A stretch of 64,000 nucleotides of DNA from Sulfolobales archaeon (GTDB taxonomy: Archaea > Thermoproteota > Thermoprotei_A > Sulfolobales > Desulfurococcaceae): positions 124,001 to 188,000 of the forward strand of contig JANXDZ010000003.1 in NCBI GenBank assembly GCA_025059075.1, given 5' to 3'. Made by a program: the position numbers and the translations under genes. The notes under the pieces are model-generated. The model had not been told where the DNA came from and searched no databases. It saw only the letters and a program-made list of their open reading frames with translations. Of this stretch, positions 1 to 64,000 are shown piece by piece (within the stretch, counting starts at the first letter, position 1; each line of letters opens with the position of its first letter).

Positions 1-298
1 TTAATGGCTGAGCTACGTCAAATGTCTTTATAGGTAAGTTAGCTGCATTAAAGACTATTCCACTAGAAAGATCTAGGGGGCCTATGGTTCCAACCCCTAT
101 TGCTTCTACATTATGCAAATGCTTGCTCAGACTTCTTTTAACTTCATCTATTATTGCTTCAGCTACAGTTCTCCTTCCACCACTGCGTGGAGTTTTAAAA
201 GACGTTCTGCTAAGTACTTCTCCACTGGGTTTCGATAAGGCTACTCTAGTCCACGTAGCTCCAATGTCTATGCCTATGAGTAGCTTCAAGTTATACAC
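1..298 (-). CDS. ROK-family sugar kinase, N-terminal part (runs off the window)
   Basis: The reverse strand reads as the start of a ROK-type kinase (glucokinase and related sugar kinases, ATP-dependent phosphorylation of a hexose in the cytoplasm). The first residues after GTG 298 include GIDIGATWTRVAL, the N-terminal phosphate-binding strand-turn of the ASKHA fold, followed further on by GVGTIGPLD, a typical ROK segment. The frame stays open to base 1, so about two thirds of the gene is missing. TTG at 289 is an alternative start. A GGAGTG ribosome-binding site lies at 310-315 and a TATA-like TTTAAATA at 335-342, so the gene diverges from the ABC ATPase at 441. Substrate is not predictable. 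Confidence 0.75.
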   Translation of the reverse strand, partial: MYNLKLLIGIDIGATWTRVALSKPSGEVLSRTSFKTPRSGGRRTVAEAIIDEVKRSLSKHLHNVEAIGVGTIGPLDLSSGIVFNAANLPIKTFDVAQPL

Positions 299-440
299 GC
301 ATGTTGCTTCACTCCTTTAGTTTTAAAGAAGTCCTTTAAATACTGTTTTTCATCAAAATGCTTTCCAAACGATAAGCTTTTGAACCACTGATCTTGTAGA
401 GAAAACTGAGAAAGGTCTTAGAGCATGCGGTGAAGTTCAT

Positions 441-1151
441 ATGATTAACGACGTAATGAGGCTCGTCAACGTCACTAAAGTCTATGTAATAGGTATAGCA
501 AAGTTTAAGGCACTTAGAGACGTGAACTTAACTATCCCTAGAGGAGCTTTCATAGCAATAATGGGTCCCTCGGGCTCCGGTAAAACAACTCTATTAAACA
601 TTATGGGGCTGCTCGATAGGCCGACTTCAGGTAAAGTATATATAAATGGTCTTGATACCTCTAAGCTAAGCGATAAAGAAGTAGCTAGGATAAGGAATGA
701 GAAAATAGGCTTTGTATTTCAACAGTATAACTTAATTGGAAGACTCACAGTACTTGAGAACATAGAGCTACCGCTTATCGTAAGAGGAATACATAGGTCT
801 AAGAGGATAGAGCTAGTTAAAAAAGCCCTCATTGAAGCAGGCGGTGAAGTAAGCTGGCTTAATAAAAGGCCGAGTCAGTTAAGTGGAGGACAGCAGCAGA
901 GAGTAGCTATAGCTAGAGCAATAGTTACTTCACCAAGCATAGTATTAGCTGATGAACCCACTGGAAACCTCGATACACAAACATCTGGGAAAGTCATAAA
1001 GACATTTATTGACATAAATAAGTTAGGCAACACTATAGTTGTAGTAACGCATAACCCTGAAGTAGCTAACTGTACTCAAAAGATATACGTTATAAGGGAT
1101 GGAGCAATAGTAGGTGTTAGAGAGCCTGAGAGAGATAAGTGTATAGCTTGA
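441..1151 (+). CDS. ABC transporter ATP-binding subunit, LolD/MacB type
   Basis: This 236-residue ATPase has all ABC landmarks: Walker A GPSGSGKT (residues 42-49), Q-loop glutamine about 94, signature LSGGQ (147-151), Walker B IVLADE (167-172) and switch histidine about 204. The sequence after Walker B (PTGNLD) is typical of the MacB/LolD/FtsE class, whose permeases carry a large extracytoplasmic domain. The matching permease is probably the FtsX-type protein at 7537-8757, on the same strand but 6.4 kb away, behind a ferritin-VIT1 gene and a giant surface protein. The role would be ATP-driven mechanical work or export at the membrane, not solute import. ATG 441 fits; ATG at codon 6 is an alternative. 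Confidence 0.92.
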   Translation: MINDVMRLVNVTKVYVIGIAKFKALRDVNLTIPRGAFIAIMGPSGSGKTTLLNIMGLLDRPTSGKVYINGLDTSKLSDKEVARIRNEKIGFVFQQYNLIGRLTVLENIELPLIVRGIHRSKRIELVKKALIEAGGEVSWLNKRPSQLSGGQQQRVAIARAIVTSPSIVLADEPTGNLDTQTSGKVIKTFIDINKLGNTIVVVTHNPEVANCTQKIYVIRDGAIVGVREPERDKCIA

Positions 1152-1160
1152 CCCTCCATG

Positions 1161-1189
1161 CATTGAGGGGATGTGAGTTCTCCTCAATG
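1161..1189. terminator. Inverted repeat after the ABC ATPase gene
   Basis: CATTGAGG at 1161-1168 is repeated as the exact reverse complement CCTCAATG at 1182-1189, with a 13-base loop. It begins 10 bases past the stop codon of the ATPase gene. An overlapping shorter pairing CCCTC/GAGGG starts at 1152. It could form a hairpin at the mRNA 3' end; archaeal termination usually depends on T-runs, which are absent here, so RNA stability is as likely as termination. Confidence 0.4.
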
Positions 1190-1566
1190 AGTTCATTAAC
1201 TATCTATTCCTAAGACTTAAGCCCCCTATGCTCAATCTACACTCTCTCAGAGATAGAAAGAAAAGAATGTGAAGAAACTAATAGATACAGGTGGGAATAG
1301 CAATAACGGCTATTAAAATATTTGAATTACTCCAAGTTTATAAATTAAAGATTATGGGGGATGTAGAAGCACTAGCGGAAGTATAACCATATAGCTGACA
1401 AACCATAGGTGAATACTCACTTAGGTCTAGTAGCGTTGAATCTATTTATTTGCATAACGTATTGCTAGATCTACAATAATGCATGTGCCTTCATTTAATG
1501 AAATAGATCTTTATTCAGGAATCTATAAATATCTAGTCTAAGTGAAGTTAATAGTACGGGAGGTTC
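1190..1566. other. Intergenic region before the ferritin-VIT1 gene
   Basis: No convincing reading frame on either strand. The only signals seen are AT-rich stretches such as TCTATAAATATC near 1520-1532, a probable TATA element for the gene at 1567, and GGGAGGT at 1558-1564, its ribosome-binding site. Confidence 0.5.
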
Positions 1567-2460
1567 ATGGAGCATATGGATGGGGTGGAGGAGGCTAGGA
1601 AGTTCTGTAAGGATGAGTACGAAGCATATGGTATGTACACGTTTTTAGCTAAGAATCCATTGGTAACTATGAAAGTTAAGAGAGCTCTTGATAAAGCTGC
1701 TCTAGATGAATACAGGCACTACGTCTTTTGGCGCAATATTGCTGGCGAATGTTCATCAACTCCTTCAACTATTAAAGGATTCTTATTAAGCTTATTACTG
1801 CCTTTATTTGGTGTAACAGTGATCATAAAGTTCATAGAATCCATGGAGAAGAGCGGTCTTGAATTATACAGGGAGATTTCCTTAGTAAAGCCGGAGCTTA
1901 AGGAGGAAGTTGAGAAAATAATTAAGGAAGAGGAAGAACACGAGGCATCCTTTATTTCAGGATTAGATGAAGGAAGAGTGAAGTACTTAGGCTCAATAAT
2001 GCTCGGCATATCTGATGCTCTAGTAGAGTTAACTGGAATATACTCTGGTGCACTAGGAGCCTTCGCCAATACTTTAAGCGCTGGATTAACAGGGCTTTTA
2101 GCAGGAATATCAGCAGCTATATCAATGGCTATAGCTTCATATGCTCAGGCAAAGCATGAAGTAGGCAAAGCTCCAAAAATAGCTGCTTTATACACAGGCA
2201 TTGCATACCTACTAGTAGTATTGCTTCTAGCACTTCCATACTTCCTCGCTAACGCCATTACATCAGCCTTTGCAGCAATGATCGTGGTGGCTCTATTAGT
2301 AATAGCATACATGTCTTTCTACAGCTCAGTTCTCTTTAAGAAAAACTATCTTAGAGAGTTTATTGAAACCTCTGGTCTAATGCTAGGTGTCTCCACACTG
2401 CTCTTTATGCTTGGAAATGCATTAGGGCAGTTATTTGGAGTAACTACTCTACATCCATAA
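1567..2460 (+). CDS. Ferritin-like/VIT1 membrane iron transporter (MbfA-like)
   Basis: 297 residues with two parts. Residues about 5-130 form a ferritin-like four-helix domain with repeated Glu and ExxH pairs: E17-E19, DEYRH with E48 and H51, E99, and EEEEHE at 121-126. Residues about 140-295 are hydrophobic with five predicted membrane helices of the VIT1/CCC1 family. The same fusion order is known from bacterial MbfA, a membrane-bound ferritin that exports iron or manganese. It would bind and move Fe(II) or Mn(II) across the cytoplasmic membrane. GGGAGGT sits only two bases before ATG 1567, so the in-frame ATG at 1576 is the better-spaced start. It interrupts an ABC transporter locus. Confidence 0.85.
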   Translation: MEHMDGVEEARKFCKDEYEAYGMYTFLAKNPLVTMKVKRALDKAALDEYRHYVFWRNIAGECSSTPSTIKGFLLSLLLPLFGVTVIIKFIESMEKSGLELYREISLVKPELKEEVEKIIKEEEEHEASFISGLDEGRVKYLGSIMLGISDALVELTGIYSGALGAFANTLSAGLTGLLAGISAAISMAIASYAQAKHEVGKAPKIAALYTGIAYLLVVLLLALPYFLANAITSAFAAMIVVALLVIAYMSFYSSVLFKKNYLREFIETSGLMLGVSTLLFMLGNALGQLFGVTTLHP

Positions 2461-2845
2461 TTTAACTAAGAATTACTTTTCTAATCCAAGCCTGTCTCGC
2501 TACACTCCCTCAACAAGTCTATGAGTCATCCTTCACCGGCTTTAAACTAAGTTAACTCATCTAAAGTAACTCACCCAAAATGTTTAGTTATCAGTAAGTT
2601 GACTTATGTTAAATCCATTGACTCCCCCTGCTTCATACGTAGTACATTAAGATATCGTAGCCTTGGAGGCGAAGTTAAGTATGTATGAGAATAATGGCGC
2701 TAGGAGTTAAATAAGCTAAGAACTAATGCAGCTTAGTTACAGCAACAGTGCTCTTCCAAACTTTCCTTAAATACACGGCGAATTGCTTGAATAGACATTA
2801 ACAAATTTTTAACAGGAGAAAGACGTCTAAGACACAGTGCATTAA
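2461..2845. other. Intergenic region before the giant surface protein
   Basis: 385 bases with no credible gene. An AT-rich segment near 2800-2813 is a possible TATA element for the next gene, giving a leader of roughly 15-30 bases. The first part is pyrimidine-rich but shows no clear terminator hairpin. Confidence 0.45.
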
Positions 2846-5800
2846 GTGGTGGAGTTAATGAATGCAGCTGCATTAAGAACTGCAGGAGCATTAGCGCTAC
2901 TATGCATTTCCCTACAGTTCATCTACATACAGCCAACGGCAGCTGCCAGCAGCCAATTCATACTCTTGGACTATAGCTATACTTCTCAATCAGGTTCTAC
3001 AGCCATATATCCCGGAAGCATGAGGGTAGAACTACTAGTCAACATCCTCTATAATGGAACAGATGTTGTAAGTTACTTAAGTGGCTGCATAAACCTTCCT
3101 CAGGGCTTCTCTCCATCAAGAGGTTACTCTACTTGCTCTCCACCATACAGCACTGATTACTCAGCGATAGAGTTATTAGAGCCTGGAACAACGTTTACAT
3201 TAAAGTACTACATTGATGTATCTAAAGCTATTGCTCCAGGAACTTATTATCCAATAATAACGCTCTACTATGTAGTAAATAGAGAAGTAGCTACATATAA
3301 CGTCACTGGAGTATCCATTAAAATCTCCCACTACCCCCCAGTAGAACTAGTTGTTGAAAACACATACTGGACTCCTAATGCTTATCCAGGCAGCAGTGAT
3401 GTATATCTAAACATTGTTCTAAGAAACCGCGGCGATTCAAGAGTGCTAAGCGGCTCCGGGATTATTCAACTCCCTCCACAGATCTTTACACCTAGTGAAG
3501 TAAGTGTATTCATTGGAGAAGTAAGTGAAAGTGACTATACAACCATAACTATAGGTGGCTTAAGCATAGCTAAAAATGCTTCACCAGGCACGTACTATGG
3601 CTTACTTAAGCTCACTGCAACTGCTGTAACAAATGATGGAGTAACGTACTCATCGCTTATAGAGGCTTCATTCAGCGTAGCGTTATCTGAGCCTCCTGCA
3701 GTGGAAATAGCATTGCTAGACTATGGTTTTACTTCACTGAGACCCTCTATAGGGATGAACATGGCTAAGCTGTACATTAGAATGCAGCATCAAGACAGTA
3801 GAGGAATAGTTTTACAAGCCATAGCTGTCTATATAAGGGCTCTTCGTGGAGCAACGTTTACTAATAGCTCAAACGTTTATATAGCTACACTAAGTGGACC
3901 ATATGGCTACGGCGACTTCTTCACAGTTACTTCAAGTGAGCTATCAGTCAGCGAAGGACTAGCAGTATTTCAAGTAGACTTAGTAGCCTTCGGCACAGTT
4001 AATGGAGCTGAGTTCTGGAGCAATCAAAGTTACGTCATTCAATTAAACGTTAGTATTCCTCAACTAGCTCTCGGAGTAGTAGATGCTTACTGGAGCAGTG
4101 GGCTAGTGTATCCAGGTACTCAAGGAGTTGATCTAGGGGTAGTTATTGAAAACCTTGATGCTATTAACGTAGTCGATGCATTAGTCAAGATACTTTTGCC
4201 AAAGGGATTTTCTCCAGAAGTAATTGGAGTCAGTGAAGTAAGCGTGGCATCAGGTTCAAGGACTACAGTGATCTTCAGGAGCATATCAATAGACCCTGAA
4301 GTAAGACCGGGGGTTTATGTAGCTAAGCTAGTCATTGATGGAGTAGCCTTGGCACGCGATGGATCTTTCTATAGAATTCACTCAGAGTACTCCATGCTAC
4401 TTAGTGTTTCAAGCAGTAGCATTCAGCCCCTAGATATAGTGTCAATTACAACTAATCCACAGCCACTTTATGCTACAGCTACTGGTGGCTCAACGTCATT
4501 CACGATGCAGTTAGTTAAACCAGTTTCAGCCACAGGACTATGCATTGAAGTAATTCTATCGCCACCCATAGCATTCAGCGATGGCTCTAGATCTAGGAAC
4601 TATAGCTTAAGTGGATCTTATGCTTACGGAGACTTCATAACTTTCACCATCACAAATATGGACTTAACTAATGCTACTGAGGGCCTCTACCCCATAGTCG
4701 TTGTTGCAAAAGGCATGTTGATAATCAATGGAGCTGAATCGTGGTTCTCACAGACAATTATGGCCTTACTAGAGGTTAAGAAACCATACTTAAACATAAG
4801 CATAGTAGGCTCCGGGTGGTTTAATGGCTACTCAAGCAGTGAGAGCAGGGGTTCAAGCATATACGTCCGCCTTCAAAGCTACTCAAGAGATCCTATTGCT
4901 ACGCTCATAGCAGTACTAGAACCCCTTACTTCAGGAGTCACTGTAGTTGGCTCAAGTAATGCAACTTGGTCTTCAAGTACTCCAATAGGTTATGGAGAAG
5001 TTGTTACAATAGTTTTCAGCAACATAGATGTTGAAGCCTCTGCTCCTCAAATAATGATTAGGCTGCACTTAAGGGGAGTCATTAGATCTAGTGAAGCTAG
5101 TTACATTGCTACAAGCGATTACGTAATTAAAGTACCTTTACTGGAAGACAACTCACTATTAATTTCACGTATTGCAACTCAATACAGGGGGACTTATGCC
5201 CCCCTACTTCCATCAAGCCGCGATCTCGAGATTGTAGCTACATTAATTAACTTAAGGCCTGAGCCCATTACTAGCGTAGCAGTTGAACTAGTGGAAGTTC
5301 CCCACGTGTTGAAAGTTAAGGACTATGGCGGTTGCTCAATGGGCATAGGCAGCGGTTCATCATGTGATCTAACGTTACTAGTTGATGTATCTAATGACGC
5401 TGCTCCAGGCATGTATTTACTAGTTCTTAGATTCAAGTACTACAGGAGCGTTGGAGGAGCAATAGTAGGCTTTAAGCAAGTATTTGAAGTACCTATAGTC
5501 ATAGATGATGGCGAGAACTATGCCCCAGACCTAGTTTTAGCAACTTGGTACTGGGGTAGAGCTGGTCAACCTACTACAGTTCTTGAGCATCAGAGAATGG
5601 CTCCAGTAACTATATCAATACTCAATAGGGGGAGGTATTCAGCTAGCTCAATTACTGTAGAACTAACTCCACTCAATGAATCTATAAAGCCTATTCTATC
5701 AAGAGAAGTTTGCTCACCAAGCCTAGCTCCAAGTTATGGATGTATCGTTACACTATACGTAGATTTAGCTGAAGCTACAGCTGGCCAAGCATTATTTAAT

Positions 5801-7531
5801 TTATCAATAAGTTACGTAGTCACAAGCTATAACGCCCACTTGCTCTACAAAAGATCTTTTACTATACCTCTACGAATCGAAGAGTATGCAGCTGGAAAAG
5901 GCTTAAAGTTAATTCAACAGGGATGGTCCAATGACTGGCCTACATACCCCAATACAGAGAACGCTACGTTTACAGTAGCATTAGCCAACATGTGGCCTTA
6001 CACAATTAGGGGGATTAGTGCCTTAATACACTTACCCAATGGCTTTACATCAGTAAACGGCTCTAAGCAAGCTTTATCGTATGATCCAGGCCCATTAAAT
6101 AGCCTTTCAACAGCTACCTTAAGCTTTACAATAACTGTAGGAGAAATCCCTCCAGGACTATATAATGCTCTTCTTGAAGTAAATTACGTAGTTGAAGTCG
6201 GTGGAGCCGATCTCGCTTGGATTGAGTACTTCAATGCATCAATAGTAGTCCACAATGATAGTAGAGCTATAGAATTACTTACTCCAACATGGCTTGGCCA
6301 AGCTCCCTCACCTGGCTCTTATGGAGCTACATTAGTGGTCTCGTTTAGAAACAATGATATTCCAAGGATTTCTGGAAGTATTCTGGAAATAGAGCTCCCC
6401 GAAGGCTTTACATGCTCACTAAATAATAGCACTTATGCAGCCATAGCTTCTGGAGGATATTTACCTATACAGCAAGCTTATGGCATTCCACAAGTACTTG
6501 AGCTACAGCAAATCGTTAAGTACTTAAATATACAGTATCAAGCTCCACAGCCAGTTGGCGTAGGCAATGTATTCACATTCTACATTCCTTTAAACATATT
6601 GATAGATAAACCAGGGGTCTTTTACGCCAATGCTTACGTAAATGTAATTGATCACTGGAGTAACGTTAGAAGAATGAGGATCCTAATACCCATAGAGGTA
6701 TTAGGATCATCGCAACTCATTGTAGTTAGAGCATCTCCTACACTTAAGTTTCAGCAAGGAGTAGGGTTTACGAACATTACTTTAATTAATGAAGGCTACT
6801 CACCTATACACGAAGTCTATGTATACATAATTCCTCAATCCCCTGTAGCAATACCACTCCAATCAGCCTTCTACATAAGTAGAATTGAGAAAGAAGCTTC
6901 ATTCACCGTAGAGTTCATTTACAACCCACTGAATATTATGACTGGTTTAGGTGGCACTACTGTTAGATACATGAGCTTACCACTAATGGTGAGCGTGTTA
7001 TTTAAGGACGTCTTAGGGTATCAAAGGTTTATTAATACATCTACGTCAGTAATTATAGAGCCATTCATAGATCTAAGAGTTATTAGCACTAAAGCAGAGC
7101 TTAGGGGAAGCACTCTCATTGTTAGCGGTGTACTAGCTAATTACGGTTTAGCTACAGCTAGAAGCATAGAGGTAGCTGTTACTTACAGTGGTTTAAGGGC
7201 TTCAACATTCATAGGCGATCTTGATTCAGCCTCTCAAACAGCCTTTAGAGTAGAGTTAAGTGTAAACGATACCATAAGTAAAGAGGCGATCATAGAGCTT
7301 GACTATAGAGACGAATACTATAGACTTGAGTCCATGAGCTTCAACATCACTGTAGTTCAAATACCTATTACTACAACTATTCAGCCTCTACAGAAATGGC
7401 CCATCATTGAAGTAGAGCACTACTTAGTCATAGCAATAGTAGCAGTCTTCTTAACCGTCTTCCTCCTACTGCTTTACAGATACTTAAGGAAGCTCGGTGG
7501 GAGAATCAGCGTTAGTGAAGAGACGGGCTGA
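2846..7531 (+). CDS. Giant secreted, membrane-anchored protein with about 12 Ig-like repeats
   Basis: 1,561 residues with an N-terminal signal segment (about 10-33, ending in ASS-type residues), a C-terminal membrane helix (about 1526-1546) and a short basic tail. Between them I count about twelve repeats starting near residues 38, 166, 286, 406, 528, 648, 770, 894, 1020, 1140, 1290 and 1408. Most are 118-128 long. Each opens with a strand such as VENTYWTP or VVDAYWSS, then YPG, and ends with (A/S/R/P)PG-(T/V/M/L)-Y. This matches beta-sandwich CARDB/NEW3 or COG1361-type surface repeats. Many NxS/T sites suggest glycosylation. It ends five bases before the permease, so it is probably its extracellular partner. 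GTG 2846 or, more likely, ATG 2858 (GGTGG at 2848) is the start. Confidence 0.85.
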   Translation: MVELMNAAALRTAGALALLCISLQFIYIQPTAAASSQFILLDYSYTSQSGSTAIYPGSMRVELLVNILYNGTDVVSYLSGCINLPQGFSPSRGYSTCSPPYSTDYSAIELLEPGTTFTLKYYIDVSKAIAPGTYYPIITLYYVVNREVATYNVTGVSIKISHYPPVELVVENTYWTPNAYPGSSDVYLNIVLRNRGDSRVLSGSGIIQLPPQIFTPSEVSVFIGEVSESDYTTITIGGLSIAKNASPGTYYGLLKLTATAVTNDGVTYSSLIEASFSVALSEPPAVEIALLDYGFTSLRPSIGMNMAKLYIRMQHQDSRGIVLQAIAVYIRALRGATFTNSSNVYIATLSGPYGYGDFFTVTSSELSVSEGLAVFQVDLVAFGTVNGAEFWSNQSYVIQLNVSIPQLALGVVDAYWSSGLVYPGTQGVDLGVVIENLDAINVVDALVKILLPKGFSPEVIGVSEVSVASGSRTTVIFRSISIDPEVRPGVYVAKLVIDGVALARDGSFYRIHSEYSMLLSVSSSSIQPLDIVSITTNPQPLYATATGGSTSFTMQLVKPVSATGLCIEVILSPPIAFSDGSRSRNYSLSGSYAYGDFITFTITNMDLTNATEGLYPIVVVAKGMLIINGAESWFSQTIMALLEVKKPYLNISIVGSGWFNGYSSSESRGSSIYVRLQSYSRDPIATLIAVLEPLTSGVTVVGSSNATWSSSTPIGYGEVVTIVFSNIDVEASAPQIMIRLHLRGVIRSSEASYIATSDYVIKVPLLEDNSLLISRIATQYRGTYAPLLPSSRDLEIVATLINLRPEPITSVAVELVEVPHVLKVKDYGGCSMGIGSGSSCDLTLLVDVSNDAAPGMYLLVLRFKYYRSVGGAIVGFKQVFEVPIVIDDGENYAPDLVLATWYWGRAGQPTTVLEHQRMAPVTISILNRGRYSASSITVELTPLNESIKPILSREVCSPSLAPSYGCIVTLYVDLAEATAGQALFNLSISYVVTSYNAHLLYKRSFTIPLRIEEYAAGKGLKLIQQGWSNDWPTYPNTENATFTVALANMWPYTIRGISALIHLPNGFTSVNGSKQALSYDPGPLNSLSTATLSFTITVGEIPPGLYNALLEVNYVVEVGGADLAWIEYFNASIVVHNDSRAIELLTPTWLGQAPSPGSYGATLVVSFRNNDIPRISGSILEIELPEGFTCSLNNSTYAAIASGGYLPIQQAYGIPQVLELQQIVKYLNIQYQAPQPVGVGNVFTFYIPLNILIDKPGVFYANAYVNVIDHWSNVRRMRILIPIEVLGSSQLIVVRASPTLKFQQGVGFTNITLINEGYSPIHEVYVYIIPQSPVAIPLQSAFYISRIEKEASFTVEFIYNPLNIMTGLGGTTVRYMSLPLMVSVLFKDVLGYQRFINTSTSVIIEPFIDLRVISTKAELRGSTLIVSGVLANYGLATARSIEVAVTYSGLRASTFIGDLDSASQTAFRVELSVNDTISKEAIIELDYRDEYYRLESMSFNITVVQIPITTTIQPLQKWPIIEVEHYLVIAIVAVFLTVFLLLLYRYLRKLGGRISVSEETG

Positions 7532-7536
7532 ATGAA

Positions 7537-8757
7537 TTGCTAGCGCAATTCATAGTTGATGTACTTAGAATGGCGTTAAAATCTCTAAGTGAAAGAAAGC
7601 TGAGGGCAACTCTTACAATAGTAGGCATAGCCATAGGGCCCTTAGCAATGGTAATGATGTCAAGTGTTGTAGCTGGTTACTCAGACTACATAGTTAGCCA
7701 AATAGAGTCATTAGGGCAGAACTTAGTAGTCGTATTTCCAAGGGGGGAATATGAGCTTACTCAAAGAGACTTAGATGTCATTAGGACTATTGCTGGAGTT
7801 AAAAGAGCGGAGCCTTTCTACAGTACTCAAGGCATCATTAAGGTTGGAGGAGCTGAAAAACAAGTATTCATATATTCAACAGCAATCGATATGATCTTAG
7901 AAGCCATGGGGGGCTTGAAGATAGCTCAAGGAAGCACTCCATCTGAAAGCGAAATAATAAGTGCTGTTGTAGGGCACAGCATTGCGTTTGATGATGCGAA
8001 AACACAAGTCTATGGAGTGGGGGACGCTATATTAATATCTACATACGTTCAAGGGAGGAACGGCATTAGCATTAAGAGAGTGAGCATAGTTATATCAGGC
8101 ATACTTGAGGAATTCGGTGGAGCATTTATGCTGAGCCCTGATTCAACAGTATTTATGCCCCTTGAGTCGGGGAGGAAAGTTCTTGGATTAAATAAGTGGA
8201 GTGGTATATTAGTGTTAGTGGAATCAGTAGGCTTAGTCAATTCAGTAGTGAGTGAATTAAGGAATGTATTTGGCAACGCTGTAGACATAGTGTCATTCCA
8301 AGGGATAGCAGATGTAGTAAGATCAGTTGTTACAGCCGTAGACTTCATATCATTTGCTACAAGTCTATCAGCATTCGCTGTAGCTATAGCTGGAGTAGCT
8401 TCAACAATGATAACGGCAGTTGTTGAAAGAATAAGGGAGATAGCCGTAATGAAGGCAGTTGGCTTTACTAACACACAAGTCTTAGTAGCTATATTAGCTG
8501 AAGGCTTAATTATGAGCATTATCGGTGGAGCAATAGGCATATTCACTGGAGCCCTTGGAGCATACGTACTTGCATCAAGAGGTCTAGAGATTAGAGGCAT
8601 GGCTGCCTCAATAATTATAGCAGCTCATCCAAAAATAGAGCCAATACTTATTGCTAGAACAGCCCTATTGACTCTATTAGTAGGTCTAGCTGGAGGGCTT
8701 TTCCCAGCTTATAAAGCAGCTAAAATACCTCCAGCACTAGCGCTTAGGTATGAGTAG
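7537..8757 (+). CDS. FtsX/MacB-type ABC transporter permease
   Basis: 406 residues. An N-terminal membrane helix (about 25-48) is followed by an extracytoplasmic domain of some 200 residues and three C-terminal helices (about 270-295, 320-345, 370-395). This is the MacB_PCD plus FtsX arrangement. Such permeases pair with LolD/MacB ATPases, most likely the one at 441-1151, to drive extracytoplasmic or envelope processes. The TTG start at 7537 lies just after the stop of the giant surface protein, so the two are co-transcribed and probably co-translated. The likely assembly is ATPase inside, permease in the membrane and repeat protein outside; no substrate can be read. Confidence 0.9.
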   Translation: MLAQFIVDVLRMALKSLSERKLRATLTIVGIAIGPLAMVMMSSVVAGYSDYIVSQIESLGQNLVVVFPRGEYELTQRDLDVIRTIAGVKRAEPFYSTQGIIKVGGAEKQVFIYSTAIDMILEAMGGLKIAQGSTPSESEIISAVVGHSIAFDDAKTQVYGVGDAILISTYVQGRNGISIKRVSIVISGILEEFGGAFMLSPDSTVFMPLESGRKVLGLNKWSGILVLVESVGLVNSVVSELRNVFGNAVDIVSFQGIADVVRSVVTAVDFISFATSLSAFAVAIAGVASTMITAVVERIREIAVMKAVGFTNTQVLVAILAEGLIMSIIGGAIGIFTGALGAYVLASRGLEIRGMAASIIIAAHPKIEPILIARTALLTLLVGLAGGLFPAYKAAKIPPALALRYE

Positions 8758-8775
8758 TGGAGAGAAAACCATGTG

Positions 8776-9798
8776 TTAAACAATGTTGAATATGCATAGA
8801 GCGAGAGCTATCGACGATGTAGCAAGCTGTGCTCCCAACAGTACTGCCACTACTCCTCTTTCAGTGGCCTTTCCACGGATCTTTTTCTGAACGACTATAG
8901 CTAGGTGCGTTAAACTATAGATCTTTTTATATGGAGGATCGAGAGAGCCGTCGCTAAGCACTAAGCCAAAGTTCTCCTTGTAGACTTTATTAAAGAGGCC
9001 TCTGAAGAAAAGCGCTAGTTCTACAAAGTATAAAGCATACTGCATTACTCCAAACTTCTCAAAGTTCCCCAGTATAACTAAGCTCGCGTAGTAAGCTCCA
9101 AAACCATAAGTCAAGCTATTGCCAGGGAATACTTTTGCAGGATACCAATTATAGAGTAGGAAGGCTATTAGAGATGCAGTGCCAATTATTGAAGCAAGTG
9201 AAACACTTGTTTCACCAATGATGTATGAGTAGAGAGCTGTATATATGAGTAGAACTATGCCCATGGATGCTTCAAGACCGTTGTATCCAGCAATCATGTT
9301 AAATGCATTGCTTGCCCCAAGGACTCCTATGGGGACTAAGGCTAATGAGTAAGCAAGCCCTAGATCTCTTTTACCAATGAATGGCAAAGCCATTTCAGAT
9401 ACACCTGCTTGTATAGCTACAATTGGTAAAGCCAGAGGAGCCATGAGTAGCACTCTATACGCTACCCTCAACCCCTTCTTCCACCCCATGAGGTCATCCA
9501 TGAATCCCAGGAAGCTAGCCATGAATAACATGAGGCTGAGAGCATATAGTTCAAGCAAGCTCTCCCTTAAGTGTTCTAAGTAAATCCTTAAAGCTGCTAA
9601 AGTCATTAATCCAAAGCTAGCTCCAACAGAAGCCCACATTCCTCCAGCTTCAGCTACAACACTATTGCTTAGCTTATTCATGTCTCTTCCAGTAAGCCCA
9701 AATCTATGTGCTATGGGAATCCAAGACTTTAAGGCTAAGTAAGTTGAAATACCTGCAATGATTGGCGGCAACGCTACGACCATCAATTGATCAAGCAT
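8776..9798 (-). CDS. Membrane GlcNAc-1-phosphate transferase, MraY/GPT family (AglH-like)
   Basis: 340 residues with about ten membrane helices. Family signatures are FMDDLMGW (about residue 98), the Mg-binding aspartate pair, and NAFNMIAGYNGLE (about 163-175), the conserved motif of archaeal and eukaryal dolichyl-phosphate GlcNAc-1-P transferases (DPAGT1, AglH). It would move a sugar-1-phosphate from a UDP-sugar to dolichyl phosphate, the first step of N-glycan lipid assembly. ATG 9798 has GGTG nine bases upstream. It is convergent with the permease gene. The flippase at 40886-42508 could act later in the same pathway. The exact UDP-sugar is unknown. Confidence 0.88.
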   Translation of the reverse strand: MLDQLMVVALPPIIAGISTYLALKSWIPIAHRFGLTGRDMNKLSNSVVAEAGGMWASVGASFGLMTLAALRIYLEHLRESLLELYALSLMLFMASFLGFMDDLMGWKKGLRVAYRVLLMAPLALPIVAIQAGVSEMALPFIGKRDLGLAYSLALVPIGVLGASNAFNMIAGYNGLEASMGIVLLIYTALYSYIIGETSVSLASIIGTASLIAFLLYNWYPAKVFPGNSLTYGFGAYYASLVILGNFEKFGVMQYALYFVELALFFRGLFNKVYKENFGLVLSDGSLDPPYKKIYSLTHLAIVVQKKIRGKATERGVVAVLLGAQLATSSIALALCIFNIV

Positions 9799-10020
9799 TT
9801 ACAGCACCTTCCAATGTACACTGAGGTGCAAAGTTGTAAGCTGAAAATAAAGTTATCGCAGACTTTCAGCAAAGCTTTGAGAAGACTGTAGATCAAGCAG
9901 TTGTGCCTAAAATACTTGTAGACATCATTTGCCTTGCTTAAGAGTATTTAAAGATCCAGGTAAGAGGTCTGCGGCATCAGCTTTAACTGAGCTACGTGAT
10001 CCATGGATGAAGCCGGCGAA

Positions 10021-10077
10021 CTCCTTGCAAACAAGGATGTAAACATCTTTAGCGGGGAGTACTGCTACTTGGGGGCA
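10021..10077 (+). ncRNA. Possible structured non-coding element between two genes
   Basis: The 9840-10064 stretch holds no reading frame but has clustered pairings: TCCTTG 10022-10027 with CAAGGA 10032-10037 (loop CAAA), GATG/CATC with loop TAAA just after it, CTCC/GGAG closing around both, and ACTGC/GCAGT across 10061-10077. A TATA-like TATTTAAAG lies near 9953. The last helix overlaps the 3' end of the zinc-finger gene. No C/D or H/ACA boxes could be assigned in the usual order, so an RNA gene is only a suggestion. Confidence 0.2.
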
Positions 10078-10208
10078 GTGAATTCCTGGAAGTACCAGCC
10101 ATGATACCTCTTTATGTGATTAATTAATGCTCTACGTCTAAACATTCCACGTCCACATACAGGGCAATGTCTTCCACCAACCATACATCCACCACCCGAC
10201 GTTTTCAT
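10065..10208 (-). CDS. Small C2H2 zinc-finger protein, 47 aa
   Basis: Read directly from the reverse strand. ATG at 10208 opens 47 codons containing CPVCGRGMFRRRALINHIKRYHG, split as CxxC (residues 15-18) and HxxxxH (31-36): a single C2H2-type zinc finger. Basic residues in the helix suggest nucleic-acid binding, perhaps on the ribosome or DNA. A second start, ATG at 10184 (residue 9), has GGTGGTGGA just before it. The promoter is the TATA element at 10238-10247, shared back-to-back with rpl21e. Similar one-finger proteins are common in crenarchaea and their viruses. Confidence 0.8.
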   Translation of the reverse strand: MKTSGGGCMVGGRHCPVCGRGMFRRRALINHIKRYHGWYFQEFTAPK

Positions 10209-10237
10209 AATCTTACGATTTCTATAGAAGCAGAGAG

Positions 10238-10247
10238 TTTTATATAC
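10238..10247. promoter_or_regulatory. Shared TATA element of the divergent zinc-finger and rpl21e genes
   Basis: TTTTATATAC reads as a TATA box in both directions. On the minus strand it places transcription start near 10214, a few bases before ATG 10208. On the plus strand it places it near 10270, leaving a leader of about 40 bases before rpl21e. No second TATA was seen between the genes. Confidence 0.5.
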
Positions 10248-10310
10248 TACTCAATTGGTAGACAACTTAATGCTAAGGCATCCTTAGAGGAAGTAGCTTA
10301 GGTGATGTAA

Positions 10311-10634
10311 TTGGTTAAAGAGCCCAAGGGAGCAAGACACAAGACTAGGAAGCTATTAAGAAAGAGCGTTAGAGAGCGTGGAGCTATACCTCCGCTAAGC
10401 TTAGTCATGCGTGAATATAGGGTTGGCGATAAAGTACACATAAAGATCAATCCATCAGTGCACGGCGGCATGCCTCATAAGAGATACCACGGAATGACGG
10501 GTACTATTATAGGTAAAAGAGGCTTCTGCTACTTGATTGAGACTTTCTTAGGCAATAAGAGGAAAATAATCATAGTTCGTCCAGAGCACCTACGTCCAAT
10601 GGACTTTCAACAAACAGTATCATTTACAAATTAG
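10311..10634 (+). CDS. rpl21e: Large ribosomal subunit protein L21e
   Basis: 107 residues, usual length of archaeal L21e. The sequence is basic at the N terminus (KGARHKTRKLLRKS), then has the SH3-like core with VHIKINPSVHGGMPHKR and the glycine-rich YHGMTGTIIGKRG. It belongs to the 50S subunit. Start is TTG 10311 with GGTGAT at 10301-10306. It begins the conserved archaeal block that continues with rpoF, DUF655, ksgA and a protein methyltransferase, all on this strand. Confidence 0.95.
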   Translation: MVKEPKGARHKTRKLLRKSVRERGAIPPLSLVMREYRVGDKVHIKINPSVHGGMPHKRYHGMTGTIIGKRGFCYLIETFLGNKRKIIIVRPEHLRPMDFQQTVSFTN

Positions 10635-10648
10635 ACGGCGGTGATACG

Positions 10649-11011
10649 GTGTCAGTTGATATAGATGTAGAAGTTATTGAAGAAGTCCACGTGCCAAACC
10701 CTATTGTTAAAAGCATAGTTGAAAAGTATTTGAAGGAACTGCAAGCAACTGGTTTACCAGCCTCAGTACTAGTACACGAGACTTTCGAGTACTTAAGGAA
10801 GTTTTCAAAAATGAGTAGTGAGGAAGCCGAGGAACTCCTCAATGAATTAAGCTCATTTAACTTAAGGAATGAGTCAAAAGTAATGATCATAAATATCTGT
10901 CCTCAAACAATAGAGGAGCTTAGGGCAGTACTGATTTTAGAGGATAAAGTATTTGATGCTAGTGAATTAGAGAGCATTCTCTCTATAATTTCTAAGCATT
11001 GTCCAAAGTAA
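10649..11011 (+). CDS. rpoF: DNA-directed RNA polymerase subunit F (Rpb4 homologue)
   Basis: 120 residues, helical, with the HRDC-like C-terminal half that ends in an ESILSIISKH segment. RpoF forms the stalk of archaeal RNA polymerase with RpoE and helps promoter melting and RNA handling. It follows rpl21e by 14 bases, the standard archaeal order. GTG 10649 is the start; GGCGGTGA at 10637-10644 is the ribosome-binding site. Confidence 0.9.
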   Translation: MSVDIDVEVIEEVHVPNPIVKSIVEKYLKELQATGLPASVLVHETFEYLRKFSKMSSEEAEELLNELSSFNLRNESKVMIINICPQTIEELRAVLILEDKVFDASELESILSIISKHCPK

Positions 11012-11106
11012 ATAAATAATTTAATGTAAGAGTAAGACTGGCTTAGATAGAAAGTTAACTAAAAAATATTCCTTGCTAAAGTAATTCATAGAGGTGGCTG
11101 CTAACA

Positions 11107-11799
11107 ATGTCTAGAGGATTTCACTGGAAGCGTGAAAGAAGAATTGATAGAGAGAGGGATGATAGAGAGATAGAGATATACGTACTAGATCACATGCCTT
11201 ACGGCAATCCCTTAGATAAGTACCCAATGTATAGGAATAAGCCAGTTGCACAAGTCATTGGCTCAAGGTACTTCATGTTGCTTGAAGTAGAACCATACAG
11301 CAACATAGAGCTTCTCACTGGAGAGAGAATGTATTTAGATAGAGAGAGTAAAGTTAGGAGAGTTGTTGGGAGAATTACTTACAATGACTTAACTTCTAAT
11401 GCTAGAGCTAATTTAGAGGATGTAGTTAGGAGAATAGTGTTAGATAATGAATCGCTATTCGTCGAGATGTTCAATAAAGCTGAGCCAATAAACATTAGGC
11501 TCCATACGCTAGAGCTCTTACCAGGAATTGGGAGAAAGTCTGTAAGAGCTATACTTGAGGAAAGAGAGAAGAGAAAGTTTACTTCCTTTAAAGACATACA
11601 GGAGCGGCTTAAGATAGTTGATGTAGCTAAGTCTATTGTAGATAGAATTGTTATGGAGATAGTCGGTGATGGAGAGAAGTACTTCCTATTCGTTAAGCCT
11701 TTAAGAGAGCAAGCAGCTGCTGGAGCAATTTACTTAGATATCATAGGGAAGATAAAGGGAATTAGTGGAGGTATAGGCCATAGACCTCCCCCCTCTTAA
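11107..11799 (+). CDS. DUF655 helix-hairpin-helix RNA/DNA-binding protein
   Basis: 230 residues. The N-terminal half (about 25-100) resembles an OB or beta-barrel domain with MYLDRESKVRRVVGRI. Residues about 130-200 hold helix-hairpin-helix motifs, with LELLPGIGRKSVRAILEE as the clearest. DUF655 is an archaeal protein of unknown exact role, nearly always between rpoF and ksgA; predicted to bind nucleic acid, possibly in translation or ribosome assembly. ATG 11107 follows GAGGTGG at 11091-11097. Confidence 0.9.
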   Translation: MSRGFHWKRERRIDRERDDREIEIYVLDHMPYGNPLDKYPMYRNKPVAQVIGSRYFMLLEVEPYSNIELLTGERMYLDRESKVRRVVGRITYNDLTSNARANLEDVVRRIVLDNESLFVEMFNKAEPINIRLHTLELLPGIGRKSVRAILEEREKRKFTSFKDIQERLKIVDVAKSIVDRIVMEIVGDGEKYFLFVKPLREQAAAGAIYLDIIGKIKGISGGIGHRPPPS

Positions 11800-11841
11800 C
11801 TCAAGGACTCACCTCTATAAATGGACTAGGCGCATTCTTAA

Positions 11842-11851
11842 AGTATATAAC
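11842..11851 (+). promoter_or_regulatory. TATA box placing a leaderless start at ksgA
   Basis: AGTATATAAC lies 20-28 bases ahead of ATG 11870, the normal distance from TATA to transcription start in crenarchaea. It implies a leaderless ksgA mRNA starting at or next to that ATG, inside an otherwise co-directional gene block. Confidence 0.5.
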
Positions 11852-11869
11852 TTAAAGCCTAAGGAATCA

Positions 11870-12631
11870 ATGGGCCAGTCTTTTCTCATAAATCCTAGAG
11901 TAGCGCGCGATTTTATAGCAGAGCTGAAAATGCATAGAGTTAAACCTGGGGAACTTATTTGTGAAGTTGGTTCAGGCCTAGGAGTAATTACATATGCCCT
12001 ACTCAGGGAGGAGTATAGAGTTTTAGCAATAGAATTAGATGAAAGGTTAGCTGAACTAACTAACCAAGTGGCTACAGGCTATCCAGGAGCCATTGTAGTT
12101 AACGCAGATGCCCTTGACTTAAAGTACTTGTGTAGAGTTGTTGTTTCAAACGCACCGTACTACCTTTCATCAGATCTATTGATTAAAGTAGCTAGAGAGA
12201 GCTCAGTAGAGTTAGCCTTAATAGTTCTGCAAAAGGAGGTTGTAGATAGAGTTTGCGCTAAGCCAAGTACTAAAGAATATGGGAGGCTGAGCATAATAAT
12301 ACAGCTGCTCTTCAATACTAAGCCAGGAGCATTCTATAGCTCCAGTGATTTCTACCCTAAGCCTAAAGTCACTTCTAGAATGCTTGTATTGGAGAGAAAG
12401 AATCCATACAATAGCATCTATAGGAGAGTTGAAGAACTAACTAGAGTGCTATTTAATGAAAGGAGGAAGAAAGCACTTAAAGTTATTGAGAAAAACCTAG
12501 GTTTAAGGAAAGATGACGTAGAGCTTCTTGGAGTAAGCAGTGGGGCAAGAGTATATCAATTGCCGCCGCAAGTATTCGTTGAACTAGCTAAACTGGTGGA
12601 ACTTCATGAAGCGCCTGCCTCTAGTAAATGA
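11870..12631 (+). CDS. ksgA: Dim1/KsgA 16S rRNA adenine dimethyltransferase
   Basis: 253 residues. Motifs are GQSFL near the N terminus, SAM-binding CEVGSGLGV (31-39), acidic loop ELDERL (about 54-59) and NAPYYLSS, the NxPY catalytic motif that faces the adenine, usually NLPY or NIPY. The enzyme dimethylates two adjacent adenines in helix 45 of 16S rRNA during late small-subunit assembly. ATG 11870 begins right at GQSFL and is therefore unusually short at the N terminus. The frame is open upstream and reads LKVYNLKPKES, as expected of the family, but offers no ATG, GTG or TTG. It overlaps the next gene by 26 bases. Confidence 0.92.
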   Translation: MGQSFLINPRVARDFIAELKMHRVKPGELICEVGSGLGVITYALLREEYRVLAIELDERLAELTNQVATGYPGAIVVNADALDLKYLCRVVVSNAPYYLSSDLLIKVARESSVELALIVLQKEVVDRVCAKPSTKEYGRLSIIIQLLFNTKPGAFYSSSDFYPKPKVTSRMLVLERKNPYNSIYRRVEELTRVLFNERRKKALKVIEKNLGLRKDDVELLGVSSGARVYQLPPQVFVELAKLVELHEAPASSK

Positions 12632-13208
12632 CTTATCCATAGCTGTATTTGATGGAGTCTATGAGCCCTCTAACGATACGTGGCTGCTTATAAAGCTACT
12701 TAACCCAAGCTTACTGAGAGATTCAACAATTGTAGATACATGCACAGGTTCAGGTGTTTTAGGCATATATGCTCATTTAATTGGCCGCCCTAGGAGAGTG
12801 ATCTTGATAGATTTAAGTAAGGATGCTGTAGAAAACGCTAAGTATAACGTTGACAGCCTTAAACTATACTCTGCAATAGTCTTGCAATGCAATGCTACTG
12901 AGTGCATTAACTCGTCTTCAGTTGACATCGTAATATCCAATCCCCCATACCTCCCCTACAACGGCTTTCCACTAGATGAATCCGTTATAGGTGGTGCAAG
13001 TGGTTATGAAGTGATATTATCCATCATTAGTGATGCACTGAGGGTTTTGAGAAGTGGTGGATTAATCTACATAGTGTTCTCATCTCTTTCAAACCCTGAG
13101 AAAGTTTTTAGTGAACTACTTGCAAAAGGCTTTAAAGTTTTAAAGATTGAAAAGGAGTCATTCTTTTATGAAGAGCTGATAGCTGTTGAGGCAGTGAAGG
13201 AGAATTGA
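12606..13208 (+). CDS. HemK/Mtq2-type protein glutamine methyltransferase
   Basis: 200 residues. The opening VYEPSNDTWLL is the Mtq2-family N terminus, followed by SAM-binding DTCTGSGVLGI (about 45-55) and the catalytic NPPYLPY (about 116-122), the signature of enzymes that N5-methylate glutamine. Eukaryotic Mtq2 methylates the GGQ glutamine of release factor eRF1; the archaeal homologue likely does the same to aRF1 with Trm112. It starts inside ksgA and ends inside the next gene, so it is translationally coupled. Confidence 0.88.
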   Translation: MKRLPLVNDLSIAVFDGVYEPSNDTWLLIKLLNPSLLRDSTIVDTCTGSGVLGIYAHLIGRPRRVILIDLSKDAVENAKYNVDSLKLYSAIVLQCNATECINSSSVDIVISNPPYLPYNGFPLDESVIGGASGYEVILSIISDALRVLRSGGLIYIVFSSLSNPEKVFSELLAKGFKVLKIEKESFFYEELIAVEAVKEN

Positions 13209-13924
13209 GGATTAGAGTAGTATTAGTGGAGCCTGAGGGAGCTATTAACGTTGGTTTTACTGCAAGACTATGCATGAACTTCGGTGTAAGTGAATTATTC
13301 CTAGTTAATCCTAAGGCAAGCATTGAGGAAGCTCTTAATTATGCTGCAAAGGCGAGGGATTTTTTAGTGAATGCAAGGATAGTTGACGACTTGGGAAAAG
13401 CCTTAAGTGGAGTAAGTATATCTGCTTCCACTACTGGCATAGGGTATTCAAAGGGAGATTACTTAAGGCAGTCCATAGAGTTAAGGAACTTCGTTGAAGT
13501 ACTTAAGAGCAGGTCGGTGGACTCCATAGCTATATTGTTTGGTAGAGAGAGCACTGGCTTAACTAGGGAAGAAATATCTATGACAGATTTTGTAATAACT
13601 ATACCAGCTCACCCAGACTACTCAATCCTTAACTTAAGTCACTCTGTAGGAATAGTACTCTATGAGCTTTACACATCTCTCGGTGGAGTATATTCAAACA
13701 TACCTCCTAGGGCTTCTGGAGAAAAGATCAGGTTAATCCATAGATTAATTGATGAAGCTGTTGACTCCATTAAAGTAAGTGGGGAAAAATCTCTGCGAAT
13801 AAAGAGATCATTAAAAGCAGTTATGACTAGAGGTATGCCAAGTGAGTATGAAGCTAGGCAAATAGTATATTTCTTTAGAAAGATCTTGAGGAAAATTAGC
13901 GGAGAACTTCAATACTCTCCCTAA
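13205..13924 (+). CDS. trmJ: SPOUT-family tRNA 2'-O-methyltransferase, TrmJ-like
   Basis: 239 residues. SpoU/TrmH-family motifs: VEPEGAINVGFTARLCMNFG (motif 1, about 8-27), LFGRESTGLTREE (motif 2, about 115-127) and ILNLSHSVGIVLYEL (motif 3, about 145-159). The VEPE...N-GFxAR spacing is that of TrmJ, which methylates the ribose of tRNA nucleotide 32. A knotted SAM site is expected and a C-terminal helical extension fits the archaeal form. The TTG start overlaps the previous stop codon (TTGA), giving tight coupling. Confidence 0.88.
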   Translation: MRIRVVLVEPEGAINVGFTARLCMNFGVSELFLVNPKASIEEALNYAAKARDFLVNARIVDDLGKALSGVSISASTTGIGYSKGDYLRQSIELRNFVEVLKSRSVDSIAILFGRESTGLTREEISMTDFVITIPAHPDYSILNLSHSVGIVLYELYTSLGGVYSNIPPRASGEKIRLIHRLIDEAVDSIKVSGEKSLRIKRSLKAVMTRGMPSEYEARQIVYFFRKILRKISGELQYSP

Positions 13925-14021
13925 AAACAGAGACTTACTATTGTTGAAGAATTCTGCTAGTACTTAAATATCTACAAATAGATGTTGACTAGCGAACCTC
14001 TTGAAGGTTTAGGGTGGAGCA

Positions 14022-14186
14022 ATGTCAGCTAAAGACTTATTACACCTAGCTTTACTGATAAGCAGCATTGAGAGGGCCCGTCGTCTAGCCTGGTTTGGAC
14101 GCCGCCCTCACACGGCGGAGGTCCGGGGTTCAAATCCCCGCGGGCCCACTTATCAAACGGGTGCAAATTACTTTCCCCGCTTTTAA
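14022..14186 (+). CDS. Small ORF overlapping the tRNA-Val gene, 54 aa (doubtful)
   Basis: ATG 14022 has a good ribosome-binding site (GGTGGAG 14013-14019) and a TATA-like CTTAAATA at 13963-13970. The first 21 codons (MSAKDLLHLALLISSIERAR) look like a real protein N terminus, but the frame then runs through the whole tRNA gene and stops at 14184. Either it is chance, or a gene was cut when the tRNA and its downstream foreign stretch arrived. I do not recognise a family. Confidence 0.25.
   Translation: MSAKDLLHLALLISSIERARRLAWFGRRPHTAEVRGSNPRGPTYQTGANYFPRF
14074..14148 (+). tRNA. tRNA-Val (anticodon CAC)
   Basis: Full cloverleaf: acceptor GGGCCCG 14074-14080 with CGGGCCC 14141-14147 and discriminator A14148; anticodon stem CCGCC/GGCGG (14102-14106 with 14114-14118) around the loop CTCACAC, anticodon CAC at 14109-14111; T stem CGGGG/CCCCG with TTCAAAT loop. 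No intron and no encoded CCA. A GC-rich decayed stretch follows directly, so this tRNA may have served as an integration site. Confidence 0.97.
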
Positions 14187-14205
14187 GTCCAGAAGCCATT
14201 CACTT

Positions 14206-14622
14206 TTGGATGTGGAAGTGAGGGGCGGGATATATGACTATGACGGATCCACCAGCAGTCTTCTGCTTGATTATTGAAATGGACTGGCCTAGCTACAGGT
14301 TAGCCGTTTCACTCACAGGCCATTCAACGTGATCTTCAACGGAGTTCCACTGCCAAACGGCTTATTCTCAGAGTTCTTGACGGTTATGGAGAACGTTAGA
14401 ACTATGGTTGTCTCCTCAAATATGACGCTGGCGGCGTACATGTAACCACTACAGGACGGGCTCCCTCAATGGCAGAAACAGGCGGCAACCACGACGTTCA
14501 GGGCAGGAGGCATCGAAGATGGTTTCCCGACAAAATCCATGTTAATCCTAAATGGTCAATTTTATGGGCCTGATTGACTGCTCGTAAACTTCACATGGAC
14601 GGTTAGCATGCACGTCTCATAG
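14206..14622 (+). pseudogene. GC-rich decayed reading frame downstream of tRNA-Val
   Basis: One frame reads protein-like for over 400 bases but is broken by stops at 14275 (TGA), 14290 (TAG), 14443 (TAA), 14575 (TGA) and 14620 (TAG). Readable pieces include GGIYDYDGSTSSLLLDY, FNGVPLPNGLFSEFLTV and AGGIEDGFPTKSMLILNG; a +1 frame offers IEMDWPSYRLAVSLTGH between the first two, suggesting a frameshift as well. Base composition is unlike the surroundings: 35 of 60 bases are G or C in 14461-14520. Probably a dead gene of foreign origin. No family recognised. Confidence 0.4.
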
Positions 14623-14730
14623 CTTAAGGAGCTACACTCGCTACTTGCCCATATAATCAAACATGAAGTTTCCTTAAAAAGAGTTACTTTTAAATCTTTT
14701 CCTTTAAATTTAAAATTATTTTGTATACAA

Positions 14731-14741
14731 ATTTTATATAA
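14731..14741 (+). promoter_or_regulatory. TATA box of the SDR gene
   Basis: ATTTTATATAA in a very AT-rich stretch, 32-42 bases before ATG 14773. Transcription start would be near 14760-14764, leaving about ten bases that carry GGTGA (14763-14767) as ribosome-binding site. Confidence 0.55.
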
Positions 14742-14772
14742 AGCCATATTTGAGTGAAAATTGGTGAATTAT

Positions 14773-15543
14773 ATGGGGAAACTTGACGGAAAGGTGGCTA
14801 TAATAACTGGTGCTGGATCAGGCATTGGAAGAGCGACCGCTTTGTTATTTGCGCAAGAAGGAGCTAAAGTTGTTGTTGTAGATATTAATGATGCTGCAGG
14901 AGAAGAAACAGTCAAGATGATTAAGGATGGCGGCGGTGAAGCAATTTTTATCCATGCCGATGTAAGTAAAGCTGAGGATGTTAAAAATATGGTCCAAAAA
15001 ACAGTGGAGAAGTTCGGGGGGCTCCACGTAATAGTCAATAATGCGGGCATTGTAGGGGAAATGATAGATACTGCCAATTATCCGGAGGAAACCTTCGACA
15101 AAGTTATAGCAGTAAATCTGAAAGGTGTGTGGTTGGGAATTAAATATGCTGTCGCAGAAATAATTAAAAGCGGCGGTGGAAGCATAATTAACGTGGCCTC
15201 AATAGGAGGACTTATCGGCTTCCCAGGTATTAGTGCATATTGTGCGTCAAAGGCAGGGGTTATTGCATTGACTAAAGCCGCCGCCATTGAGTATGCAAAA
15301 CATAACGTTAGAGTTAATTGTATTGCCCCAGGAGTTATCGAAACACCGTTATCCACTAAGCCATTTGCTAAGCTGACCCCTGAAATTATGGAAGCTCATA
15401 TAAGTCGTATACGACTTGTACCCATGGGGAGGATGGGTAAACCCGAAGAGGTAGCAAGGGTTGCCTTATTCTTAGCTTCCGATGATTCCTCTTTTATCAC
15501 AGGTGCAGTTATTACAGTAGATGGTGGGATGGTGGCTTGGTAA
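14773..15543 (+). CDS. Short-chain dehydrogenase/reductase (SDR), FabG-like
   Basis: About 256 residues from ATG 14773 (in-frame TTG 14761 and GTG 14764 precede it, but GGTGA and the family N terminus favour ATG). Classical SDR motifs: TGAGSGIG dinucleotide loop, NNAG, active-site serine in INVASIGG, YCASK catalytic Tyr-Lys, and a C-terminal GGMVAW. It oxidises or reduces a hydroxyl/keto group with NAD(P); substrate unknown. It stands alone between a decayed stretch and a 1-kb gene-poor region, with an own AT-rich promoter, which suggests recent acquisition. Confidence 0.92.
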   Translation: MGKLDGKVAIITGAGSGIGRATALLFAQEGAKVVVVDINDAAGEETVKMIKDGGGEAIFIHADVSKAEDVKNMVQKTVEKFGGLHVIVNNAGIVGEMIDTANYPEETFDKVIAVNLKGVWLGIKYAVAEIIKSGGGSIINVASIGGLIGFPGISAYCASKAGVIALTKAAAIEYAKHNVRVNCIAPGVIETPLSTKPFAKLTPEIMEAHISRIRLVPMGRMGKPEEVARVALFLASDDSSFITGAVITVDGGMVAW

Positions 15544-15893
15544 ATTTACACATGTAGTAATTGATGACGTAAATACTATAATTTTTTAATTTACCTACGC
15601 CTTATTATAGAAAGGGTATTCAGAATCAGATGTATAACATAACGTCCACATTTGACTGTTAGTTGCACAAAAGGAGTTCATGAAATAGAGGAAAGTAAAT
15701 CAAATGTCTGATGTCACATAATTAATTTAGTGAAATACGCCGGCTACTTGAAAATAAATTCAACAGACATCTCCAACTTCGTGATTATAAGGGCTTTTTC
15801 ACAGAGGAATTGTAAAAGAACTCGCGTGATCATTAATGAATCGATCAATTGCTTTCATCAATATAAAAAGGTTTGTTAAGAGTCTCTATAATA

Positions 15894-16013
15894 GTGCTTA
15901 AGCAACATCCAAGGCTATTACTATTAAGGTTCCTCCACGGCCTTCTGAAGATACTTGATGAAAGCGTTGCTATTGATATAGTGGAGCAGAGAAAACCGTT
16001 AATGAAGATATAA
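15894..16013 (+). CDS. Small ORF with its own TATA box, 39 aa (doubtful)
   Basis: GTG 15894 opens 39 codons (mostly Leu, then LLKILDESVAIDIVEQRK). A clear TATA element ATATAAAAAG at 15861-15870 would start transcription at about 15890, so the mRNA would be leaderless. It may be a genuine small gene or the surviving end of a longer decayed one. No family recognised. Confidence 0.3.
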   Translation: MLKQHPRLLLLRFLHGLLKILDESVAIDIVEQRKPLMKI

Positions 16014-16297
16014 CTATTGCCACGTTTATTGGATACCCCTAAGATTATTTCTACATGTACTTTTACGGAGGTGTAATATTTCCCGTAGAAAGACTATATC
16101 TTAGCCCACAGGCTTTAACTAAAGCTCCTTGATATAGGTAGGCCGCAAGCTTTAGGCTTTCTCCCAGCTTACTAACAGAGCAATATCCATAAATAGAGAC
16201 GTAGAGCTAATCACTAAATTTTAGGTACATAGGTGAAGATGCAGAGACTCTAGTTACTCCATGAAAGTAAGGATCACGTAATGGTTATTGAACTGGC

Positions 16298-16543
16298 TTG
16301 AAATACCACTTGGTGTGGTATTCATTTACTAATGAGGATTTGAGATGCTTAAGGGGGTCATTAGAATTGACTTCTCACATCACTAACTATATTGATTACC
16401 ATAATGGATATCGATCTAGGTTATCGTTATGGTCCATTGGAATATCCTTAGTATTTTTCAACATCCCTACATCAATACGTTTTCAGCAATCCTTAAAGAA
16501 AGCTTATTTAAACTTGCTTATCATTCAAGACATAAGTGATTGA
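16298..16543 (+). pseudogene. Possible remnant of a transposase C terminus
   Basis: An 81-codon frame without a good start or ribosome-binding site. Its middle, ITNYIDYHNGYRSRLSL, then SLVFFN, loosely follows the pattern F-I-(D/E)-Y-Y-N-x-x-R-P-H-x-S-L ... VFF seen at the end of IS481/IS3-type DDE transposases. The upstream catalytic part is absent. The match is weak and could be chance. Confidence 0.2.
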
Positions 16544-16568
16544 ATTGAGGATTTAATCGGGGATTTAA

Positions 16569-17480
16569 TTGAGGATTCTTATAACTGGTGGAGCTGGCTT
16601 CATTGGACACAACGTTGCATTGTACTTGAAGAATAGGGGTTTTGAAGTAGTAGTTATTGATAGCTTTGAGCACTCAAGTCCTTATGCACTAAGGAGGTTA
16701 AATACGTATGAAATACCGGTAATTAATAGTGATGCAAGAATCTTCAATAGCTACGAAGGCTTCGACATCGTTATCCACGCTGCTGCATACATTAGTGTTG
16801 AGGAGTCCATTAAAGACCCCGTTAAGTACTTTGAAAACAATGTAGTATCTACAGCTCGCGTAGGCTTTGAGTGTGCTAAAAGAAGAAGTAAGTTAATTTA
16901 TTTAAGCTCTGCAGCAGTCTATGGAGAACCCATCGAGATCCCCATAAGGGAGGATCATCCGCTAAACCCTAAATCCCCGTATGGCTTAAGTAAGTTAATG
17001 AGTGAACAAGTCTTAAAACAATACGCTGATCTATATGAACTTAAACACATTGTCTTAAGACTCTTCAATGTATATGGGCCAGGTCAAAACCCTGCTTATG
17101 CAGGCGTCATCAATTCCTTCATCAATAGACTTAAGGAAAACAAACCCCCCATTATATACGGCGATGGAACTCAGACTAGAGACTTCATATATGTAATTGA
17201 TGTTGCACGAGTAGTTGAAGTACTTATTGAAAGAGACTTATTTAATGGAGAAGTATACAATGTTGGTTCCGGCGAAGAGACGTCAATTAATGAGTTAGCT
17301 GAAAAACTAATGAATATACTTAATAAAAGAATTAAGCCAATTCATGCAGCAGAGAGACCAGGTGATATTAAGCGCAGCTCTGCAGATATATCAAAGCTAA
17401 AGAATGCCATAGGGTTTACGCCAACTTCATTGGAAAAAGGCTTAAGGGAGATGTTAGGAGCTTTAATTGAAGGAACTTAA
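16569..17480 (+). CDS. NAD-dependent nucleotide-sugar epimerase/dehydratase
   Basis: 303 residues of the extended SDR type. N-terminal ITGGAGFIG binds NAD; IHAAA and YLSSAAVYG (about 107-115) supply the active-site Ser; YGLSK (about 138-142) gives catalytic Tyr and Lys; LRLFNVYGPGQN and GDGTQTRDFIYVIDVA (about 188-203) are the sugar-nucleotide-binding segments. GalE or RmlB-like enzymes act on UDP- or dTDP-sugars; GalE-type 4-epimerase is likeliest. It may feed surface glycans built with the transferase at 8776. TTG start; no close operon partner. Confidence 0.88.
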   Translation: MRILITGGAGFIGHNVALYLKNRGFEVVVIDSFEHSSPYALRRLNTYEIPVINSDARIFNSYEGFDIVIHAAAYISVEESIKDPVKYFENNVVSTARVGFECAKRRSKLIYLSSAAVYGEPIEIPIREDHPLNPKSPYGLSKLMSEQVLKQYADLYELKHIVLRLFNVYGPGQNPAYAGVINSFINRLKENKPPIIYGDGTQTRDFIYVIDVARVVEVLIERDLFNGEVYNVGSGEETSINELAEKLMNILNKRIKPIHAAERPGDIKRSSADISKLKNAIGFTPTSLEKGLREMLGALIEGT

Positions 17481-17684
17481 CTATATGCAGCGCCGCCCGC
17501 TTCTGTACAGTACTGACTTAAACCCATAGGCATTCGCAAAGATCTATAAGAAACTTCGGATGAAAAACACGGCTGCTAAATCATTCTAGAGAGTAAAGAT
17601 CTGTTGAGCGAATGAAGTAGATATGTGGGGAAGTAATGCATTAGTTAACAGTCTAAGTTCTTCAAAATATTGATGGAAGACCTC

Positions 17685-18491
17685 CTAAGTCATTCCATTT
17701 ATTTTAACGAAATACGCCAGCCACTTCAACATATTTGCAGCCTTAATCGATGTTCCATGTACTTCAAGTACGTACGTACTGTTTTTATTGAAGTGTTTCA
17801 ATAGGGAGGACCAATCTATGCTACCGCTATATGGCGGTAAGTGCTGGTCCTTAGTTCCATCGTTGTCATGTAAGTGCACTATACCCATGTGATTCCTCAC
17901 GTAATTGTAGAACTCTAAGAGGTTGTAGCCATTGACATGTGCGTGACCTACGTCAAAGCATATTCTTGTATTCTCCAAGCTCTCAATTAATTCAATGAGG
18001 TCTTGCGGTAAGTTAGTAGTAATCCACTTCTTAGAGCTATTTTCAACAAAGATCCTTAGATTGAGGCCCTTCACATATGAATCTATTCTCTTAAATAGTC
18101 GTCTATTTAATTCAAACTGCTTTTGCAGCCAATCCAACAACTTCATGTCTAATGAGGCTCTAGTGTAGAATGAATGAATAACTACATACTCTAACCCAGC
18201 CTTACTCAGTGCCTCAAGCCAACTGGATGCTCTTTTAAAGGCTTCATATTCTCCAGGCACTTCACTGATAACGGTAGGTGCATGAGCTATCCTCATGGAT
18301 AGACTGTGTGTACTCAATAAATCACTTATGCCTCTAGAAGTCTTCATAAATTGATCTATGCTTACTCCATCTAAATGAATGTGGCTGAGCTCTATGTCTT
18401 TGAATAAACCTGTCCTAGCTAAAGCCATGATAGCTCTCTCTAAATCTAGATCGCTGTAAAGCATTGTTGAAACGGCGATCACGTTAGCCAC
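17685..18491 (-). CDS. Sugar phosphate isomerase/AP-endonuclease-2-like TIM barrel
   Basis: 268 residues. Conserved metal-site regions: FVENS (E about 149), ICFDVGHAHVNG (about 178-189; D and H ligands), GIVHLHDNDGTKDQHLPPYSGSID split over about 199-221, and LEVHG near the C terminus. These fit the xylose-isomerase-like TIM-barrel family (PF01261), which includes sugar isomerases, IolE-like enzymes and endonuclease IV. The lack of endonuclease IV's full nine-ligand set favours a small-molecule isomerase or epimerase. GTG start; a TATA-like element at 18512-18520 implies a leaderless mRNA. Confidence 0.8.
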   Translation of the reverse strand: MANVIAVSTMLYSDLDLERAIMALARTGLFKDIELSHIHLDGVSIDQFMKTSRGISDLLSTHSLSMRIAHAPTVISEVPGEYEAFKRASSWLEALSKAGLEYVVIHSFYTRASLDMKLLDWLQKQFELNRRLFKRIDSYVKGLNLRIFVENSSKKWITTNLPQDLIELIESLENTRICFDVGHAHVNGYNLLEFYNYVRNHMGIVHLHDNDGTKDQHLPPYSGSIDWSSLLKHFNKNSTYVLEVHGTSIKAANMLKWLAYFVKINGMT

Positions 18492-18627
18492 CGTGAATTA
18501 AAACACTCTTAGACAAAATTATAAGTGTTTGAGAGAGAAGATCGTTGAAATACATACGTATAGCTTGTAAAATCATTAAAATGCTGCAAGCAATTACTAT
18601 ACAATGTTGCTACTTAAGTCTCTACTA

Positions 18628-19155
18628 TTAGAAACTTTGTTTACAGAATTCATCTATGCACATTATTTCACTAAGATCCTTTCTAGGCTTAGGCCCCGGG
18701 CTTTCATCAGGATATCCTAGGGCTATGATAGCTATTGGTATGTAGTTTTCAGGTAGCTTAACTATTTTTTGTATTTCACTTATGTTTCTAAGACTTTGAA
18801 TCCACACAGTTCCAAGACCTAAGGCGTGGGCTGCAAGCATTATGTACATAGCTGCATTAGCGCAATCTACTTGAAATGAGTGTGGGGAAGCATCCTTATT
18901 ACATGCAACAACTATGTTTACTGGAGCTCCCTCAAGGGGGAACGCCCATGCATGTATTTTCGCAAGCATACTCCTAACATCCTTATTCAACACTACAATA
19001 AAAACCCATGGCTGTCTATTCCCAGCACTGGGGGCATAGCGAGCTACATCAAGAATACTATTGACTACCTCCAATGGAACTCCCTGGGGCTTAAACTTCC
19101 TTATGCTCCTCCTAGACTTTAAGAACTCTAGAAGCATGTTTAGAGAACTCAACAC
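18628..19155 (-). CDS. Nitroreductase-family flavoprotein
   Basis: 175 residues. RRSIRKF at the N terminus (FMN phosphate site), ARYAPSAGNRQPW (about 38-50) and the GLGTVWIQS loop (about 114-122) are typical of the nitroreductase fold, an FMN homodimer that uses NAD(P)H to reduce nitro compounds, quinones or others. Three cysteines close to the C terminus (residues about 166-172, CIDEFC) are unusual and may bind metal or form a disulfide. Start GTG 19155 or ATG 19137. TATA-like TTTTTATATTT at about 19185 on the complementary strand. Confidence 0.85.
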   Translation of the reverse strand: MLSSLNMLLEFLKSRRSIRKFKPQGVPLEVVNSILDVARYAPSAGNRQPWVFIVVLNKDVRSMLAKIHAWAFPLEGAPVNIVVACNKDASPHSFQVDCANAAMYIMLAAHALGLGTVWIQSLRNISEIQKIVKLPENYIPIAIIALGYPDESPGPKPRKDLSEIMCIDEFCKQSF

Positions 19156-19300
19156 TAATCCCCGCTGTAAATCGAGTTTTCTTAAATATAAAAACTTTAT
19201 AGTAAATACAAGGCACTTTTAATTAGAAAATTCATGGAGGATTAAAGTAATACAAATTTATATACCCCAGTGATACCAATTTTAATCAAGTCAGTAAAGG

Positions 19301-19405
19301 GTGAGTTCTATTACTGACGCAGAAGCATTATTCATAATAACACTGGTTTTAACGATTATTGCTCCATTTATAGCTCTCTACATTGCATTTAAAGTAATTA
19401 GGTAA
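19301..19405 (+). CDS. One-helix membrane microprotein, 34 aa
   Basis: GTG 19301 opens 34 codons: a short polar start (SSITDAEAL), one long hydrophobic helix (LFIITLVLTIIAPFIALYIAF) in two halves around a proline, and a basic end KVIR, the layout of a single-span membrane peptide with cytoplasmic C terminus. A TATA box ATTTATATAC lies at 19255-19264, giving a leader of about 17 bases. It sits alone between divergent genes. It could be a small subunit of a membrane complex; none is encoded next to it. Confidence 0.6.
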   Translation: MSSITDAEALFIITLVLTIIAPFIALYIAFKVIR

Positions 19406-19576
19406 ATGTTAAGGTTAAGAAGGAGAACTAGAGTTTTACACTCATAGATTGTAGAGAAGAGCTAACTCCAACTATAGAGATGTAGGTTAACCCTTGTCCT
19501 AAAGGGTGGAGGAGATGTTAGAAATGATAGAAATACTTATAGAGCTTCATAAAATATGAAGGCCGGGTGCTGAGCA

Positions 19577-20560
19577 GTGGATTCAAGTAACTTAGTTAAT
19601 AGAGCTAGAGCTGAATTACTCTTAGAAGTTGTTGAGGATTACTTCATTGAGCCTTCTATGACTGTATGTAAATTAGTTGAAAACATGGGCAATTCTGGAG
19701 GATTCATGGCTACACATGTATCTCTAGCTTCAGAGATTATAGCTGAAATGTGGAGAGCTAAGGGAGTTAAGAGAGTTCTTTCATTTACGGGAAACATAGT
19801 TTCAACCGGTTTACGTGGAGTAATAGCTCAATTAATTAGAGAGGGGTTTGCTAACATCGTGATCACTACATGTGGAGCAATAGATCATGATATTGCCAGG
19901 GGGGTAGGAGGTAAATATTATAACGGCAAATTCGATGTTGATGACGTATTCCTACGCGATATACACATCCATAGATTGGGCAACGTATTTATACCTATTG
20001 AAAGCTATGGAGCTGTTATTGAAGGCTTCGTTAAGAAGCTAATTAATGAGGCAGTTAGAGTAAAGAGAGAGTGGAGTAGTGTTGAACTACTTAAGTTAGC
20101 TGGAAGCTTAATTAATGATAGAGCTTCATTCCTCAGATCGGCTTATGAAAGGAATGTGCCAGTAGTGGTTCCAGGAATAGTTGATGGAGCTTTTGGATTC
20201 CACTTATTCATACAGTCTCAGTTAACGAAGTTTAAGTTAGACGTTCTTGAAGATGAAAAGGTCTTGGCGGACATAGTCTTTGGAGCAGAAAAACTTGGAG
20301 CACTAATAATTGGTGGAGGCATAAGCAAGCACCATACTATATGGTGGGCTCAATTCAAGGACGGACTGGACTACAGCGTTTACATAACAACTGCAGTAGA
20401 ATATGACGGCAGCCTTAGTGGAGCTCAGCCTAGGGAAGCTATATCGTGGAATAAGATAAAGCCGAGCGCTAGAAGCATCGTAGTCTATGGAGACGCCACC
20501 GTAGTGCTTCCATTAATAATCGCTAAAGCCATATGCGACCTCCATAACTCAAGGCATTGA
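19577..20560 (+). CDS. dys: Deoxyhypusine synthase
   Basis: 327 residues. NAD-binding MGNSGGFMATHVSLA near the N terminus, VITTCGAIDHDIAR (about 96-109), the conserved VPGIVDGAFG, and the catalytic-lysine motif GGGISKHH (about 258-265), followed by the acidic end region YGDATVVLP. The enzyme transfers an aminobutyl group from spermidine to a lysine of initiation factor aIF5A. In some archaea it uses other polyamines. GTG start. It is single in the window; the SpeD-family decarboxylase at 33217 would supply the polyamine side. Confidence 0.95.
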   Translation: MDSSNLVNRARAELLLEVVEDYFIEPSMTVCKLVENMGNSGGFMATHVSLASEIIAEMWRAKGVKRVLSFTGNIVSTGLRGVIAQLIREGFANIVITTCGAIDHDIARGVGGKYYNGKFDVDDVFLRDIHIHRLGNVFIPIESYGAVIEGFVKKLINEAVRVKREWSSVELLKLAGSLINDRASFLRSAYERNVPVVVPGIVDGAFGFHLFIQSQLTKFKLDVLEDEKVLADIVFGAEKLGALIIGGGISKHHTIWWAQFKDGLDYSVYITTAVEYDGSLSGAQPREAISWNKIKPSARSIVVYGDATVVLPLIIAKAICDLHNSRH

Positions 20561-20673
20561 AGACCTCTACTCGTGAATAAGTGTAAATAGAGAGCTGTAT
20601 ACAGCAGTCATTGGTATAAAGCATAAAATAATTAAAATGAATATCTCTATAGACAAACACTTGGAGAGATTAA

Positions 20674-21825
20674 TTGGATGCAATAGTCCTAATGGCTTTG
20701 ACATATGTTATTGGAAGAGCTATAGCTCTTCCACTGGAGAAAAAAGGCTTTAGCCAGATAGTTAGCTTTATAGCAGTAGGACTTATTGCATCATATGTCT
20801 TAGGAATAGACGCGTATTACACTGAATTAAAATCTATAGCTATGTTTTCAGCAGCTGTACTAATGTTCTATGTCGGGCTTTCAGCAGACATAGAGTCTGT
20901 AAAAGGAGCATCGCCAGTAATTATTGGAGTAGCTGGAGTCGTAACTACATTTACGTTAACTTACTTAGCCCTTACTACATTGGGTTTAAGCTTCACTAGA
21001 GCAATAGTGCTTTCAATATCTATTTCAAATACTGCTACTGAAGTAGTTGGAGCACTATTGCTTAGCCTAAGTGAAGGAGATGTTAGAGCTATAGCTAGCA
21101 GCGCTAGCTTTATAGATGACATAATTGTAGCAATAGCTATTGCAACAATAGCATCTGGAGAAATAGCTCCTCCATCAATTGTTGCAAAGTCTATTCCAGC
21201 AACAGCCCTAATAGCTATCTCTATGCTAATGCCTAAGGAATTATTGAAGAAATACAAGGGCGTGGCTAAAGTTGTTTTTAGAAGCTATAGGAACTTCGTA
21301 ATTACATCGATGAGCGCGCTATTCTCACTAACTATAGCATCCTACGTCGCAGGCCTAGGGCCACTCATTGGTGCATACTTAGCTGGCCTAGTCATTAATG
21401 GATTCAAAGAACATAGAGATCCAATGATAAGAGCAAGTGTATCTGTAGGAAAATTCCTTGAAGACTTAAATGTATTCCTAGATACAACTCTAGTCCCACT
21501 CTTCTTTAGCTACGCTGGCCTTACTGCATCAGTAATGCATTTCGATGCATTACTATTCCTCACTCTATTGACCACTGGACTTATTGGCAAAATAATTGGG
21601 TGTGGAATGCCTTCAGCTATTCTACTAAAGAATTTAGTTAAGGGACTTAAAGTTGGGACAATAATGGTTGCTAGAGGTTCTTTAGATGCTGTACTACTGA
21701 GCTCAAGCCTTAGCTTAGGGCTGATATACTTAAGTGATTACTCTACAGCTATAGCTGCAATACTTGCAACAATGTTTTTTACACCACTGGCTCTATCAAT
21801 GATTGGCAAGCAATATGGATTATGA
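20674..21825 (+). CDS. Monovalent cation/proton antiporter, CPA2 (Kef/NapA-like)
   Basis: 383 residues with about 11-12 membrane helices and no large soluble domain. Helix 5 area reads FIDDIIVAIAIA (about 149-160), the paired-aspartate motif of CPA2 antiporters at the ion-binding site. SNTATEVVGALLL is the unwound helix-4 crossing segment. It would exchange Na+ or K+ for H+ across the membrane. TTG 20674 has GGAGAG at 20663-20668. The 3' end overlaps the convergent radical-SAM gene by six bases. Confidence 0.88.
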   Translation: MDAIVLMALTYVIGRAIALPLEKKGFSQIVSFIAVGLIASYVLGIDAYYTELKSIAMFSAAVLMFYVGLSADIESVKGASPVIIGVAGVVTTFTLTYLALTTLGLSFTRAIVLSISISNTATEVVGALLLSLSEGDVRAIASSASFIDDIIVAIAIATIASGEIAPPSIVAKSIPATALIAISMLMPKELLKKYKGVAKVVFRSYRNFVITSMSALFSLTIASYVAGLGPLIGAYLAGLVINGFKEHRDPMIRASVSVGKFLEDLNVFLDTTLVPLFFSYAGLTASVMHFDALLFLTLLTTGLIGKIIGCGMPSAILLKNLVKGLKVGTIMVARGSLDAVLLSSSLSLGLIYLSDYSTAIAAILATMFFTPLALSMIGKQYGL

Positions 21826-22791
21826 CGTGATCCCTCTATAGAATACCTTCCCCCTCCAAACAACTTCTTCCACAATGCCGCGGTTCATTAATGACTCTAT
21901 TGCCCTCCACAGATCGCTGTACGGTATTCTAAAGCTACGCCTTAGCTCAGTTATAGTCATGGGCTTCCTGAGGAGTAGGCTATATAGATCAGTAGTGCTA
22001 GGTACTACTACTTCACTGTAGTGGAATTGGGGTTTCTCTAAGAGAAGCAGTGGCTCAATTCCTTGTTCAGTAAGACTCTCAGCAACTCTTCTTAATACAG
22101 CTTCTGGAGCAGGCCTTATGCCGTTTAACCTTGGGGGTCTGTCAATAGCTTTAACTACTGCTTTCCGAACTCCAGCCTTACTATAACTAATAGCTATTAG
22201 TTCAAGGGATTCCTGGCTCCAATTTAAGGGGAGTTCTCCACTGCTGACTAAGCTTAGTTCTGCAATAACTCTCTCCCCCTCATTTAAGTTCTTTAAGTAA
22301 TTGATAAGAGTGCTTAGCTTAAGCCCATGGTGTGGCTCATTTACAGCTGCATAGTCTTCGCTAGAGCCAGCGTCAAATACTACATAAGCTCTATCTATGT
22401 TAGTTAAGTTAAGCCGCTTATTGACTACAGCATAAGTCTGAAGAGTAGTCTTTATCCAGAGCTCGGCGTCAAGCTTCCTTATCTTTAGTGTTTTAGCTAA
22501 AGAATTAACTATTTCCGGGAAGAATTCATTTAATAGCGGATCCCCCATGCCGTTTATGAGCACTGCTCTCACTCCTCCTCCAACGTTATCCATTAATTGC
22601 TCGAAGTCCTTGAGAACTTTATCTGGATTCACTAAGCGCTTAATGCTAATGGCTTTAGCCCCCACTCCCTTAATTGGACAATATACGCAATTGTATGGAC
22701 ATGCCTTAGGGGGTCCAACTAAATCCACGATCGTTATGTATCCATTGGCGCGCCTACTTGGATATGGACCTACTGCGTGCTTAACCTCCAT
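21820..22791 (-). CDS. Radical SAM protein with C-terminal winged helix
   Basis: 323 residues. CPYNCVYC (C31, C35, C38) is the CxxxCxxC motif that binds the SAM-coordinating 4Fe-4S cluster, followed by GMGDPLLN, a typical SAM-ribose/strand segment. The last 65 residues (about 258-323) look like a winged helix (TITELRRSFRIPYSDLWRAI). Related archaeal proteins have been linked to wyosine and RNA modification or to unknown roles. It lies four bases downstream of an RNA m5C methyltransferase gene, so an RNA-modification function is plausible. Substrate not determined. Confidence 0.82.
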   Translation of the reverse strand: MEVKHAVGPYPSRRANGYITIVDLVGPPKACPYNCVYCPIKGVGAKAISIKRLVNPDKVLKDFEQLMDNVGGGVRAVLINGMGDPLLNEFFPEIVNSLAKTLKIRKLDAELWIKTTLQTYAVVNKRLNLTNIDRAYVVFDAGSSEDYAAVNEPHHGLKLSTLINYLKNLNEGERVIAELSLVSSGELPLNWSQESLELIAISYSKAGVRKAVVKAIDRPPRLNGIRPAPEAVLRRVAESLTEQGIEPLLLLEKPQFHYSEVVVPSTTDLYSLLLRKPMTITELRRSFRIPYSDLWRAIESLMNRGIVEEVVWRGKVFYRGITS

Positions 22792-22794
22792 CTC

Positions 22795-24042
22795 TTATCC
22801 CAATGGCCTTTTAACTGGCTTTAGGATGGCTATGTAGAATGCTTGACTCAAGTCCCTGTGTGGATAAGTTCTATAGCTATTGCTTGAAATGCTGAAGCCT
22901 CTATAAGCTGTTCTAAGTGGTAGATTCTCTAGCTTAATTAATTCAACTAAGCCTTCTTCAACTAACTTCTCTACAATTAACTCTCCTTCTGCTGGATGGA
23001 GGCTGCAAACGGAGTAAACTATTAAATCAGCGTACTTAATCATGTTCTTAAGAATTTTCAACTGTATTTCACTATAGTAATTTAATTTCTCCTCCCTACT
23101 AATGGAGATCTTTACTGCTGGATCGCTGGATATAGCCCCGCTTCCACTGCATGGAGCATCAATTAAAGCTAAATCCGCTTTCATAGAGAACGATGCTTTA
23201 GAGCTATCAGTATTTACTATTAGAGTCTTTACAGCAGGAGCTTTAGTAAATTCTAATAACTTATAGATGTTAAGAATTCTCTTTCTAGATACATCGCATG
23301 CTACTGCCCTCCTTAAGTAACTGAAGGAAGTTATGTTGCATAACTTTACTCCAGGAGCACTGCATGCATCAATTAACTCCACGGGCTTTAGTGACTTAAC
23401 TACTTCTACAACCCATGCACTAGCAATATCTTGAGGGATCACTATTTTCTTTAAAAAACACTTCGACCACCCTGCTTTAAACCACTTTGGGGACTTCACT
23501 AACAGCATGTAGTTCAAATGCCTCGAGATCTCTATTTTAACGCCCTCATCCTCAAGGCATGCCAATGCATCCTCTACTGTAGCTCTAGCTAAGTTCACTC
23601 TAAGCCACACTCTCCTGTCATTAAGGGACTTTAGATACTCCTCTACTTCACTAACATTCATATAATTCAATAACTCTCTAACTACATACTCTGGATACGA
23701 GTACTTTAAGCCCATCTTCTTTACAGTGCTTAAATCAGATGCTTCATCATTAATTACATCAATAAGTCTTCTAACACTAAACCCTAAGTCCCTGAAGAAT
23801 GCTATAGCGCCACTGCGCTTACCTCCATAATTCTTCTTTCGAGCCAGCCACTTCAATGAGTGGTAGTAGAGTACTGTATAGTAGCCTATGCGGTATAGGG
23901 ATTCAGTAAGCCATTTTGAAACTCCATAACGGCTTAAAGTGATCTTATAGGCTCTATCATAACTCACGTGAGTAGACTCTATTAGTGCTAGAAGCCTATT
24001 AAGAAAGAACTCCACTTGACTTAATGAAGGAGTAGTCTCCAA
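22795..24042 (-). CDS. NOP2/RsmB-family tRNA/rRNA 5-methylcytosine methyltransferase
   Basis: 415 residues. The N-terminal half (about 1-205) is an RNA-binding region, with a PUA/NusB-like character. The catalytic domain has DACSAPGVKL (about 221-230), motif IV DAPCSGSG (about 293-300) and motif VI VYSVCSLHPAEGE (about 346-358), i.e. the two cysteines that release and attack cytosine C6. Target RNA cannot be told. TTG start with GAGGT about eight bases upstream. It forms an operon with the radical-SAM gene four bases downstream. Confidence 0.87.
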   Translation of the reverse strand: METTPSLSQVEFFLNRLLALIESTHVSYDRAYKITLSRYGVSKWLTESLYRIGYYTVLYYHSLKWLARKKNYGGKRSGAIAFFRDLGFSVRRLIDVINDEASDLSTVKKMGLKYSYPEYVVRELLNYMNVSEVEEYLKSLNDRRVWLRVNLARATVEDALACLEDEGVKIEISRHLNYMLLVKSPKWFKAGWSKCFLKKIVIPQDIASAWVVEVVKSLKPVELIDACSAPGVKLCNITSFSYLRRAVACDVSRKRILNIYKLLEFTKAPAVKTLIVNTDSSKASFSMKADLALIDAPCSGSGAISSDPAVKISISREEKLNYYSEIQLKILKNMIKYADLIVYSVCSLHPAEGELIVEKLVEEGLVELIKLENLPLRTAYRGFSISSNSYRTYPHRDLSQAFYIAILKPVKRPLG

Positions 24043-24263
24043 TAAACACTACCTCTCAATCCCCTAAGGTTTTTACAGAAGTAATTCTCTAAATATATGA
24101 GGTTCCGCACTTTGATTAAGCACTTCACTGCAACCACTGCTTCAATACTAGAACTCATATAGCTAAGGCTTCTTAACTATTCATGGAGGCTCACTAAGTG
24201 TGGGAAATTACTAAGCGCTTTTAAAACACCCCTAAGCTACTTCATATAAAGAGGTGTATTAAA

Positions 24264-24509
24264 CTGAGTCTAGAGGAACACTTCGTAGGTCGTAAGAAGG
24301 GTCTACCAATATACCTCCCAGTATTTGCACTTAAGGAGCCAGTGGAGTGTGCATGTAGCTTCTTTGAATTAATAGAGGGCGAGGATGAGAGTGGGGGCAA
24401 ATACTATGTTGGGCGTTGCACTGTGCAAGCTAGATACTTAACTAAGAGCCAGGTAGCTAAATGCATTAAGTACTGGAGTAAGTGCCCCTTCCTTATAATT
24501 AAGTCATGA
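24264..24509 (+). CDS. Cysteine-rich 81-aa protein, probably CTG start
   Basis: An open frame of 82 codons not opened by ATG, GTG or TTG. GAGGTG at 24251-24256 is seven bases before CTG 24264, the natural start. The reading is protein-like: FVGRKKGLPIYLPVFALKE, then CAC (residues about 32-34), GRCTV, KCIKYWSKCPFLIIKS. Five cysteines in CxC, C, C-x6-C order could bind zinc or Fe-S. TATA-like TCATATAAA at 24242-24250. It ends 10 bases from the convergent HhH glycosylase gene. No family recognised. Confidence 0.55.
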   Translation: MSLEEHFVGRKKGLPIYLPVFALKEPVECACSFFELIEGEDESGGKYYVGRCTVQARYLTKSQVAKCIKYWSKCPFLIIKS

Positions 24510-24519
24510 AACCTGTAAC

Positions 24520-25404
24520 TTACTTTACGAAGCTCCTTCTATACCAAGATCCTTGGATTAAGTTAGTCTTAGAGTTTAAATACGCTATAGTCTGAATCCA
24601 CCCACTGAGCCTGCCGAAGGAATTCATGCTAAACCACGTCAGACACCTACTCCTCCTAGGACACTTCCAACAGTAGTAGTTAGAGCATAAGTCCTTTCTT
24701 GGCTCAACGTATTCCTTTAACCCAAGGAATTCTTTGGCAAACGACCTATAGTGTCTATCAACTGGCGTAAATATGGGGAGCTTAGTTGAAAACAATAAGT
24801 ATGCATCAACAGTCTTTACGCCAATGAATGGATATCTAAGCAGCCTCCTTCTAAGATTAATTAATTCACTTAAGTCATTGCTCACCTCAACGATGGCTTC
24901 CAGGATGTCGGTGTTTTTCAATAAATAGCTGAGCTGCCTTACTTGAAAGCTAGTGCTAACGTTAGTTAAGTCGACTTCCCCTATGGAATCTAGGTTGACT
25001 GAAGCTATTGCTCTAACCCATTTAACTGTATTAGAGTAATAATTTGTTGCTCTAGATAGAAAGCACGCTGTGAACACCAGCCATCTATCCATAGTTGATA
25101 TTGAGAGCCTGATCTTTCTAAAGCTCCACGCAAGTTCTTCAATTAAGTTCTTAAATGAGTAACTTACATCATTTAAGTAATTCAATGGATCATACCACAA
25201 CCCCAGGACTTCATTGATGAACTCCTCGTTACTGCATCCACTAACTATAATGCTTGACTCAATTCTTTGGACTTCCATGCCCTTACAGTACCCATAGTCT
25301 TTAATCAACACCCCCCTTCTTTCGCTAAACAATGGATATGTAAATGAGGGGAGGAGTGTAAGCATTAGATCGTATGGCTTATTGAGGGAGTACTTGAATT
25401 TCAA
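24520..25404 (-). CDS. HhH-GPD DNA glycosylase with Fe-S cluster
   Basis: 294 residues. Helix-hairpin-helix PFIGVKTVDAYLLF (about 192-205) followed by the catalytic-aspartate motif TPVDRHYRSF (D216), and a four-cysteine cluster C240-x4-C245-x2-C248-x5-C254, close to the EndoIII/MutY 4Fe-4S loop. K197 in the hairpin could be the lyase lysine of OGG or EndoIII-type enzymes, making it bifunctional. It would excise oxidised or alkylated bases. The 180-residue N-terminal region is long for EndoIII and resembles OGG1-like proteins. ATG 25404. Confidence 0.82.
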   Translation of the reverse strand: MKFKYSLNKPYDLMLTLLPSFTYPLFSERRGVLIKDYGYCKGMEVQRIESSIIVSGCSNEEFINEVLGLWYDPLNYLNDVSYSFKNLIEELAWSFRKIRLSISTMDRWLVFTACFLSRATNYYSNTVKWVRAIASVNLDSIGEVDLTNVSTSFQVRQLSYLLKNTDILEAIVEVSNDLSELINLRRRLLRYPFIGVKTVDAYLLFSTKLPIFTPVDRHYRSFAKEFLGLKEYVEPRKDLCSNYYCWKCPRRSRCLTWFSMNSFGRLSGWIQTIAYLNSKTNLIQGSWYRRSFVK

Positions 25405-25466
25405 TCAATGCTCCCCGGCACACTATTGTTAGTAGTCCTTATTAACTACGTTGTTAAGCCTTCAAT

Positions 25467-26393
25467 GTGGTGAAGCTCTTGACTTACTATAGGGATGTAG
25501 TAGTTGGTGGAAGAAAATTCACTATACGTGAGCCCATTGACGTAGACGACTACCGTAAGTTAATGGATGTTCAAGTAAGGATTTGGGGGATGCCTGATTA
25601 TAGTGAAGCAGTTACATACCACATGATTATAGCTGGCCATAGGAATGGGGGCTTAGCATTAGGAGTATATAGCGAAGACGGTGAAGTAGTTGGATTAGCA
25701 TTCGGTATACCTGGCTACGACAATGGGCTAGTGTATCTATACAGCCACCTCCTTGGGGTAATACCTGAGAATAGGTTTCAGGGAGTTGGATACGAGCTCA
25801 AGATCTCTCAGAGGGAGCTGGCCTTAAGCAAGGGGTATAGCTTAATTAAGTGGACTTACGATCCAATGCAGAGCCCAAATGCTTACTTCAATGTATGTAA
25901 GTTCGGTGTAGTAGTTAGGAGTTTTCACGAAGACTACTACGGTGAGCTAATTGATGAATTGAATAGAGGAATGCCGAGTGATAGATTTGAAGCAGAGTGG
26001 TGGATTAAGTCAGATAGAGTTATAAAAGTACTTAAAGGCGAAGTTAAGCACCCAAGTATAGATGAATTAGCTAAGCTTGACGCTTTTACAGCAACTAAAG
26101 TTAGAGTAGTTAATGATGTAGCTTTAATAGAAGGCGTTGAACTATCTAATAAAAGCGACTTAATTCTAGTAGAAATACCTGGAGACTTAAGCTACTTGAA
26201 GAAAGTAAGCTTAAGTGAAGCAATCAAGTGGAGGCTTCTTTTACGTAAAGCATTCAACTACTACATTAATTCAATGGGCTACGTAATCACTTGGTTTACA
26301 AGCTTTATTGATGGAGGAGTTAGGAGAAGCTACTATATTCTATGGAGGAGGAGCTTGAGGGAAATACTTAGAGGAGAGTTCCCATGGAGTTAG
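25467..26393 (+). CDS. GNAT-superfamily N-acyltransferase (COG3375 type)
   Basis: 308 residues. Core segments GLALGVYSEDGEVVGLAFGIP and the acyl-CoA loop region ENRFQGVGYELK (about 112-123), then WTYDPMQSPNAYFNVCKFG (about 132-150), are those of the GNAT protein that accompanies N-acylamino acid racemases in bacteria and archaea. In Geobacillus, the analogous trio racemises D-amino acids through N-succinyl intermediates. Here it starts at GTG 25467 and overlaps the racemase gene by ten bases. Acyl donor and amino-acid specificity are unknown; no desuccinylase is adjacent. Confidence 0.85.
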   Translation: MVKLLTYYRDVVVGGRKFTIREPIDVDDYRKLMDVQVRIWGMPDYSEAVTYHMIIAGHRNGGLALGVYSEDGEVVGLAFGIPGYDNGLVYLYSHLLGVIPENRFQGVGYELKISQRELALSKGYSLIKWTYDPMQSPNAYFNVCKFGVVVRSFHEDYYGELIDELNRGMPSDRFEAEWWIKSDRVIKVLKGEVKHPSIDELAKLDAFTATKVRVVNDVALIEGVELSNKSDLILVEIPGDLSYLKKVSLSEAIKWRLLLRKAFNYYINSMGYVITWFTSFIDGGVRRSYYILWRRSLREILRGEFPWS

Positions 26394-27499
26394 CTAAGAT
26401 AGTCCTATATCACGTGGTAGTTAAGTTAAGGGAGGTTTTTGAGACAAGCTTCGGTAGAACTATTGATAGGCACTGCATTATAGTGAGAGTTGAGGATACT
26501 TATGGTGAAATAGGCTGGGGCGAGGTTCCCGTTGATGATGCACCACTGTACTCCTATGAAACTGTTGATACAACGCTATATATTTACAAAGACTTCTTCA
26601 TACCCACGCTAAGTAAAGAGAGAGTAATTGAGAGCCCTAGTGATGTCCAGAGTAAGCTATCGATTTTCAGAGGCTATAGAATGGCTAAAGCAGGACTTGA
26701 ATTCGCACTCTGGGATCTATACTCAAGGAGTCTTAGAAAACCTCTCTACAAAGTGCTGGGTGGAATTAGGGATAGAGTTGAATCCGGCATAAGCATAGGA
26801 GTTATTGGAGATTTAAGCGCCTTAATCAAGGCAGTAGATAAGTATCTTGAGAGGGGTTATAGGAGAGTTAAGATAAAGGTTAAGCCAGGATGGGATCTTG
26901 AGCCAGTTAAAGCTATTAGAAGGGCCTTTGGCGAAATTCCATTAATGATTGATGCAAATGCTTCATACAACATTAGTTATGTAAACACATTTAAGGAATT
27001 AGATGAATATAAGCTATTAATGATTGAACAACCGCTGCACTACGACGACCTCTATGAACACTCAGTGCTTCAATCAAGGATTAAGACGCCCATATGCCTT
27101 GACGAAAGCATTAAAAGCCTAAGTGATGCATTAACTGGAGCAAAAATCGGAGCCATGAGGGTAATTAACGTAAAGCCAGCTCGAGTAGGGGGATTGCATG
27201 AAGCTAAGTTAATAAACGACTACATGAAGGATCTTAACGTACCAATATGGATTGGAGGAATGCTTGAAACAGGTATTGGAAGAGGATTTCAAGTAGCTGC
27301 AGCAACTTTAGATAACGTAAAGTATCCAAACGATATATCGGAGTCATCTAGGTATTATGAAGAGGAGTTAGTGGAACCTCCGTGGAGTTTAAATAGTGAT
27401 GGAACAATAACTGCACTCAATAAGCCAGGCATAGGAGTAGATGTAATTGAGGAGAGAGTAATTAAGTATTCTAGAAAAATCATTGAGTTTAAACTATAA
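26384..27499 (+). CDS. Enolase-superfamily N-acylamino acid racemase/o-succinylbenzoate synthase
   Basis: 371 residues. Two lysines in KIKVKPG (about 166-172), metal-binding DANASY (D about 190), IEQPL (E about 213) and CLDES (D about 238), and the second base in VINVKPARVGG (about 259-269) are the full set of MLE-subgroup OSBS/NAAAR enzymes. Racemisation of N-acylamino acids is favoured over menaquinone synthesis because the neighbour is a GNAT N-acyltransferase and no other men gene is in the window. ATG 26384, overlapping the GNAT gene. Confidence 0.88.
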   Translation: MELAKIVLYHVVVKLREVFETSFGRTIDRHCIIVRVEDTYGEIGWGEVPVDDAPLYSYETVDTTLYIYKDFFIPTLSKERVIESPSDVQSKLSIFRGYRMAKAGLEFALWDLYSRSLRKPLYKVLGGIRDRVESGISIGVIGDLSALIKAVDKYLERGYRRVKIKVKPGWDLEPVKAIRRAFGEIPLMIDANASYNISYVNTFKELDEYKLLMIEQPLHYDDLYEHSVLQSRIKTPICLDESIKSLSDALTGAKIGAMRVINVKPARVGGLHEAKLINDYMKDLNVPIWIGGMLETGIGRGFQVAAATLDNVKYPNDISESSRYYEEELVEPPWSLNSDGTITALNKPGIGVDVIEERVIKYSRKIIEFKL

Positions 27500-27510
27500 A
27501 ACCACTAGCT

Positions 27511-27699
27511 TCACATAAGGGAGTTCTCGTAAGGATCTACAGTACCGCCAGTAACAGAAGCTTCTCCACCAGCTAAAGCCCTTACAGCTCCAAGAATCAA
27601 AGTTACTGCAAGCAGTACTGACAAGTAAATTAACTTAACAGTACTTGGATTAATGTATCTAGCTACCTTAGTCCAATTCATACATATTCCACCAAACAT
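27511..27699 (-). CDS. Small one-helix membrane protein, 62 aa
   Basis: Residues about 22-46 form one hydrophobic helix (VKLIYLSVLLAVTLILGAV), followed by an outside tail rich in Gly, Ser and Thr (GGEASVTGGTVD). Basic MNWTKVARY before the helix implies an inside N terminus. ATG 27699; a TATA-like run AATATATA on the minus strand (27724-27731) is about 25-30 bases upstream, which suggests a leaderless mRNA. ATG at residue 7 (27681) is an alternative start. No family recognised. Confidence 0.6.
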   Translation of the reverse strand: MFGGICMNWTKVARYINPSTVKLIYLSVLLAVTLILGAVRALAGGEASVTGGTVDPYENSLM

Positions 27700-27845
27700 T
27701 GTATAATCAAATACAACTAATTAAATATATACGCAATCCCCATGATGAAATAACGTTAAGGGCAAATCATTTATTTATAAGAAGATATAAATTCAGCTCT
27801 TTTAATGAATGTTAATTCTGAACATCTGGGGGATCAGCTTACTTC

Positions 27846-28964
27846 ATGTCTAGTCCAGCGGCTTTCAAGCGATTAGATAAGTCTGAAGCCACACTTATAA
27901 GTACTCTCTACTATCTCAACGTACTATCGTCATCTAGGATTTCAAGAAATCTCTCAATGTCTCAGGAGCGGGTAGCTTACTTCTTTGAGTACACTCTAGA
28001 TAGACTTGGCTTTACGCTTAAACCCGATATAATGTACGGTAAGCTAGGCCTCATTGGAGTAACCGCCATCTATAGGCGTATGAAGATTAGAGATTGTAAT
28101 TTAGATGAAGCAGTGTTTAGAATACCCTACATCAGGGCTCTATCAATACTTCCTCCATCAATACTTATAGCATCATTTCTAATTCCAAGAGATCTAGCTA
28201 ACTACGTTAAGTCAGGGCCATCGCCTACAGCTGATGTATATACCTATGAGTATACAATAAGGTCTAAGCCTAAAATAGATCTATTAGATGAACTCCTCTC
28301 AGGACATGTTGAAACCTTGGTTGAGCCAAAAGTAGTTGAAGAATTAGTGAGTGCTAAGAGACTTATTAGAGAGGAAGACGTAGTTGGTAGAGCTAGATTC
28401 GATAAAATAGATCTAGCAGTACTCCATGAATTATCAGTAAACCCAGGCCTCAGCATTAGAGGAGTAAAGAAAGCTGTTGAAGAAAGGCTTAGGAGAAAGT
28501 TCATTAGGTTTGAAAGCCATGTAGAGCACGCTGAAAAATTCATTTACGGATATAGGCTAGCCATTTTGAGAAGCAAGTATGTTCAACAAATAGTTAAGTG
28601 CTTGTACTTAAAGGCTTCTGAATCACTTAACTTATGTAACTCAGTCATACGTCATCCACTAGTAGTTAACTGCAGTGGCTCTAGTTCAAGTGGGGAATCC
28701 ATTATCTGCATCATGATGCCTACAAAAGTAGATGCTCTTACGACGTTAGAGATATTTATTAATGCACTTACTTCACTTGGATGTGAAGTAATTGATTCAT
28801 TTGAATATGCATTCGGCCTTCTCCCCACGAGATCTCATTTTGCAGCTGCAACAGTACCTCTTACTGAGTGGGCTCGTGGTTATAGTGATTGGCTTAAGGA
28901 AGTTGACCCAGTTTCTTATGCATTCAATGTATTGAAGTCCCTTAACTGTATTGAGTCTCCATGA
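27846..28964 (+). CDS. Crenarchaeal protein with two winged-helix-like segments
   Basis: 372 residues, no family recognised with certainty. Residues about 10-50 (SEATLISTLYYLNVLSSSR) and about 188-230 (KIDLAVLHELSVNPGLSIRG) both read as winged helices of the Lrp or IclR type, each followed by alpha/beta sequence that may be ligand domains. The fused double architecture resembles crenarchaeal two-domain regulators. ATG 27846 has a TATA-like GATATAAATT about 45 bases upstream. It may regulate itself or the prenyl-synthase group downstream. Confidence 0.6.
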   Translation: MSSPAAFKRLDKSEATLISTLYYLNVLSSSRISRNLSMSQERVAYFFEYTLDRLGFTLKPDIMYGKLGLIGVTAIYRRMKIRDCNLDEAVFRIPYIRALSILPPSILIASFLIPRDLANYVKSGPSPTADVYTYEYTIRSKPKIDLLDELLSGHVETLVEPKVVEELVSAKRLIREEDVVGRARFDKIDLAVLHELSVNPGLSIRGVKKAVEERLRRKFIRFESHVEHAEKFIYGYRLAILRSKYVQQIVKCLYLKASESLNLCNSVIRHPLVVNCSGSSSSGESIICIMMPTKVDALTTLEIFINALTSLGCEVIDSFEYAFGLLPTRSHFAAATVPLTEWARGYSDWLKEVDPVSYAFNVLKSLNCIESP

Positions 28965-29035
28965 ATTCATCTATCAATAGTCATTGAGTGAGTATTTAAA
29001 AAGCTTAGTTCCCTCAATAAATCACGGAGATCGGG

Positions 29036-29380
29036 GTGGAGTCCAAGTTAGAGGGCTTTATTAGGGAGAGTGCTTTTAGAAAAGTCCCAGGCTTAATAAA
29101 TGCCCTCGATCTGCTGTGTATATACAGTGGGCTTGAGAGATCTACTACGTTATTCCTTAGAGAACCGGGAAAACTTTACGCAATTCTTAAAGAACTGTAT
29201 GGTCATGAAGCCGCTGGCTTCATATTAATAAACGTATTTCTTAAGCCCCTCCTATCCTTCCTAAATAAAGTTGAGCTTCTTCCAAAGGCGTCTTACTTAA
29301 TGGAAGCTGATGTAAATGAGTTTGCTGAATTAATAAAGGATCTCCTTAAGTGCGCTTTAGAAGTACCTGGAGAGCTGTAG
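29036..29380 (+). CDS. Conserved hypothetical helical protein, 114 aa
   Basis: 114 residues, all predicted helical, with YSGLERSTTLFLREPGKLY and YGHEAAGFILINVFLKPL, the latter an amphipathic segment. No enzyme motif. GTG 29036 follows GGAG (29026-29029), and a TATA box TATTTAAAAA lies at 28991-29000. Its distance to the prenyl synthase (93 bases) and orientation suggest shared transcription is possible but not certain. Function unknown. Confidence 0.55.
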   Translation: MESKLEGFIRESAFRKVPGLINALDLLCIYSGLERSTTLFLREPGKLYAILKELYGHEAAGFILINVFLKPLLSFLNKVELLPKASYLMEADVNEFAELIKDLLKCALEVPGEL

Positions 29381-29472
29381 TTCATACTTGAGTTTTCCGA
29401 AGGCTTTTAGCTTTTCGTTAAATAACTTATTATCTTCTCTCCTCAAATTAATACTCTTCCTAGGTGTAGTCT

Positions 29473-30543
29473 GTGGATTTAAGTAGACTGCTTAGTGAAG
29501 TAGATGATGCGTTAAGGAGGATCCTCAGTAAATGTATAAATGAAGCTGAGGGAGTTCACGGAGAGCTCAGAGAACTTGCATCTAGTGTAAGTGAGTATAC
29601 TTTACGTGGTGGTAAGAGGCTTAGAGCTATATTAATTGCTCTAGGGTACTTATCCCGTGGATTAGTGGACTTAAAGCCCATTAAGGAACTAATGGCCTCT
29701 ATAGAGCTTCTCCAAAGCTATCTACTAGTACACGACGACGTCATGGATAGAGATGAAGTTAGGAGAGGGGGGCCAACTCTGCATGCATTCTTTAGAAATA
29801 AGTGTATTAACCAAGACTTTATAGGCGACTGCAATCACTACGGGATATCTCAAGCTATTGTCGCCGGCGACTACCTTGAATCAATAGCTATAGGAGCTAT
29901 AGCTAACTTAAGCCTTAAACCAGAAGTAGCTATTGCATTAGTTAAAAGGTATTCAGAGGGCCTCAGGACAGTGGCTTACGGGCAGTACTTAGACGTACTT
30001 ATGGCTAATAAGCCCCTTAGAGAAATAGGGGCAACTGATGTATTAAAAATACATGAGTTAAAGACTGCTTCATACACTGTTGAACTACCGCTGCACTTAG
30101 GAGTTATAGCTAGAGATCCAGGCGATAAAGAGCTCTTAAGCCTATATAGTGATTTCTCAAAGCCAGCTGGCATAGCATTCCAGTTAAGAGACGACATACT
30201 TGGCCTATATGGAGATCCTAGAGTCACTGGAAAACCTGTTGGAAGCGACGTAAGGGAGAGGAAGAAGACGCTCCTAGTAGTTAAGGCATATGAACTGGGG
30301 GATATAAATGATAGAAAAGTACTTGAAGAAATATATGATTCACGTAGAGAAATAGATTTAAATGACGTTAAGAGCGTTCAGGAAGTAGTTAAGAGAACTG
30401 GGAGCTTAAGCCATAGTGAAGAGCTAATTAAGGAGATGTACTCTAGGGCTAGGGGGATCATTGAGAATTCAAAGCCCATAGATCCCTTGGTTAGACAAGA
30501 GATCTTAAACATGCTTGAAAAACTAGTGTTTAGAGAAAAGTAG
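29473..30543 (+). CDS. idsA: Polyprenyl diphosphate synthase (geranylgeranyl-PP synthase type)
   Basis: 356 residues. First Asp-rich motif HDDVMDRDE (about 93-100) and second QLRDDILGLYGD (about 238-249), with GGKRLRA (about 46-52) and basic RRGG (about 103-106). It condenses isopentenyl-PP to an allylic diphosphate, giving the C20 or C25 chains of archaeal ether lipids. Chain length cannot be judged reliably from the sequence. GTG 29473 with TAGGTG at 29461-29466. It abuts the convergent flavoprotein gene at 30544. Confidence 0.9.
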   Translation: MDLSRLLSEVDDALRRILSKCINEAEGVHGELRELASSVSEYTLRGGKRLRAILIALGYLSRGLVDLKPIKELMASIELLQSYLLVHDDVMDRDEVRRGGPTLHAFFRNKCINQDFIGDCNHYGISQAIVAGDYLESIAIGAIANLSLKPEVAIALVKRYSEGLRTVAYGQYLDVLMANKPLREIGATDVLKIHELKTASYTVELPLHLGVIARDPGDKELLSLYSDFSKPAGIAFQLRDDILGLYGDPRVTGKPVGSDVRERKKTLLVVKAYELGDINDRKVLEEIYDSRREIDLNDVKSVQEVVKRTGSLSHSEELIKEMYSRARGIIENSKPIDPLVRQEILNMLEKLVFREK

Positions 30544-31110
30544 CTACATTAATTTCTCAGCAAATACTTTTCTACCCGGTAAAACAAATGCCCTACCCCT
30601 ATCGTGTAGAAGTATCCTCGCTTTCCCATAATTCCACCCATACCTTCCATAAAGATCCTTTCTAACGTGTACTCCAAGTACTTCAGCTATGAATAGAGTG
30701 GATTCTCCAGCATCATGAGTGCTTCTCACAGCGCATTCAAGGAATCCATATGAGTTCTTTATACCAGGTGCATTTATCTTCATTGATTTAACTTCTTTAA
30801 AGCCGAGCATGCTCCACTTATCAATGCTTTTACCACTCATTGAGCCAGCTCTATAGACTTCATTGATGTATTCTTCACCAACAATATTTATTGTAAACTC
30901 CCTCCTAGTCATGAGCAACTCGTTGGTTAATGCATCCTTACCTATGGCTAAAGCCACTAAGGGAGGCTCTCCACTAATGGGTGTAACCCATGATGCAGCC
31001 ATAACGTTAAGCCCTCCCTCAGGCTTAACAACAACTATTAGGTAAACAGGCCTTGGATGTAGAACGTAGTATTCACTAGGACTTAGATCTATGTATTCAT
31101 AGCTCTCCAA
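30544..31110 (-). CDS. Flavin reductase-like FMN-binding protein
   Basis: 188 residues. RPVYLIVVVKPEGGLNVMAASWVTPIS split over the first 45 residues, FTINIVGEEYI, and SYGFLECAV are flavin-reductase-domain sequences (PF01613), a split-barrel fold that binds FMN and dimerises. Such proteins reduce free flavin or serve as partners of oxidoreductases. TTG start with GGTGG close ahead. It is followed downstream by no gene on its strand before the convergent prenyl synthase, and preceded by the creatininase-family gene. Confidence 0.85.
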   Translation of the reverse strand: MESYEYIDLSPSEYYVLHPRPVYLIVVVKPEGGLNVMAASWVTPISGEPPLVALAIGKDALTNELLMTRREFTINIVGEEYINEVYRAGSMSGKSIDKWSMLGFKEVKSMKINAPGIKNSYGFLECAVRSTHDAGESTLFIAEVLGVHVRKDLYGRYGWNYGKARILLHDRGRAFVLPGRKVFAEKLM

Positions 31111-31146
31111 AGTTCCACCTGAGTCTACGTATAGCGTGGAGAGCTA

Positions 31147-31839
31147 TTAATGTTGCGAAGTCTTAATTATGTGCTTAACAGCCTCTCTAAATGCATTAAT
31201 TAATGAGTCCATGAATTCGCCTAAGCCCAGCTCTTTACCAAAGCACCCTGGCCCTGCGCTTGCATAAGCAATGTAATCTTTTGGAGATAGCCTAGCTTCA
31301 CTTACATCTCCTCCTCCATACGTCTCTACTCCTAAGTATTTAGCTAACTCTACTTCAAGTGGACATGCGTGGCAGTACTCTAGCCCAAGTTGCTTAGCTA
31401 ACTTCCATATATCTACTGCAGCAGCTCTACTTCTAAGAATGAAGGTTGCTTCCCTAATGAATACATCCACTATGCTCGTATTGCCTCCGTGAGCATTTAA
31501 TATTAACAGCCCTTTAAACCCCCTAGTCTTTGATAGCGATGAATGAAGGTCTCTAAGAACATTTAAGAGAGTCTCAGGCCTCAAGCTTACTGAGAAAAGA
31601 TCTGACCACTCAACTGAGAAACCATAGTTAATTGGTTGTAGAACGAGCATGCACACGTCATCAATTACATCGAGTCTTTCTGATAGCTCTTCAGCTAACC
31701 TAAGGGCTATCAGTGAGTCAATAGCTATAGGCAAGTGCTCCCCATGGTACTCTACGCTGCCTAAAGGCAGCACTGCTATATACTCTCTGCACTCATGTAA
31801 GTCCACTGAAGTACTTATTGAAGCATTAAGCACCTTCAA
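31147..31839 (-). CDS. Creatininase-family amidase, possible ArfB deformylase
   Basis: 230 residues. LPLGSVEYHGEHLPIAIDS (about 25-43) gives the metal ligands E, H and D; NAHGGN (about 117-122) and an acidic downstream ligand complete a dinuclear centre. The family includes creatininase and archaeal ArfB, the formamide hydrolase of riboflavin and F420 precursor synthesis; ArfB is the most reasonable role in an archaeon. The start is TTG 31839. The neighbouring flavin-binding gene on the same strand, 36 bases downstream, fits a flavin-related context. Confidence 0.82.
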   Translation of the reverse strand: MKVLNASISTSVDLHECREYIAVLPLGSVEYHGEHLPIAIDSLIALRLAEELSERLDVIDDVCMLVLQPINYGFSVEWSDLFSVSLRPETLLNVLRDLHSSLSKTRGFKGLLILNAHGGNTSIVDVFIREATFILRSRAAAVDIWKLAKQLGLEYCHACPLEVELAKYLGVETYGGGDVSEARLSPKDYIAYASAGPGCFGKELGLGEFMDSLINAFREAVKHIIKTSQH

Positions 31840-31884
31840 TTAATAGCCCCCTATGCTTAACGGCATAAATTAATTTAAATACAT

Positions 31885-32766
31885 TCATTGAGGCACTAAA
31901 TTAAGGACTTCAGCTACTTTAACTAGTTTAAAAGCAGTCTCTTCATCGATCGCTCTTTTTAGCATTGACATAGCTCTACTTAAGCTATGTGAGCTTTTAA
32001 GCGTTCTTACAAGAAGCCAGACTACAGTATCAATAATAATGCATGGCACATGAGAGATCTCTGAAACCCTCCTCCATGCATTTACTGCAACTTCCTTATA
32101 CTTCCCGAGGATTAAGGCCCTATGTCTAACTAGCGGCACATTATCTTTAATGGGCTTAACTAAGCCGCTTATCAATGATACGTAAGCTACTCTTCCATCA
32201 ATAGGCATTGGAACTCCTGGATCGGGGGAAGCACTAGGGCATATTATTGATGCAGCATAGTAGTACATTTTTCCAGCAAAAGCTATTGTCTTATCTATGA
32301 CGTCTTGCTTCATTACATAGGAAAGCTCCTTAACTAAACCACCTTGATTGGCGGCGTAGATGCATGGATTTTCACAAAGTTTTAATGCAATACTAGACCT
32401 TAGGAATTTCTCCAACCTCGCTTCCTTAAATTTAACTCCAATCCTATTGTACTTAGAGAAGTTCTCTAAGAAGTACTTGTATTCCTCAATCAATTCACTT
32501 ACTCCACTGATCCTCCTTTCACTGAAGAATGATGCTACCTCCGCCCAATAATCTTCGCCGAAGCCGCTTAACCTATAGCTAATCAATGCATTTGATACAG
32601 CTACTAGAGTCGTAAGCCACTTACTACACGTACTGTCATATAGCTTTCTAATAGCTCTATACTGTGCATCTAACTCTATTACTTTATTGAAGTTAGTGTC
32701 AGTAAATAAATTCCTTAGAGCTAAAGCTATTTCAATAGCTTTCTCTTCAGATGCTTCGAAAACCAT
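31885..32766 (-). CDS. AGOG-type 8-oxoguanine DNA glycosylase/lyase
   Basis: 293 residues. A helical HhH-type protein with DKTIAFAGKMYYYA (about 158-171), whose lysine (about 159) would be the Schiff-base nucleophile, and PMPIDGRVAYVS (about 186-197) with the catalytic Asp (about 190). The 31-residue spacing matches the Lys140/Asp172 pair of Pyrobaculum AGOG. The enzyme removes 8-oxoguanine and nicks the abasic site. It is longer at the N terminus than most family members. ATG 32766. Confidence 0.8.
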   Translation of the reverse strand: MVFEASEEKAIEIALALRNLFTDTNFNKVIELDAQYRAIRKLYDSTCSKWLTTLVAVSNALISYRLSGFGEDYWAEVASFFSERRISGVSELIEEYKYFLENFSKYNRIGVKFKEARLEKFLRSSIALKLCENPCIYAANQGGLVKELSYVMKQDVIDKTIAFAGKMYYYAASIICPSASPDPGVPMPIDGRVAYVSLISGLVKPIKDNVPLVRHRALILGKYKEVAVNAWRRVSEISHVPCIIIDTVVWLLVRTLKSSHSLSRAMSMLKRAIDEETAFKLVKVAEVLNLVPQ

Positions 32767-32921
32767 TATTGCACCTTCTATAAAGCCTTACTGTACCTAA
32801 GCCCTCTTCCCATTTTACATCACTAGCTTAAAAATCGTTAATGCAGATTAATGATGGATAAGTATAAAAAGGCATACGTGATTGCTAATATACAAATCAA
32901 TCGTGGGGATAAAGAGGGGAA

Positions 32922-33215
32922 ATGTATAGACTTGCATTAGCTGTTAAGAATGTTGGCGGAAGATACGTGATATCAGGCTTTGAGTCTTCAAGTAACTTAA
33001 TTCTCCTAGACTTAGATGAAAACAGCCATAGGGAAGTAGTAGATAAACCTGTAAACCTCAGTGAAGTAGAGGAAGTATTTGATGAAAACGATGTCGCTGT
33101 TTTAGTATGCAGCAACATTAGTAGCGAGAGTAAGGCCGTAATCGAAGAGCTTGGCGTTAAAGTAATTACTGGAGTTGACTCTACAGCAGATGAATTCATT
33201 GAGAAGTGGCTGTAG
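32922..33215 (+). CDS. NifX/NifB-like small Fe-Mo-cofactor-type domain protein
   Basis: 97 residues. The alternating strand-helix pattern, the CSNISSESKAVIEELGVKVI segment and the ending DEFIEKWL are those of the NifX/MTH1175-type domain (dinitrogenase iron-molybdenum cofactor-like). In non-diazotrophs its role is unclear, perhaps Fe-S or metal binding. Only one Cys is present. ATG 32922 has GGGG at 32914-32917; a TATA box GTATAAAAAG lies at 32862-32871. Two bases separate it from the SpeD-family gene. Confidence 0.6.
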   Translation: MYRLALAVKNVGGRYVISGFESSSNLILLDLDENSHREVVDKPVNLSEVEEVFDENDVAVLVCSNISSESKAVIEELGVKVITGVDSTADEFIEKWL

Positions 33216-33216
33216 G

Positions 33217-33618
33217 GTGAATAGCGAAGTGGTTACATTAGTAAAGGGAAGGCACATTTATGGAGAACTCTATGGATCGCCAAGCGACTTATTGGACAAC
33301 GAGGAATTCCTCACTAAGACAGTAGTAAGAGCAGCTGAACATGGCACAACCACGATCCTTGAAGTAAAGCATTGGAGAGTGGGGGGAGAGCATGGAGGGG
33401 TATCTGTGTTAGCATTAGTTGTTGAAAGCCACATAGCTATACATACATGGCCTGGCAATAACTATGCTACAGTTGATGTATATACATGCGGGGATAGAAG
33501 CGATCCATGGAAAGTCTTCTATTACATAGTTAATGCACTAAAGCCAAAGCACTACGTAGTTCACTACAGTGATAGAAGTCAGCTGCCTCTATATGAATCT
33601 AGCGATATACCTACATAA
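33217..33618 (+). CDS. speD: Pyruvoyl-dependent SpeD-family decarboxylase (AdoMet or arginine)
   Basis: 133 residues from GTG 33217; GTG 33229 fits GGGTGA (33214-33219) better. The self-cleavage motif VVESHIAIHTWP (Ser about 71, His about 76) and DVYTCG (Cys about 91) are all present. In crenarchaea this family contains both AdoMet decarboxylase and arginine decarboxylase, both needed for polyamines. The DRS ending and YATVDVYTCG lean towards the arginine enzyme, but I cannot decide. It overlaps the convergent DUF2283 gene by eight bases. Confidence 0.87.
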   Translation: MNSEVVTLVKGRHIYGELYGSPSDLLDNEEFLTKTVVRAAEHGTTTILEVKHWRVGGEHGGVSVLALVVESHIAIHTWPGNNYATVDVYTCGDRSDPWKVFYYIVNALKPKHYVVHYSDRSQLPLYESSDIPT

Positions 33619-33841
33619 TGACGACGTTGGCCTTAGAGCTAAAGTTCATTATTGTTATGCTCACTATTTTTTTATTCTTAATTCTAATTACTACGTCGTC
33701 TCCAACGAGTACTTCTTCATCAGCTTCCTCTGATTCATAGCCGAAGTTTATGTATAGTACGTCGTTTTGCCTATCGTATTCAAGCCATAGTTTATCTAAG
33801 TCACCCACCTTGTAATCGCATTGATTCCCACAGCTATTCAT
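33611..33841 (-). CDS. DUF2283-family small protein
   Basis: 76 residues. The core LEYDRQNDVLYINFGYESEE ... VGDDVVIRIKNKKIVSITIMNFSS matches DUF2283, small beta-rich proteins of unknown role, often near toxin-like or HEPN genes. A short N-terminal extension with two cysteines (NSCGNQCDY) is extra. ATG 33841, with GGGGTGA about three bases before it. It is on the same strand as the cysteine-containing 107-aa gene upstream. No antitoxin partner could be identified nearby. Confidence 0.75.
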   Translation of the reverse strand: MNSCGNQCDYKVGDLDKLWLEYDRQNDVLYINFGYESEEADEEVLVGDDVVIRIKNKKIVSITIMNFSSKANVVIM

Positions 33842-33895
33842 GAGTTCACCCCAATGGTATTTAATTCATCTCACCATTAAACACTTTACTTAACC

Positions 33896-34219
33896 TCAAA
33901 CTATGGGGAGCGTTATATCTGCAAAGCTCATTGGTAGAGGAGCTCCCTTCGCTCTATATTCATCATATTTCTTCTCTAGAAATGCCTTAAATACAGGGCA
34001 TGTCTCGAATTTTCCCTCTCTATCACATTTCAGCCCTAGAGTTATGAAACATTGCTTTGTCTTCTTATCGAAGTATGGACATATTTTATGCTGTTGTTTA
34101 GCGCTCTTAATCATTTTGTTAACCCACCTCTGCTTTTCATCTATTACTTGTTTCTGTTTCTCCTCAAGAAGCTTTTGAAGCTCTTTATCAGTTATAGTGT
34201 GCTTCGACAAACAATTCAC
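33896..34219 (-). CDS. Conserved hypothetical, four-cysteine domain, 107 aa
   Basis: 107 residues. A helical, Lys/Gln-rich N terminus is followed by C47PYFDKKTKQC57 ... C65DREGKFETC74, a four-cysteine set for zinc or an Fe-S cluster. A similar cysteine pattern recurs in crenarchaeal proteins of unknown role. GTG 34219 or TTG 34210, the latter having GAGAGGTG five bases before it. Likely co-transcribed with DUF2283. Function not determined. Confidence 0.65.
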   Translation of the reverse strand: MNCLSKHTITDKELQKLLEEKQKQVIDEKQRWVNKMIKSAKQQHKICPYFDKKTKQCFITLGLKCDREGKFETCPVFKAFLEKKYDEYRAKGAPLPMSFADITLPIV

Positions 34220-34380
34220 CTCTCTAGCTCTTACTACAGTAGCTAGTGCTTTAACGCTATGTGTGCTATAAGTTTTAGCGAAGTCCCTATATAATCTTAT
34301 AGCTTGCTTATTTAAGCAACTTACATCATGTTACACGTAAAGTATTAGTGGCTATACACTCTAGTGGTTTTAACTAAAGC

Positions 34381-35142
34381 TTAGCTTGCTTTAACAATGC
34401 CCACCAGTACTTCTAATTCATCTCCTCCCCATAGCTCTACTTCATCAGGTGCTTCATATATTATTGAGCCACTGCTTCTATCAATTATAACTATTTTGGC
34501 TTTTATGGGTACTTTCTCTAGGCCTACCTCTACTTCACACTCTCTAACTTTTGGTATACAGCTTTTCTCCTCTCCCCTATAGAGTACTTTAATTAAGTAG
34601 TCTTCAGTTAACCCACGGAATTTCACTTTATTTGAATCAACGTGCTTAAAGTACTCCTTTGGAATTACTCCAACAGATCCGTAGGGAGGTATCCATCCAA
34701 GTACTACTTCAGCAAAAGCATATCTATTGTAGAACCAGTACTTCAACCTATGGTAGCCGGCATCAATGTTTAATGGCTCACTGATATACGTAGTGGGAGC
34801 TTGATCCTTCCAAGCATCTATGATCAATGCATCATCTATCCAAAGCCTAGATCCATCGTCTGTAGTTACGTAGAATCTATAAGTGCCTGTATATGGCACA
34901 TAGAGGAATCCACTCCACTTAACTGCAAAAAATTCACTTGGCACACCTGGCGCTGGATTACTCCACCAAATGTGATTTATCCACGGCTGTACATCCTTGA
35001 GTAGAGGAGTCATTGAGTCTATGTTCTCAGGAGGCTTCTCCCCCTGCCATACATAGAAGTACGTCAGTAAACCATCCTTAAGCCCAGACTTAGACTTATA
35101 AATAATTATTCTCTTACCACTAGACAAAAACCCTCCCTCCAT
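34381..35142 (-). CDS. PA14-domain protein without a signal peptide
   Basis: 253 residues. A PA14 beta-barrel is evident (about 25-175): FAVKWSGFLYVPYTGTYRFYV, then TTDDGSRLWIDD, the Ca-binding DD motif, and YHRLKYWFYNRYAFAEVVLGW. PA14 domains bind carbohydrate on cell surfaces and toxins. C-terminal about 175-253 is a beta-rich region. No N-terminal hydrophobic segment is seen, so it is either non-secreted or the true N terminus lies in another frame. The 87-codon ORF before it overlaps by 23 bases. ATG 35142. Confidence 0.8.
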   Translation of the reverse strand: MEGGFLSSGKRIIIYKSKSGLKDGLLTYFYVWQGEKPPENIDSMTPLLKDVQPWINHIWWSNPAPGVPSEFFAVKWSGFLYVPYTGTYRFYVTTDDGSRLWIDDALIIDAWKDQAPTTYISEPLNIDAGYHRLKYWFYNRYAFAEVVLGWIPPYGSVGVIPKEYFKHVDSNKVKFRGLTEDYLIKVLYRGEEKSCIPKVRECEVEVGLEKVPIKAKIVIIDRSSGSIIYEAPDEVELWGGDELEVLVGIVKAS

Positions 35143-35383
35143 TTAGTGTTTGCAAAATCCATCTAACCTCCCTTCTGCTTTGAATATTGAGGGCTTCCTT
35201 TAAGGAATCCACTGGCTTAAGGCTGCATTCCTCTACTTCTATGAATTCAGCCCTGCGCTCAGTTTTAAGTACATAACTCCAACTCCATTGGGTATAGTAC
35301 TTGGAGATATGGATCCCCCCCGCGCATTTGCCTATGATTATATCATTCATCTGCGCGGGAGATGTAATTAACATATTCATCAA
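35120..35383 (-). CDS. Hypothetical protein upstream of the PA14 gene, 87 aa
   Basis: 87 residues, unknown family. The mid part YVLKTERRAEFIEVEECSLKP is beta-like; LNIQSRREVRWILQTL is helical. It overlaps the PA14 gene by 23 bases on the same strand, so it may be a coupled gene or, after a frameshift, the missing start of a longer secreted protein. Its N-terminal coding bases contain an 8-bp inverted repeat (35319-35326 with 35352-35359, CCCGCGCA/TGCGCGGG). Start TTG or ATG near 35380 and 35374. Confidence 0.4.
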   Translation of the reverse strand: MMNMLITSPAQMNDIIIGKCAGGIHISKYYTQWSWSYVLKTERRAEFIEVEECSLKPVDSLKEALNIQSRREVRWILQTLNGGRVFV

Positions 35384-35490
35384 CTATGAAGAGTTTCATC
35401 ACTACACACAACTGGGAATGCAGAGCTTATAAATCTTCATCCCGCCTTAAGGGCAGGGCTTTCAGTTGTAGTAAAGCATCTATGCATTAA

Positions 35491-36036
35491 CTAAATTGGT
35501 CTAGCCATAAGATATGCGTCTTCTCCATCAAGGTAGTATTGTGGGATGACTGTGATGACTGAATACCCAAGTCTTTTATACAAGTTAATCGCTGGCTCAT
35601 TAGATACTCGAACTTCTAGATATGACTCATGACAATCGTACTCCCATTTACCTGAATTCATGGCATAAGCCATGAGTGCGTAACCTAGCTTCTTCCTCCT
35701 ATGTTTAGGCATAACAGCTATGCTAACTATGTGAAGACTCCTTAACTTCTCTTCAGAGAAGAACCCCTTCTTAACTTCAACTCTACACATAACGTATCCA
35801 ACGACTCCCTCCTCTCTGTGGACAGCTACAAAAAATGCATTGCCATATGCCCTGAGGAGATCTTCAAAGAAGCCTACTGAGTAGTTCTCAGGTAAGCACA
35901 GCCTATTAATCCTTACTACACTTGGAATATCCCTATGCTCTGCTCTTCTTACACTATAGACATCAGCAACAAGTTCTAAAACCCTCCGTGCATCAACGTA
36001 GACTTCATCAACTTTAGGCACACTATCAATGAACAT
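35491..36036 (-). CDS. RimI/Ard1-type N-terminal acetyltransferase
   Basis: 181 residues of the GNAT fold: SVRRAEHRDIPSVVRINRL (N-terminal strand/helix), MCRVEV, LHIVSIAVMPKHRRKKLGYALM (strand 4 and acetyl-CoA P-loop, RRKKLG about 113-118), YLEVRVSNEPAINLYKRLGY. This is the archaeal Ard1-type enzyme that acetylates N-terminal Ser, Ala or Met of proteins such as Alba. A 35-residue N-terminal extension is present. ATG 36036. It is a monocistronic gene on the minus strand. Confidence 0.88.
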   Translation of the reverse strand: MFIDSVPKVDEVYVDARRVLELVADVYSVRRAEHRDIPSVVRINRLCLPENYSVGFFEDLLRAYGNAFFVAVHREEGVVGYVMCRVEVKKGFFSEEKLRSLHIVSIAVMPKHRRKKLGYALMAYAMNSGKWEYDCHESYLEVRVSNEPAINLYKRLGYSVITVIPQYYLDGEDAYLMARPI

Positions 36037-36204
36037 ATTGCATCGCCTAAAGCTATACCTATATCACTAATGCATTTATTACGTAATACCCTATAATACT
36101 TGGCTGTAGCGCCTTATATGCATTTTCATAGCTTTAAATAGATCTATGGATAAATGACTCAATCACTCATAGGCTATCACTTATGTATTTAGATGAACTA
36201 AGGA

Positions 36205-36263
36205 CGTGGAATAAAGGGGAACTCCACGATCTGTAAGTAAAGCCGCAGGGGGAGTTAACTCCC
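36205..36263 (+). ncRNA. Possible structured RNA in the gap before the HAD gene
   Basis: In the gene-free 36037-36402 stretch, CGTGGA (36205-36210) pairs with TCCACG (36223-36228), and GGGAGTTAACTCCC (36250-36263) is a perfect 14-base palindrome 21 bases later. A TATA-like CTTTAAATA lies at 36132-36140. No coding frame covers the segment. The rest of the gap shows nothing else. Evidence is only the two stems. Confidence 0.25.
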
Positions 36264-36402
36264 TAGGAAGGGAAGTATTCAAGAAAAACACTGTTGGTGG
36301 AGAGCGCTCTATCAAACTTATTAATCCCCCCTATACATTATAGAGCTTTGAATGAAGAGATTGCCGAGAGCTGATCTGTGAAGAATCTCCCACGACTGAT
36401 CT

Positions 36403-37107
36403 ATGGAGTACGAAACTATGGCTCCTCGACTACTCATACTTGACTACGACTTAACTTTAGTAGACACCATATATGATTTTGCTGAAGCAGTAAATGAATC
36501 CAGGAGGGCATTCGACCTTAAGCCATTGAGCCTAAGTGAATTCCTAGATTACTTCTTAAGCGATGAATTAACTTGGAGAGTTGCTCCAGAAGGCAGCTTA
36601 GATTACTTCTGGAAGTTCTTTAGAAGAATATATAAAACTAGGTATGGAAAGCCAATTGCAGGAGCAACTAGAGTATTGGAGCTACTTAAATCTATTGGAG
36701 TAAGAAATGTTATTGTAACTGGGAGGGAAGTTCCCTCAAGTAACGTTTGGCTAGAGCTCCAGGGAATGGGGTTAGATTACGTAATTGACGACGTATACAC
36801 ACTCTACGACTTAATGATTCTTGGAGGAAGAGAGGAATCCCTATTCGATAAGTCGTGGATAATAAACCACTTGCTTAACAGAAGCTCTATTGAAAGAAAT
36901 AAAGCAGTTTTCATAGGGGACTACTGGCTTGATGCATTAAGTGCTAGTAAAGCAGGAGTACTATTCATAGGAATAACGAGTTTTGAGAAGAGAGCTAACG
37001 ACTTACTTAAACATGGAGCGTGTAGAGTTGTAAGAAACTTCTATGAATTACTAGTGGCATTATATGAACTCTGCCGTAGTGAAGTATGTATCTGTGAGAA
37101 TACATAG
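36403..37107 (+). CDS. HAD-superfamily hydrolase
   Basis: 234 residues. Motif I DYDLTLVDT (D about 11 and 13), cap domain about 18-90, motif II VTGRE (T about 107), a basic motif III, and motif IV VFIGDYWLDA (about 171-180) with acidic ligands. It is a phosphatase of the phosphoglycolate-phosphatase-like class; substrate unknown. ATG 36403, or in-frame ATG six residues later (MAPRLLILDYD), is the start. Monocistronic. Confidence 0.87.
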   Translation: MEYETMAPRLLILDYDLTLVDTIYDFAEAVNESRRAFDLKPLSLSEFLDYFLSDELTWRVAPEGSLDYFWKFFRRIYKTRYGKPIAGATRVLELLKSIGVRNVIVTGREVPSSNVWLELQGMGLDYVIDDVYTLYDLMILGGREESLFDKSWIINHLLNRSSIERNKAVFIGDYWLDALSASKAGVLFIGITSFEKRANDLLKHGACRVVRNFYELLVALYELCRSEVCICENT

Positions 37108-37147
37108 AGCAGAGATGATAAAAGGTATTTTACCTTAATACTTACTG

Positions 37148-37465
37148 CTACTTTATTGAGCCAAGTATTCTAAACTTACCTACTTCATCTGCGTGGATTT
37201 TCCCGCCATCAGTTAGAGATAATAATGCTTTTCTAATCTTATCTTCACTTGCAAGACCGCTTAAGACAGCGTGTATCTCCTTAAGGTTCATGGGTCTTTC
37301 CACAAGGATCTCTAGTATTATGTTTTTAAGCACATCTTCATTTGGAGCAGTCATTAAAATTACATCAGAGTCTTCGTATAACTTATTTAACATGTTCTCA
37401 ACTTTACGTGAAAAATACCTTATTTCATCCTCAGTTAAGTTAACTAAGCTTCTGCTGTAATTCAC
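37148..37465 (-). CDS. Small winged-helix-like protein, 105 aa
   Basis: 105 residues. The N-terminal third is helical (LTEDEIRYFSRKVENMLNK); about 50-100 reads as a winged helix (RPMNLKEIHAVLSGLA, KIRKALLSLTDGGKI). No family name can be given. ATG 37465. It faces the HAD gene convergently. Possible DNA-binding role by fold only. Confidence 0.55.
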   Translation of the reverse strand: MNYSRSLVNLTEDEIRYFSRKVENMLNKLYEDSDVILMTAPNEDVLKNIILEILVERPMNLKEIHAVLSGLASEDKIRKALLSLTDGGKIHADEVGKFRILGSIK

Positions 37466-37713
37466 TTAAGACACCCTTCAACACTTTGGATCTGTGATTT
37501 GTATAAAACCCCTAATATTCCTTATATCTTTATTATATCATTGCTGTGATCAATTGAGATCTAGAGATGTCTACAGATCTCATGTTAAAAGTGAATTAAC
37601 TAAGCATCAATGGCGCTCTAACACACATGGCTTTATTGAAGTTCTTGAAACAGCTGGAAAATTTATAATAAACTACTCCTCTTAGAAAAACCTCAACTCT
37701 ATGGGTGGTATCA

Positions 37714-38502
37714 ATGGTTGTAGTGAATCAAGAGCTTGTAAAAGCGTTTATTAAAGAATACCCCTGGTTAAATACAGCATACGTCTCTCTCACAAGTGAT
37801 ATTGAGGTCAGAGAGCTGTGGGACATGAGCAATGTTATGGTTGTAAAGAGAATGATGTACAATGATCATGGGCCAGTCCACGCACACATAGTGGCTGGTG
37901 CAGCATTAGCATTATATAAGATATTGTTAGATAAAGGGTTTACTCCAACGCTTATAAGGGATGGAGTAGTAAAAGATCTTGAGTATACATGGCTTGTGCC
38001 CCTATATGGAGCTCTTCTACACGACATTGGAAACTCCATTCACAGAAGCATCCATGAAAAGATCGGGGCTCTGCTGGCTAAACCCATTGTTGAAAGAGCC
38101 CTTAAGAAAATAGTAGGTGACTCTATTACTAGAATAAGGCTTAGGCAAGAAGTACTTCACAGCATATTCTGCACAGCATACGACGTTGAATGCTTAACTA
38201 TAGAGGCTGGAGTAGTTAAGGTTGGCGATGGATTAGACGTAGCTGAAGGCAGAGCCAGGATCCCGTATAGAATGGGTCAAATAAATATCCACAGCGTATC
38301 TGCATTAAGCATAAGGATGGTTGAAATAACTGAGGGAGCTAAAGCCCCTGTAAAAGTATCCATATACATGAATGAGCTGGCTGGAGTATTTCAAGTAGAT
38401 GAAGTATTGATGCCTAAGCTAAAGACTACGCCACTCAAAGATCTTGTTGAAATAAGCGTTATAGCCGGTGAAAAAGAGTTGAAGACTTATTACCCGCATT
38501 GA
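37714..38502 (+). CDS. HD-domain phosphohydrolase
   Basis: About 262 residues. Metal ligands fit the HD superfamily: NDHGPVHAH (about 48-56), LLHDIGNSIHR (about 108-118, the HD pair), and LHSIFCTAYD. KVGDGLDVAEGRARIPYR may be the final Asp. HD proteins hydrolyse nucleotides or phosphoesters; similar archaeal ones are of unknown substrate. ATG 37714 has GGGTGGT at 37703-37709; the longer GTG start at 37705 is possible. TATA-like TTTATAATAA at 37664-37673. Confidence 0.82.
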   Translation: MVVVNQELVKAFIKEYPWLNTAYVSLTSDIEVRELWDMSNVMVVKRMMYNDHGPVHAHIVAGAALALYKILLDKGFTPTLIRDGVVKDLEYTWLVPLYGALLHDIGNSIHRSIHEKIGALLAKPIVERALKKIVGDSITRIRLRQEVLHSIFCTAYDVECLTIEAGVVKVGDGLDVAEGRARIPYRMGQINIHSVSALSIRMVEITEGAKAPVKVSIYMNELAGVFQVDEVLMPKLKTTPLKDLVEISVIAGEKELKTYYPH

Positions 38503-38549
38503 TATTCTAAAGCTACGCATTAAATGGATTCACATGAGCTATTCAGAGC

Positions 38550-39416
38550 TCAGTTCCGCTGAAGCTCCTTTGACAACATGTACTCTATTGCTTTAACTGT
38601 AAAACCAGTTTTAACTAATGTTTCAATAATTCTCTCCTTAGAAGCATCAACTGGTATAGTTATGTACTCTAAGCCCTTCTCAAGGCTTACACTTATTAAC
38701 CCAGACAACAGGGCTTTGAAAGCTTCTAGAGGCTTGTAGTATGAAATAGCTATGTAATCCACAATCATTTCATCCTCAGGTGAATACTCCGCTAATCCAC
38801 GGAGTTTTCTACCTCTATAGACTAGGATCGCTTCTTCACCACCATTATACCCTCTATAAATCATTTTATCAGCTGGCTCAGTTAACGTACTCCACCAAGT
38901 AGTTGGCCTTAACTTAATTATCTTCATTACGTTATTAATGCTTCTTCTCTCCACTCTATATCCATCTACAATGGGTTTATCCAAGTTCCTTAAGTTAGCT
39001 CTTAATAAAGCCACTAGGCCCTTGAATGAATAACCTCTCTTAAGGTAGAAGTTTAATGCAGCTAAGTTTCTATCCTTAACGCTAAGGAATACTTCTTCAA
39101 CACCTTCTCTAACCAGTGTTTCCTCTAAGTAGTCAAGCAATAGGCTGCCTATGCCTAAGCCCCTGTACTCACTGTCTACTGCTAAGCTATCTATGTAAGT
39201 GAGATGTCTATGTTTATAAGTTATTATGAATCCAACTACTTTACCCTCTACTTCAGCTACAATAACCTTCTTTCTCTTAGATCTTGTATTAATAAGTGCC
39301 TTAAACCACTCATAGTCCTCTTCATCAAGTTCTTCAAGTGAGTTTAAATGTATTTCAAATATTCTATTAACATCACGTGATCTAGCATTACGAAGAACGA
39401 TATCTCCACTCATCAT
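38550..39416 (-). CDS. Two-domain GNAT acetyltransferase
   Basis: 288 residues. The N-terminal GNAT domain has YIDSLAVDSEYRGLGIGSLLL (acetyl-CoA loop RGLGIG, about 84-89) and NLAALNFYLKRGY. The C-terminal half (about 150-285) repeats a GNAT-like pattern but without the P-loop, suggesting a pseudo-domain. Acceptor unknown; it may be a protein or small amine. ATG 39416 follows the leader of the adjacent divergent stretch. Confidence 0.85.
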   Translation of the reverse strand: MMSGDIVLRNARSRDVNRIFEIHLNSLEELDEEDYEWFKALINTRSKRKKVIVAEVEGKVVGFIITYKHRHLTYIDSLAVDSEYRGLGIGSLLLDYLEETLVREGVEEVFLSVKDRNLAALNFYLKRGYSFKGLVALLRANLRNLDKPIVDGYRVERRSINNVMKIIKLRPTTWWSTLTEPADKMIYRGYNGGEEAILVYRGRKLRGLAEYSPEDEMIVDYIAISYYKPLEAFKALLSGLISVSLEKGLEYITIPVDASKERIIETLVKTGFTVKAIEYMLSKELQRN

Positions 39417-39515
39417 ATATTAAATCACAGCCTTAAAGCACCTGTACTTAAATGACATTAACCATGGTAAGAGTATATAAATTTTTCCCCTCTCCATAGG
39501 CTCAACGGTGTTCAA

Positions 39516-40877
39516 TTATAGTAACAGCGATCTAGGTTTAGCAGCTTGTGAATTAATGTTTAATTCCATCAATTCCCCCTCAGGATACTTATGTACTCCT
39601 GGAACTATGAAGGCTTTCACATAAGTATTTGCATTCAACAACGTTACACTTGGATTAACTACTATTAATCCACTTGATTTAACTATAGGAACTAAGTGAT
39701 ACGTCCCATATCCTCTAATGACTCTCGCAGTTCCTTGAATATCATCGACTTCAATGAACCTTAGCCTATAGAAGCCAGTATAATCCCTAAACTCCTCATC
39801 TCTTGATAGCTTAACTATAAAGTACGGTAGCTTTACTTGTGGTTCAAGACCTCTTAGATACCTTAAAGTAGGCAACGCCACTGTCAATAGTCCAGCTAAA
39901 GTAGATTGCGGTAGACCGGGTAGATTAATGACTGCCCTCCCACTGTATGTAAAGCCACTGGTAGTTCTCCCCGGATGTATCTTTACTCCCCTGAAGAGCT
40001 CCCTTGGCTTAAATGCTCTTACAACTGAAGTCCACGTGTAATCTCTTGGCCCCATCGATAGCCCGCCTATAGTAATGACTACTTCAGCTTCTTTAAGAGC
40101 TTTCGAAATAGATGAAGCTATTTCAGAAGGCTCATCGGGGATTGTGGATTCAAACACTACCTTATAGCCATGTGCTTCAAGAATTCCTTTAACTAAGTAC
40201 ATAGATGAATTCGGTAGCTTACTTAAATAATCTACAGTTACTTCACTGACTACTTCAGAGCCGACAGTAATTAAAGCTACCTTAGGGGGTTTGTAAACGT
40301 TAACTGAAGAAACACCAAGATCTATTAAAGTCTTCTGTATAGCTGGAGTAATTAGTGTACCTTTAGAAGCAACAAGATCTCCGGCTCTATAGTCGGAGCC
40401 CGCCTTAAGTACTTCTTCACCAGCCCTGAGCTCTCTATAGATAAATACCTCGTCATTAATTCTTCGCACACCTTCAATTCTCACAACAGCATCAGCATTC
40501 ATAGGTATTGGATAGCCTGTTTCAACAAGTACTGCCTCCCCACGCTTAATGAAGTACTTATGTGCCTCCTTAGGATTAACTCCTTCCACTACTCTAAGGA
40601 CAGCCGGCTTCCTAGATGAAGCTCCAGTAGTATCAACACTCATTAATGCATAACCATCTACGTGAGCAATATTGAAAGGCGGCCTATTGACTGGGCTATA
40701 TAAGTCTTCTGCAACTATGTGCCAGGCTGCAGTTCTTACATCAATTCCTTCAATAACTGGATCCACTCCCTTAATCAAGGTTTCTACAGCTTCACGTAGA
40801 TCAACATATTTATATAGCTTGTTTTTCAACTCCTCCTGCACTATTAACGCAGCCTCCATAGCTAAATGATAATGCAT
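39516..40877 (-). CDS. moeA: Molybdopterin molybdenumtransferase
   Basis: 453 residues, longer than E. coli MoeA (411). Domain order matches: NRPPFNIAHVDGYAL (about 65-79), HLEYRAGDLV-type loop, TVGSEVV (about 207-213), TIGGLSMGPRDYTW (about 272-285; usual form GGVSVGxxD), INLPGLPQSTLAGL, and a C-terminal beta domain (about 355-435). It inserts molybdate or tungstate into adenylylated molybdopterin. Archaea use the product for tungsten or molybdenum oxidoreductases. MoaC lies 8 kb away in the same window. The start is ATG 40877. Confidence 0.92.
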   Translation of the reverse strand: MHYHLAMEAALIVQEELKNKLYKYVDLREAVETLIKGVDPVIEGIDVRTAAWHIVAEDLYSPVNRPPFNIAHVDGYALMSVDTTGASSRKPAVLRVVEGVNPKEAHKYFIKRGEAVLVETGYPIPMNADAVVRIEGVRRINDEVFIYRELRAGEEVLKAGSDYRAGDLVASKGTLITPAIQKTLIDLGVSSVNVYKPPKVALITVGSEVVSEVTVDYLSKLPNSSMYLVKGILEAHGYKVVFESTIPDEPSEIASSISKALKEAEVVITIGGLSMGPRDYTWTSVVRAFKPRELFRGVKIHPGRTTSGFTYSGRAVINLPGLPQSTLAGLLTVALPTLRYLRGLEPQVKLPYFIVKLSRDEEFRDYTGFYRLRFIEVDDIQGTARVIRGYGTYHLVPIVKSSGLIVVNPSVTLLNANTYVKAFIVPGVHKYPEGELMELNINSQAAKPRSLLL

Positions 40878-40885
40878 AACTCATC

Positions 40886-42508
40886 CTATTTAGAACTTGC
40901 AGGGACTGTCTTATACTTAAGGCTGAACATTAGCTTCATAAACTTCATGAGTAAGCCTATGAATGGCTTAAGTAAAGCTATTGATGAAAGAAGCATCTCT
41001 AGAGCTTTTGCATCCTCGTATCTAAGTGCACCGCTAACTACTACAAGCGGTATGTAGAGCGACAACATGGTTACTAACCCTAGAGTAAGCCTAACGATAG
41101 CTGGCATGCTTACATAGATGAAGGGAGTAGTTAAAGCAGCTGAAGCAATACCTATTAAGGAAGTCTTTGCAATATGCAATAGATCGAGAGTTATGCCGCT
41201 CCTCTTAGCCATAATTAGGCAGTAGGCTAGTGAAGGAATGCCGTAGACACCTATGGCTAGCGCTAAGCCATAGATACTCCACTTAATAGATAGAAAGTAC
41301 ATGAGTGGAAAAGCAGCTAGCCCACTAATTATTGATGAGTAGACTATAGTCCTTGTAAAGCCATGTGCCTGCAGTATAGAGCCTACTGTAACACTCATTG
41401 GCCAGAGGAATAGCTGAGCACTCAATAGAGCAAATGCTAGAGGAGCTTCACTATACCTAGGGCCATAAACAGTCCTTATAACATCAGTTGAGTAAATTAT
41501 TGCATAAGTCGTTAAAGGCATTGTTATAAAAGTCAGCGTCAAAGTCGTGTACCTATATAGATCAAGTGCTTCATCCCTAATCCCTCTGCCAACTAGCTTT
41601 GAGAACAATGGGGTTAGAGGAACAGCTATAGCTGAATAAACTGATAGAATTGCATAAAGCAACTGCAGTGAGGCATTAAAGTTACCGACTAATACATCCC
41701 CTGCATCACCTAGAGGGGAAGTTATGTATGCTAAAAGCACTGCTTGATACCTAGATATGAGTAAGCCCATTACTCCTGCGCTAAACAATGCAAGAGAGAA
41801 CTTTATGAACTCTAGTAGACTTACGTTAGACACTCGATCATCCTTTATCCTTAAGTAATTGATCGTTAGAGCTAGGGCTAGGATTACTGAAGCATAGTAG
41901 CTGAGTACATAAGCTAGTATAGCGCCCGCTATACCCATGCCTAAGTAAAGCAATACGATTACTGCAATAAGCCTTATAGCACTTTGTGTAATGGATACAT
42001 AAACTCTATGTCTAGCCATTCCAATGCCTGCATGAAAGCTCATAAATGTATAGGTCAGCGTCTGCCCTAGAATGGAGGCTGAGGCTAAAGCTACGTAAAA
42101 ACCCAGCTCACTTCTACCTACAATGACTTCAGCCATGTATTCAGGTAAAGCAAGTAGAGGAGCTGAAGCTATAAGACTTACTAAAAGTTTAAGCAGTAGA
42201 GTTCTCTTAAGCAAGTACGCAATAGTACGATGATCTCCTTTCCCCAAGTAAAGCGATGAAAAGCGCAGTAAGGCCTGATCTATTCCAAAGTCAGTGAATG
42301 AAGCCATTATACTAAGGGGTATGAACGATAGAGCGTAAACGCCATAGCCCTCGGGCCCAAGAGCTCTACCAACAACCATTAGTGTAACAACTTGTAGAGC
42401 TAGTTGAATAAGAGTCCCCCATAGGTAAGTAAAGGATTCTACAGACGCCCTTGAAGCATCAGCAAACACATTGCCGAGATCGCCGCTTCCCATTAAGCAT
42501 AACACCAA
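40886..42508 (-). CDS. Polysaccharide/oligosaccharide-lipid flippase (MOP superfamily)
   Basis: 540 residues with about 14 membrane helices and the Wzx-type N terminus (LWGTLIQLALQVVTLMVVGRALGPEGYGVYAL). PF01943-like proteins move lipid-linked glycans across the cytoplasmic membrane. With the GlcNAc-1-P transferase (8776) and a nucleotide-sugar epimerase (16569), it fits the N-glycan or surface-polysaccharide route of archaea. It is eight bases upstream of moeA, but shared function is not obvious. ATG 42508. Confidence 0.88.
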   Translation of the reverse strand: MVLCLMGSGDLGNVFADASRASVESFTYLWGTLIQLALQVVTLMVVGRALGPEGYGVYALSFIPLSIMASFTDFGIDQALLRFSSLYLGKGDHRTIAYLLKRTLLLKLLVSLIASAPLLALPEYMAEVIVGRSELGFYVALASASILGQTLTYTFMSFHAGIGMARHRVYVSITQSAIRLIAVIVLLYLGMGIAGAILAYVLSYYASVILALALTINYLRIKDDRVSNVSLLEFIKFSLALFSAGVMGLLISRYQAVLLAYITSPLGDAGDVLVGNFNASLQLLYAILSVYSAIAVPLTPLFSKLVGRGIRDEALDLYRYTTLTLTFITMPLTTYAIIYSTDVIRTVYGPRYSEAPLAFALLSAQLFLWPMSVTVGSILQAHGFTRTIVYSSIISGLAAFPLMYFLSIKWSIYGLALAIGVYGIPSLAYCLIMAKRSGITLDLLHIAKTSLIGIASAALTTPFIYVSMPAIVRLTLGLVTMLSLYIPLVVVSGALRYEDAKALEMLLSSIALLKPFIGLLMKFMKLMFSLKYKTVPASSK

Positions 42509-42999
42509 TAAGCTACTAATAGACTAACTTATTGAACAATTGAACAAATATTTATCCTTATAACGCCTACGCTTCTCCTCCTCGATTAATCAATAGAAGT
42601 CGTCATAGAGAGTTGTAGAAACAAGTCTCATAACATGGATGTATGACTTAGAGCATAGAACTATGAAGCCAAAACCTTACTTCACGCATTTCACTAAAGT
42701 GTAAAGGTATATAGTTATAAGTGGTCTTGATGTGCTTCAAGGTTCTCTTACTTATTGTTTTTCATTCCTTCACTGAAGGAGTTATTAGGGCTCCATAATC
42801 TATAGGCCCACATCCGCAGTGAAATTAAACCCCTAGATCCGGAGTACTCATTACTAGAGCTAAGCCAGTCTGTGAGCTTACAAGCTCCTACCAATGATCA
42901 TGAAGATCGAAGATGGTGGAATGCATTCACAGCTATTTAAAAACAGTGTTTGGAAGCAAGCTAAAGGTTGATTGAAGAGTGTATGTTTTATAGATCTCT
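42509..42999. other. Gene-free stretch of 490 bases
   Basis: Between the flippase start and the 45-aa gene I find no protein-like frame on either strand and no confident RNA. Its right end carries TATA-like and T-rich segments that could serve the flippase gene on the minus strand (TATTTATCC near 42549). Confidence 0.4.
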
Positions 43000-43137
43000 T
43001 CAGCGACAGATCGCTCTCAGTGGGCATAGAGAGCACGATCTACGATCAGTTAAGTAAGTATCTACTAGCTCATCAAAGTTCGTTTCATCAATTAATTTCC
43101 TGAACTTTAAGTTCGCCTCCTTTACCAAACTATCCAC
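43000..43137 (-). CDS. Small protein with CxxC...C cysteine motif, 45 aa
   Basis: Read on the reverse strand. GTG 43137 opens 45 codons: helical KEANLKFRKLIDETNFDELVD, then TDRRSCSLCPLRAICR with cysteines spaced C-x2-C-x5-C (residues about 36-44), a zinc or Fe-S-like knot. TTG 43128 with GGTGG at 43134-43138 is the other start. TATA-like TTATATTTA at 43166-43174 overlaps the end of the S25e gene. It directly follows rps25e on the same strand. Function unknown. Confidence 0.6.
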   Translation of the reverse strand: MDSLVKEANLKFRKLIDETNFDELVDTYLTDRRSCSLCPLRAICR

Positions 43138-43178
43138 CAGCGTTACTAGTAGTAAATGCCTTAATAAATATAACTCAG

Positions 43179-43478
43179 TTATTTATCAACTGGCTCCTTA
43201 AATGATGCTGCGATGTAGATAGGTGTTCTTCTTCCACCACTGTAGAGCTTCAATAGATCTTTCTCAACAGCTGTCCTTAACAGTTTTTTAGCTAAGCTAA
43301 TCTTTATATTGTATTGTTGAGCTAATGAGTAAGGAGTTAAGTACTTAAACGCCTCTTTATCAAGATCTTTTTCTAATCTCTTTAATAATGCCTCTACCTC
43401 AATTAACGCTATTCTCTGCGTAACTTGCGCTCTCTCCTCCTTAACTTCCCCTTTTTGCTTCTTAGCTTTAGCCGACAA
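43179..43478 (-). CDS. rps25e: Small ribosomal subunit protein S25e
   Basis: 99 residues. A Lys-rich N terminus is followed by the winged-helix core with YLTPYSLAQQYNIKISLAKKLLR and LLKLYSGGRRTPIYI, the S25e signature. S25e binds the 30S head in crenarchaea and eukaryotes. ATG 43478. It is preceded by a long gap and followed by the 45-aa cysteine gene. Confidence 0.9.
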   Translation of the reverse strand: MSAKAKKQKGEVKEERAQVTQRIALIEVEALLKRLEKDLDKEAFKYLTPYSLAQQYNIKISLAKKLLRTAVEKDLLKLYSGGRRTPIYIAASFKEPVDK

Positions 43479-43584
43479 GGATCCCGCCTACTAGGCTTTT
43501 TCTATACTACAAACTTGCTTCCTTAATTAACTTTGTGTAAAAATCCTTGCAATTTATGGAGGAAGGCGTCTTGAGTGTTAAACA

Positions 43585-44016
43585 CTATGGTTGGCTTTGC
43601 GAAGTCTTCTTAAAGCTGAGGAAGTTCTCTAGTAAAGCAATTACTTCACTAATCTTCCTCTTTTCACAATACCTTATGCACTGCGATATAAACTCCTTCT
43701 TAAAGATGTTCTTTAAACTCTCTTTAACCTCCCCCCTAAGTATGTATTCCCCTGCTTTATTTTCGCATTCCTTAAAGCAGTGGTCTGTTTTAGGCTTAAC
43801 TACGTATATGTATGGATACCTTTGATCAACTAGCTCTATCTTTACGTGCTTTAACATATTGATTGAATCCACAGTTCTTCTTACAGCATCATATTCATGT
43901 TTTTCAAAGAGGAAGCAACCTATGTTCTTAAAAGCCTTCAGCATTCTAACGGCTGTTTCAATTATTTGACTCTCGCCGTTGGACAACCGATCCTTACTTG
44001 ACTCCACCTTCATCAC
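43585..44016 (-). CDS. Hypothetical protein of the three-gene operon, 143 aa
   Basis: 143 residues, no recognised family. Predicted alpha/beta: helical start (ESQIIETAVRMLKAF), strands KIELVDQRYPYIYVVKP, then a Cys-containing helical part (CFKECENK, QCIRYCEKRK). Four or five cysteines (about residues 79-118) may form a cluster. It overlaps the 148-aa gene upstream by 23 bases, so they are co-translated. ATG 44016. Third member of an operon of unknown function. Confidence 0.65.
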   Translation of the reverse strand: MMKVESSKDRLSNGESQIIETAVRMLKAFKNIGCFLFEKHEYDAVRRTVDSINMLKHVKIELVDQRYPYIYVVKPKTDHCFKECENKAGEYILRGEVKESLKNIFKKEFISQCIRYCEKRKISEVIALLENFLSFKKTSQSQP

Positions 44017-44440
44017 CTAGTGTAGTTGCTTTAACTGGGATGCTTACAGCTGAAGAAATGAGTCTAACTATCCAGGCATATACAGGTTTACCGAAGCTCC
44101 TCCTAAGTTCTCCATCAATGTACTTAGCTCTATAGACCATTTGCCCTGTGCCTGTGAATACACTTATGTATCCTTTGACTTTCTTTAGGAAGTTTCTAAT
44201 TAGCGATATTTGAACTACGTACTCCCTTGGATCAGTTCTTACAGCAACTTCAAATGCTTTTCCTAAAACATATGTAGGCTTCACTTCCCGCCTATTAACT
44301 ATTCTCATAGGTTCTTTAGTTAAGCTAACTATACTGCCTCCCTTAGTCACTATTAGTATAATTCTCTTGCAGACATGCTTACCACTCCTACTCCTAGACT
44401 CTTCCTCAATTAATCCTTTAACTACAGACTCCGTCTTCAA
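43994..44440 (-). CDS. Hypothetical protein of the three-gene operon, 148 aa
   Basis: 148 residues, unrecognised. Basic and beta-rich: GKHVCKRIILIVTKGGSIVSL, RDPREYVVQISLIRNFLKK, YISVFTGTGQMVYRAKYI. The single Lys/Arg-rich central part could bind nucleic acid. It is three bases downstream of the 84-aa gene and overlaps the next gene by 23 bases. The start is ATG 44440. Function unknown. Confidence 0.65.
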   Translation of the reverse strand: MKTESVVKGLIEEESRSRSGKHVCKRIILIVTKGGSIVSLTKEPMRIVNRREVKPTYVLGKAFEVAVRTDPREYVVQISLIRNFLKKVKGYISVFTGTGQMVYRAKYIDGELRRSFGKPVYAWIVRLISSAVSIPVKATTLGDEGGVK

Positions 44441-44443
44441 AGA

Positions 44444-44698
44444 CTATTCACCAATAATTAACGTAGAGCCATTGAATTTATACCTAAGTCTACCTCCCTC
44501 AGCAATATCGATAACTAAAGTAAAAGGCGTAGGAGATAGCTGGCCTCCAAGCCTTACGACATGCCCTTCTTTAATAACTACTTGCTTTACGTCATTGAAG
44601 CACTTTTCTTCAATCAATAAGCCCTGATCGTTGTATATGGATATACAAGCATCATATACTTCAGGCTTATGATATATGGCTAGGAATACTTTAGTCAA
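44444..44698 (-). CDS. Hypothetical protein of the three-gene operon, 84 aa
   Basis: 84 residues, first in the operon; unrecognised. Strands KVFLAIYHKPE, ACISIYNDQGLLIEE, KQVVIKEGHVVRLGG and a basic C terminus suggest a small beta-barrel. TTG or ATG near 44698. No known motif. All three proteins are compact and tightly coupled, as expected of subunits of one complex. Confidence 0.6.
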   Translation of the reverse strand: MTKVFLAIYHKPEVYDACISIYNDQGLLIEEKCFNDVKQVVIKEGHVVRLGGQLSPTPFTLVIDIAEGGRLRYKFNGSTLIIGE

Positions 44699-45153
44699 TT
44701 AAGCAACACCTCAGAGTCTATTGAGGGCTATTGGTGAATAATAGCTTTACGGTAGCCGCCTCCACCAACTAGTATTCCCTACTTACTTATTGCATATTGA
44801 GTAAGCATATATCTCAATACATGTCCACTGACGCTATTGAACCATAACTTAAAGCAGTTGTATACAACAAATGTATTATGCACCTCCTGTTGGAAGGATG
44901 TATGTAGAAGAGGGGGAAGTTGAGAAACTTAACTATCTTAGCTCATCTAGCTTACTCCAGGGCATGTTTGGAGAAAGGACTCTAGGAACTTTTCCACTAA
45001 CTACTTCCTACACTAGCCTTCATCTCCCTGAACTTCTGAGACCTCGTGCTGTAGATCCTTGAAGCTTGTCACAATGAATGTAGAGTCCCCATGAGCTCTA
45101 ATACCTTTAAAAATACGTTCATGTAATCTATAGATAAGTGGGTGTAAGTATTA
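44699..45153. other. Divergent intergenic region before the 296-aa gene
   Basis: 455 bases without a credible gene. TATA-like CCTTTAAAAATAC near 45101-45113 would serve ATG 45154 with a leader of about 20 bases; GTGGGTG (45138-45144) is its ribosome-binding site. Confidence 0.5.
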
Positions 45154-46044
45154 ATGGGTACTCAAACCCATAGGTATAGTAAAACAGCTTCTCTAATGAA
45201 TATAGGTGTACTGGAAGTTCTTGAAGCCATTCTAGACTCCCTCAGGATCAGTGGCTTTGCAGAGGAAGTGAAGAGAGAAGGGGATCGAGTGTTAGTTAAA
45301 GTAAGAGCTAAGGGACCCCTTGGAGTAGTTTTTGAAGACCAATACAGTTTCTCCATTAACCAGGAATCCCCTAAGAAAGTCCTAGTAGTGGGCTCTGGAA
45401 ATAAGAGCAGGATGGCTATAACGATAACTCTACCTACGGGCAGTGGCTTAGCTGATGTAATTAATGTGGATGGAGTACTTACTGGAAGTACTAATGCAGC
45501 ATCCAGTAAGCTATTGAAGTCCATGGTGGAAGGAATAGGTAATTACTTAAGGACTGAAGCTGGAATTCAGCGAACTCCTACTAAAGCTATAGAAGTACGC
45601 CAAGTTACTGAAGTAGCTGGAGCAACAGTTCGTGAAGAACTAAGAGAGTCTGTAGAAGAAGCAAGGCCTTCAGTAATACCTAGGGTAAGTGAAGAAAAGA
45701 TAGTTGAGAAAAGTAAACCTCTATCAGACATAGTATTCATGTCATCCATAATCCTAAAGTCTAAGCTAGTTGAACAAAGAATTGTTGATAAAGCTATGGG
45801 AGTTAATGAAGTTATCGCCCTAGCTTCTAAAAAAGCCTTTGAATGCAGAAACTTAGTAATAATTATTAGAGATCAAATCAAGGGAGGTGAACTAACTATG
45901 ATAACTAACCACAGCGGATTAATAGTTGCAGCTTACGCTAATATTTCAGGCAATGAATTCTACGGAATTGAAGCACTAAAAGCTTTTGAATACGCATCAA
46001 CAGGCTCTACCATAAGATTATGGTGTAGTAGTGAAGAGCTGTAG
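45154..46044 (+). CDS. Conserved hypothetical protein, 296 aa
   Basis: 296 residues, no family recognised. A first alpha/beta part (about 20-140), SIMNIGVLEVLEAILDSL-like helix then strands, is joined by a Glu/Val-rich linker (about 145-190) to a second domain (VIALASKKAFECRNLVIIIRDQ, MITNHSGLIVAAYANISGNEF) of roadblock- or profilin-like alternating strands. It is followed three bases later by a small membrane protein and then Hel308, all co-directional. Function unknown. Confidence 0.6.
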   Translation: MGTQTHRYSKTASLMNIGVLEVLEAILDSLRISGFAEEVKREGDRVLVKVRAKGPLGVVFEDQYSFSINQESPKKVLVVGSGNKSRMAITITLPTGSGLADVINVDGVLTGSTNAASSKLLKSMVEGIGNYLRTEAGIQRTPTKAIEVRQVTEVAGATVREELRESVEEARPSVIPRVSEEKIVEKSKPLSDIVFMSSIILKSKLVEQRIVDKAMGVNEVIALASKKAFECRNLVIIIRDQIKGGELTMITNHSGLIVAAYANISGNEFYGIEALKAFEYASTGSTIRLWCSSEEL

Positions 46045-46047
46045 CAA

Positions 46048-46419
46048 ATGGCTATGAAAGTAGTAGAAGAATTCAAGAAAGTTAAGAAGAGGTTTGGATT
46101 GATAAGGACAGTAGCTTTTACAGTCGGCCTTCTTCTATCACCAATAACTTGGTTCAATGATCCAATAGTGAATGTACCGATAGCTCTTGCATTAACTCAT
46201 TTACTTATAAAAGCTTGCGGCAGAGAGCTATTTATCCCAATTTTTGCAGCATCATATGTATTTACAAACGTCCTCGGCTTACTGCTAATGCAGGTAAGCA
46301 TATCATACAGTGGAGATAAGTTTAGGGCTGTAGAAATACTAAAGATCTTTATAGGAACAATAGTTTACACGCTACTAGTGATCTTTTTATTGAGGATCGG
46401 CATTTTAAACCCCCCCTAG
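46048..46419 (+). CDS. Small membrane protein, 123 aa
   Basis: 123 residues with about four membrane helices: TVAFTVGLLLSPITWF, VNVPIALALTHLL, IPIFAASYVFTNVLGLLL, IFIGTIVYTLLVIFLL. The SPITWFNDPIVN stretch resembles a conserved archaeal membrane family of unknown role. ATG 46048, three bases after the previous gene. It precedes Hel308 by 21 bases; functional link unclear. Confidence 0.7.
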   Translation: MAMKVVEEFKKVKKRFGLIRTVAFTVGLLLSPITWFNDPIVNVPIALALTHLLIKACGRELFIPIFAASYVFTNVLGLLLMQVSISYSGDKFRAVEILKIFIGTIVYTLLVIFLLRIGILNPP

Positions 46420-46440
46420 TACTAATGGCTATACGTAGAG

Positions 46441-48621
46441 TTGATAGAATTGAGCTCGTGGATTCCTATAAGTGTATTAAAGAACTACGGCTTACCTGAT
46501 GAAGCAATAGATGTTTTAGTTAATGATAAGAAGATAGAATTCCTCAACCCCCTTCAACTAGAGGCATTGAGGAAGGAGGTTCTCAGCGATCGCAACGCCG
46601 TTGTAGTAGCTCCAACAGCTAGTGGAAAGACTCTCATAGGTGAAGTAATGTTGTTAAAGAAAGCAATTGAGAAATCTATGGGTCTCTACCTAGTTCCATT
46701 AAAGGCTTTAGCTAGTGAAAAGTACACAGAGTTTAAAGTATGGGAGAAGCTAGGGATTCAAATAGGTATTACTACTGGAGACTATGAATCTCCAGCAGAG
46801 CATTTAGGGAAGTACGATATTGTTATAGCTACTTACGAAAGGTTTGACTCACTACTTAGACTGAAGCCAAGCTGGCTTAATAAAATAGGGTCTGTAGTTA
46901 TTGATGAAATGCACTTAATAAATGATAGTGAAAGAGGCCCCGTCTTAGAAATGATCATTTCAAGGCTTCTATCCATGGATGTACAAGTAGTCGGCTTATC
47001 CGCTACTGTAGGTAATCCAAGTGAGCTAGCTTCATGGATTAATGGAGAGTTAATTACAGTTGATTGGAGGCCCGTGAAGCTAGTTGAAGGCGTTTACGAC
47101 AGGAGGAGGAGTAGAGTAATCTTCAGTGATGGAAGAGTGGAGGAAGTCCCTAGGAAAACTGGCGATGCAGTATTAGATGTAGTCTTGGAGAGCATTAAAA
47201 GCGGAATCCAATCACTTGTCTTCATACATAATAGGAGGAGGACTGAGGAACTGGCTTCTGAGCTAGCTAACGCTGTTTCCCCAATGCATGGCGTTGATAG
47301 AGAGAGGCTAAGTGAATACTTAAGTATGCTCTCTAGTGAAAGTCCCAGTAGGATTGAAGTAGAAAAACTACAGCCACTCATTCAACGCGGCGTAGCATAC
47401 CATCACGCAGGGTTAAGCAGTATTGCTAGAAGAATTGTTGAAGAAGCATTCAGGGAGAGACTCATTAACGTCGTTTTTGCAACACCTACTTTAGCTGCTG
47501 GAGTGAATTTACCTGCTAGAAGAGTCATATTGTCTGTTAAAAGATATGATCCACATTTAGGGAGATACATCTACATCCCAGTCTTTGAATACAAGCAAAT
47601 GGCTGGAAGAGCTGGGAGACCGCAATACGATCCTTATGGAGAGGCGGTAGTAATTGATGCAGGCAGCGTCAATGATGGATTCAGGAAGTATGTTAATGCA
47701 GAAGTAGAGCCTGTTGTTAGTAAGCTCAATAATGAACGAAGCCTACGTATACATACACTGGCATTAGTAGCTGGCGGTGAAGCTAGTACAGTTGAAGAAA
47801 TAGTTAAGGCTTATTCTATGACTCTCTACGGGTACTCCTCAAGGGAGTTAAGCAATCTTGTGGAAAAAATTGAGACAATTATTGAAATGCTTACATCATG
47901 GAACATGGTGCACAACTACTCTGGAATACTAGTAGCTACAGGGCTTGGGAAAACAGTGTCGTCAACATACATAGATCCTCTTTCAGCTCACATATTCCTA
48001 AGCAATGCAGATGTACTTAAGGAAAAACTATTTCCATACATACATCTAATAGCTTTAACACCTGACTACAGTAGGAGTAGGCCATATATACCATCAAGAG
48101 TTATAAGAGATTTTGAAAACATAGCATTAATGGATGCTGAGAACGGTGCAGCTCTACAGCCCCCGGACGAGGATGTAGTTAGCTATGACTTTTGGCTAGA
48201 GGCATACGTACACGCTAGAATGCTTAATGACTGGATAAATGAGGATCCTGAGGATAAGATAACTGAAGTATATGGAGTAGGGCCAGGGGATATACATAGT
48301 ATTCGCGAAACAGCCAGCTGGATTGCTTCAAGTTTAGCTAGAGTAGCTTCCTCAATGAAGAAACATTCTTTAGCATACATACTTGACGCACTGAGCTTAA
48401 GGATAGAGCATGGAGTAAGGGAGGACGCGCTTGAATTAATAAAGCTCGAAGGCATAGGGAGAATGAGGGCAAGGGCATTGATAAGAGCAGGCATTAGGAG
48501 CTTAGACGATTTAGCTAAAGCACCCGTTAAATACTTAGTGAGCCTCCAAGGGTTTGGGAAAAGAATCGTCATTAATATAAAGGAACAGCTCTATAAAATG
48601 GGCTATAAAGTAGTTACATAG
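46441..48621 (+). CDS. hel308: Ski2-like DNA helicase Hel308
   Basis: 726 residues. Motifs: Q-motif area, Walker A APTASGKT (about 56-63), IDEMHLI (Walker B, DExH variant), LSATVGNP (motif III), TPTLAAGVNLPARR (about 347-360, motif V region) and QMAGRAGRPQYD (motif VI, about 394-405), then the Hel308 winged-helix, ratchet and HhH domains with EGIGRMRARALIRAG near 685. It unwinds stalled forks 3' to 5' and aids recombination repair. TTG 46441 or TTG 46450 are start choices. Confidence 0.93.
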   Translation: MIELSSWIPISVLKNYGLPDEAIDVLVNDKKIEFLNPLQLEALRKEVLSDRNAVVVAPTASGKTLIGEVMLLKKAIEKSMGLYLVPLKALASEKYTEFKVWEKLGIQIGITTGDYESPAEHLGKYDIVIATYERFDSLLRLKPSWLNKIGSVVIDEMHLINDSERGPVLEMIISRLLSMDVQVVGLSATVGNPSELASWINGELITVDWRPVKLVEGVYDRRRSRVIFSDGRVEEVPRKTGDAVLDVVLESIKSGIQSLVFIHNRRRTEELASELANAVSPMHGVDRERLSEYLSMLSSESPSRIEVEKLQPLIQRGVAYHHAGLSSIARRIVEEAFRERLINVVFATPTLAAGVNLPARRVILSVKRYDPHLGRYIYIPVFEYKQMAGRAGRPQYDPYGEAVVIDAGSVNDGFRKYVNAEVEPVVSKLNNERSLRIHTLALVAGGEASTVEEIVKAYSMTLYGYSSRELSNLVEKIETIIEMLTSWNMVHNYSGILVATGLGKTVSSTYIDPLSAHIFLSNADVLKEKLFPYIHLIALTPDYSRSRPYIPSRVIRDFENIALMDAENGAALQPPDEDVVSYDFWLEAYVHARMLNDWINEDPEDKITEVYGVGPGDIHSIRETASWIASSLARVASSMKKHSLAYILDALSLRIEHGVREDALELIKLEGIGRMRARALIRAGIRSLDDLAKAPVKYLVSLQGFGKRIVINIKEQLYKMGYKVVT

Positions 48622-48640
48622 CTAACGTCATCTGAATGCT

Positions 48641-49087
48641 TCAAGTAATGGCTTCTCCCTTAACTTTAGATACTACTGATATGCGTTCTATCGATGTATG
48701 TGGATATTGCCCACGCTCATCCTTTTCATAGCTCTTCACCATGTCCCAGATGTTTAAGAGCGCTGCTGAAGCCCCCATTAGCGCCTCCATTTCAACACCT
48801 GTTTTTGCTAATGCTTTTACTAAGACTCTTACTCTAAGCCTCTCATCATCAAGTACATCAAAGCTTACAGATACATGCGTTATTGGAATATTGTGGCATA
48901 ATAATATGAGCTCACTAGTCTTCTTTACAGCATTAATTGCCGATGCTCGTGCTATAGTCAATACATCTCCTTTCTCAACTCTTCCTTCTAGAATCCTCTT
49001 TAATGTATCTCTCCTAAGCTTAATGATTCCTTCAGCTACAGCCTCCCTATATACAACTTCCTTTAAAGTTACATCAATCATGCCCAT
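48641..49087 (-). CDS. moaC: Cyclic pyranopterin monophosphate synthase
   Basis: 148 residues. Motifs KKTSELILLCHNIPITHVSV (about 53-72) and VLVKALAKTGVEMEALMGASAALL (about 86-109) are those of MoaC, which converts the GTP-derived intermediate of MoaA to cPMP in molybdopterin synthesis. ATG 49087 or 49081. Together with moeA it implies that the organism makes a pterin-metal cofactor; moaA, moaE and moaD are not in this window. It is convergent with hel308 by 20 bases. Confidence 0.92.
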   Translation of the reverse strand: MGMIDVTLKEVVYREAVAEGIIKLRRDTLKRILEGRVEKGDVLTIARASAINAVKKTSELILLCHNIPITHVSVSFDVLDDERLRVRVLVKALAKTGVEMEALMGASAALLNIWDMVKSYEKDERGQYPHTSIERISVVSKVKGEAIT

Positions 49088-49264
49088 AAGTTACACCAGT
49101 CTACACTAAATACGCTCTACATGATTAGCGGGATTCTTAAACTACTTCCCCCATAGAAGTAATTATGGATGCTTGGCCGTAGGTCAAAAGCGTCTTCTAC
49201 GTACTATTGTAAACGAGTGCTTCAAAACAAGTTTCTATATTAAGGAGCTATGGATCAATATTAA

Positions 49265-49840
49265 TTGGTGTCTAATTTGTCTATAGAGGAAGTCACAATA
49301 GATTTCACTGGAGTGCCAACTATACCTACTGGTAAAAGAAACTTACAGAAGCTTGAATTAGCGCTAATAGTCGGCACTTTATACAGTCCTGAAGTTATTG
49401 AATTAATAAAGGATCCTGTTGAGAGAGCTACATGGATAGACAGCTTAGCCATTGCAGCTGGAGCACTAGCTAGACAGAAGGCTGGTTATTCATTGAGGCA
49501 GATAGCAGAGGAGCTTGGGAGAAGTGAAGTGAGCTTAAGAGCTCACTTAAGTGGTAAAACTAAGGTTGGTCAACTAGTCTTAAAGACTTATGAAAGACTT
49601 GTGAGAGGAGAGCTGAAAGTAGTAGCTCCATTTACTCCCCTAATCCATAGCCAGAGGGAGATGGAGTTAGAGGATAGGTTGAGACAGTTGGAGTTAGAGA
49701 AACTGAATTGCCAAGAATCCCTAAGCCATTTAAGTGAAGAGCTGAGTAAAGTAAAGGCAGAGTTAGAGATTGTTAAAAGAAGTCTTGAGGAAAAGGAAAA
49801 AGTCATTAGTGAAATAAAGGAGATATTAAAGAGCGTTTAA
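49265..49840 (+). CDS. HTH protein with C-terminal coiled coil
   Basis: 191 residues. Residues about 65-110 contain a helix-turn-helix (AGYSLRQIAEELGRSEVSLRAHLSGKTKVGQ), a DNA-binding or sigma-like segment. About 130-190 is a long coiled coil (EMELEDRLRQLELEKLN, VKAELEIVKRSLEEKEKV). This architecture is a crenarchaeal-type regulator. TTG 49265 followed by GTG. Monocistronic, with the protease gene convergent. Target unknown. Confidence 0.65.
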   Translation: MVSNLSIEEVTIDFTGVPTIPTGKRNLQKLELALIVGTLYSPEVIELIKDPVERATWIDSLAIAAGALARQKAGYSLRQIAEELGRSEVSLRAHLSGKTKVGQLVLKTYERLVRGELKVVAPFTPLIHSQREMELEDRLRQLELEKLNCQESLSHLSEELSKVKAELEIVKRSLEEKEKVISEIKEILKSV

Positions 49841-49843
49841 CTC

Positions 49844-50818
49844 TTAACTTACTGAAGAAAGCTCAAGGCGATCTAGGAATATAAACCTCTTAGCTGGATG
49901 AGGATGAGTGCTAAATACTTCAGCAAGTAAGCTAGGCTTCATTCTCTTAACTTCCTCAACAACGGCATCTATATTGCCATAGAATCCCAGTGGATCTATG
50001 GAGTGTTCAGTAGCAGATATAAAGAGCATCTTTAATTGACCATACTTCTCAGTATTTATCCCACGGCGCTTTAAATACCCTGTAGCTAAGAGTATTCTAG
50101 CTAATGCTCTCTGTAAATACTTAGCTCCTCCTGGAATTACTTTAGCTGAATGAGCATCAGCATAGTATTCGCGAAGCCTACTCAAGTATAGTATTCCTAA
50201 GTTGAGTAAGAAGCCTATTAATATAGCTAATGCTCCAATACCTATAATAGCTAGCGGCGTTAATGAATTCCTCCTCCTATTGCTGAATCCAGCAAGCCAA
50301 CCCCATCTAATGAGGAATTCTCCAATCCATAGAACTAAAGCCGGAAGTAGTCCAACGATCATCATGAATGCTACATCTCTATGCTTTAAGTGACCTATTT
50401 CATGCCCTACTATTGCAGTTACCTCTTGCTGAGTTATCCCCTTTAAATTCAGTAATCCATCTGTAACAGCTACTCTATACCCCGCTATAGGGTTTCCATA
50501 AGCGAAAGCATTCGGGATCGCTATATGAGCTATCATGAGCTTCGGCTTACTTATACCGCTTCTATACGCTATATCGCTTACAGCCTGGTGAAGCCATGGC
50601 TCTTCAGATGGATCAAGGGGTCTAACTCTATATATTGCATCAATAATGTATGGTGAAATAATCCACTGCAGCAAATATGTTGCTCCAACAAGAACTATGG
50701 CTATAGTTATTATAGGTGCGCCAAGCATTAACATTATTAAGTAAAGCATTAGGAGCGATACTCCAGTTACTATGAGGAATGAAAGAGCCATCGATCCATA
50801 GAGCTTAGCTAAACTCAC
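49844..50818 (-). CDS. htpX: HtpX-like membrane M48 metalloprotease
   Basis: 324 residues. AIVGHEIGHLKHRD (HEIGH zinc site, about 139-143), REYYADAHSAK (third ligand Glu, about 218-226) and membrane helices at about 10-60 and 155-210. The C-terminal STHPHPAKR is typical. HtpX degrades misfolded membrane proteins facing the cytoplasm. It abuts the HTH-coiled-coil gene (three bases apart, convergent). ATG 50818. Confidence 0.9.
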   Translation of the reverse strand: MSLAKLYGSMALSFLIVTGVSLLMLYLIMLMLGAPIITIAIVLVGATYLLQWIISPYIIDAIYRVRPLDPSEEPWLHQAVSDIAYRSGISKPKLMIAHIAIPNAFAYGNPIAGYRVAVTDGLLNLKGITQQEVTAIVGHEIGHLKHRDVAFMMIVGLLPALVLWIGEFLIRWGWLAGFSNRRRNSLTPLAIIGIGALAILIGFLLNLGILYLSRLREYYADAHSAKVIPGGAKYLQRALARILLATGYLKRRGINTEKYGQLKMLFISATEHSIDPLGFYGNIDAVVEEVKRMKPSLLAEVFSTHPHPAKRFIFLDRLELSSVS

Positions 50819-50890
50819 TTAGATCCCCTCCTAATTTAGTAATACTTTCTCTGAGTCCTTTTAAATCTATTTAAGGCTAAGTTTATTTCA

Positions 50891-51208
50891 GTGATGTACA
50901 TGTACTCAAGAAATATAGCTGTAGCATTAGTAAATAGTGATGGAGATATAGTTGAATTCATACCTCTTGGAAAAAACGAGGAGAGGAATTTCGATAAAGT
51001 AGTTAGAGTATGCTTTGACGTATATAGAGTAGTGAACCATATATTGAGGAGCCTCCATATGAGCCCTCCGAGGAATATATCAATGAAGTACGAAGACTTA
51101 GAAGTAGTAATTATACCAAGGGGTGATAAATTAGTGATGACCATGATTGAAGGCCTTGATCAGTTTACAGCCAATATTAGCAGAAATATTGCTGAAGCCT
51201 CTGCTTAA
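50891..51208 (+). CDS. Conserved hypothetical protein, 105 aa
   Basis: 105 residues, unrecognised. Alternating hydrophobic strands NIAVALVNSDGDIVEFIPLGK and DLEVVIIPRGDKLVMTMIEG, with helix VVRVCFDVYRVVNHILRSL between them, look like a longin/roadblock-type small domain. GTG 50891, with possible ATG at residue 2 or 4. Monocistronic. Function unknown. Confidence 0.55.
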   Translation: MMYMYSRNIAVALVNSDGDIVEFIPLGKNEERNFDKVVRVCFDVYRVVNHILRSLHMSPPRNISMKYEDLEVVIIPRGDKLVMTMIEGLDQFTANISRNIAEASA

Positions 51209-51315
51209 GCTTTAAGCCGCCTGCTCACAAGCTATCCAACCTCGCAATTAAGAATTACTTAAGGCTATAGCAGGAGTAACTTAATTGTAAATGAAGGGTT
51301 TCTACAGACTCTACA

Positions 51316-52035
51316 CTAGACTCTAAATAACTTCCTATAGTTATTGTAGATCAATGATTCTACGGAGCTGAAGCTGATTCCACGGGATCTAGCTATATAG
51401 TCCACAGTCTCCTTTACTAAGGAAATACTCATCGATATTCCTTTGTAATAATATGGAGCATCACTTTCAGTAATTATGTTCTCCAGGGGAGCTGATTCTA
51501 TAATGCTCCTATGTTTACTCTGAACCCTCCAGGCAGGGTTTGCTCCTATGAAGAAACCCTTATCAATTATCTCCTCCAGTAAGCTTAGAGGCCCAGTATA
51601 CCAGTGGAAGAACACTTTATCAATATCGTACTTTAAGATGAGGTTAAAAACATGCTCCCACGTGCCTGCAGCATGAATATTTAAAACGAGGTTATAATCT
51701 CTAGCTAACTTAAGGAATTTCATAAATACATCTAGCTGCTTCTTAAAAGTTTGTGGAGTAAACTTTGTATCTAAGCCTACTTCACCTAAGCATTTAACGC
51801 TTTCGCTTTCAGCAAGCTTTAATAAGACGTTGACTTCGTTTTCACTAGCTTCACCGACATTCCATGGATGTATGCCTATGCAAGGATGTATAAACCTCCT
51901 TTCACGCGCCATATCTATAGTTATTAAACTGGAGTCATAATCATCTGATACAGCTACCACTATGTAGCTATCTCTATAGCTATCAAGCTCACTTAAACTT
52001 AATTCATGACAGTGAGCGTGCATGTCGATTAGCAA
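51316..52035 (-). CDS. TatD-family metal-dependent hydrolase
   Basis: 239 residues of amidohydrolase type. IDMHAHCHELS (HxH at the N terminus), CIGIHPWN, CLGEVGLD (E bridging), LNIHAAGTWEHV (H), VFFHWYTGP and ESDAPYY (D near C terminus) are the TatD motif series. TatD proteins are 3'-5' DNases or deoxyribonucleases. An unusual feature is the short H-W-Y loop in place of HCF. TTG or ATG 52035; it overlaps nothing but lies six bases from the 277-aa gene upstream, so they form an operon. Confidence 0.85.
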   Translation of the reverse strand: MLIDMHAHCHELSLSELDSYRDSYIVVAVSDDYDSSLITIDMARERRFIHPCIGIHPWNVGEASENEVNVLLKLAESESVKCLGEVGLDTKFTPQTFKKQLDVFMKFLKLARDYNLVLNIHAAGTWEHVFNLILKYDIDKVFFHWYTGPLSLLEEIIDKGFFIGANPAWRVQSKHRSIIESAPLENIITESDAPYYYKGISMSISLVKETVDYIARSRGISFSSVESLIYNNYRKLFRV

Positions 52036-52041
52036 AGCATT

Positions 52042-52875
52042 TCACCAACTTAGTACGCTAGTTATCGGGCCAATGTTAATCAAGACCTCCTCTCCAGCTT
52101 CAAGCACCATCTTTAACCAAGCTTTTGTACTTGAAACTATTAAGTTAACTCTACGTCCACACTTATTGACTACTCGACCTCCATGCTTAACCTCTATGCA
52201 TTCATTTAGATTATCAATAATGCTCTTTAATTCAGCATTCCTTGAGGCCTCGTATGTAAATACTAGGAATGGGCCTAGCTCTAAGTTACTGAGTTCCCTT
52301 AAAGCGCCATCTATGTAGGACTTGGAGTGAGCTTTGTTAAGTGAGTTGAGGATGGCTAAAGTAGATCTTATGAGGCCCTCCGCACCCTCCAATCTACTGC
52401 AACTTAATAGAGGAGGCACTGGGCTCCCTTCGCTTAAAGCACCATTAATGCATAAAGCTACGTATCTATCATAAATTACGCCAGCGCTCGATAGACTCCA
52501 TAAGTTAACTGCCTTAACTATGTACTTTGCTAATTCCTTTAAGTCTTCTGTAAGTTCTTCACAGGCTAGCATAACTTTACCCATATCTACTAACTTAATT
52601 ACATCAGAGAAGACACACATTATTCCCTCAACTCTCTTACTGACTTCCCACTTAGTGATCCTACTCCTCCCCCAGATGAATTCCCCCAACCTCTCCCCAT
52701 TACAAACTACCCTTATGCCCACCGGTGTCTCTACTTCAATTGAATACCCTGATTCAATTGAAGTAGGTATATAGAGAACTTCATAGTTTTCATAAGTTCT
52801 CAATCCATAGACTCCTCTTAGGCCTCCTCGACAAGTTATTGCGCTTCTACTGTAATTACACAGGATCTCTAGCAT
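52042..52875 (-). CDS. Conserved hypothetical protein next to TatD, 277 aa
   Basis: 277 residues, not recognised. The start has two adjacent CRGG-type cysteines (NYSRSAITCRGG) and a beta-rich first third (GYSIEVETPVGIRVVCNG), then helical and beta parts ending in VLINIGPITS. It is upstream of the TatD-like gene by six bases on the same strand. A DNA- or nucleotide-related role is only implied by context. Confidence 0.55.
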   Translation of the reverse strand: MLEILCNYSRSAITCRGGLRGVYGLRTYENYEVLYIPTSIESGYSIEVETPVGIRVVCNGERLGEFIWGRSRITKWEVSKRVEGIMCVFSDVIKLVDMGKVMLACEELTEDLKELAKYIVKAVNLWSLSSAGVIYDRYVALCINGALSEGSPVPPLLSCSRLEGAEGLIRSTLAILNSLNKAHSKSYIDGALRELSNLELGPFLVFTYEASRNAELKSIIDNLNECIEVKHGGRVVNKCGRRVNLIVSSTKAWLKMVLEAGEEVLINIGPITSVLSW

Positions 52876-53024
52876 ATACAGCGCCTTCAGGGCTTCTCAA
52901 ATTCATTAACACTATACTCGTTAGTTAGTCTTAATAACTTATCAAGGCTACTTACGATGCCCCTCCACGCTGACTAGAGCATAGGCTGTTGAATTAACAG
53001 ATACTCGTTTAAGGAGTATAGAAG

Positions 53025-53924
53025 TTAGGGAAGCAACTGAAGTATTTCAATTAATTCAGCTATATCTTTGGCAAATACGTATATTATTGGCTCTATTCCA
53101 AGGCCACCTCTATCTGCAATAGCTGTTACACTAGAGTTCTCCTTAAATATTGCTTCAACGGCTTCAATGACTTCGCTGAGACTCTTATGTGGTCCTGATT
53201 CAGCTACTGTAAAACCTAAAGCTTTGAGCTTTTCAATGTACTCATCTACGTACCTTATTGATGCACAAGCCCTAAGGCTCTTGTTATATCTTGAGGCTCT
53301 TATTAAAATTGTTGCAGTATGCTTACTTCCCCCAAAGCACGGCATGCCAACAGCTTCAGCCCTATCATTAAGCTTAATTATTCTGCCGGGGAGACCTATG
53401 ACATCGTTAATACTGGCTGGAGCTGGAGTAGAGTAAGCTATGTTCATGCCTACTTCAGGAACTAGTTCAACTACCCTTGGATTTTTCAATAAAGTCTTTA
53501 AGTAATTCTCATACTCAGCGACAAGAGGGTGCATTGCTGGAGTAAAAACGCTTATGCAAACGCTACATGATGGAGGAAGCTCAAGATCCTTCTTCAAGTG
53601 TACTTTACAGAGCCTGGCATCGCTTAAAACCTTATTCACTAAAGTAGTGAAGAGAGCATTATACTTCCCGACTTCACGGCTCAGCAAGGAGTTAAGTAAT
53701 GTATTTACATAGACATCTACTTCATTTAAGTTAAAGCCTGCTTCACTTAGTTCTTCATAGTATTTAGCAACGCCACTCCTCAAGATCTTATACACCATTG
53801 GTTGAGATAAGCCAAGAGCTCTAGCTATAGCTGCCTGGCTATAGCCCTCACTACTGAGCTTATGTACTAATATGCCTCTAAGAGGTCGAACGAAGTACTC
53901 TATTGCAACTTCGTAGGGAAGCAT
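53025..53924 (-). CDS. HTH-ThiN transcription regulator of thiamine genes (ThiR-like)
   Basis: 299 residues. N-terminal helix-turn-helix YSQAAIARALGLSQPMVYKIL (about 29-50); C-terminal ThiN-type domain about 125-299 with NIAYSTPAPASINDVIGLPGRI (about 158-178), GSKHTATILIRA, and GGLGIEPIIYVFA near the end. ThiN is a thiamine-phosphate synthase fold; HTH-ThiN fusions are the archaeal ThiR repressors that bind thiamine phosphate. No thiamine gene is in the window, so targets lie elsewhere. ATG 53924; 18 bases downstream of the next gene. Confidence 0.82.
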   Translation of the reverse strand: MLPYEVAIEYFVRPLRGILVHKLSSEGYSQAAIARALGLSQPMVYKILRSGVAKYYEELSEAGFNLNEVDVYVNTLLNSLLSREVGKYNALFTTLVNKVLSDARLCKVHLKKDLELPPSCSVCISVFTPAMHPLVAEYENYLKTLLKNPRVVELVPEVGMNIAYSTPAPASINDVIGLPGRIIKLNDRAEAVGMPCFGGSKHTATILIRASRYNKSLRACASIRYVDEYIEKLKALGFTVAESGPHKSLSEVIEAVEAIFKENSSVTAIADRGGLGIEPIIYVFAKDIAELIEILQLLP

Positions 53925-53942
53925 GAATAGATCCCATGAGGG

Positions 53943-54617
53943 CTATGCATGGCTATAGTTAACAGCTGTATCAGCATTCCTTAATGAATACTGCATCGAT
54001 AGGCCTTCTTCTTCAACACTAGCTATCTTTAATGAAGCTGCATCTGCAAGCTCAACTAATTCTTTAAGAGTCTTTAATTCCTTAATGAAATAATTCTCAT
54101 CTTCACTCATTTCATCAATTAATTGAAGTACTTCATCTAATTCATTAAATGCTAGATCTTTAATGAACTCTAAGTCACTCTTTGAAAGCCTCTCTTTAGT
54201 AACTATATTCCTCAATCTATTCATCAATAAATCAATTCTTAAACTCCTATACTTTATTCTCAATACCTTTATCCTCGGGTTTTCCTCCTTGCTATAACCC
54301 ATGTAGCTAAAGAGTTCTTCGCGAACAGCATCTACATCCCTAAACTTATACCACGCCCTCCCTCTACTAGTGCTTCTTTTTTCAACGATTCCATAGACTT
54401 TTTCAAGTATTTTAATAAGATTGCTTGGATTATAGTCTATACCCCATGCAGTAAGCCTTAATGCCAAGTCCCTGCTATTAAAATCCCCTAGGCTACATCC
54501 AGCCTCATTGTATAACTCAAGGGCGGCTTTCAACACTGCTATAGCTTTATCGCCGTATCTCTCGATAAATTCCCTAACTCTCTCCCTCACTGAATCTCTC
54601 AATGCATCCTTAGGCAA
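53943..54617 (-). CDS. Conserved hypothetical winged-helix and helical protein, 224 aa
   Basis: 224 residues, unrecognised. About 10-90 reads as a winged helix (AVLKAALELYNEAG, SNLIKILEKVYGIVEKR), and the rest is helical and acidic (LSKSDLEFIKDLAFNELDEVLQLI). It is upstream of the ThiR-like gene on the same strand with 18 bases between, so they are probably co-transcribed. ATG 54617. May be a DNA-binding or adaptor protein. Confidence 0.6.
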   Translation of the reverse strand: MPKDALRDSVRERVREFIERYGDKAIAVLKAALELYNEAGCSLGDFNSRDLALRLTAWGIDYNPSNLIKILEKVYGIVEKRSTSRGRAWYKFRDVDAVREELFSYMGYSKEENPRIKVLRIKYRSLRIDLLMNRLRNIVTKERLSKSDLEFIKDLAFNELDEVLQLIDEMSEDENYFIKELKTLKELVELADAASLKIASVEEEGLSMQYSLRNADTAVNYSHA

Positions 54618-54702
54618 GAAAGCTGCACCGCTACCAGTTATACTATAGGAAGCGTATTTAAGTGAATGTTAAGTAATAGTTAATCTCTAGACTTAGGGAT
54701 AA

Positions 54703-55443
54703 GTGGTGTGTACTGTGGATACTATTGTAGTTGAGGGATTAGTCAAAGTTTATTGCAATAGGAGGGTAGTTGATGGAGTTAGCTTTAGAGTGAAGAGCGG
54801 AGAAATATTTGGGTTAATTGGACCTAATGGAGCTGGTAAAACAACTACCCTAAGAATGATCACGACATTAGTGAGGCCTAATGAAGGCAGAGTCATAATT
54901 AACGGCATAGATGCCTTAGCTAAGCCAGTTGAAGCAAGAAAGTTTTTAAGCTACTTACCTGAGGAAGCAGAAGTCTATCCTAGGCTAACTGGATACGAAC
55001 ACATGCTGCTTCACGCTAAGCTTAAGTGCCCCAATAACTATAGAGAAGCCGTAGACTATGGAGTAAAGTTATCCGGCTTAAGAGATAGGCTTCACGATAG
55101 AGCTGGAGAGTACAGTAAGGGCATGAAGAGAAGGCTCTTAATAGCTATCGCCCTCATGACTAAGCCTCAAGTAGCTATATTGGATGAACCTACTAGCGGC
55201 CTCGACGTATACGCTAGCTATAGCGTTAGAAAAGTCATTAGGGAGTACTCTAGGGAAGCCGGTGCAGCAGTCGTAATCAGTAGCCATAACATGCTTGAAG
55301 TAGAGCACTTATGCGATAGAGTTGCATTCATAAATAACGGTAGAATAATTGACCTAGGAGCCCCTGGAGAACTCATGGATAAATACTCTTCAGCCAACAT
55401 GGAGGAAGCTTTTATTAAAGCAATTGAGGCGTCAACACTGTGA
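54703..55443 (+). CDS. ABC-2 type exporter ATP-binding subunit
   Basis: 246 residues. GPNGAGKT (Walker A, about 37-44), YSKGMKRRL (signature, about 138-146) and VAILDEPTSGLD (Walker B, about 155-166), with the SHNMLEVE switch. It is in the CcmA/NatA class that pairs with ABC-2 permeases for export of drugs, polymers or Na+. GTG 54703 is followed by GTG codons at 54706 and 54715; the last may be the true start. It overlaps its permease gene by four bases. Confidence 0.93.
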   Translation: MVCTVDTIVVEGLVKVYCNRRVVDGVSFRVKSGEIFGLIGPNGAGKTTTLRMITTLVRPNEGRVIINGIDALAKPVEARKFLSYLPEEAEVYPRLTGYEHMLLHAKLKCPNNYREAVDYGVKLSGLRDRLHDRAGEYSKGMKRRLLIAIALMTKPQVAILDEPTSGLDVYASYSVRKVIREYSREAGAAVVISSHNMLEVEHLCDRVAFINNGRIIDLGAPGELMDKYSSANMEEAFIKAIEASTL

Positions 55444-56696
55444 GTGACTTAAGCACTCTACTATGGAAGGAGTTACTTGACTTATCTAGAGACTACAAGG
55501 CTATTCTCACAACAGTACTTCTACCACTAATACTACTTCCAATACTAGGGCTTGTGGGAATAGTCTTAGTCTCTCAGCAGCCTGCTACAGTAGCACTTAT
55601 TGATGAAGACCATTGTGAATCAACTAACTCCATGCTTAACATAACTATATCGTCACGTAGAGTAGCTGAAATACTTTATGAAGAGTTAAGTAAAAAGGGG
55701 TTTAAAGTAATTGAATCCAATGATACATCAGTAGTAGACGATCCACTAGTGGATTTAGTAGTAATTATTCCAAGAGGCTTTGCAACGAATGCAACAAGCC
55801 TTAGCTCTACTGCAAGCGTCCTCGTCATTAAGAGAGCTAACGTACAGGCTAGTGCTATGGCTGAGCAAGCGGCTAGAGAAGTAATTAGTTGGCTCAGCTA
55901 CTCACTGGCTAGAGTTAAGATAGATGCTCTTTCAAAGTACGCTGGCGTTGAAGCTTCTTCAGAAGCTATTCTAAGCCCTATAGTTACTCAACAAGAAGTC
56001 GTCACTATTGTTGGAGAAAAAGCAGGCGTTGAAGAAGAGCTCAAGGGCCTCTTAGCTAGGTTCCTAGTCCTAGCCCTAGGCATTGTAGTAACTCCAGCAA
56101 CAAGCTTCATAATAGATGGAATTATTGGAGAGAGGGAGAGGAAAACAATTGAAATGCTTATAAGTCTACCGATACCTCTATCAAAGATCCTTTACTCAAA
56201 AGTTCTTGCAGCAACTATAGTTGGCATAATAGCTACTATATCTGATGTAGTGGGCTTCTTAACATACATATACCTCACTCTCCTAGTGTATGGAGTTCAA
56301 TTAATGTTATTCATAGATCCCCTGCTTTTAGTAATCCATGCCTTCACTTCCTTTCTAACAATATTGACGAGCGTTGCCATGGCTCTTCCATTCATAACTA
56401 GGACTCGTGGAATAAGGAGTGCTTCAAACATTGCTGGAATAGTGACAATAATTGCTACAATAATATTCTTCACTGGCTTCATAGTTGACTACTATAAATT
56501 GCCTATGAATGTAAAGACACCTCTATACTTAATACCATTCACTCACAGTGTTCTAGCAATACAATTATATGTAATTGGATATAGATTTGAATCCTTACTC
56601 CATACACTAATTCTATTAGCTCTATCAGCAATCCTACTACTGATCTCTATTAGAACTCTAGACTCTGAGAAAATACTGGTTGCTCCACCGTCTTAA
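55440..56696 (+). CDS. ABC-2 type exporter permease (NatB-like)
   Basis: 418 residues. One N-terminal helix (about 20-45), an extracytoplasmic domain (about 50-200) and five C-terminal helices. ATPase-interacting region GERERKTIEMLISLP (about 223-237) is the NatB/ABC-2 signature. The structural class exports Na+, drugs or lipids. Transcription continues into the winged-helix gene (48 bases) and the kinase gene. Substrate unknown. Confidence 0.9.
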   Translation: MSDLSTLLWKELLDLSRDYKAILTTVLLPLILLPILGLVGIVLVSQQPATVALIDEDHCESTNSMLNITISSRRVAEILYEELSKKGFKVIESNDTSVVDDPLVDLVVIIPRGFATNATSLSSTASVLVIKRANVQASAMAEQAAREVISWLSYSLARVKIDALSKYAGVEASSEAILSPIVTQQEVVTIVGEKAGVEEELKGLLARFLVLALGIVVTPATSFIIDGIIGERERKTIEMLISLPIPLSKILYSKVLAATIVGIIATISDVVGFLTYIYLTLLVYGVQLMLFIDPLLLVIHAFTSFLTILTSVAMALPFITRTRGIRSASNIAGIVTIIATIIFFTGFIVDYYKLPMNVKTPLYLIPFTHSVLAIQLYVIGYRFESLLHTLILLALSAILLLISIRTLDSEKILVAPPS

Positions 56697-56744
56697 GGAT
56701 GAATAAGCTTATTAAATAGCGCTAGCCATACTTCTAGAAGGCTG

Positions 56745-57245
56745 GTGGCGGATTTGAGTTATAAAGTGGCATTAAAGATCCTTCCACTTATTGAGAGAAG
56801 GATTAGTCTAGAAGAACTCTCAAGCAAGCTTGCAGTTAGCAGAGCTACAGTAAAGAGGTATGTAAAGGCTCTCTCTGAAAAAGGCTTAATCAAGGAGGCA
56901 TTGCCTGAAGTATATGAGTTAAGTGAGTTAGGGCGCTTATTCATAGAGTCCATTAAAAGCCGTCTACCTGGATTGCTAAGTGATGAACAAGCCTATGTTT
57001 TCACAGATCCAGTTACTTCAGCTCCACTACAACTTAAGGCAAGAAGCATTCAACAATTATACGTCATTTTAAAGTATAGGCTTATACCTGGTGAAGTCTT
57101 CTTAGAGCATTTAAATAAGGGCTATATATCTCAGTGGCTTGAAGGATCAGTGAAGGACAGCTACTTAGCTACGCTACTCAAGAAGGCTGGTTCCCTAGAG
57201 GATGCAGTAAAGATACTTGAGGAATACATAAGTACGCTTAGTTAG
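56745..57245 (+). CDS. Winged-helix transcription regulator, 166 aa
   Basis: 166 residues. HTH segment SLEELSSKLAVSRATVKRYVKALSEKGLIKE split over about 19-49 is a DeoR/Lrp-like winged helix. The C-terminal part (about 70-166) is helical and unrecognised. GTG or TTG start near 56745 with GGTGGCG just ahead. It lies between the exporter and the kinase gene, so it may control this operon. Confidence 0.75.
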   Translation: MADLSYKVALKILPLIERRISLEELSSKLAVSRATVKRYVKALSEKGLIKEALPEVYELSELGRLFIESIKSRLPGLLSDEQAYVFTDPVTSAPLQLKARSIQQLYVILKYRLIPGEVFLEHLNKGYISQWLEGSVKDSYLATLLKKAGSLEDAVKILEEYISTLS

Positions 57246-57266
57246 AATTCTTCAGGGACTTAATAC

Positions 57267-58679
57267 ATGTTTTTAAGCATTAAGGAATCCCTGCCTAAGT
57301 GGCTTAAGGAAGTTCGCTGGTGGCCTTGGAGAAATGAAGTAGAGGTAGATATCTTAGAAGTAGAGGAGTTGAATAAAGCCCTCTTCCTTAAAATTAGTTC
57401 AGGACTCCACAAGACCTATCTTCCATTAATTAAAGTTAATGAATTACCTGAAGGCATACCGCTTAATAGAGCCATAGTCATTAATGGTGGGAAATTCGTT
57501 GAGGCTGAATACACTCCACACTACCTACAGCTACTCTGGAATGCTAACTTCTTAGAAATCAAAGAGTGCGTTAACTTACCTACAGCAACTTCAGTAATAA
57601 GAGCTCGGCCAATTACTCTAGATTCAAGTAATGCAGTAGCTATCCACACTTTAAGTAATAGAGTTAACGTCGTAGTGAAGAGCTATAGAAAGCTCCCTAA
57701 GGTTAGCATAGAGCCCATAGTTCTTGAAGCGCTTGCTACAAGTGGATACAACTATGTTCCACGACTCTATTACATAGTGAAGTGGGGGGAGGATGTCATA
57801 ACTCTCATAATGGAGTATGTTGAGAGCTTAGGTGATGGAGGAACGCCGTTCTATAAAGATGCAGTTAAGTACTTCAATGAAGGAGGTAGGGCAAATACAA
57901 TTAAGCTCGCCAGCCAGCTTGGCGTAGAGGTATCTGAGCTACATAAAACTCTCATTGATGTAGACAAGGACTTCTTTAAACCAGAAGTAATAACGGACTT
58001 TGATTTAAGGAAGTGGGAGGAGAGGGTAGAGAGATATGCTAAGTCAATATATGGCAGCATTGAAAAAATGGAGGTAGGAAGTGAATGGCTTAAACCATGG
58101 ATCAAGGCCTTAAGTGATGTATTGCCTAAGGCCATTAACTCATTTAGGGAGAGCATTGATGTATATAGGGATTTAGTTAAAGCAAGAATACATCAAGATC
58201 TCCACTTAAGTCAATTCCTATATACTCCAAGTAGAGGCTTTATATTAACGGACTTTGAAGGAGAGCCTGCTAGAAGTGAGGAAGAGAAGCTGTATAAGGA
58301 GCCGTGCTTAAGAGATCTTGGGACTCTTGTTAGGAGCTTCCATTACTTAACTACACACATTATAATAAGCCGTTTAGGTTTAAATAGAGCTACAGTTCCC
58401 CACTTCAAAGATCCTCTAAAGATCTGGAGGCACGCGCACTTAAGAGCTCTAGTCCACGCATACTTAATGAACATCTCGCCATACGTTAAGAAAGCCATTG
58501 GACTCAGTAAGTTAGAGCTAATAAGTAAAATCCATGAACTTATAAAACCATGGATTATAGAGAAGGCGTTGTATGAAGCTAATTACGAACTTCTTTACAG
58601 ACCACACATGCTCCCAATACCTACAATAGGATTGCTTACTTTTGAGGATGAAACACTTAGCTTAATCCATAAGTCTTAG
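57267..58679 (+). CDS. Maltokinase-like kinase (Mak/Pep2 type)
   Basis: 470 residues. Two-lobe phosphotransferase fold: VVVKSYRKLPKVSIEP (about 130-145) carries the ATP-lysine; ARIHQDLHLSQFLY (about 308-321) is the HxD catalytic loop, and ILTDFEGEPAR (about 326-336) the metal-binding DFE of maltokinases, followed by PCLRDLGTLVRSFHY. Actinobacterial maltokinase makes maltose-1-phosphate for glycogen synthesis. Here no treS or glgE is nearby. It is 21 bases after the winged-helix gene. ATG 57267. Confidence 0.8.
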   Translation: MFLSIKESLPKWLKEVRWWPWRNEVEVDILEVEELNKALFLKISSGLHKTYLPLIKVNELPEGIPLNRAIVINGGKFVEAEYTPHYLQLLWNANFLEIKECVNLPTATSVIRARPITLDSSNAVAIHTLSNRVNVVVKSYRKLPKVSIEPIVLEALATSGYNYVPRLYYIVKWGEDVITLIMEYVESLGDGGTPFYKDAVKYFNEGGRANTIKLASQLGVEVSELHKTLIDVDKDFFKPEVITDFDLRKWEERVERYAKSIYGSIEKMEVGSEWLKPWIKALSDVLPKAINSFRESIDVYRDLVKARIHQDLHLSQFLYTPSRGFILTDFEGEPARSEEEKLYKEPCLRDLGTLVRSFHYLTTHIIISRLGLNRATVPHFKDPLKIWRHAHLRALVHAYLMNISPYVKKAIGLSKLELISKIHELIKPWIIEKALYEANYELLYRPHMLPIPTIGLLTFEDETLSLIHKS

Positions 58680-58861
58680 AGATCACTCTTTAAAAGAATT
58701 TAATGAAGTCCCTCAACAAGTATATTGAAAAGAAAGAGTGCCTGAGAATACATAGGGAGTTCCAGCTGCTTCAACTACTCTGAATAAAGATGTAATTCTA
58801 ATAAATGAAAACCAACGAACTCCCCTGAAGGGAACTCTATTTCTTCAGAATAGAGAGGAAG

Positions 58862-59200
58862 TCAAGTATGTATAGAAGTACTGGATATCAACATGACTGG
58901 GTTGAAGAGAGAGGTTTTTGGATTTATGAATACCTCCCTTTGAGAAGTTAATCCAGTTGGAGTTTTCATACTTACTGAAACATATACTCCATCCTTAAGG
59001 GAAGCAGGATCTGTAGCTAGTTCCTCCATGGTTGTAAGGAATAAGTCTATCATAGTTCTCATCAACTCACTTCTATTTCTAAAACCAAGTATTTTAGCGT
59101 ATTTATCTAGTTTATAGACTATCTCTTCGTTAATCTTTATGCTAACTACTCTCGTTGGCGCCTCTACTTCAATGCTATTATCGCTAGATCCCATTAACAC
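58862..59200 (-). CDS. Ribbon-helix-helix DNA-binding protein, 112 aa
   Basis: 112 residues. Residues about 15-55 (RVVSIKINEEIVYKLDKYAKILG, then NRSELMRTMIDLFL) form a CopG/MetJ-type ribbon-helix-helix. The C-terminal half is beta-like (YVSVSMKTPTGL). ATG 59200 or 59194. It is on the opposite strand to the ParA operon, with the 125-aa winged-helix gene upstream of it. Probably an autoregulator or DNA-bridging protein. Confidence 0.75.
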   Translation of the reverse strand: MLMGSSDNSIEVEAPTRVVSIKINEEIVYKLDKYAKILGFRNRSELMRTMIDLFLTTMEELATDPASLKDGVYVSVSMKTPTGLTSQREVFINPKTSLFNPVMLISSTSIHT

Positions 59201-59317
59201 ACCTTTAGCTTGGCTAACACATTGATCCTAGTGGTAAAATAGTCAGTAACCTATTGTAAAGATTCTGGTTGTAGCTTTGAAGTAGACCAAATTAAGTGAA
59301 TATATATGGTAACTATA

Positions 59318-59391
59318 TTTAGTTTCATAGTCCATGTATATTTTGGGAATGAATTTAGTTAAATAACTTGCGTTCCTTAGAAAGTTTAGTT
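59318..59391. repeat. Repeated TTTAGTT motif around the DNA-binding-protein genes
   Basis: TTTAGTT occurs at 59318-59324, 59354-59360 and 59385-59391, spaced by 36 and 31 bases; the last lies at the stop end of the winged-helix gene. Related hexamers TTTAGT or CTTAGTT occur at 59875-59880 and 59885-59891, and the inverted ACTAAA at 59789-59794. They may be operator or partition sites for the nearby DNA-binding proteins. AT-rich chance repeats remain possible. Confidence 0.35.
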
Positions 59392-59763
59392 CCACGAGCC
59401 CTTCAATTTGCCTAACACTATTTTAACTATATCAGCTGGTAAACTTAAGTAATGGGCTATTCTCTCTGGAGGTAGTTCTCCCAGTTCTTGTAATGCCTCT
59501 CTTACAGCTGTCTCAACTTCATAGTAATAGACTTTTCTACTAATTCTCTTTCTAGCCACTAAGCCAAGTCTATTAAGCTCTATTAAATACCTTGATTCAA
59601 TAGTTCTAGGTCTTTTAGTATGTCTAGCTAAGTCTTCAGCTGTAACTTTTTTCAATTCAAGAATAGCGTTTAGAGTCCTCCATAGAGGGGGACTTAGAGA
59701 TATCCCCCTCTTCATAAGAAACCTTAAGTCATATACATTTAACTCCTCACTAAATTCCTCCAT
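59386..59763 (-). CDS. Winged-helix DNA-binding protein, 125 aa
   Basis: 125 residues. The central part LKKVTAEDLARHTKRPRTIESRYLIELNRLGLVARKRISRK (in pieces over about 32-75) is a winged helix with recognition helix at RTIESRYLIELNR and a basic wing; the C terminus ELGELPPERIAHYLSLPADIVKIVL is a second HTH-like helix pair. It faces the ParA operon across a 227-base promoter region. ATG 59763. Confidence 0.75.
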   Translation of the reverse strand: MEEFSEELNVYDLRFLMKRGISLSPPLWRTLNAILELKKVTAEDLARHTKRPRTIESRYLIELNRLGLVARKRISRKVYYYEVETAVREALQELGELPPERIAHYLSLPADIVKIVLGKLKGSWN

Positions 59764-59990
59764 TTCTCATCACTATCCATGTATTTCTACTAAATTTGAG
59801 TTACAACTGCTGTTATATTATTATTGACTATTTAAAACTTAACTCTAGAAAAACACTATTTAATAATTAATGTATTTAGTGTAACTTAGTTTAATGAGAT
59901 GAAGTTAATAAAATATTATATCCTTATTAGACACTACAGCCATAGTATTAATAGATGTGAATTAAAGCTTATAGCTGTTGTGATGTACTC
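59764..59990. promoter_or_regulatory. Divergent control region between the winged-helix gene and parA
   Basis: Very AT-rich. ACACTA and TAGTGT (about 59854-59859 and 59878-59883 on either side of TTTAATAATTAATGTATT) form an inverted repeat, overlapping TTTAGT motifs. TATA candidates TATTTAAAAC (59829-59838) for the minus gene and ATTAATAGATG for the plus gene are seen. It could be a partition or operator site for the proteins around it. Confidence 0.35.
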
Positions 59991-60890
59991 ATGCCCCCTG
60001 TAATAGTAGTAGTAGCTAACTATAAAGGCGGCGTTGGAAAAACTACTCTTGCAAGTCTTCTTGCAGTAACTCTATCATTAAAGATTGGTAGAAAGATCCT
60101 TATAGTTGATGCAGATCCTCAAGCAAACATAACTGAGGTATTCATCCCCTCGAGATACTATGGAGTTCTTGAAAGAGGAGCTAGAGACTACAATATGGCA
60201 TTCAGCCTCGATTGGATTATTGGAACAACGGGCAATCCACTAAAAGTTGGACTACTCAACAACCTATTCCTCGTCCCAAGTAAGCCTGAATTCATGAGAA
60301 TAGCTAAAACATACGTAGTCCCTGGAGAAAGAGTTGAAGTATTGAGAAGAGACATTAAAGTAAAGTTTAAGGATATGGACTACATTATTTTCGACTTACC
60401 TCCACAAATGTATGGCCTCGTAGGTCCATTAGTAAAGCTAGGCGATGTATTAATTTCACCAGTTACTAAAGGCATATTCTCCCTAGTTTCACTCAAGTAC
60501 TTAATTGAAGATGTAAAAAGCCAGCCGCCAGCAGATCGTCCAGCGTTCATTGGAGCTGTTTTAACAAGATTTAGAACAGTTGAAACTAAAGTTATTAGTG
60601 ACTATAGGGAAATGGTGAGAAGATACGTTAAGCAAGCATATAGTAAGGTAAACGTAAAGTGGGAACTCAGCGAAGGACTCTTCTCCATAGATTTCTCAAA
60701 CATACTTTATGCCCACCCAAAGCTAGCCAGCATAAGGGCACTGCCCTTTGATAGAAAGGAGCACCCGAGGCTCATTAGACTCATTAAGGGAGAGCTTAAA
60801 TACTCAAATGAAGTCATAAAGATAGCTGAACCCATAGCTAAAGAATTCGAAATGAGGGTAAAGCTCTCAACAGAGGGAGCCCAGCCTTGA
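59991..60890 (+). CDS. ParA/Soj-family ATPase (partition or positioning)
   Basis: 299 residues. Deviant Walker A ANYKGGVGKTT (about 8-18) with the signature lysine, IVDADPQANITEVF (about 38-51), and YIIFDLPPQM (Walker B, about 124-133) are ParA/MinD hallmarks. Such ATPases position DNA or protein complexes by nucleotide-driven dimerisation. It is followed, overlapping by four bases, by an RHH-winged-helix protein and then a third gene, an operon shaped like SegAB or plasmid ParAB. GTG/ATG 59991. Confidence 0.9.
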   Translation: MPPVIVVVANYKGGVGKTTLASLLAVTLSLKIGRKILIVDADPQANITEVFIPSRYYGVLERGARDYNMAFSLDWIIGTTGNPLKVGLLNNLFLVPSKPEFMRIAKTYVVPGERVEVLRRDIKVKFKDMDYIIFDLPPQMYGLVGPLVKLGDVLISPVTKGIFSLVSLKYLIEDVKSQPPADRPAFIGAVLTRFRTVETKVISDYREMVRRYVKQAYSKVNVKWELSEGLFSIDFSNILYAHPKLASIRALPFDRKEHPRLIRLIKGELKYSNEVIKIAEPIAKEFEMRVKLSTEGAQP

Positions 60891-61414
60891 AGAACACTAA
60901 CATTACTGTAAAATTAGATGAAACCACTAGTAAAGCTCTAGTAGAGCTAAGCTCTAGGACAGGAATAGATCCTGAGTCAATAGCTAAAGACGTCCTTAGA
61001 GCATTCATACAGTACTTAAGCTACTACATAGCTAGAGTAGATATAGCTACTACATGTGGAGACATAATACCGTCAGAATACATAAGTATGTCTAAGACAG
61101 AGCGCATTAATGTAGCTAAGGAAGTAGTTAAAAGAAACATCGTTAAACCAGCCAGTGTAATTGTTAAACTACAAATTAAATTTGGTGAAGTACCGAGGAA
61201 AATAGATCTAGTAGAGCTATCAAATATCACTGGAGTAAAATTAAGAGAACTTAGGAACATGGTTAAAAAACTCGTTAAAGCAAACGTTGCAAGAACAAAT
61301 GGAGACACAGTAGTATTTGACTTACCTGAAGCTGCTGAAAAGTTCGCTGAATGCGCTGAGAAATTAGAGAAGCAATATGGACTTAGGACAATACTGTGGG
61401 TGAAAAGGCATTGA
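60887..61414 (+). CDS. RHH and winged-helix DNA-binding partner of ParA, 175 aa
   Basis: 175 residues. Residues about 3-40 (NITVKLDETTSKALVEL, IAKDVLRAFIQYL) are ribbon-helix-helix. About 75-140 is a winged helix (PRKIDLVELSNITGVKLRELRNMVKKL). Thus one chain carries two DNA-binding modules. SegB of Sulfolobus uses RHH to bind sites by segAB; this is larger. The ATGA overlap with parA shows coupling. It may be the centromere-binding or ParB-like factor. Confidence 0.75.
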   Translation: MKNTNITVKLDETTSKALVELSSRTGIDPESIAKDVLRAFIQYLSYYIARVDIATTCGDIIPSEYISMSKTERINVAKEVVKRNIVKPASVIVKLQIKFGEVPRKIDLVELSNITGVKLRELRNMVKKLVKANVARTNGDTVVFDLPEAAEKFAECAEKLEKQYGLRTILWVKRH

Positions 61415-61770
61415 AGCTCCTCAAGTACTTGAAGCGATCGGAGAACGTTATCATTGTTGTAGAGTTATCGCACCACGATAGACAGGGGCTTTACACAGTG
61501 CTTGGAATAGACTTGTGCAATGAGCAAAGACAGCCGCCGAAGCTATCTCAGGTATTAAGTGATCTAAGGGCTTTCATGGGTCTTTACTCAATAAGAGTTC
61601 ACTTACCCTTAGAGAGTTGTACAGCGCTTTTAACAGAACCTATTGAGAGTTGGGAGAGGATTGAGAAGCTATGTAGTGCTCGTGGATTCAGTGAAGCTAG
61701 ATGCATTGAATTCCTTGTAAATTTACTAAGCGATTTCCTAGGCCTTCTAATTAAGCACCAAGAGCTGTGA
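61396..61770 (+). CDS. Third protein of the ParA operon, 124 aa
   Basis: 124 residues, no family recognised. Alpha/beta: VIIVVELSHHDRQGLYTVLGIDL, IRVHLPLESCTALL, and helical end FLVNLLSDFLGLLI. Four cysteines are scattered without motif. It overlaps the RHH-winged-helix gene by 19 bases, so the three are translated together. It may be an adaptor or effector, i.e. what the ParA complex carries. GTG/ATG 61396. Confidence 0.65.
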   Translation: MGEKALKLLKYLKRSENVIIVVELSHHDRQGLYTVLGIDLCNEQRQPPKLSQVLSDLRAFMGLYSIRVHLPLESCTALLTEPIESWERIEKLCSARGFSEARCIEFLVNLLSDFLGLLIKHQEL

Positions 61771-61827
61771 TTAAGTTAATTAAAGATTTTTAAATCAATA
61801 CCCCCCTTAGGTTTAAAGGGGCTTTAA

Positions 61828-62859
61828 TTGCTGGAGCACTACGTTTACATAGTTGGTCTAGCGGCAAGCTTCATGGTAGCTTTTTCCTTAGGCGCAAATG
61901 ATTTTGCTAACCCAACTGACTGCGCTGTTGGAGCTGGAGCTATCGACTTCAATAAGGCCCTCCTGTTGTTCTCTATATTCGTATTCATAGGATCCATTAT
62001 ACAGGGGAGATTTGTAATAAAAACACTTGGCGGAGGAGTTGTTTCAGAAATAGAGTTAGTTGGAGCACTTAGCGCGGTTTTAGCTACATTCATTTGGGTG
62101 ACTATTGCAACACTCCTAGGAATGCCTGTATCTACTACACATAGCGCTACAGCAGGCGTTTTAGGAGTTGGGCTAGCGTATGCCGCTATGGGTAAGATCG
62201 CTGTTGTTGAAATAAATTGGAGGAACTTACTAAGCATAGTTTTATCCTGGATTACATCGCCTTTAGCTGCTATAGCTTTAGCTGCATGCATATACATTGC
62301 TTTAAGAAAGCTTCTCACGAGATTAAGGGGAGACTCAAGGTCTTGGATTATACTAAAGGCCTCTCTCATAGCTTCACTAGCTTTCTCAGCATACTCATTT
62401 GGAGCAAATGATGTTGCAAATGCTACTGGAGCATATTTATTCGTTACTAAAAAATACTTAGGTGTACCAGCTGGAGAAGCTATGTTGTTTCTCTCAGCTA
62501 TAGGCTCACTAGGCATAATCACTGGTGCATCGGTATTAGGTAAGAGAGTCTTAGAGACAACAGCATATAAGATAACTAAAATAGATGTGGTTTCAGGTCT
62601 AGCTGCAGAGCTATCAAATGCCCTAGTAGTATGGCTATTTACAACAGTGCCGTACGTACTCTTTGGATACGGAATGCCCATATCAACTACTTATTCAACA
62701 GTAGCTTCAATAATTGGAGTTGGCATAGCTAAAAAACGCAGTTTTAGCGAAGTCAACTGGAGGACTGTTCTAAAGATAATTACGTCATGGATAACTACAG
62801 TGCCTGCAGTAGCTCTTTTCTCCATTACAACATATTTAATACTTATAAAAATAATATAG
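61828..62859 (+). CDS. pit: Inorganic phosphate transporter, PiT family
   Basis: 343 residues, about ten membrane helices with the internal repeat of PiT proteins: LGANDFANPTDCAVGAG (about 21-37) and FGANDVANATGAY (about 191-203). GxND motifs bind phosphate and the cation. It imports phosphate with Na+ or H+. TTG 61828. A PhoU-like DUF47 gene follows 12 bases later, the usual regulator pairing. Upstream is the ParA operon, ending 57 bases before. Confidence 0.92.
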   Translation: MLEHYVYIVGLAASFMVAFSLGANDFANPTDCAVGAGAIDFNKALLLFSIFVFIGSIIQGRFVIKTLGGGVVSEIELVGALSAVLATFIWVTIATLLGMPVSTTHSATAGVLGVGLAYAAMGKIAVVEINWRNLLSIVLSWITSPLAAIALAACIYIALRKLLTRLRGDSRSWIILKASLIASLAFSAYSFGANDVANATGAYLFVTKKYLGVPAGEAMLFLSAIGSLGIITGASVLGKRVLETTAYKITKIDVVSGLAAELSNALVVWLFTTVPYVLFGYGMPISTTYSTVASIIGVGIAKKRSFSEVNWRTVLKIITSWITTVPAVALFSITTYLILIKII

Positions 62860-62871
62860 TGAGGGCTCTGT

Positions 62872-63540
62872 TTGACGGCTTGGATATGGATCTCTAAGAA
62901 AGTTGAAGAAAAGTACTTAAATAGAGCTGTTGAGCACTTAGATAAAGTAGCTCTAGTTGCAGAATCCCTGAGAAATGCCTTGAACTCATTCTTAGAGAAG
63001 GATTTGAATGGAGTGAGGGAACATTACAATAGGGTATTTATTGCTGAGAGAACAGCTGATCAAATAAAGAGGGATATAATAAGCGATATGCTTGAGTCAT
63101 CAATACATCCAATAGATAGAGAGGTAATCATGAAGCTGATACTTAGGATAGATTACATAGCTGATCATGCTAAGTCTACTGCTAGAAGACTGCTGTTAGC
63201 AGCTGAAACAGAGTTGAGTATTCCTATTGAAGTATTAAATGACGTAACTGCGATGTGCCACAAGCTTGGAGAAGCCATACTTAAGCTACGTGAAGCGCTA
63301 CTGGAGCTAACTAAAGACCTCAAGAAGTCCCTTGAGCTAGCTGATGCCGTTGAGAGAATAGAGGAGGAAGTAGATGAAGTGAGAAGTAAAGCATTTGAGA
63401 AAGTATTAATGACTTGTAAGAACTCTGATCCAGCAACATGCACTATATTAAATGAAGTAGTTGATTCCCTGGAGAACGCCGTAGATAGATGCGAGGATTC
63501 TGCAGATATGGTTAGATACTTAGCTGTATCACTAAAGTGA
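62872..63540 (+). CDS. PhoU-like DUF47 protein (TIGR00153 type)
   Basis: 222 residues, all helical, two PhoU-type three-helix repeats. RTADQIKRDIISDMLESS (about 61-78) and VERIEEEVDEVRSKAFEKVL (about 161-180) carry the E/D-xxx-D metal-cluster positions of DUF47. It regulates the PiT permease next to it, probably by phosphate- or metal-dependent binding. TTG 62872. Co-transcribed with pit. Confidence 0.9.
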   Translation: MTAWIWISKKVEEKYLNRAVEHLDKVALVAESLRNALNSFLEKDLNGVREHYNRVFIAERTADQIKRDIISDMLESSIHPIDREVIMKLILRIDYIADHAKSTARRLLLAAETELSIPIEVLNDVTAMCHKLGEAILKLREALLELTKDLKKSLELADAVERIEEEVDEVRSKAFEKVLMTCKNSDPATCTILNEVVDSLENAVDRCEDSADMVRYLAVSLK

Positions 63541-63612
63541 GCTTTACCTTAGACTACTTTCTAAACAAGTTTAAATATAACTACATGTTATTTATACAAC
63601 GGTGGACTCTTA

Positions 63613-64000
63613 GTGAGAAATGCTTTAAGCTTCTTATGCATTTACTTGCTGCTAATTGCCTTAATTGCGCTGCCAGCAAATGCCTCTATAGATGGAGAGA
63701 GTTTCTTTACTACAGCCCTCCAAAACCCTAAAGTACTTATCACTATGTTAATTCAATTTACTTTAGGATTCGGCTTAGGATACTTTGGCGTAAAAGTAAT
63801 TAAGTACGTACTGGCGTTTATAGCGATCTTAGTCATTGGAGCAATTTTATCTATATGGAGCCTTGGAGAACCAATAGATGCTTTCCTAAGCAAGATAGTA
63901 CCTGAGTCAAAGCAATTATTGGAGGCCATATACGACTTCCTAAAGTTCCTCGGAGTAATGACCGTAGGACCTATAGCTATAGGATTTATGCTGGGCGCTC
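63613..64000 (+). CDS. Membrane protein with signal segment, 5' part (runs off the window)
   Basis: GTG 63613 with GGTGG at 63601-63605 opens a frame to base 64000, at least 129 codons. It starts with a signal-like helix (FLCIYLLLIALIALPANA), then a hydrophobic segment LITMLIQFTLGFGLGYFGV, an IAILVIGAILSIWSL segment, a helical loop with EAIYDFLKFLG, and a further helix. TATA-like TTTAAATATA at 63570-63579. It follows phoU by 72 bases; family unrecognised. Confidence 0.65.
   Translation, partial: MRNALSFLCIYLLLIALIALPANASIDGESFFTTALQNPKVLITMLIQFTLGFGLGYFGVKVIKYVLAFIAILVIGAILSIWSLGEPIDAFLSKIVPESKQLLEAIYDFLKFLGVMTVGPIAIGFMLGA

Follow-up and report, generated by a model that had tools for sequence, protein, structure and literature searches.

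What are three small proteins of no evident family doing side by side in a hyperthermophilic archaeon? The window, by which we mean the whole stretch of 64,000 nucleotides analysed here, carries on one strand a run of genes encoding proteins of 84, 148 and 143 residues (hereafter P84, P148 and P143, representing families A, B and C), and a preliminary description made from the sequence alone had read them as a tight operon of crenarchaeal proteins whose strong coupling suggested a complex. Below we consider which of these genes belong together, how widely they are kept, what their predicted structures resemble and what they may bind.

The locus and its gene models

Open reading frames of 84, 148 and 143 codons were confirmed where the preliminary description had placed them, all on the minus strand (Table 1). 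Those of P84 and P148 are each preceded, at a plausible distance, by a Shine-Dalgarno sequence of archaeal type. The 3-base gap between P84 and P148 in the longest reading frames likewise stands, whereas the 23-base overlap reported between P148 and P143 belongs to only one of three possible P143 starts, namely GTG at 44016, GTG at 44007 (with GGTGAT ahead of it) and TTG at 43986, the last of which best fits the relatives. The overlap may accordingly shrink or disappear under a later start; coupling of the genes is independent of it. In a second genome of the same genus (G199, locus L208), the order of the trio and its flanks is kept, amino-acid identity is 82-85%, and dN/dS amounts to 0.14 for P84, 0.21 for P148 and 0.16 for P143, compared with 0.09 and 0.11 for the neighbouring genes encoding eS25 and Hel308. 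Because order, identity and dN/dS all hold in this relative, we regard the three as real, constrained genes. The eS25 gene adjoins the trio on its downstream side and on the same strand in both genomes. Divergent from the trio and just upstream of Hel308, plus-strand reading frames at 45154-46044 and 46048-46419 encode unknown proteins of 296 and 123 residues, both of which are also present in G199.

Table 1. Positions of the genes and sequence elements discussed in the text (window coordinates, except for the two viral genes, which are given by locus).
Feature	Position	Strand	Remarks
P84 (family A)	44444..44698	minus	84-aa ORF; TTG start at 44698, Shine-Dalgarno GAGGTG; upstream neighbour of P148
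P148 (family B)	43994..44440	minus	148-aa ORF; TTG start at 44440, Shine-Dalgarno GGTGA
P143 (family C)	43585..44016	minus	143-aa ORF; 140 or 133 aa with a later start
Shine-Dalgarno GAGGTG of P84	44707..44712	minus	8 nt before TTG 44698
Shine-Dalgarno GGTGA of P148	44448..44452	minus	7 nt before TTG 44440; within the end of P84
P148 loop codons	44375..44404	minus	E-E-S-R-S-R-S-G-K-H (residues 13-22), beta1-beta2 turn
eS25 ribosomal protein gene	43179..43478	minus	Pfam Ribosomal_S25, 6e-13; outside the trio
SBFV1 gp04	L227:2814-3227		
SBRV1 gp53	L230:21169-21660		

Distribution and gene linkage

A search with the window protein alone found P148 in 133 of 147 genomes of the order, and a profile search in 183 of 229 genomes of the class (111 of 122 among the good genomes). 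In a phylum-wide sample it was present in 69 of 71 genomes of the order, as against a single marginal match (E 0.008) among 327 others. Being nearly order-wide and almost nil elsewhere in the phylum, P148 is a signature of the order, and the same imbalance marks it as a core rather than a mobile gene; it is nearly always single-copy. The named relatives are Desulfurococcales, Desulfurococcaceae, Thermogladius, Pyrodictiaceae and Ignisphaera, and one further family of genomes (f11) appears to be Sulfolobaceae-like. This distribution resembles that of the signature proteins of Aeropyrum and Sulfolobus, 22 of which were described as specific to these two genera (Gao and Gupta, 2007; PMC1852104). 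P143 was detected in 122 of the 229 class genomes, with none in families f5 or f11, and P84 by profile in 86 of 229, a count that is probably too low, since the protein is short and divergent; f11 yielded no P84 homologue. P148 itself was not found in G002, G013 and G080, three genomes of one genus of family f3.

Rather than having different neighbours in every relative, the trio is contiguous, with one order and one orientation throughout the 22 sampled genomes of the host family (f1), the window genome included. The phyletic pattern as a whole is one of an order-wide P148 and a family-wide trio, the linkage of which partly dissolves beyond the host family. Of the 32 fetched loci where its profile detects it, P84 lies close upstream of P148 and in matching orientation in 31 (in the sole exception, L101, it is on the opposite strand), and it is the directly upstream gene in most other families. 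P143 directly follows P148 in f1-f4, and lies at an unlinked site in f6, f8 and f9. In the three genomes from which P148 is missing, P84 and P143 still lie near each other, separated by 15 bp in G002 and placed on opposite strands in G080. What survives of the operon claim is thus a tight, conserved cluster of unrecognised crenarchaeal proteins, and what does not is an obligate trio, P143 being unlinked or absent in several families. The cluster is modular, with a P84-P148 core.

Might this adjacency merely be inherited synteny, in which three unrelated small housekeeping genes of a compact genome sit together with no common function? The wandering or missing P143 of f5, f6, f8, f9 and f11 would agree with this, as would the f11 P148, which occurs without P84 or P143. 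However, the genes flanking P84-P148 differ completely between families, so that the adjacency of this pair, which outlasts such replacement across many families, is more than the synteny of a long block, and the proximity of P84 to P143 outlives even the loss of P148. We therefore consider shared descent of position an unlikely explanation, and the cluster likely to be a conserved functional unit that includes at least P84 and P148.

Several other genes were seen near the cluster or its members. In f11, P148 is followed by an unrelated protein of ~105 residues without a Pfam match and preceded by a geranylgeranyl-reductase-like oxidoreductase (loci L123-L135), and every fetched f11 locus but L123 also has a valyl-tRNA synthetase-like gene on the opposite strand. 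Neither the gene next after P148 in f11 (cluster C10) nor the corresponding gene in f8 (C43) showed homology to P143. The f3 genomes encode an AdoMet decarboxylase (SpeD) no further than about 1-2.5 kb from the trio or from the P84-P143 remnant, identified by a Pfam match in L112 (9048-9413) and by sequence likeness in L209, L210 and L211. Unlinked P143 homologues lie near the gene of a conserved His-rich protein of ~115 residues in f8 (L212, L213, L214) and f6 (L221, L222, L225, L226), with the motif KRMTLPKK..DL.KVVEEV..HHHHHH and no Pfam match (L213 searched); they also lie beside MarC in f8 and f9, and beside Top6A/B in two f6 genomes.

Protein families and predicted folds

The preliminary description recognised no family for any of the three proteins, and our searches bear this out. 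Neither as single sequences nor as family profiles did P84, P148 and P143 give a significant match in Pfam, NCBIfam, PHROGs, PADLOC or the PDB sequences, and the search of PDB structures was equally empty at significance; Rfam had no match near the trio. The structure search (Foldseek against the PDB) covered the AF2 models of P148 and P143 only, built from alignments made for this analysis. The P148 model (pLDDT 95.1) comprises nine main strands and one main helix by DSSP, and that of P143 (pLDDT 93.2) runs helix, strand, helix, two strands and then a helical hairpin. Nothing was retrieved from the PDB at E<=1e-3 for either model, and among the 50 matches listed the best TM-score by query length was at most 0.26 for P148 and 0.34 for P143. 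A missing PDB match does not by itself establish a new fold, the comparison having covered the PDB and, for P148, predicted viral structures. Any newness here lies in the families and in their unmatched predicted folds, and not in a mechanism. In the order of its elements P143 is loosely similar to MarR/winged-helix and alpha-beta-alpha-beta-beta folds, and MarR proteins are among its top weak Foldseek matches; with a best E of 0.053, TM below 0.35 and mostly large rmsd, however, there is no evidence of membership.

The second protein had been called basic, and with a pI of 10.2 and a net charge of +15, P148 is indeed so. The trait is family-wide: pI is 9.8-11.0 in 48 of 48 aligned members, with a median net charge of +14 (values within family B only). 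Residues S17, H22, Y57, G60 and G90 are invariant, and E13, G20, N83, G99 and Y107 nearly so. Several of these make up a conserved polar loop, E13-x-S15-x-S17-x-x-G20-K/L/R-H22, with residues 17-22 making the turn that joins the first two strands in the AF2 model. P84 is probably beta-rich, to judge by the pattern of its sequence, and a hairpin within it is locally similar to one in P148, scoring 28.2 where 100 column shuffles reached at most 16.7. This likeness is suggestive and would fit a P84 that arose from P148 as its partner, although such hairpins are common.

The possibility that P148 is a modelled component of the solved Sulfolobus ribosomes was considered and rejected: it had no match among PDB chains, whereas the eS25 encoded beside the trio, as a positive control, found eS25 chains of archaeal ribosomes there (9fhl and others). 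The 9fhl ribosome is presumably that of the S. solfataricus study PMC11698992.

A ladder of paired cysteines in P143

The description of the last protein as cysteine-rich holds in a restricted sense, in that the window P143 has two CX3C pairs and not the full six cysteines. The six-cysteine pattern CX3CX3C...CX3CX3C is found in P143 of other families, of which the window form is a partly eroded version. The model places an alpha/beta domain ahead of the helical hairpin, on which C80 and C84 face C113 and C117, and the two cysteine triplets fall on its opposite arms. C84 and C113 are both present in all 37 aligned P143 proteins. The remaining cysteines tend to come and go in pairs, with a co-occurrence (phi) of 0.88 for C80-C117 and 0.83 for C88-C109 as against 0.43-0.59 for the crossed combinations, figures which derive from related sequences and so do not represent independent observations. 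Nineteen of the 37 have one pair, eight have three, five the inner two and two the outer two, leaving three exceptions. This pattern of gain and loss fits nested disulfides, as far as alignment and model can indicate, with metal binding as the alternative.

Nested cysteine pairs across two antiparallel helices, as predicted for P143, also recall the small Tim (twin-CX3C) proteins, and the P143 profile matched TIM13 and TIM8 at E 0.15-0.26. The match is not significant and is limited to the cysteine hairpin; further, P143 has an additional alpha/beta domain, often retains one pair only, and is archaeal, not mitochondrial. The likeness most plausibly reflects convergent evolution of a twin-CX3C hairpin.

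A possible viral counterpart of P148

When the P148 model was compared with predicted viral structures using Foldseek, the top two matches were uncharacterised proteins of two viruses with Sulfolobales hosts. Both matches had a probability of 1.00 over nearly the whole chain and TM-scores of 0.43-0.49 by query length (up to 0.52), with E values of 1.5e-3 and 3.8e-3 that fall above the 1e-3 line. From virus and length, we assigned the proteins as SBFV1 gp04 (ORF4-137a) and SBRV1 gp53 (ORF53-163). The two are mutually related (38.5% identity over 80%), whereas their relationship to family B is unsupported by sequence (hhalign P 0.096-0.18), and no viral homologues of P148 were found by sequence. 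We treat this putative structural counterpart as a lead. Both viral proteins contain a motif, TS(K/S)(S/T)G(R/H)HGT, which resembles the loop of the translation factor aIF5A and lies at another position in the chain.

What the cluster may do

We propose that the trio would represent a housekeeping module passed on vertically within the host's order (Desulfurococcaceae and relatives, Sulfolobus-type families included). P148 would be its core and would most likely bind RNA, whether rRNA, tRNA or a ribonucleoprotein assembly intermediate, by way of its polar N-terminal hairpin loop and basic surface. P84 would be its probable small partner, and P143 an accessory adaptor, in which one to three nested disulfides may hold the helical hairpin together, and which would go with P84-P148 in some families while its gene lies apart from theirs in others. 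We infer the complex itself, its RNA ligand and the process that it serves, and hold this reading tentatively, as a first choice that may well prove wrong. Consistent with it, the neighbours of the cluster in f2 include TRAM and KH domain proteins, together with proteins that read as Pth2-like and TruD-like; P148 is basic in every aligned member and its polar loop is invariant; and P84 and P143 stay neighbours where P148 has been lost. Against it, many families either lack P143 or encode it at an unlinked site, G002 and G013 do without P148, the solved Sulfolobus ribosomes include no modelled P148, and no homologue of known function emerged by structure or sequence. Further, context outside f2 is mixed, comprising ValRS-like, oxidoreductase, HTH regulator, helicase and metabolic genes, and for this reason does not point to RNA in particular; DNA, or some other anionic ligand, fits too.

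DNA binding by P148 is accordingly a serious rival, RNA being our best guess. P148 might be an order-specific chromosomal protein, or an accessory to replication or repair, modulated by P84 and P143. Its strong basicity would suit such a role, and so would the presence of Hel308 in the window, of RFC-like and FEN1-like genes (as assigned by sequence) in f2 and f3, respectively, of a MrfA-type helicase in f6, and of the Top6A/B genes found beside unlinked f6 homologues of P143. Yet none of these neighbour links repeats across families, and invariant polar loop residues would point to a specific site more than to a general coating of DNA. On balance we think a DNA-directed role unlikely, if far from negligible.

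The same invariant polar residues, set within a small beta protein, could instead mark P148 as an enzyme or as a binder of a small molecule or peptide, with E13, S17, H22, Y57, N83 and Y107 forming the site and its basicity serving an anionic substrate. P148 matches no enzyme family or fold, and we regard this as distinctly improbable.

Returning to RNA as the favoured ligand, the candidate contact loop of P148 warrants comparison with that of aIF5A, which is encoded by a separate gene in the host genome. The P148 loop E-E-S-R-S-R-S-G-K-H and the E-A-T-K-A-K-T-G-K-H of host aIF5A conform to a common pattern, E-x-[ST]-[KR]-[SA]-[KR]-[ST]-G-K-H, which occupies a predicted hairpin turn near the N-terminus in P148 but lies deeper in the chain in aIF5A/eIF5A. 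The hhalign comparison aligned 15 columns, confined to the loop (vvE-SkSrSGKHa in P148, vvEvtkAkTGKHgsA in aIF5A; P 0.029, probability 1.7%), and full-length similarity of P148 to eIF5A was seen neither by hhalign nor as a Pfam match. Given that aIF5A of S. solfataricus is hypusinated at the loop lysine (PMC6105217), the aligned match on the P148 turn could be taken to indicate a second hypusine-type site that mimics the first. Among 86 homologues, however, this position is K in 75, L in 9 and R in 2, and it is R in G199; neither R nor L can be hypusinated. Hypusination of P148 was rejected on account of these replacements, a mimic of this kind is hardly credible, and the likeness of the loops is treated as convergence. 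A toxin-antitoxin or other mobile stress module, which two or three small, tightly packed genes might bring to mind, is scarcely conceivable given the single-copy, order-wide, vertical pattern, the lack of a PADLOC match, and the lack of P148 matches in plasmid or phage collections.

Implications

At its broadest, the interpretation favoured here would make the cluster a previously undescribed nucleic-acid complex, ribonucleoprotein or other, found across the order, in which two or more of the folds are missing from the PDB and P148 has a structural counterpart in viruses of the same hosts, a conjunction that we consider doubtful as a whole. The cysteine ladder of P143 offers a natural series of paired-cysteine gain and loss in a protein of hyperthermophiles. 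If viruses of the same hosts do carry a structural counterpart of P148, then P148 may act in a process worth hijacking. The trio is also tractable, since its proteins are small, their models confident and a genetic host is available. Above all, P148 is near-universal in an order that includes the model Sulfolobus, yet has no family, solved fold or function, and in this sense marks a gap in the core biology of the lineage.
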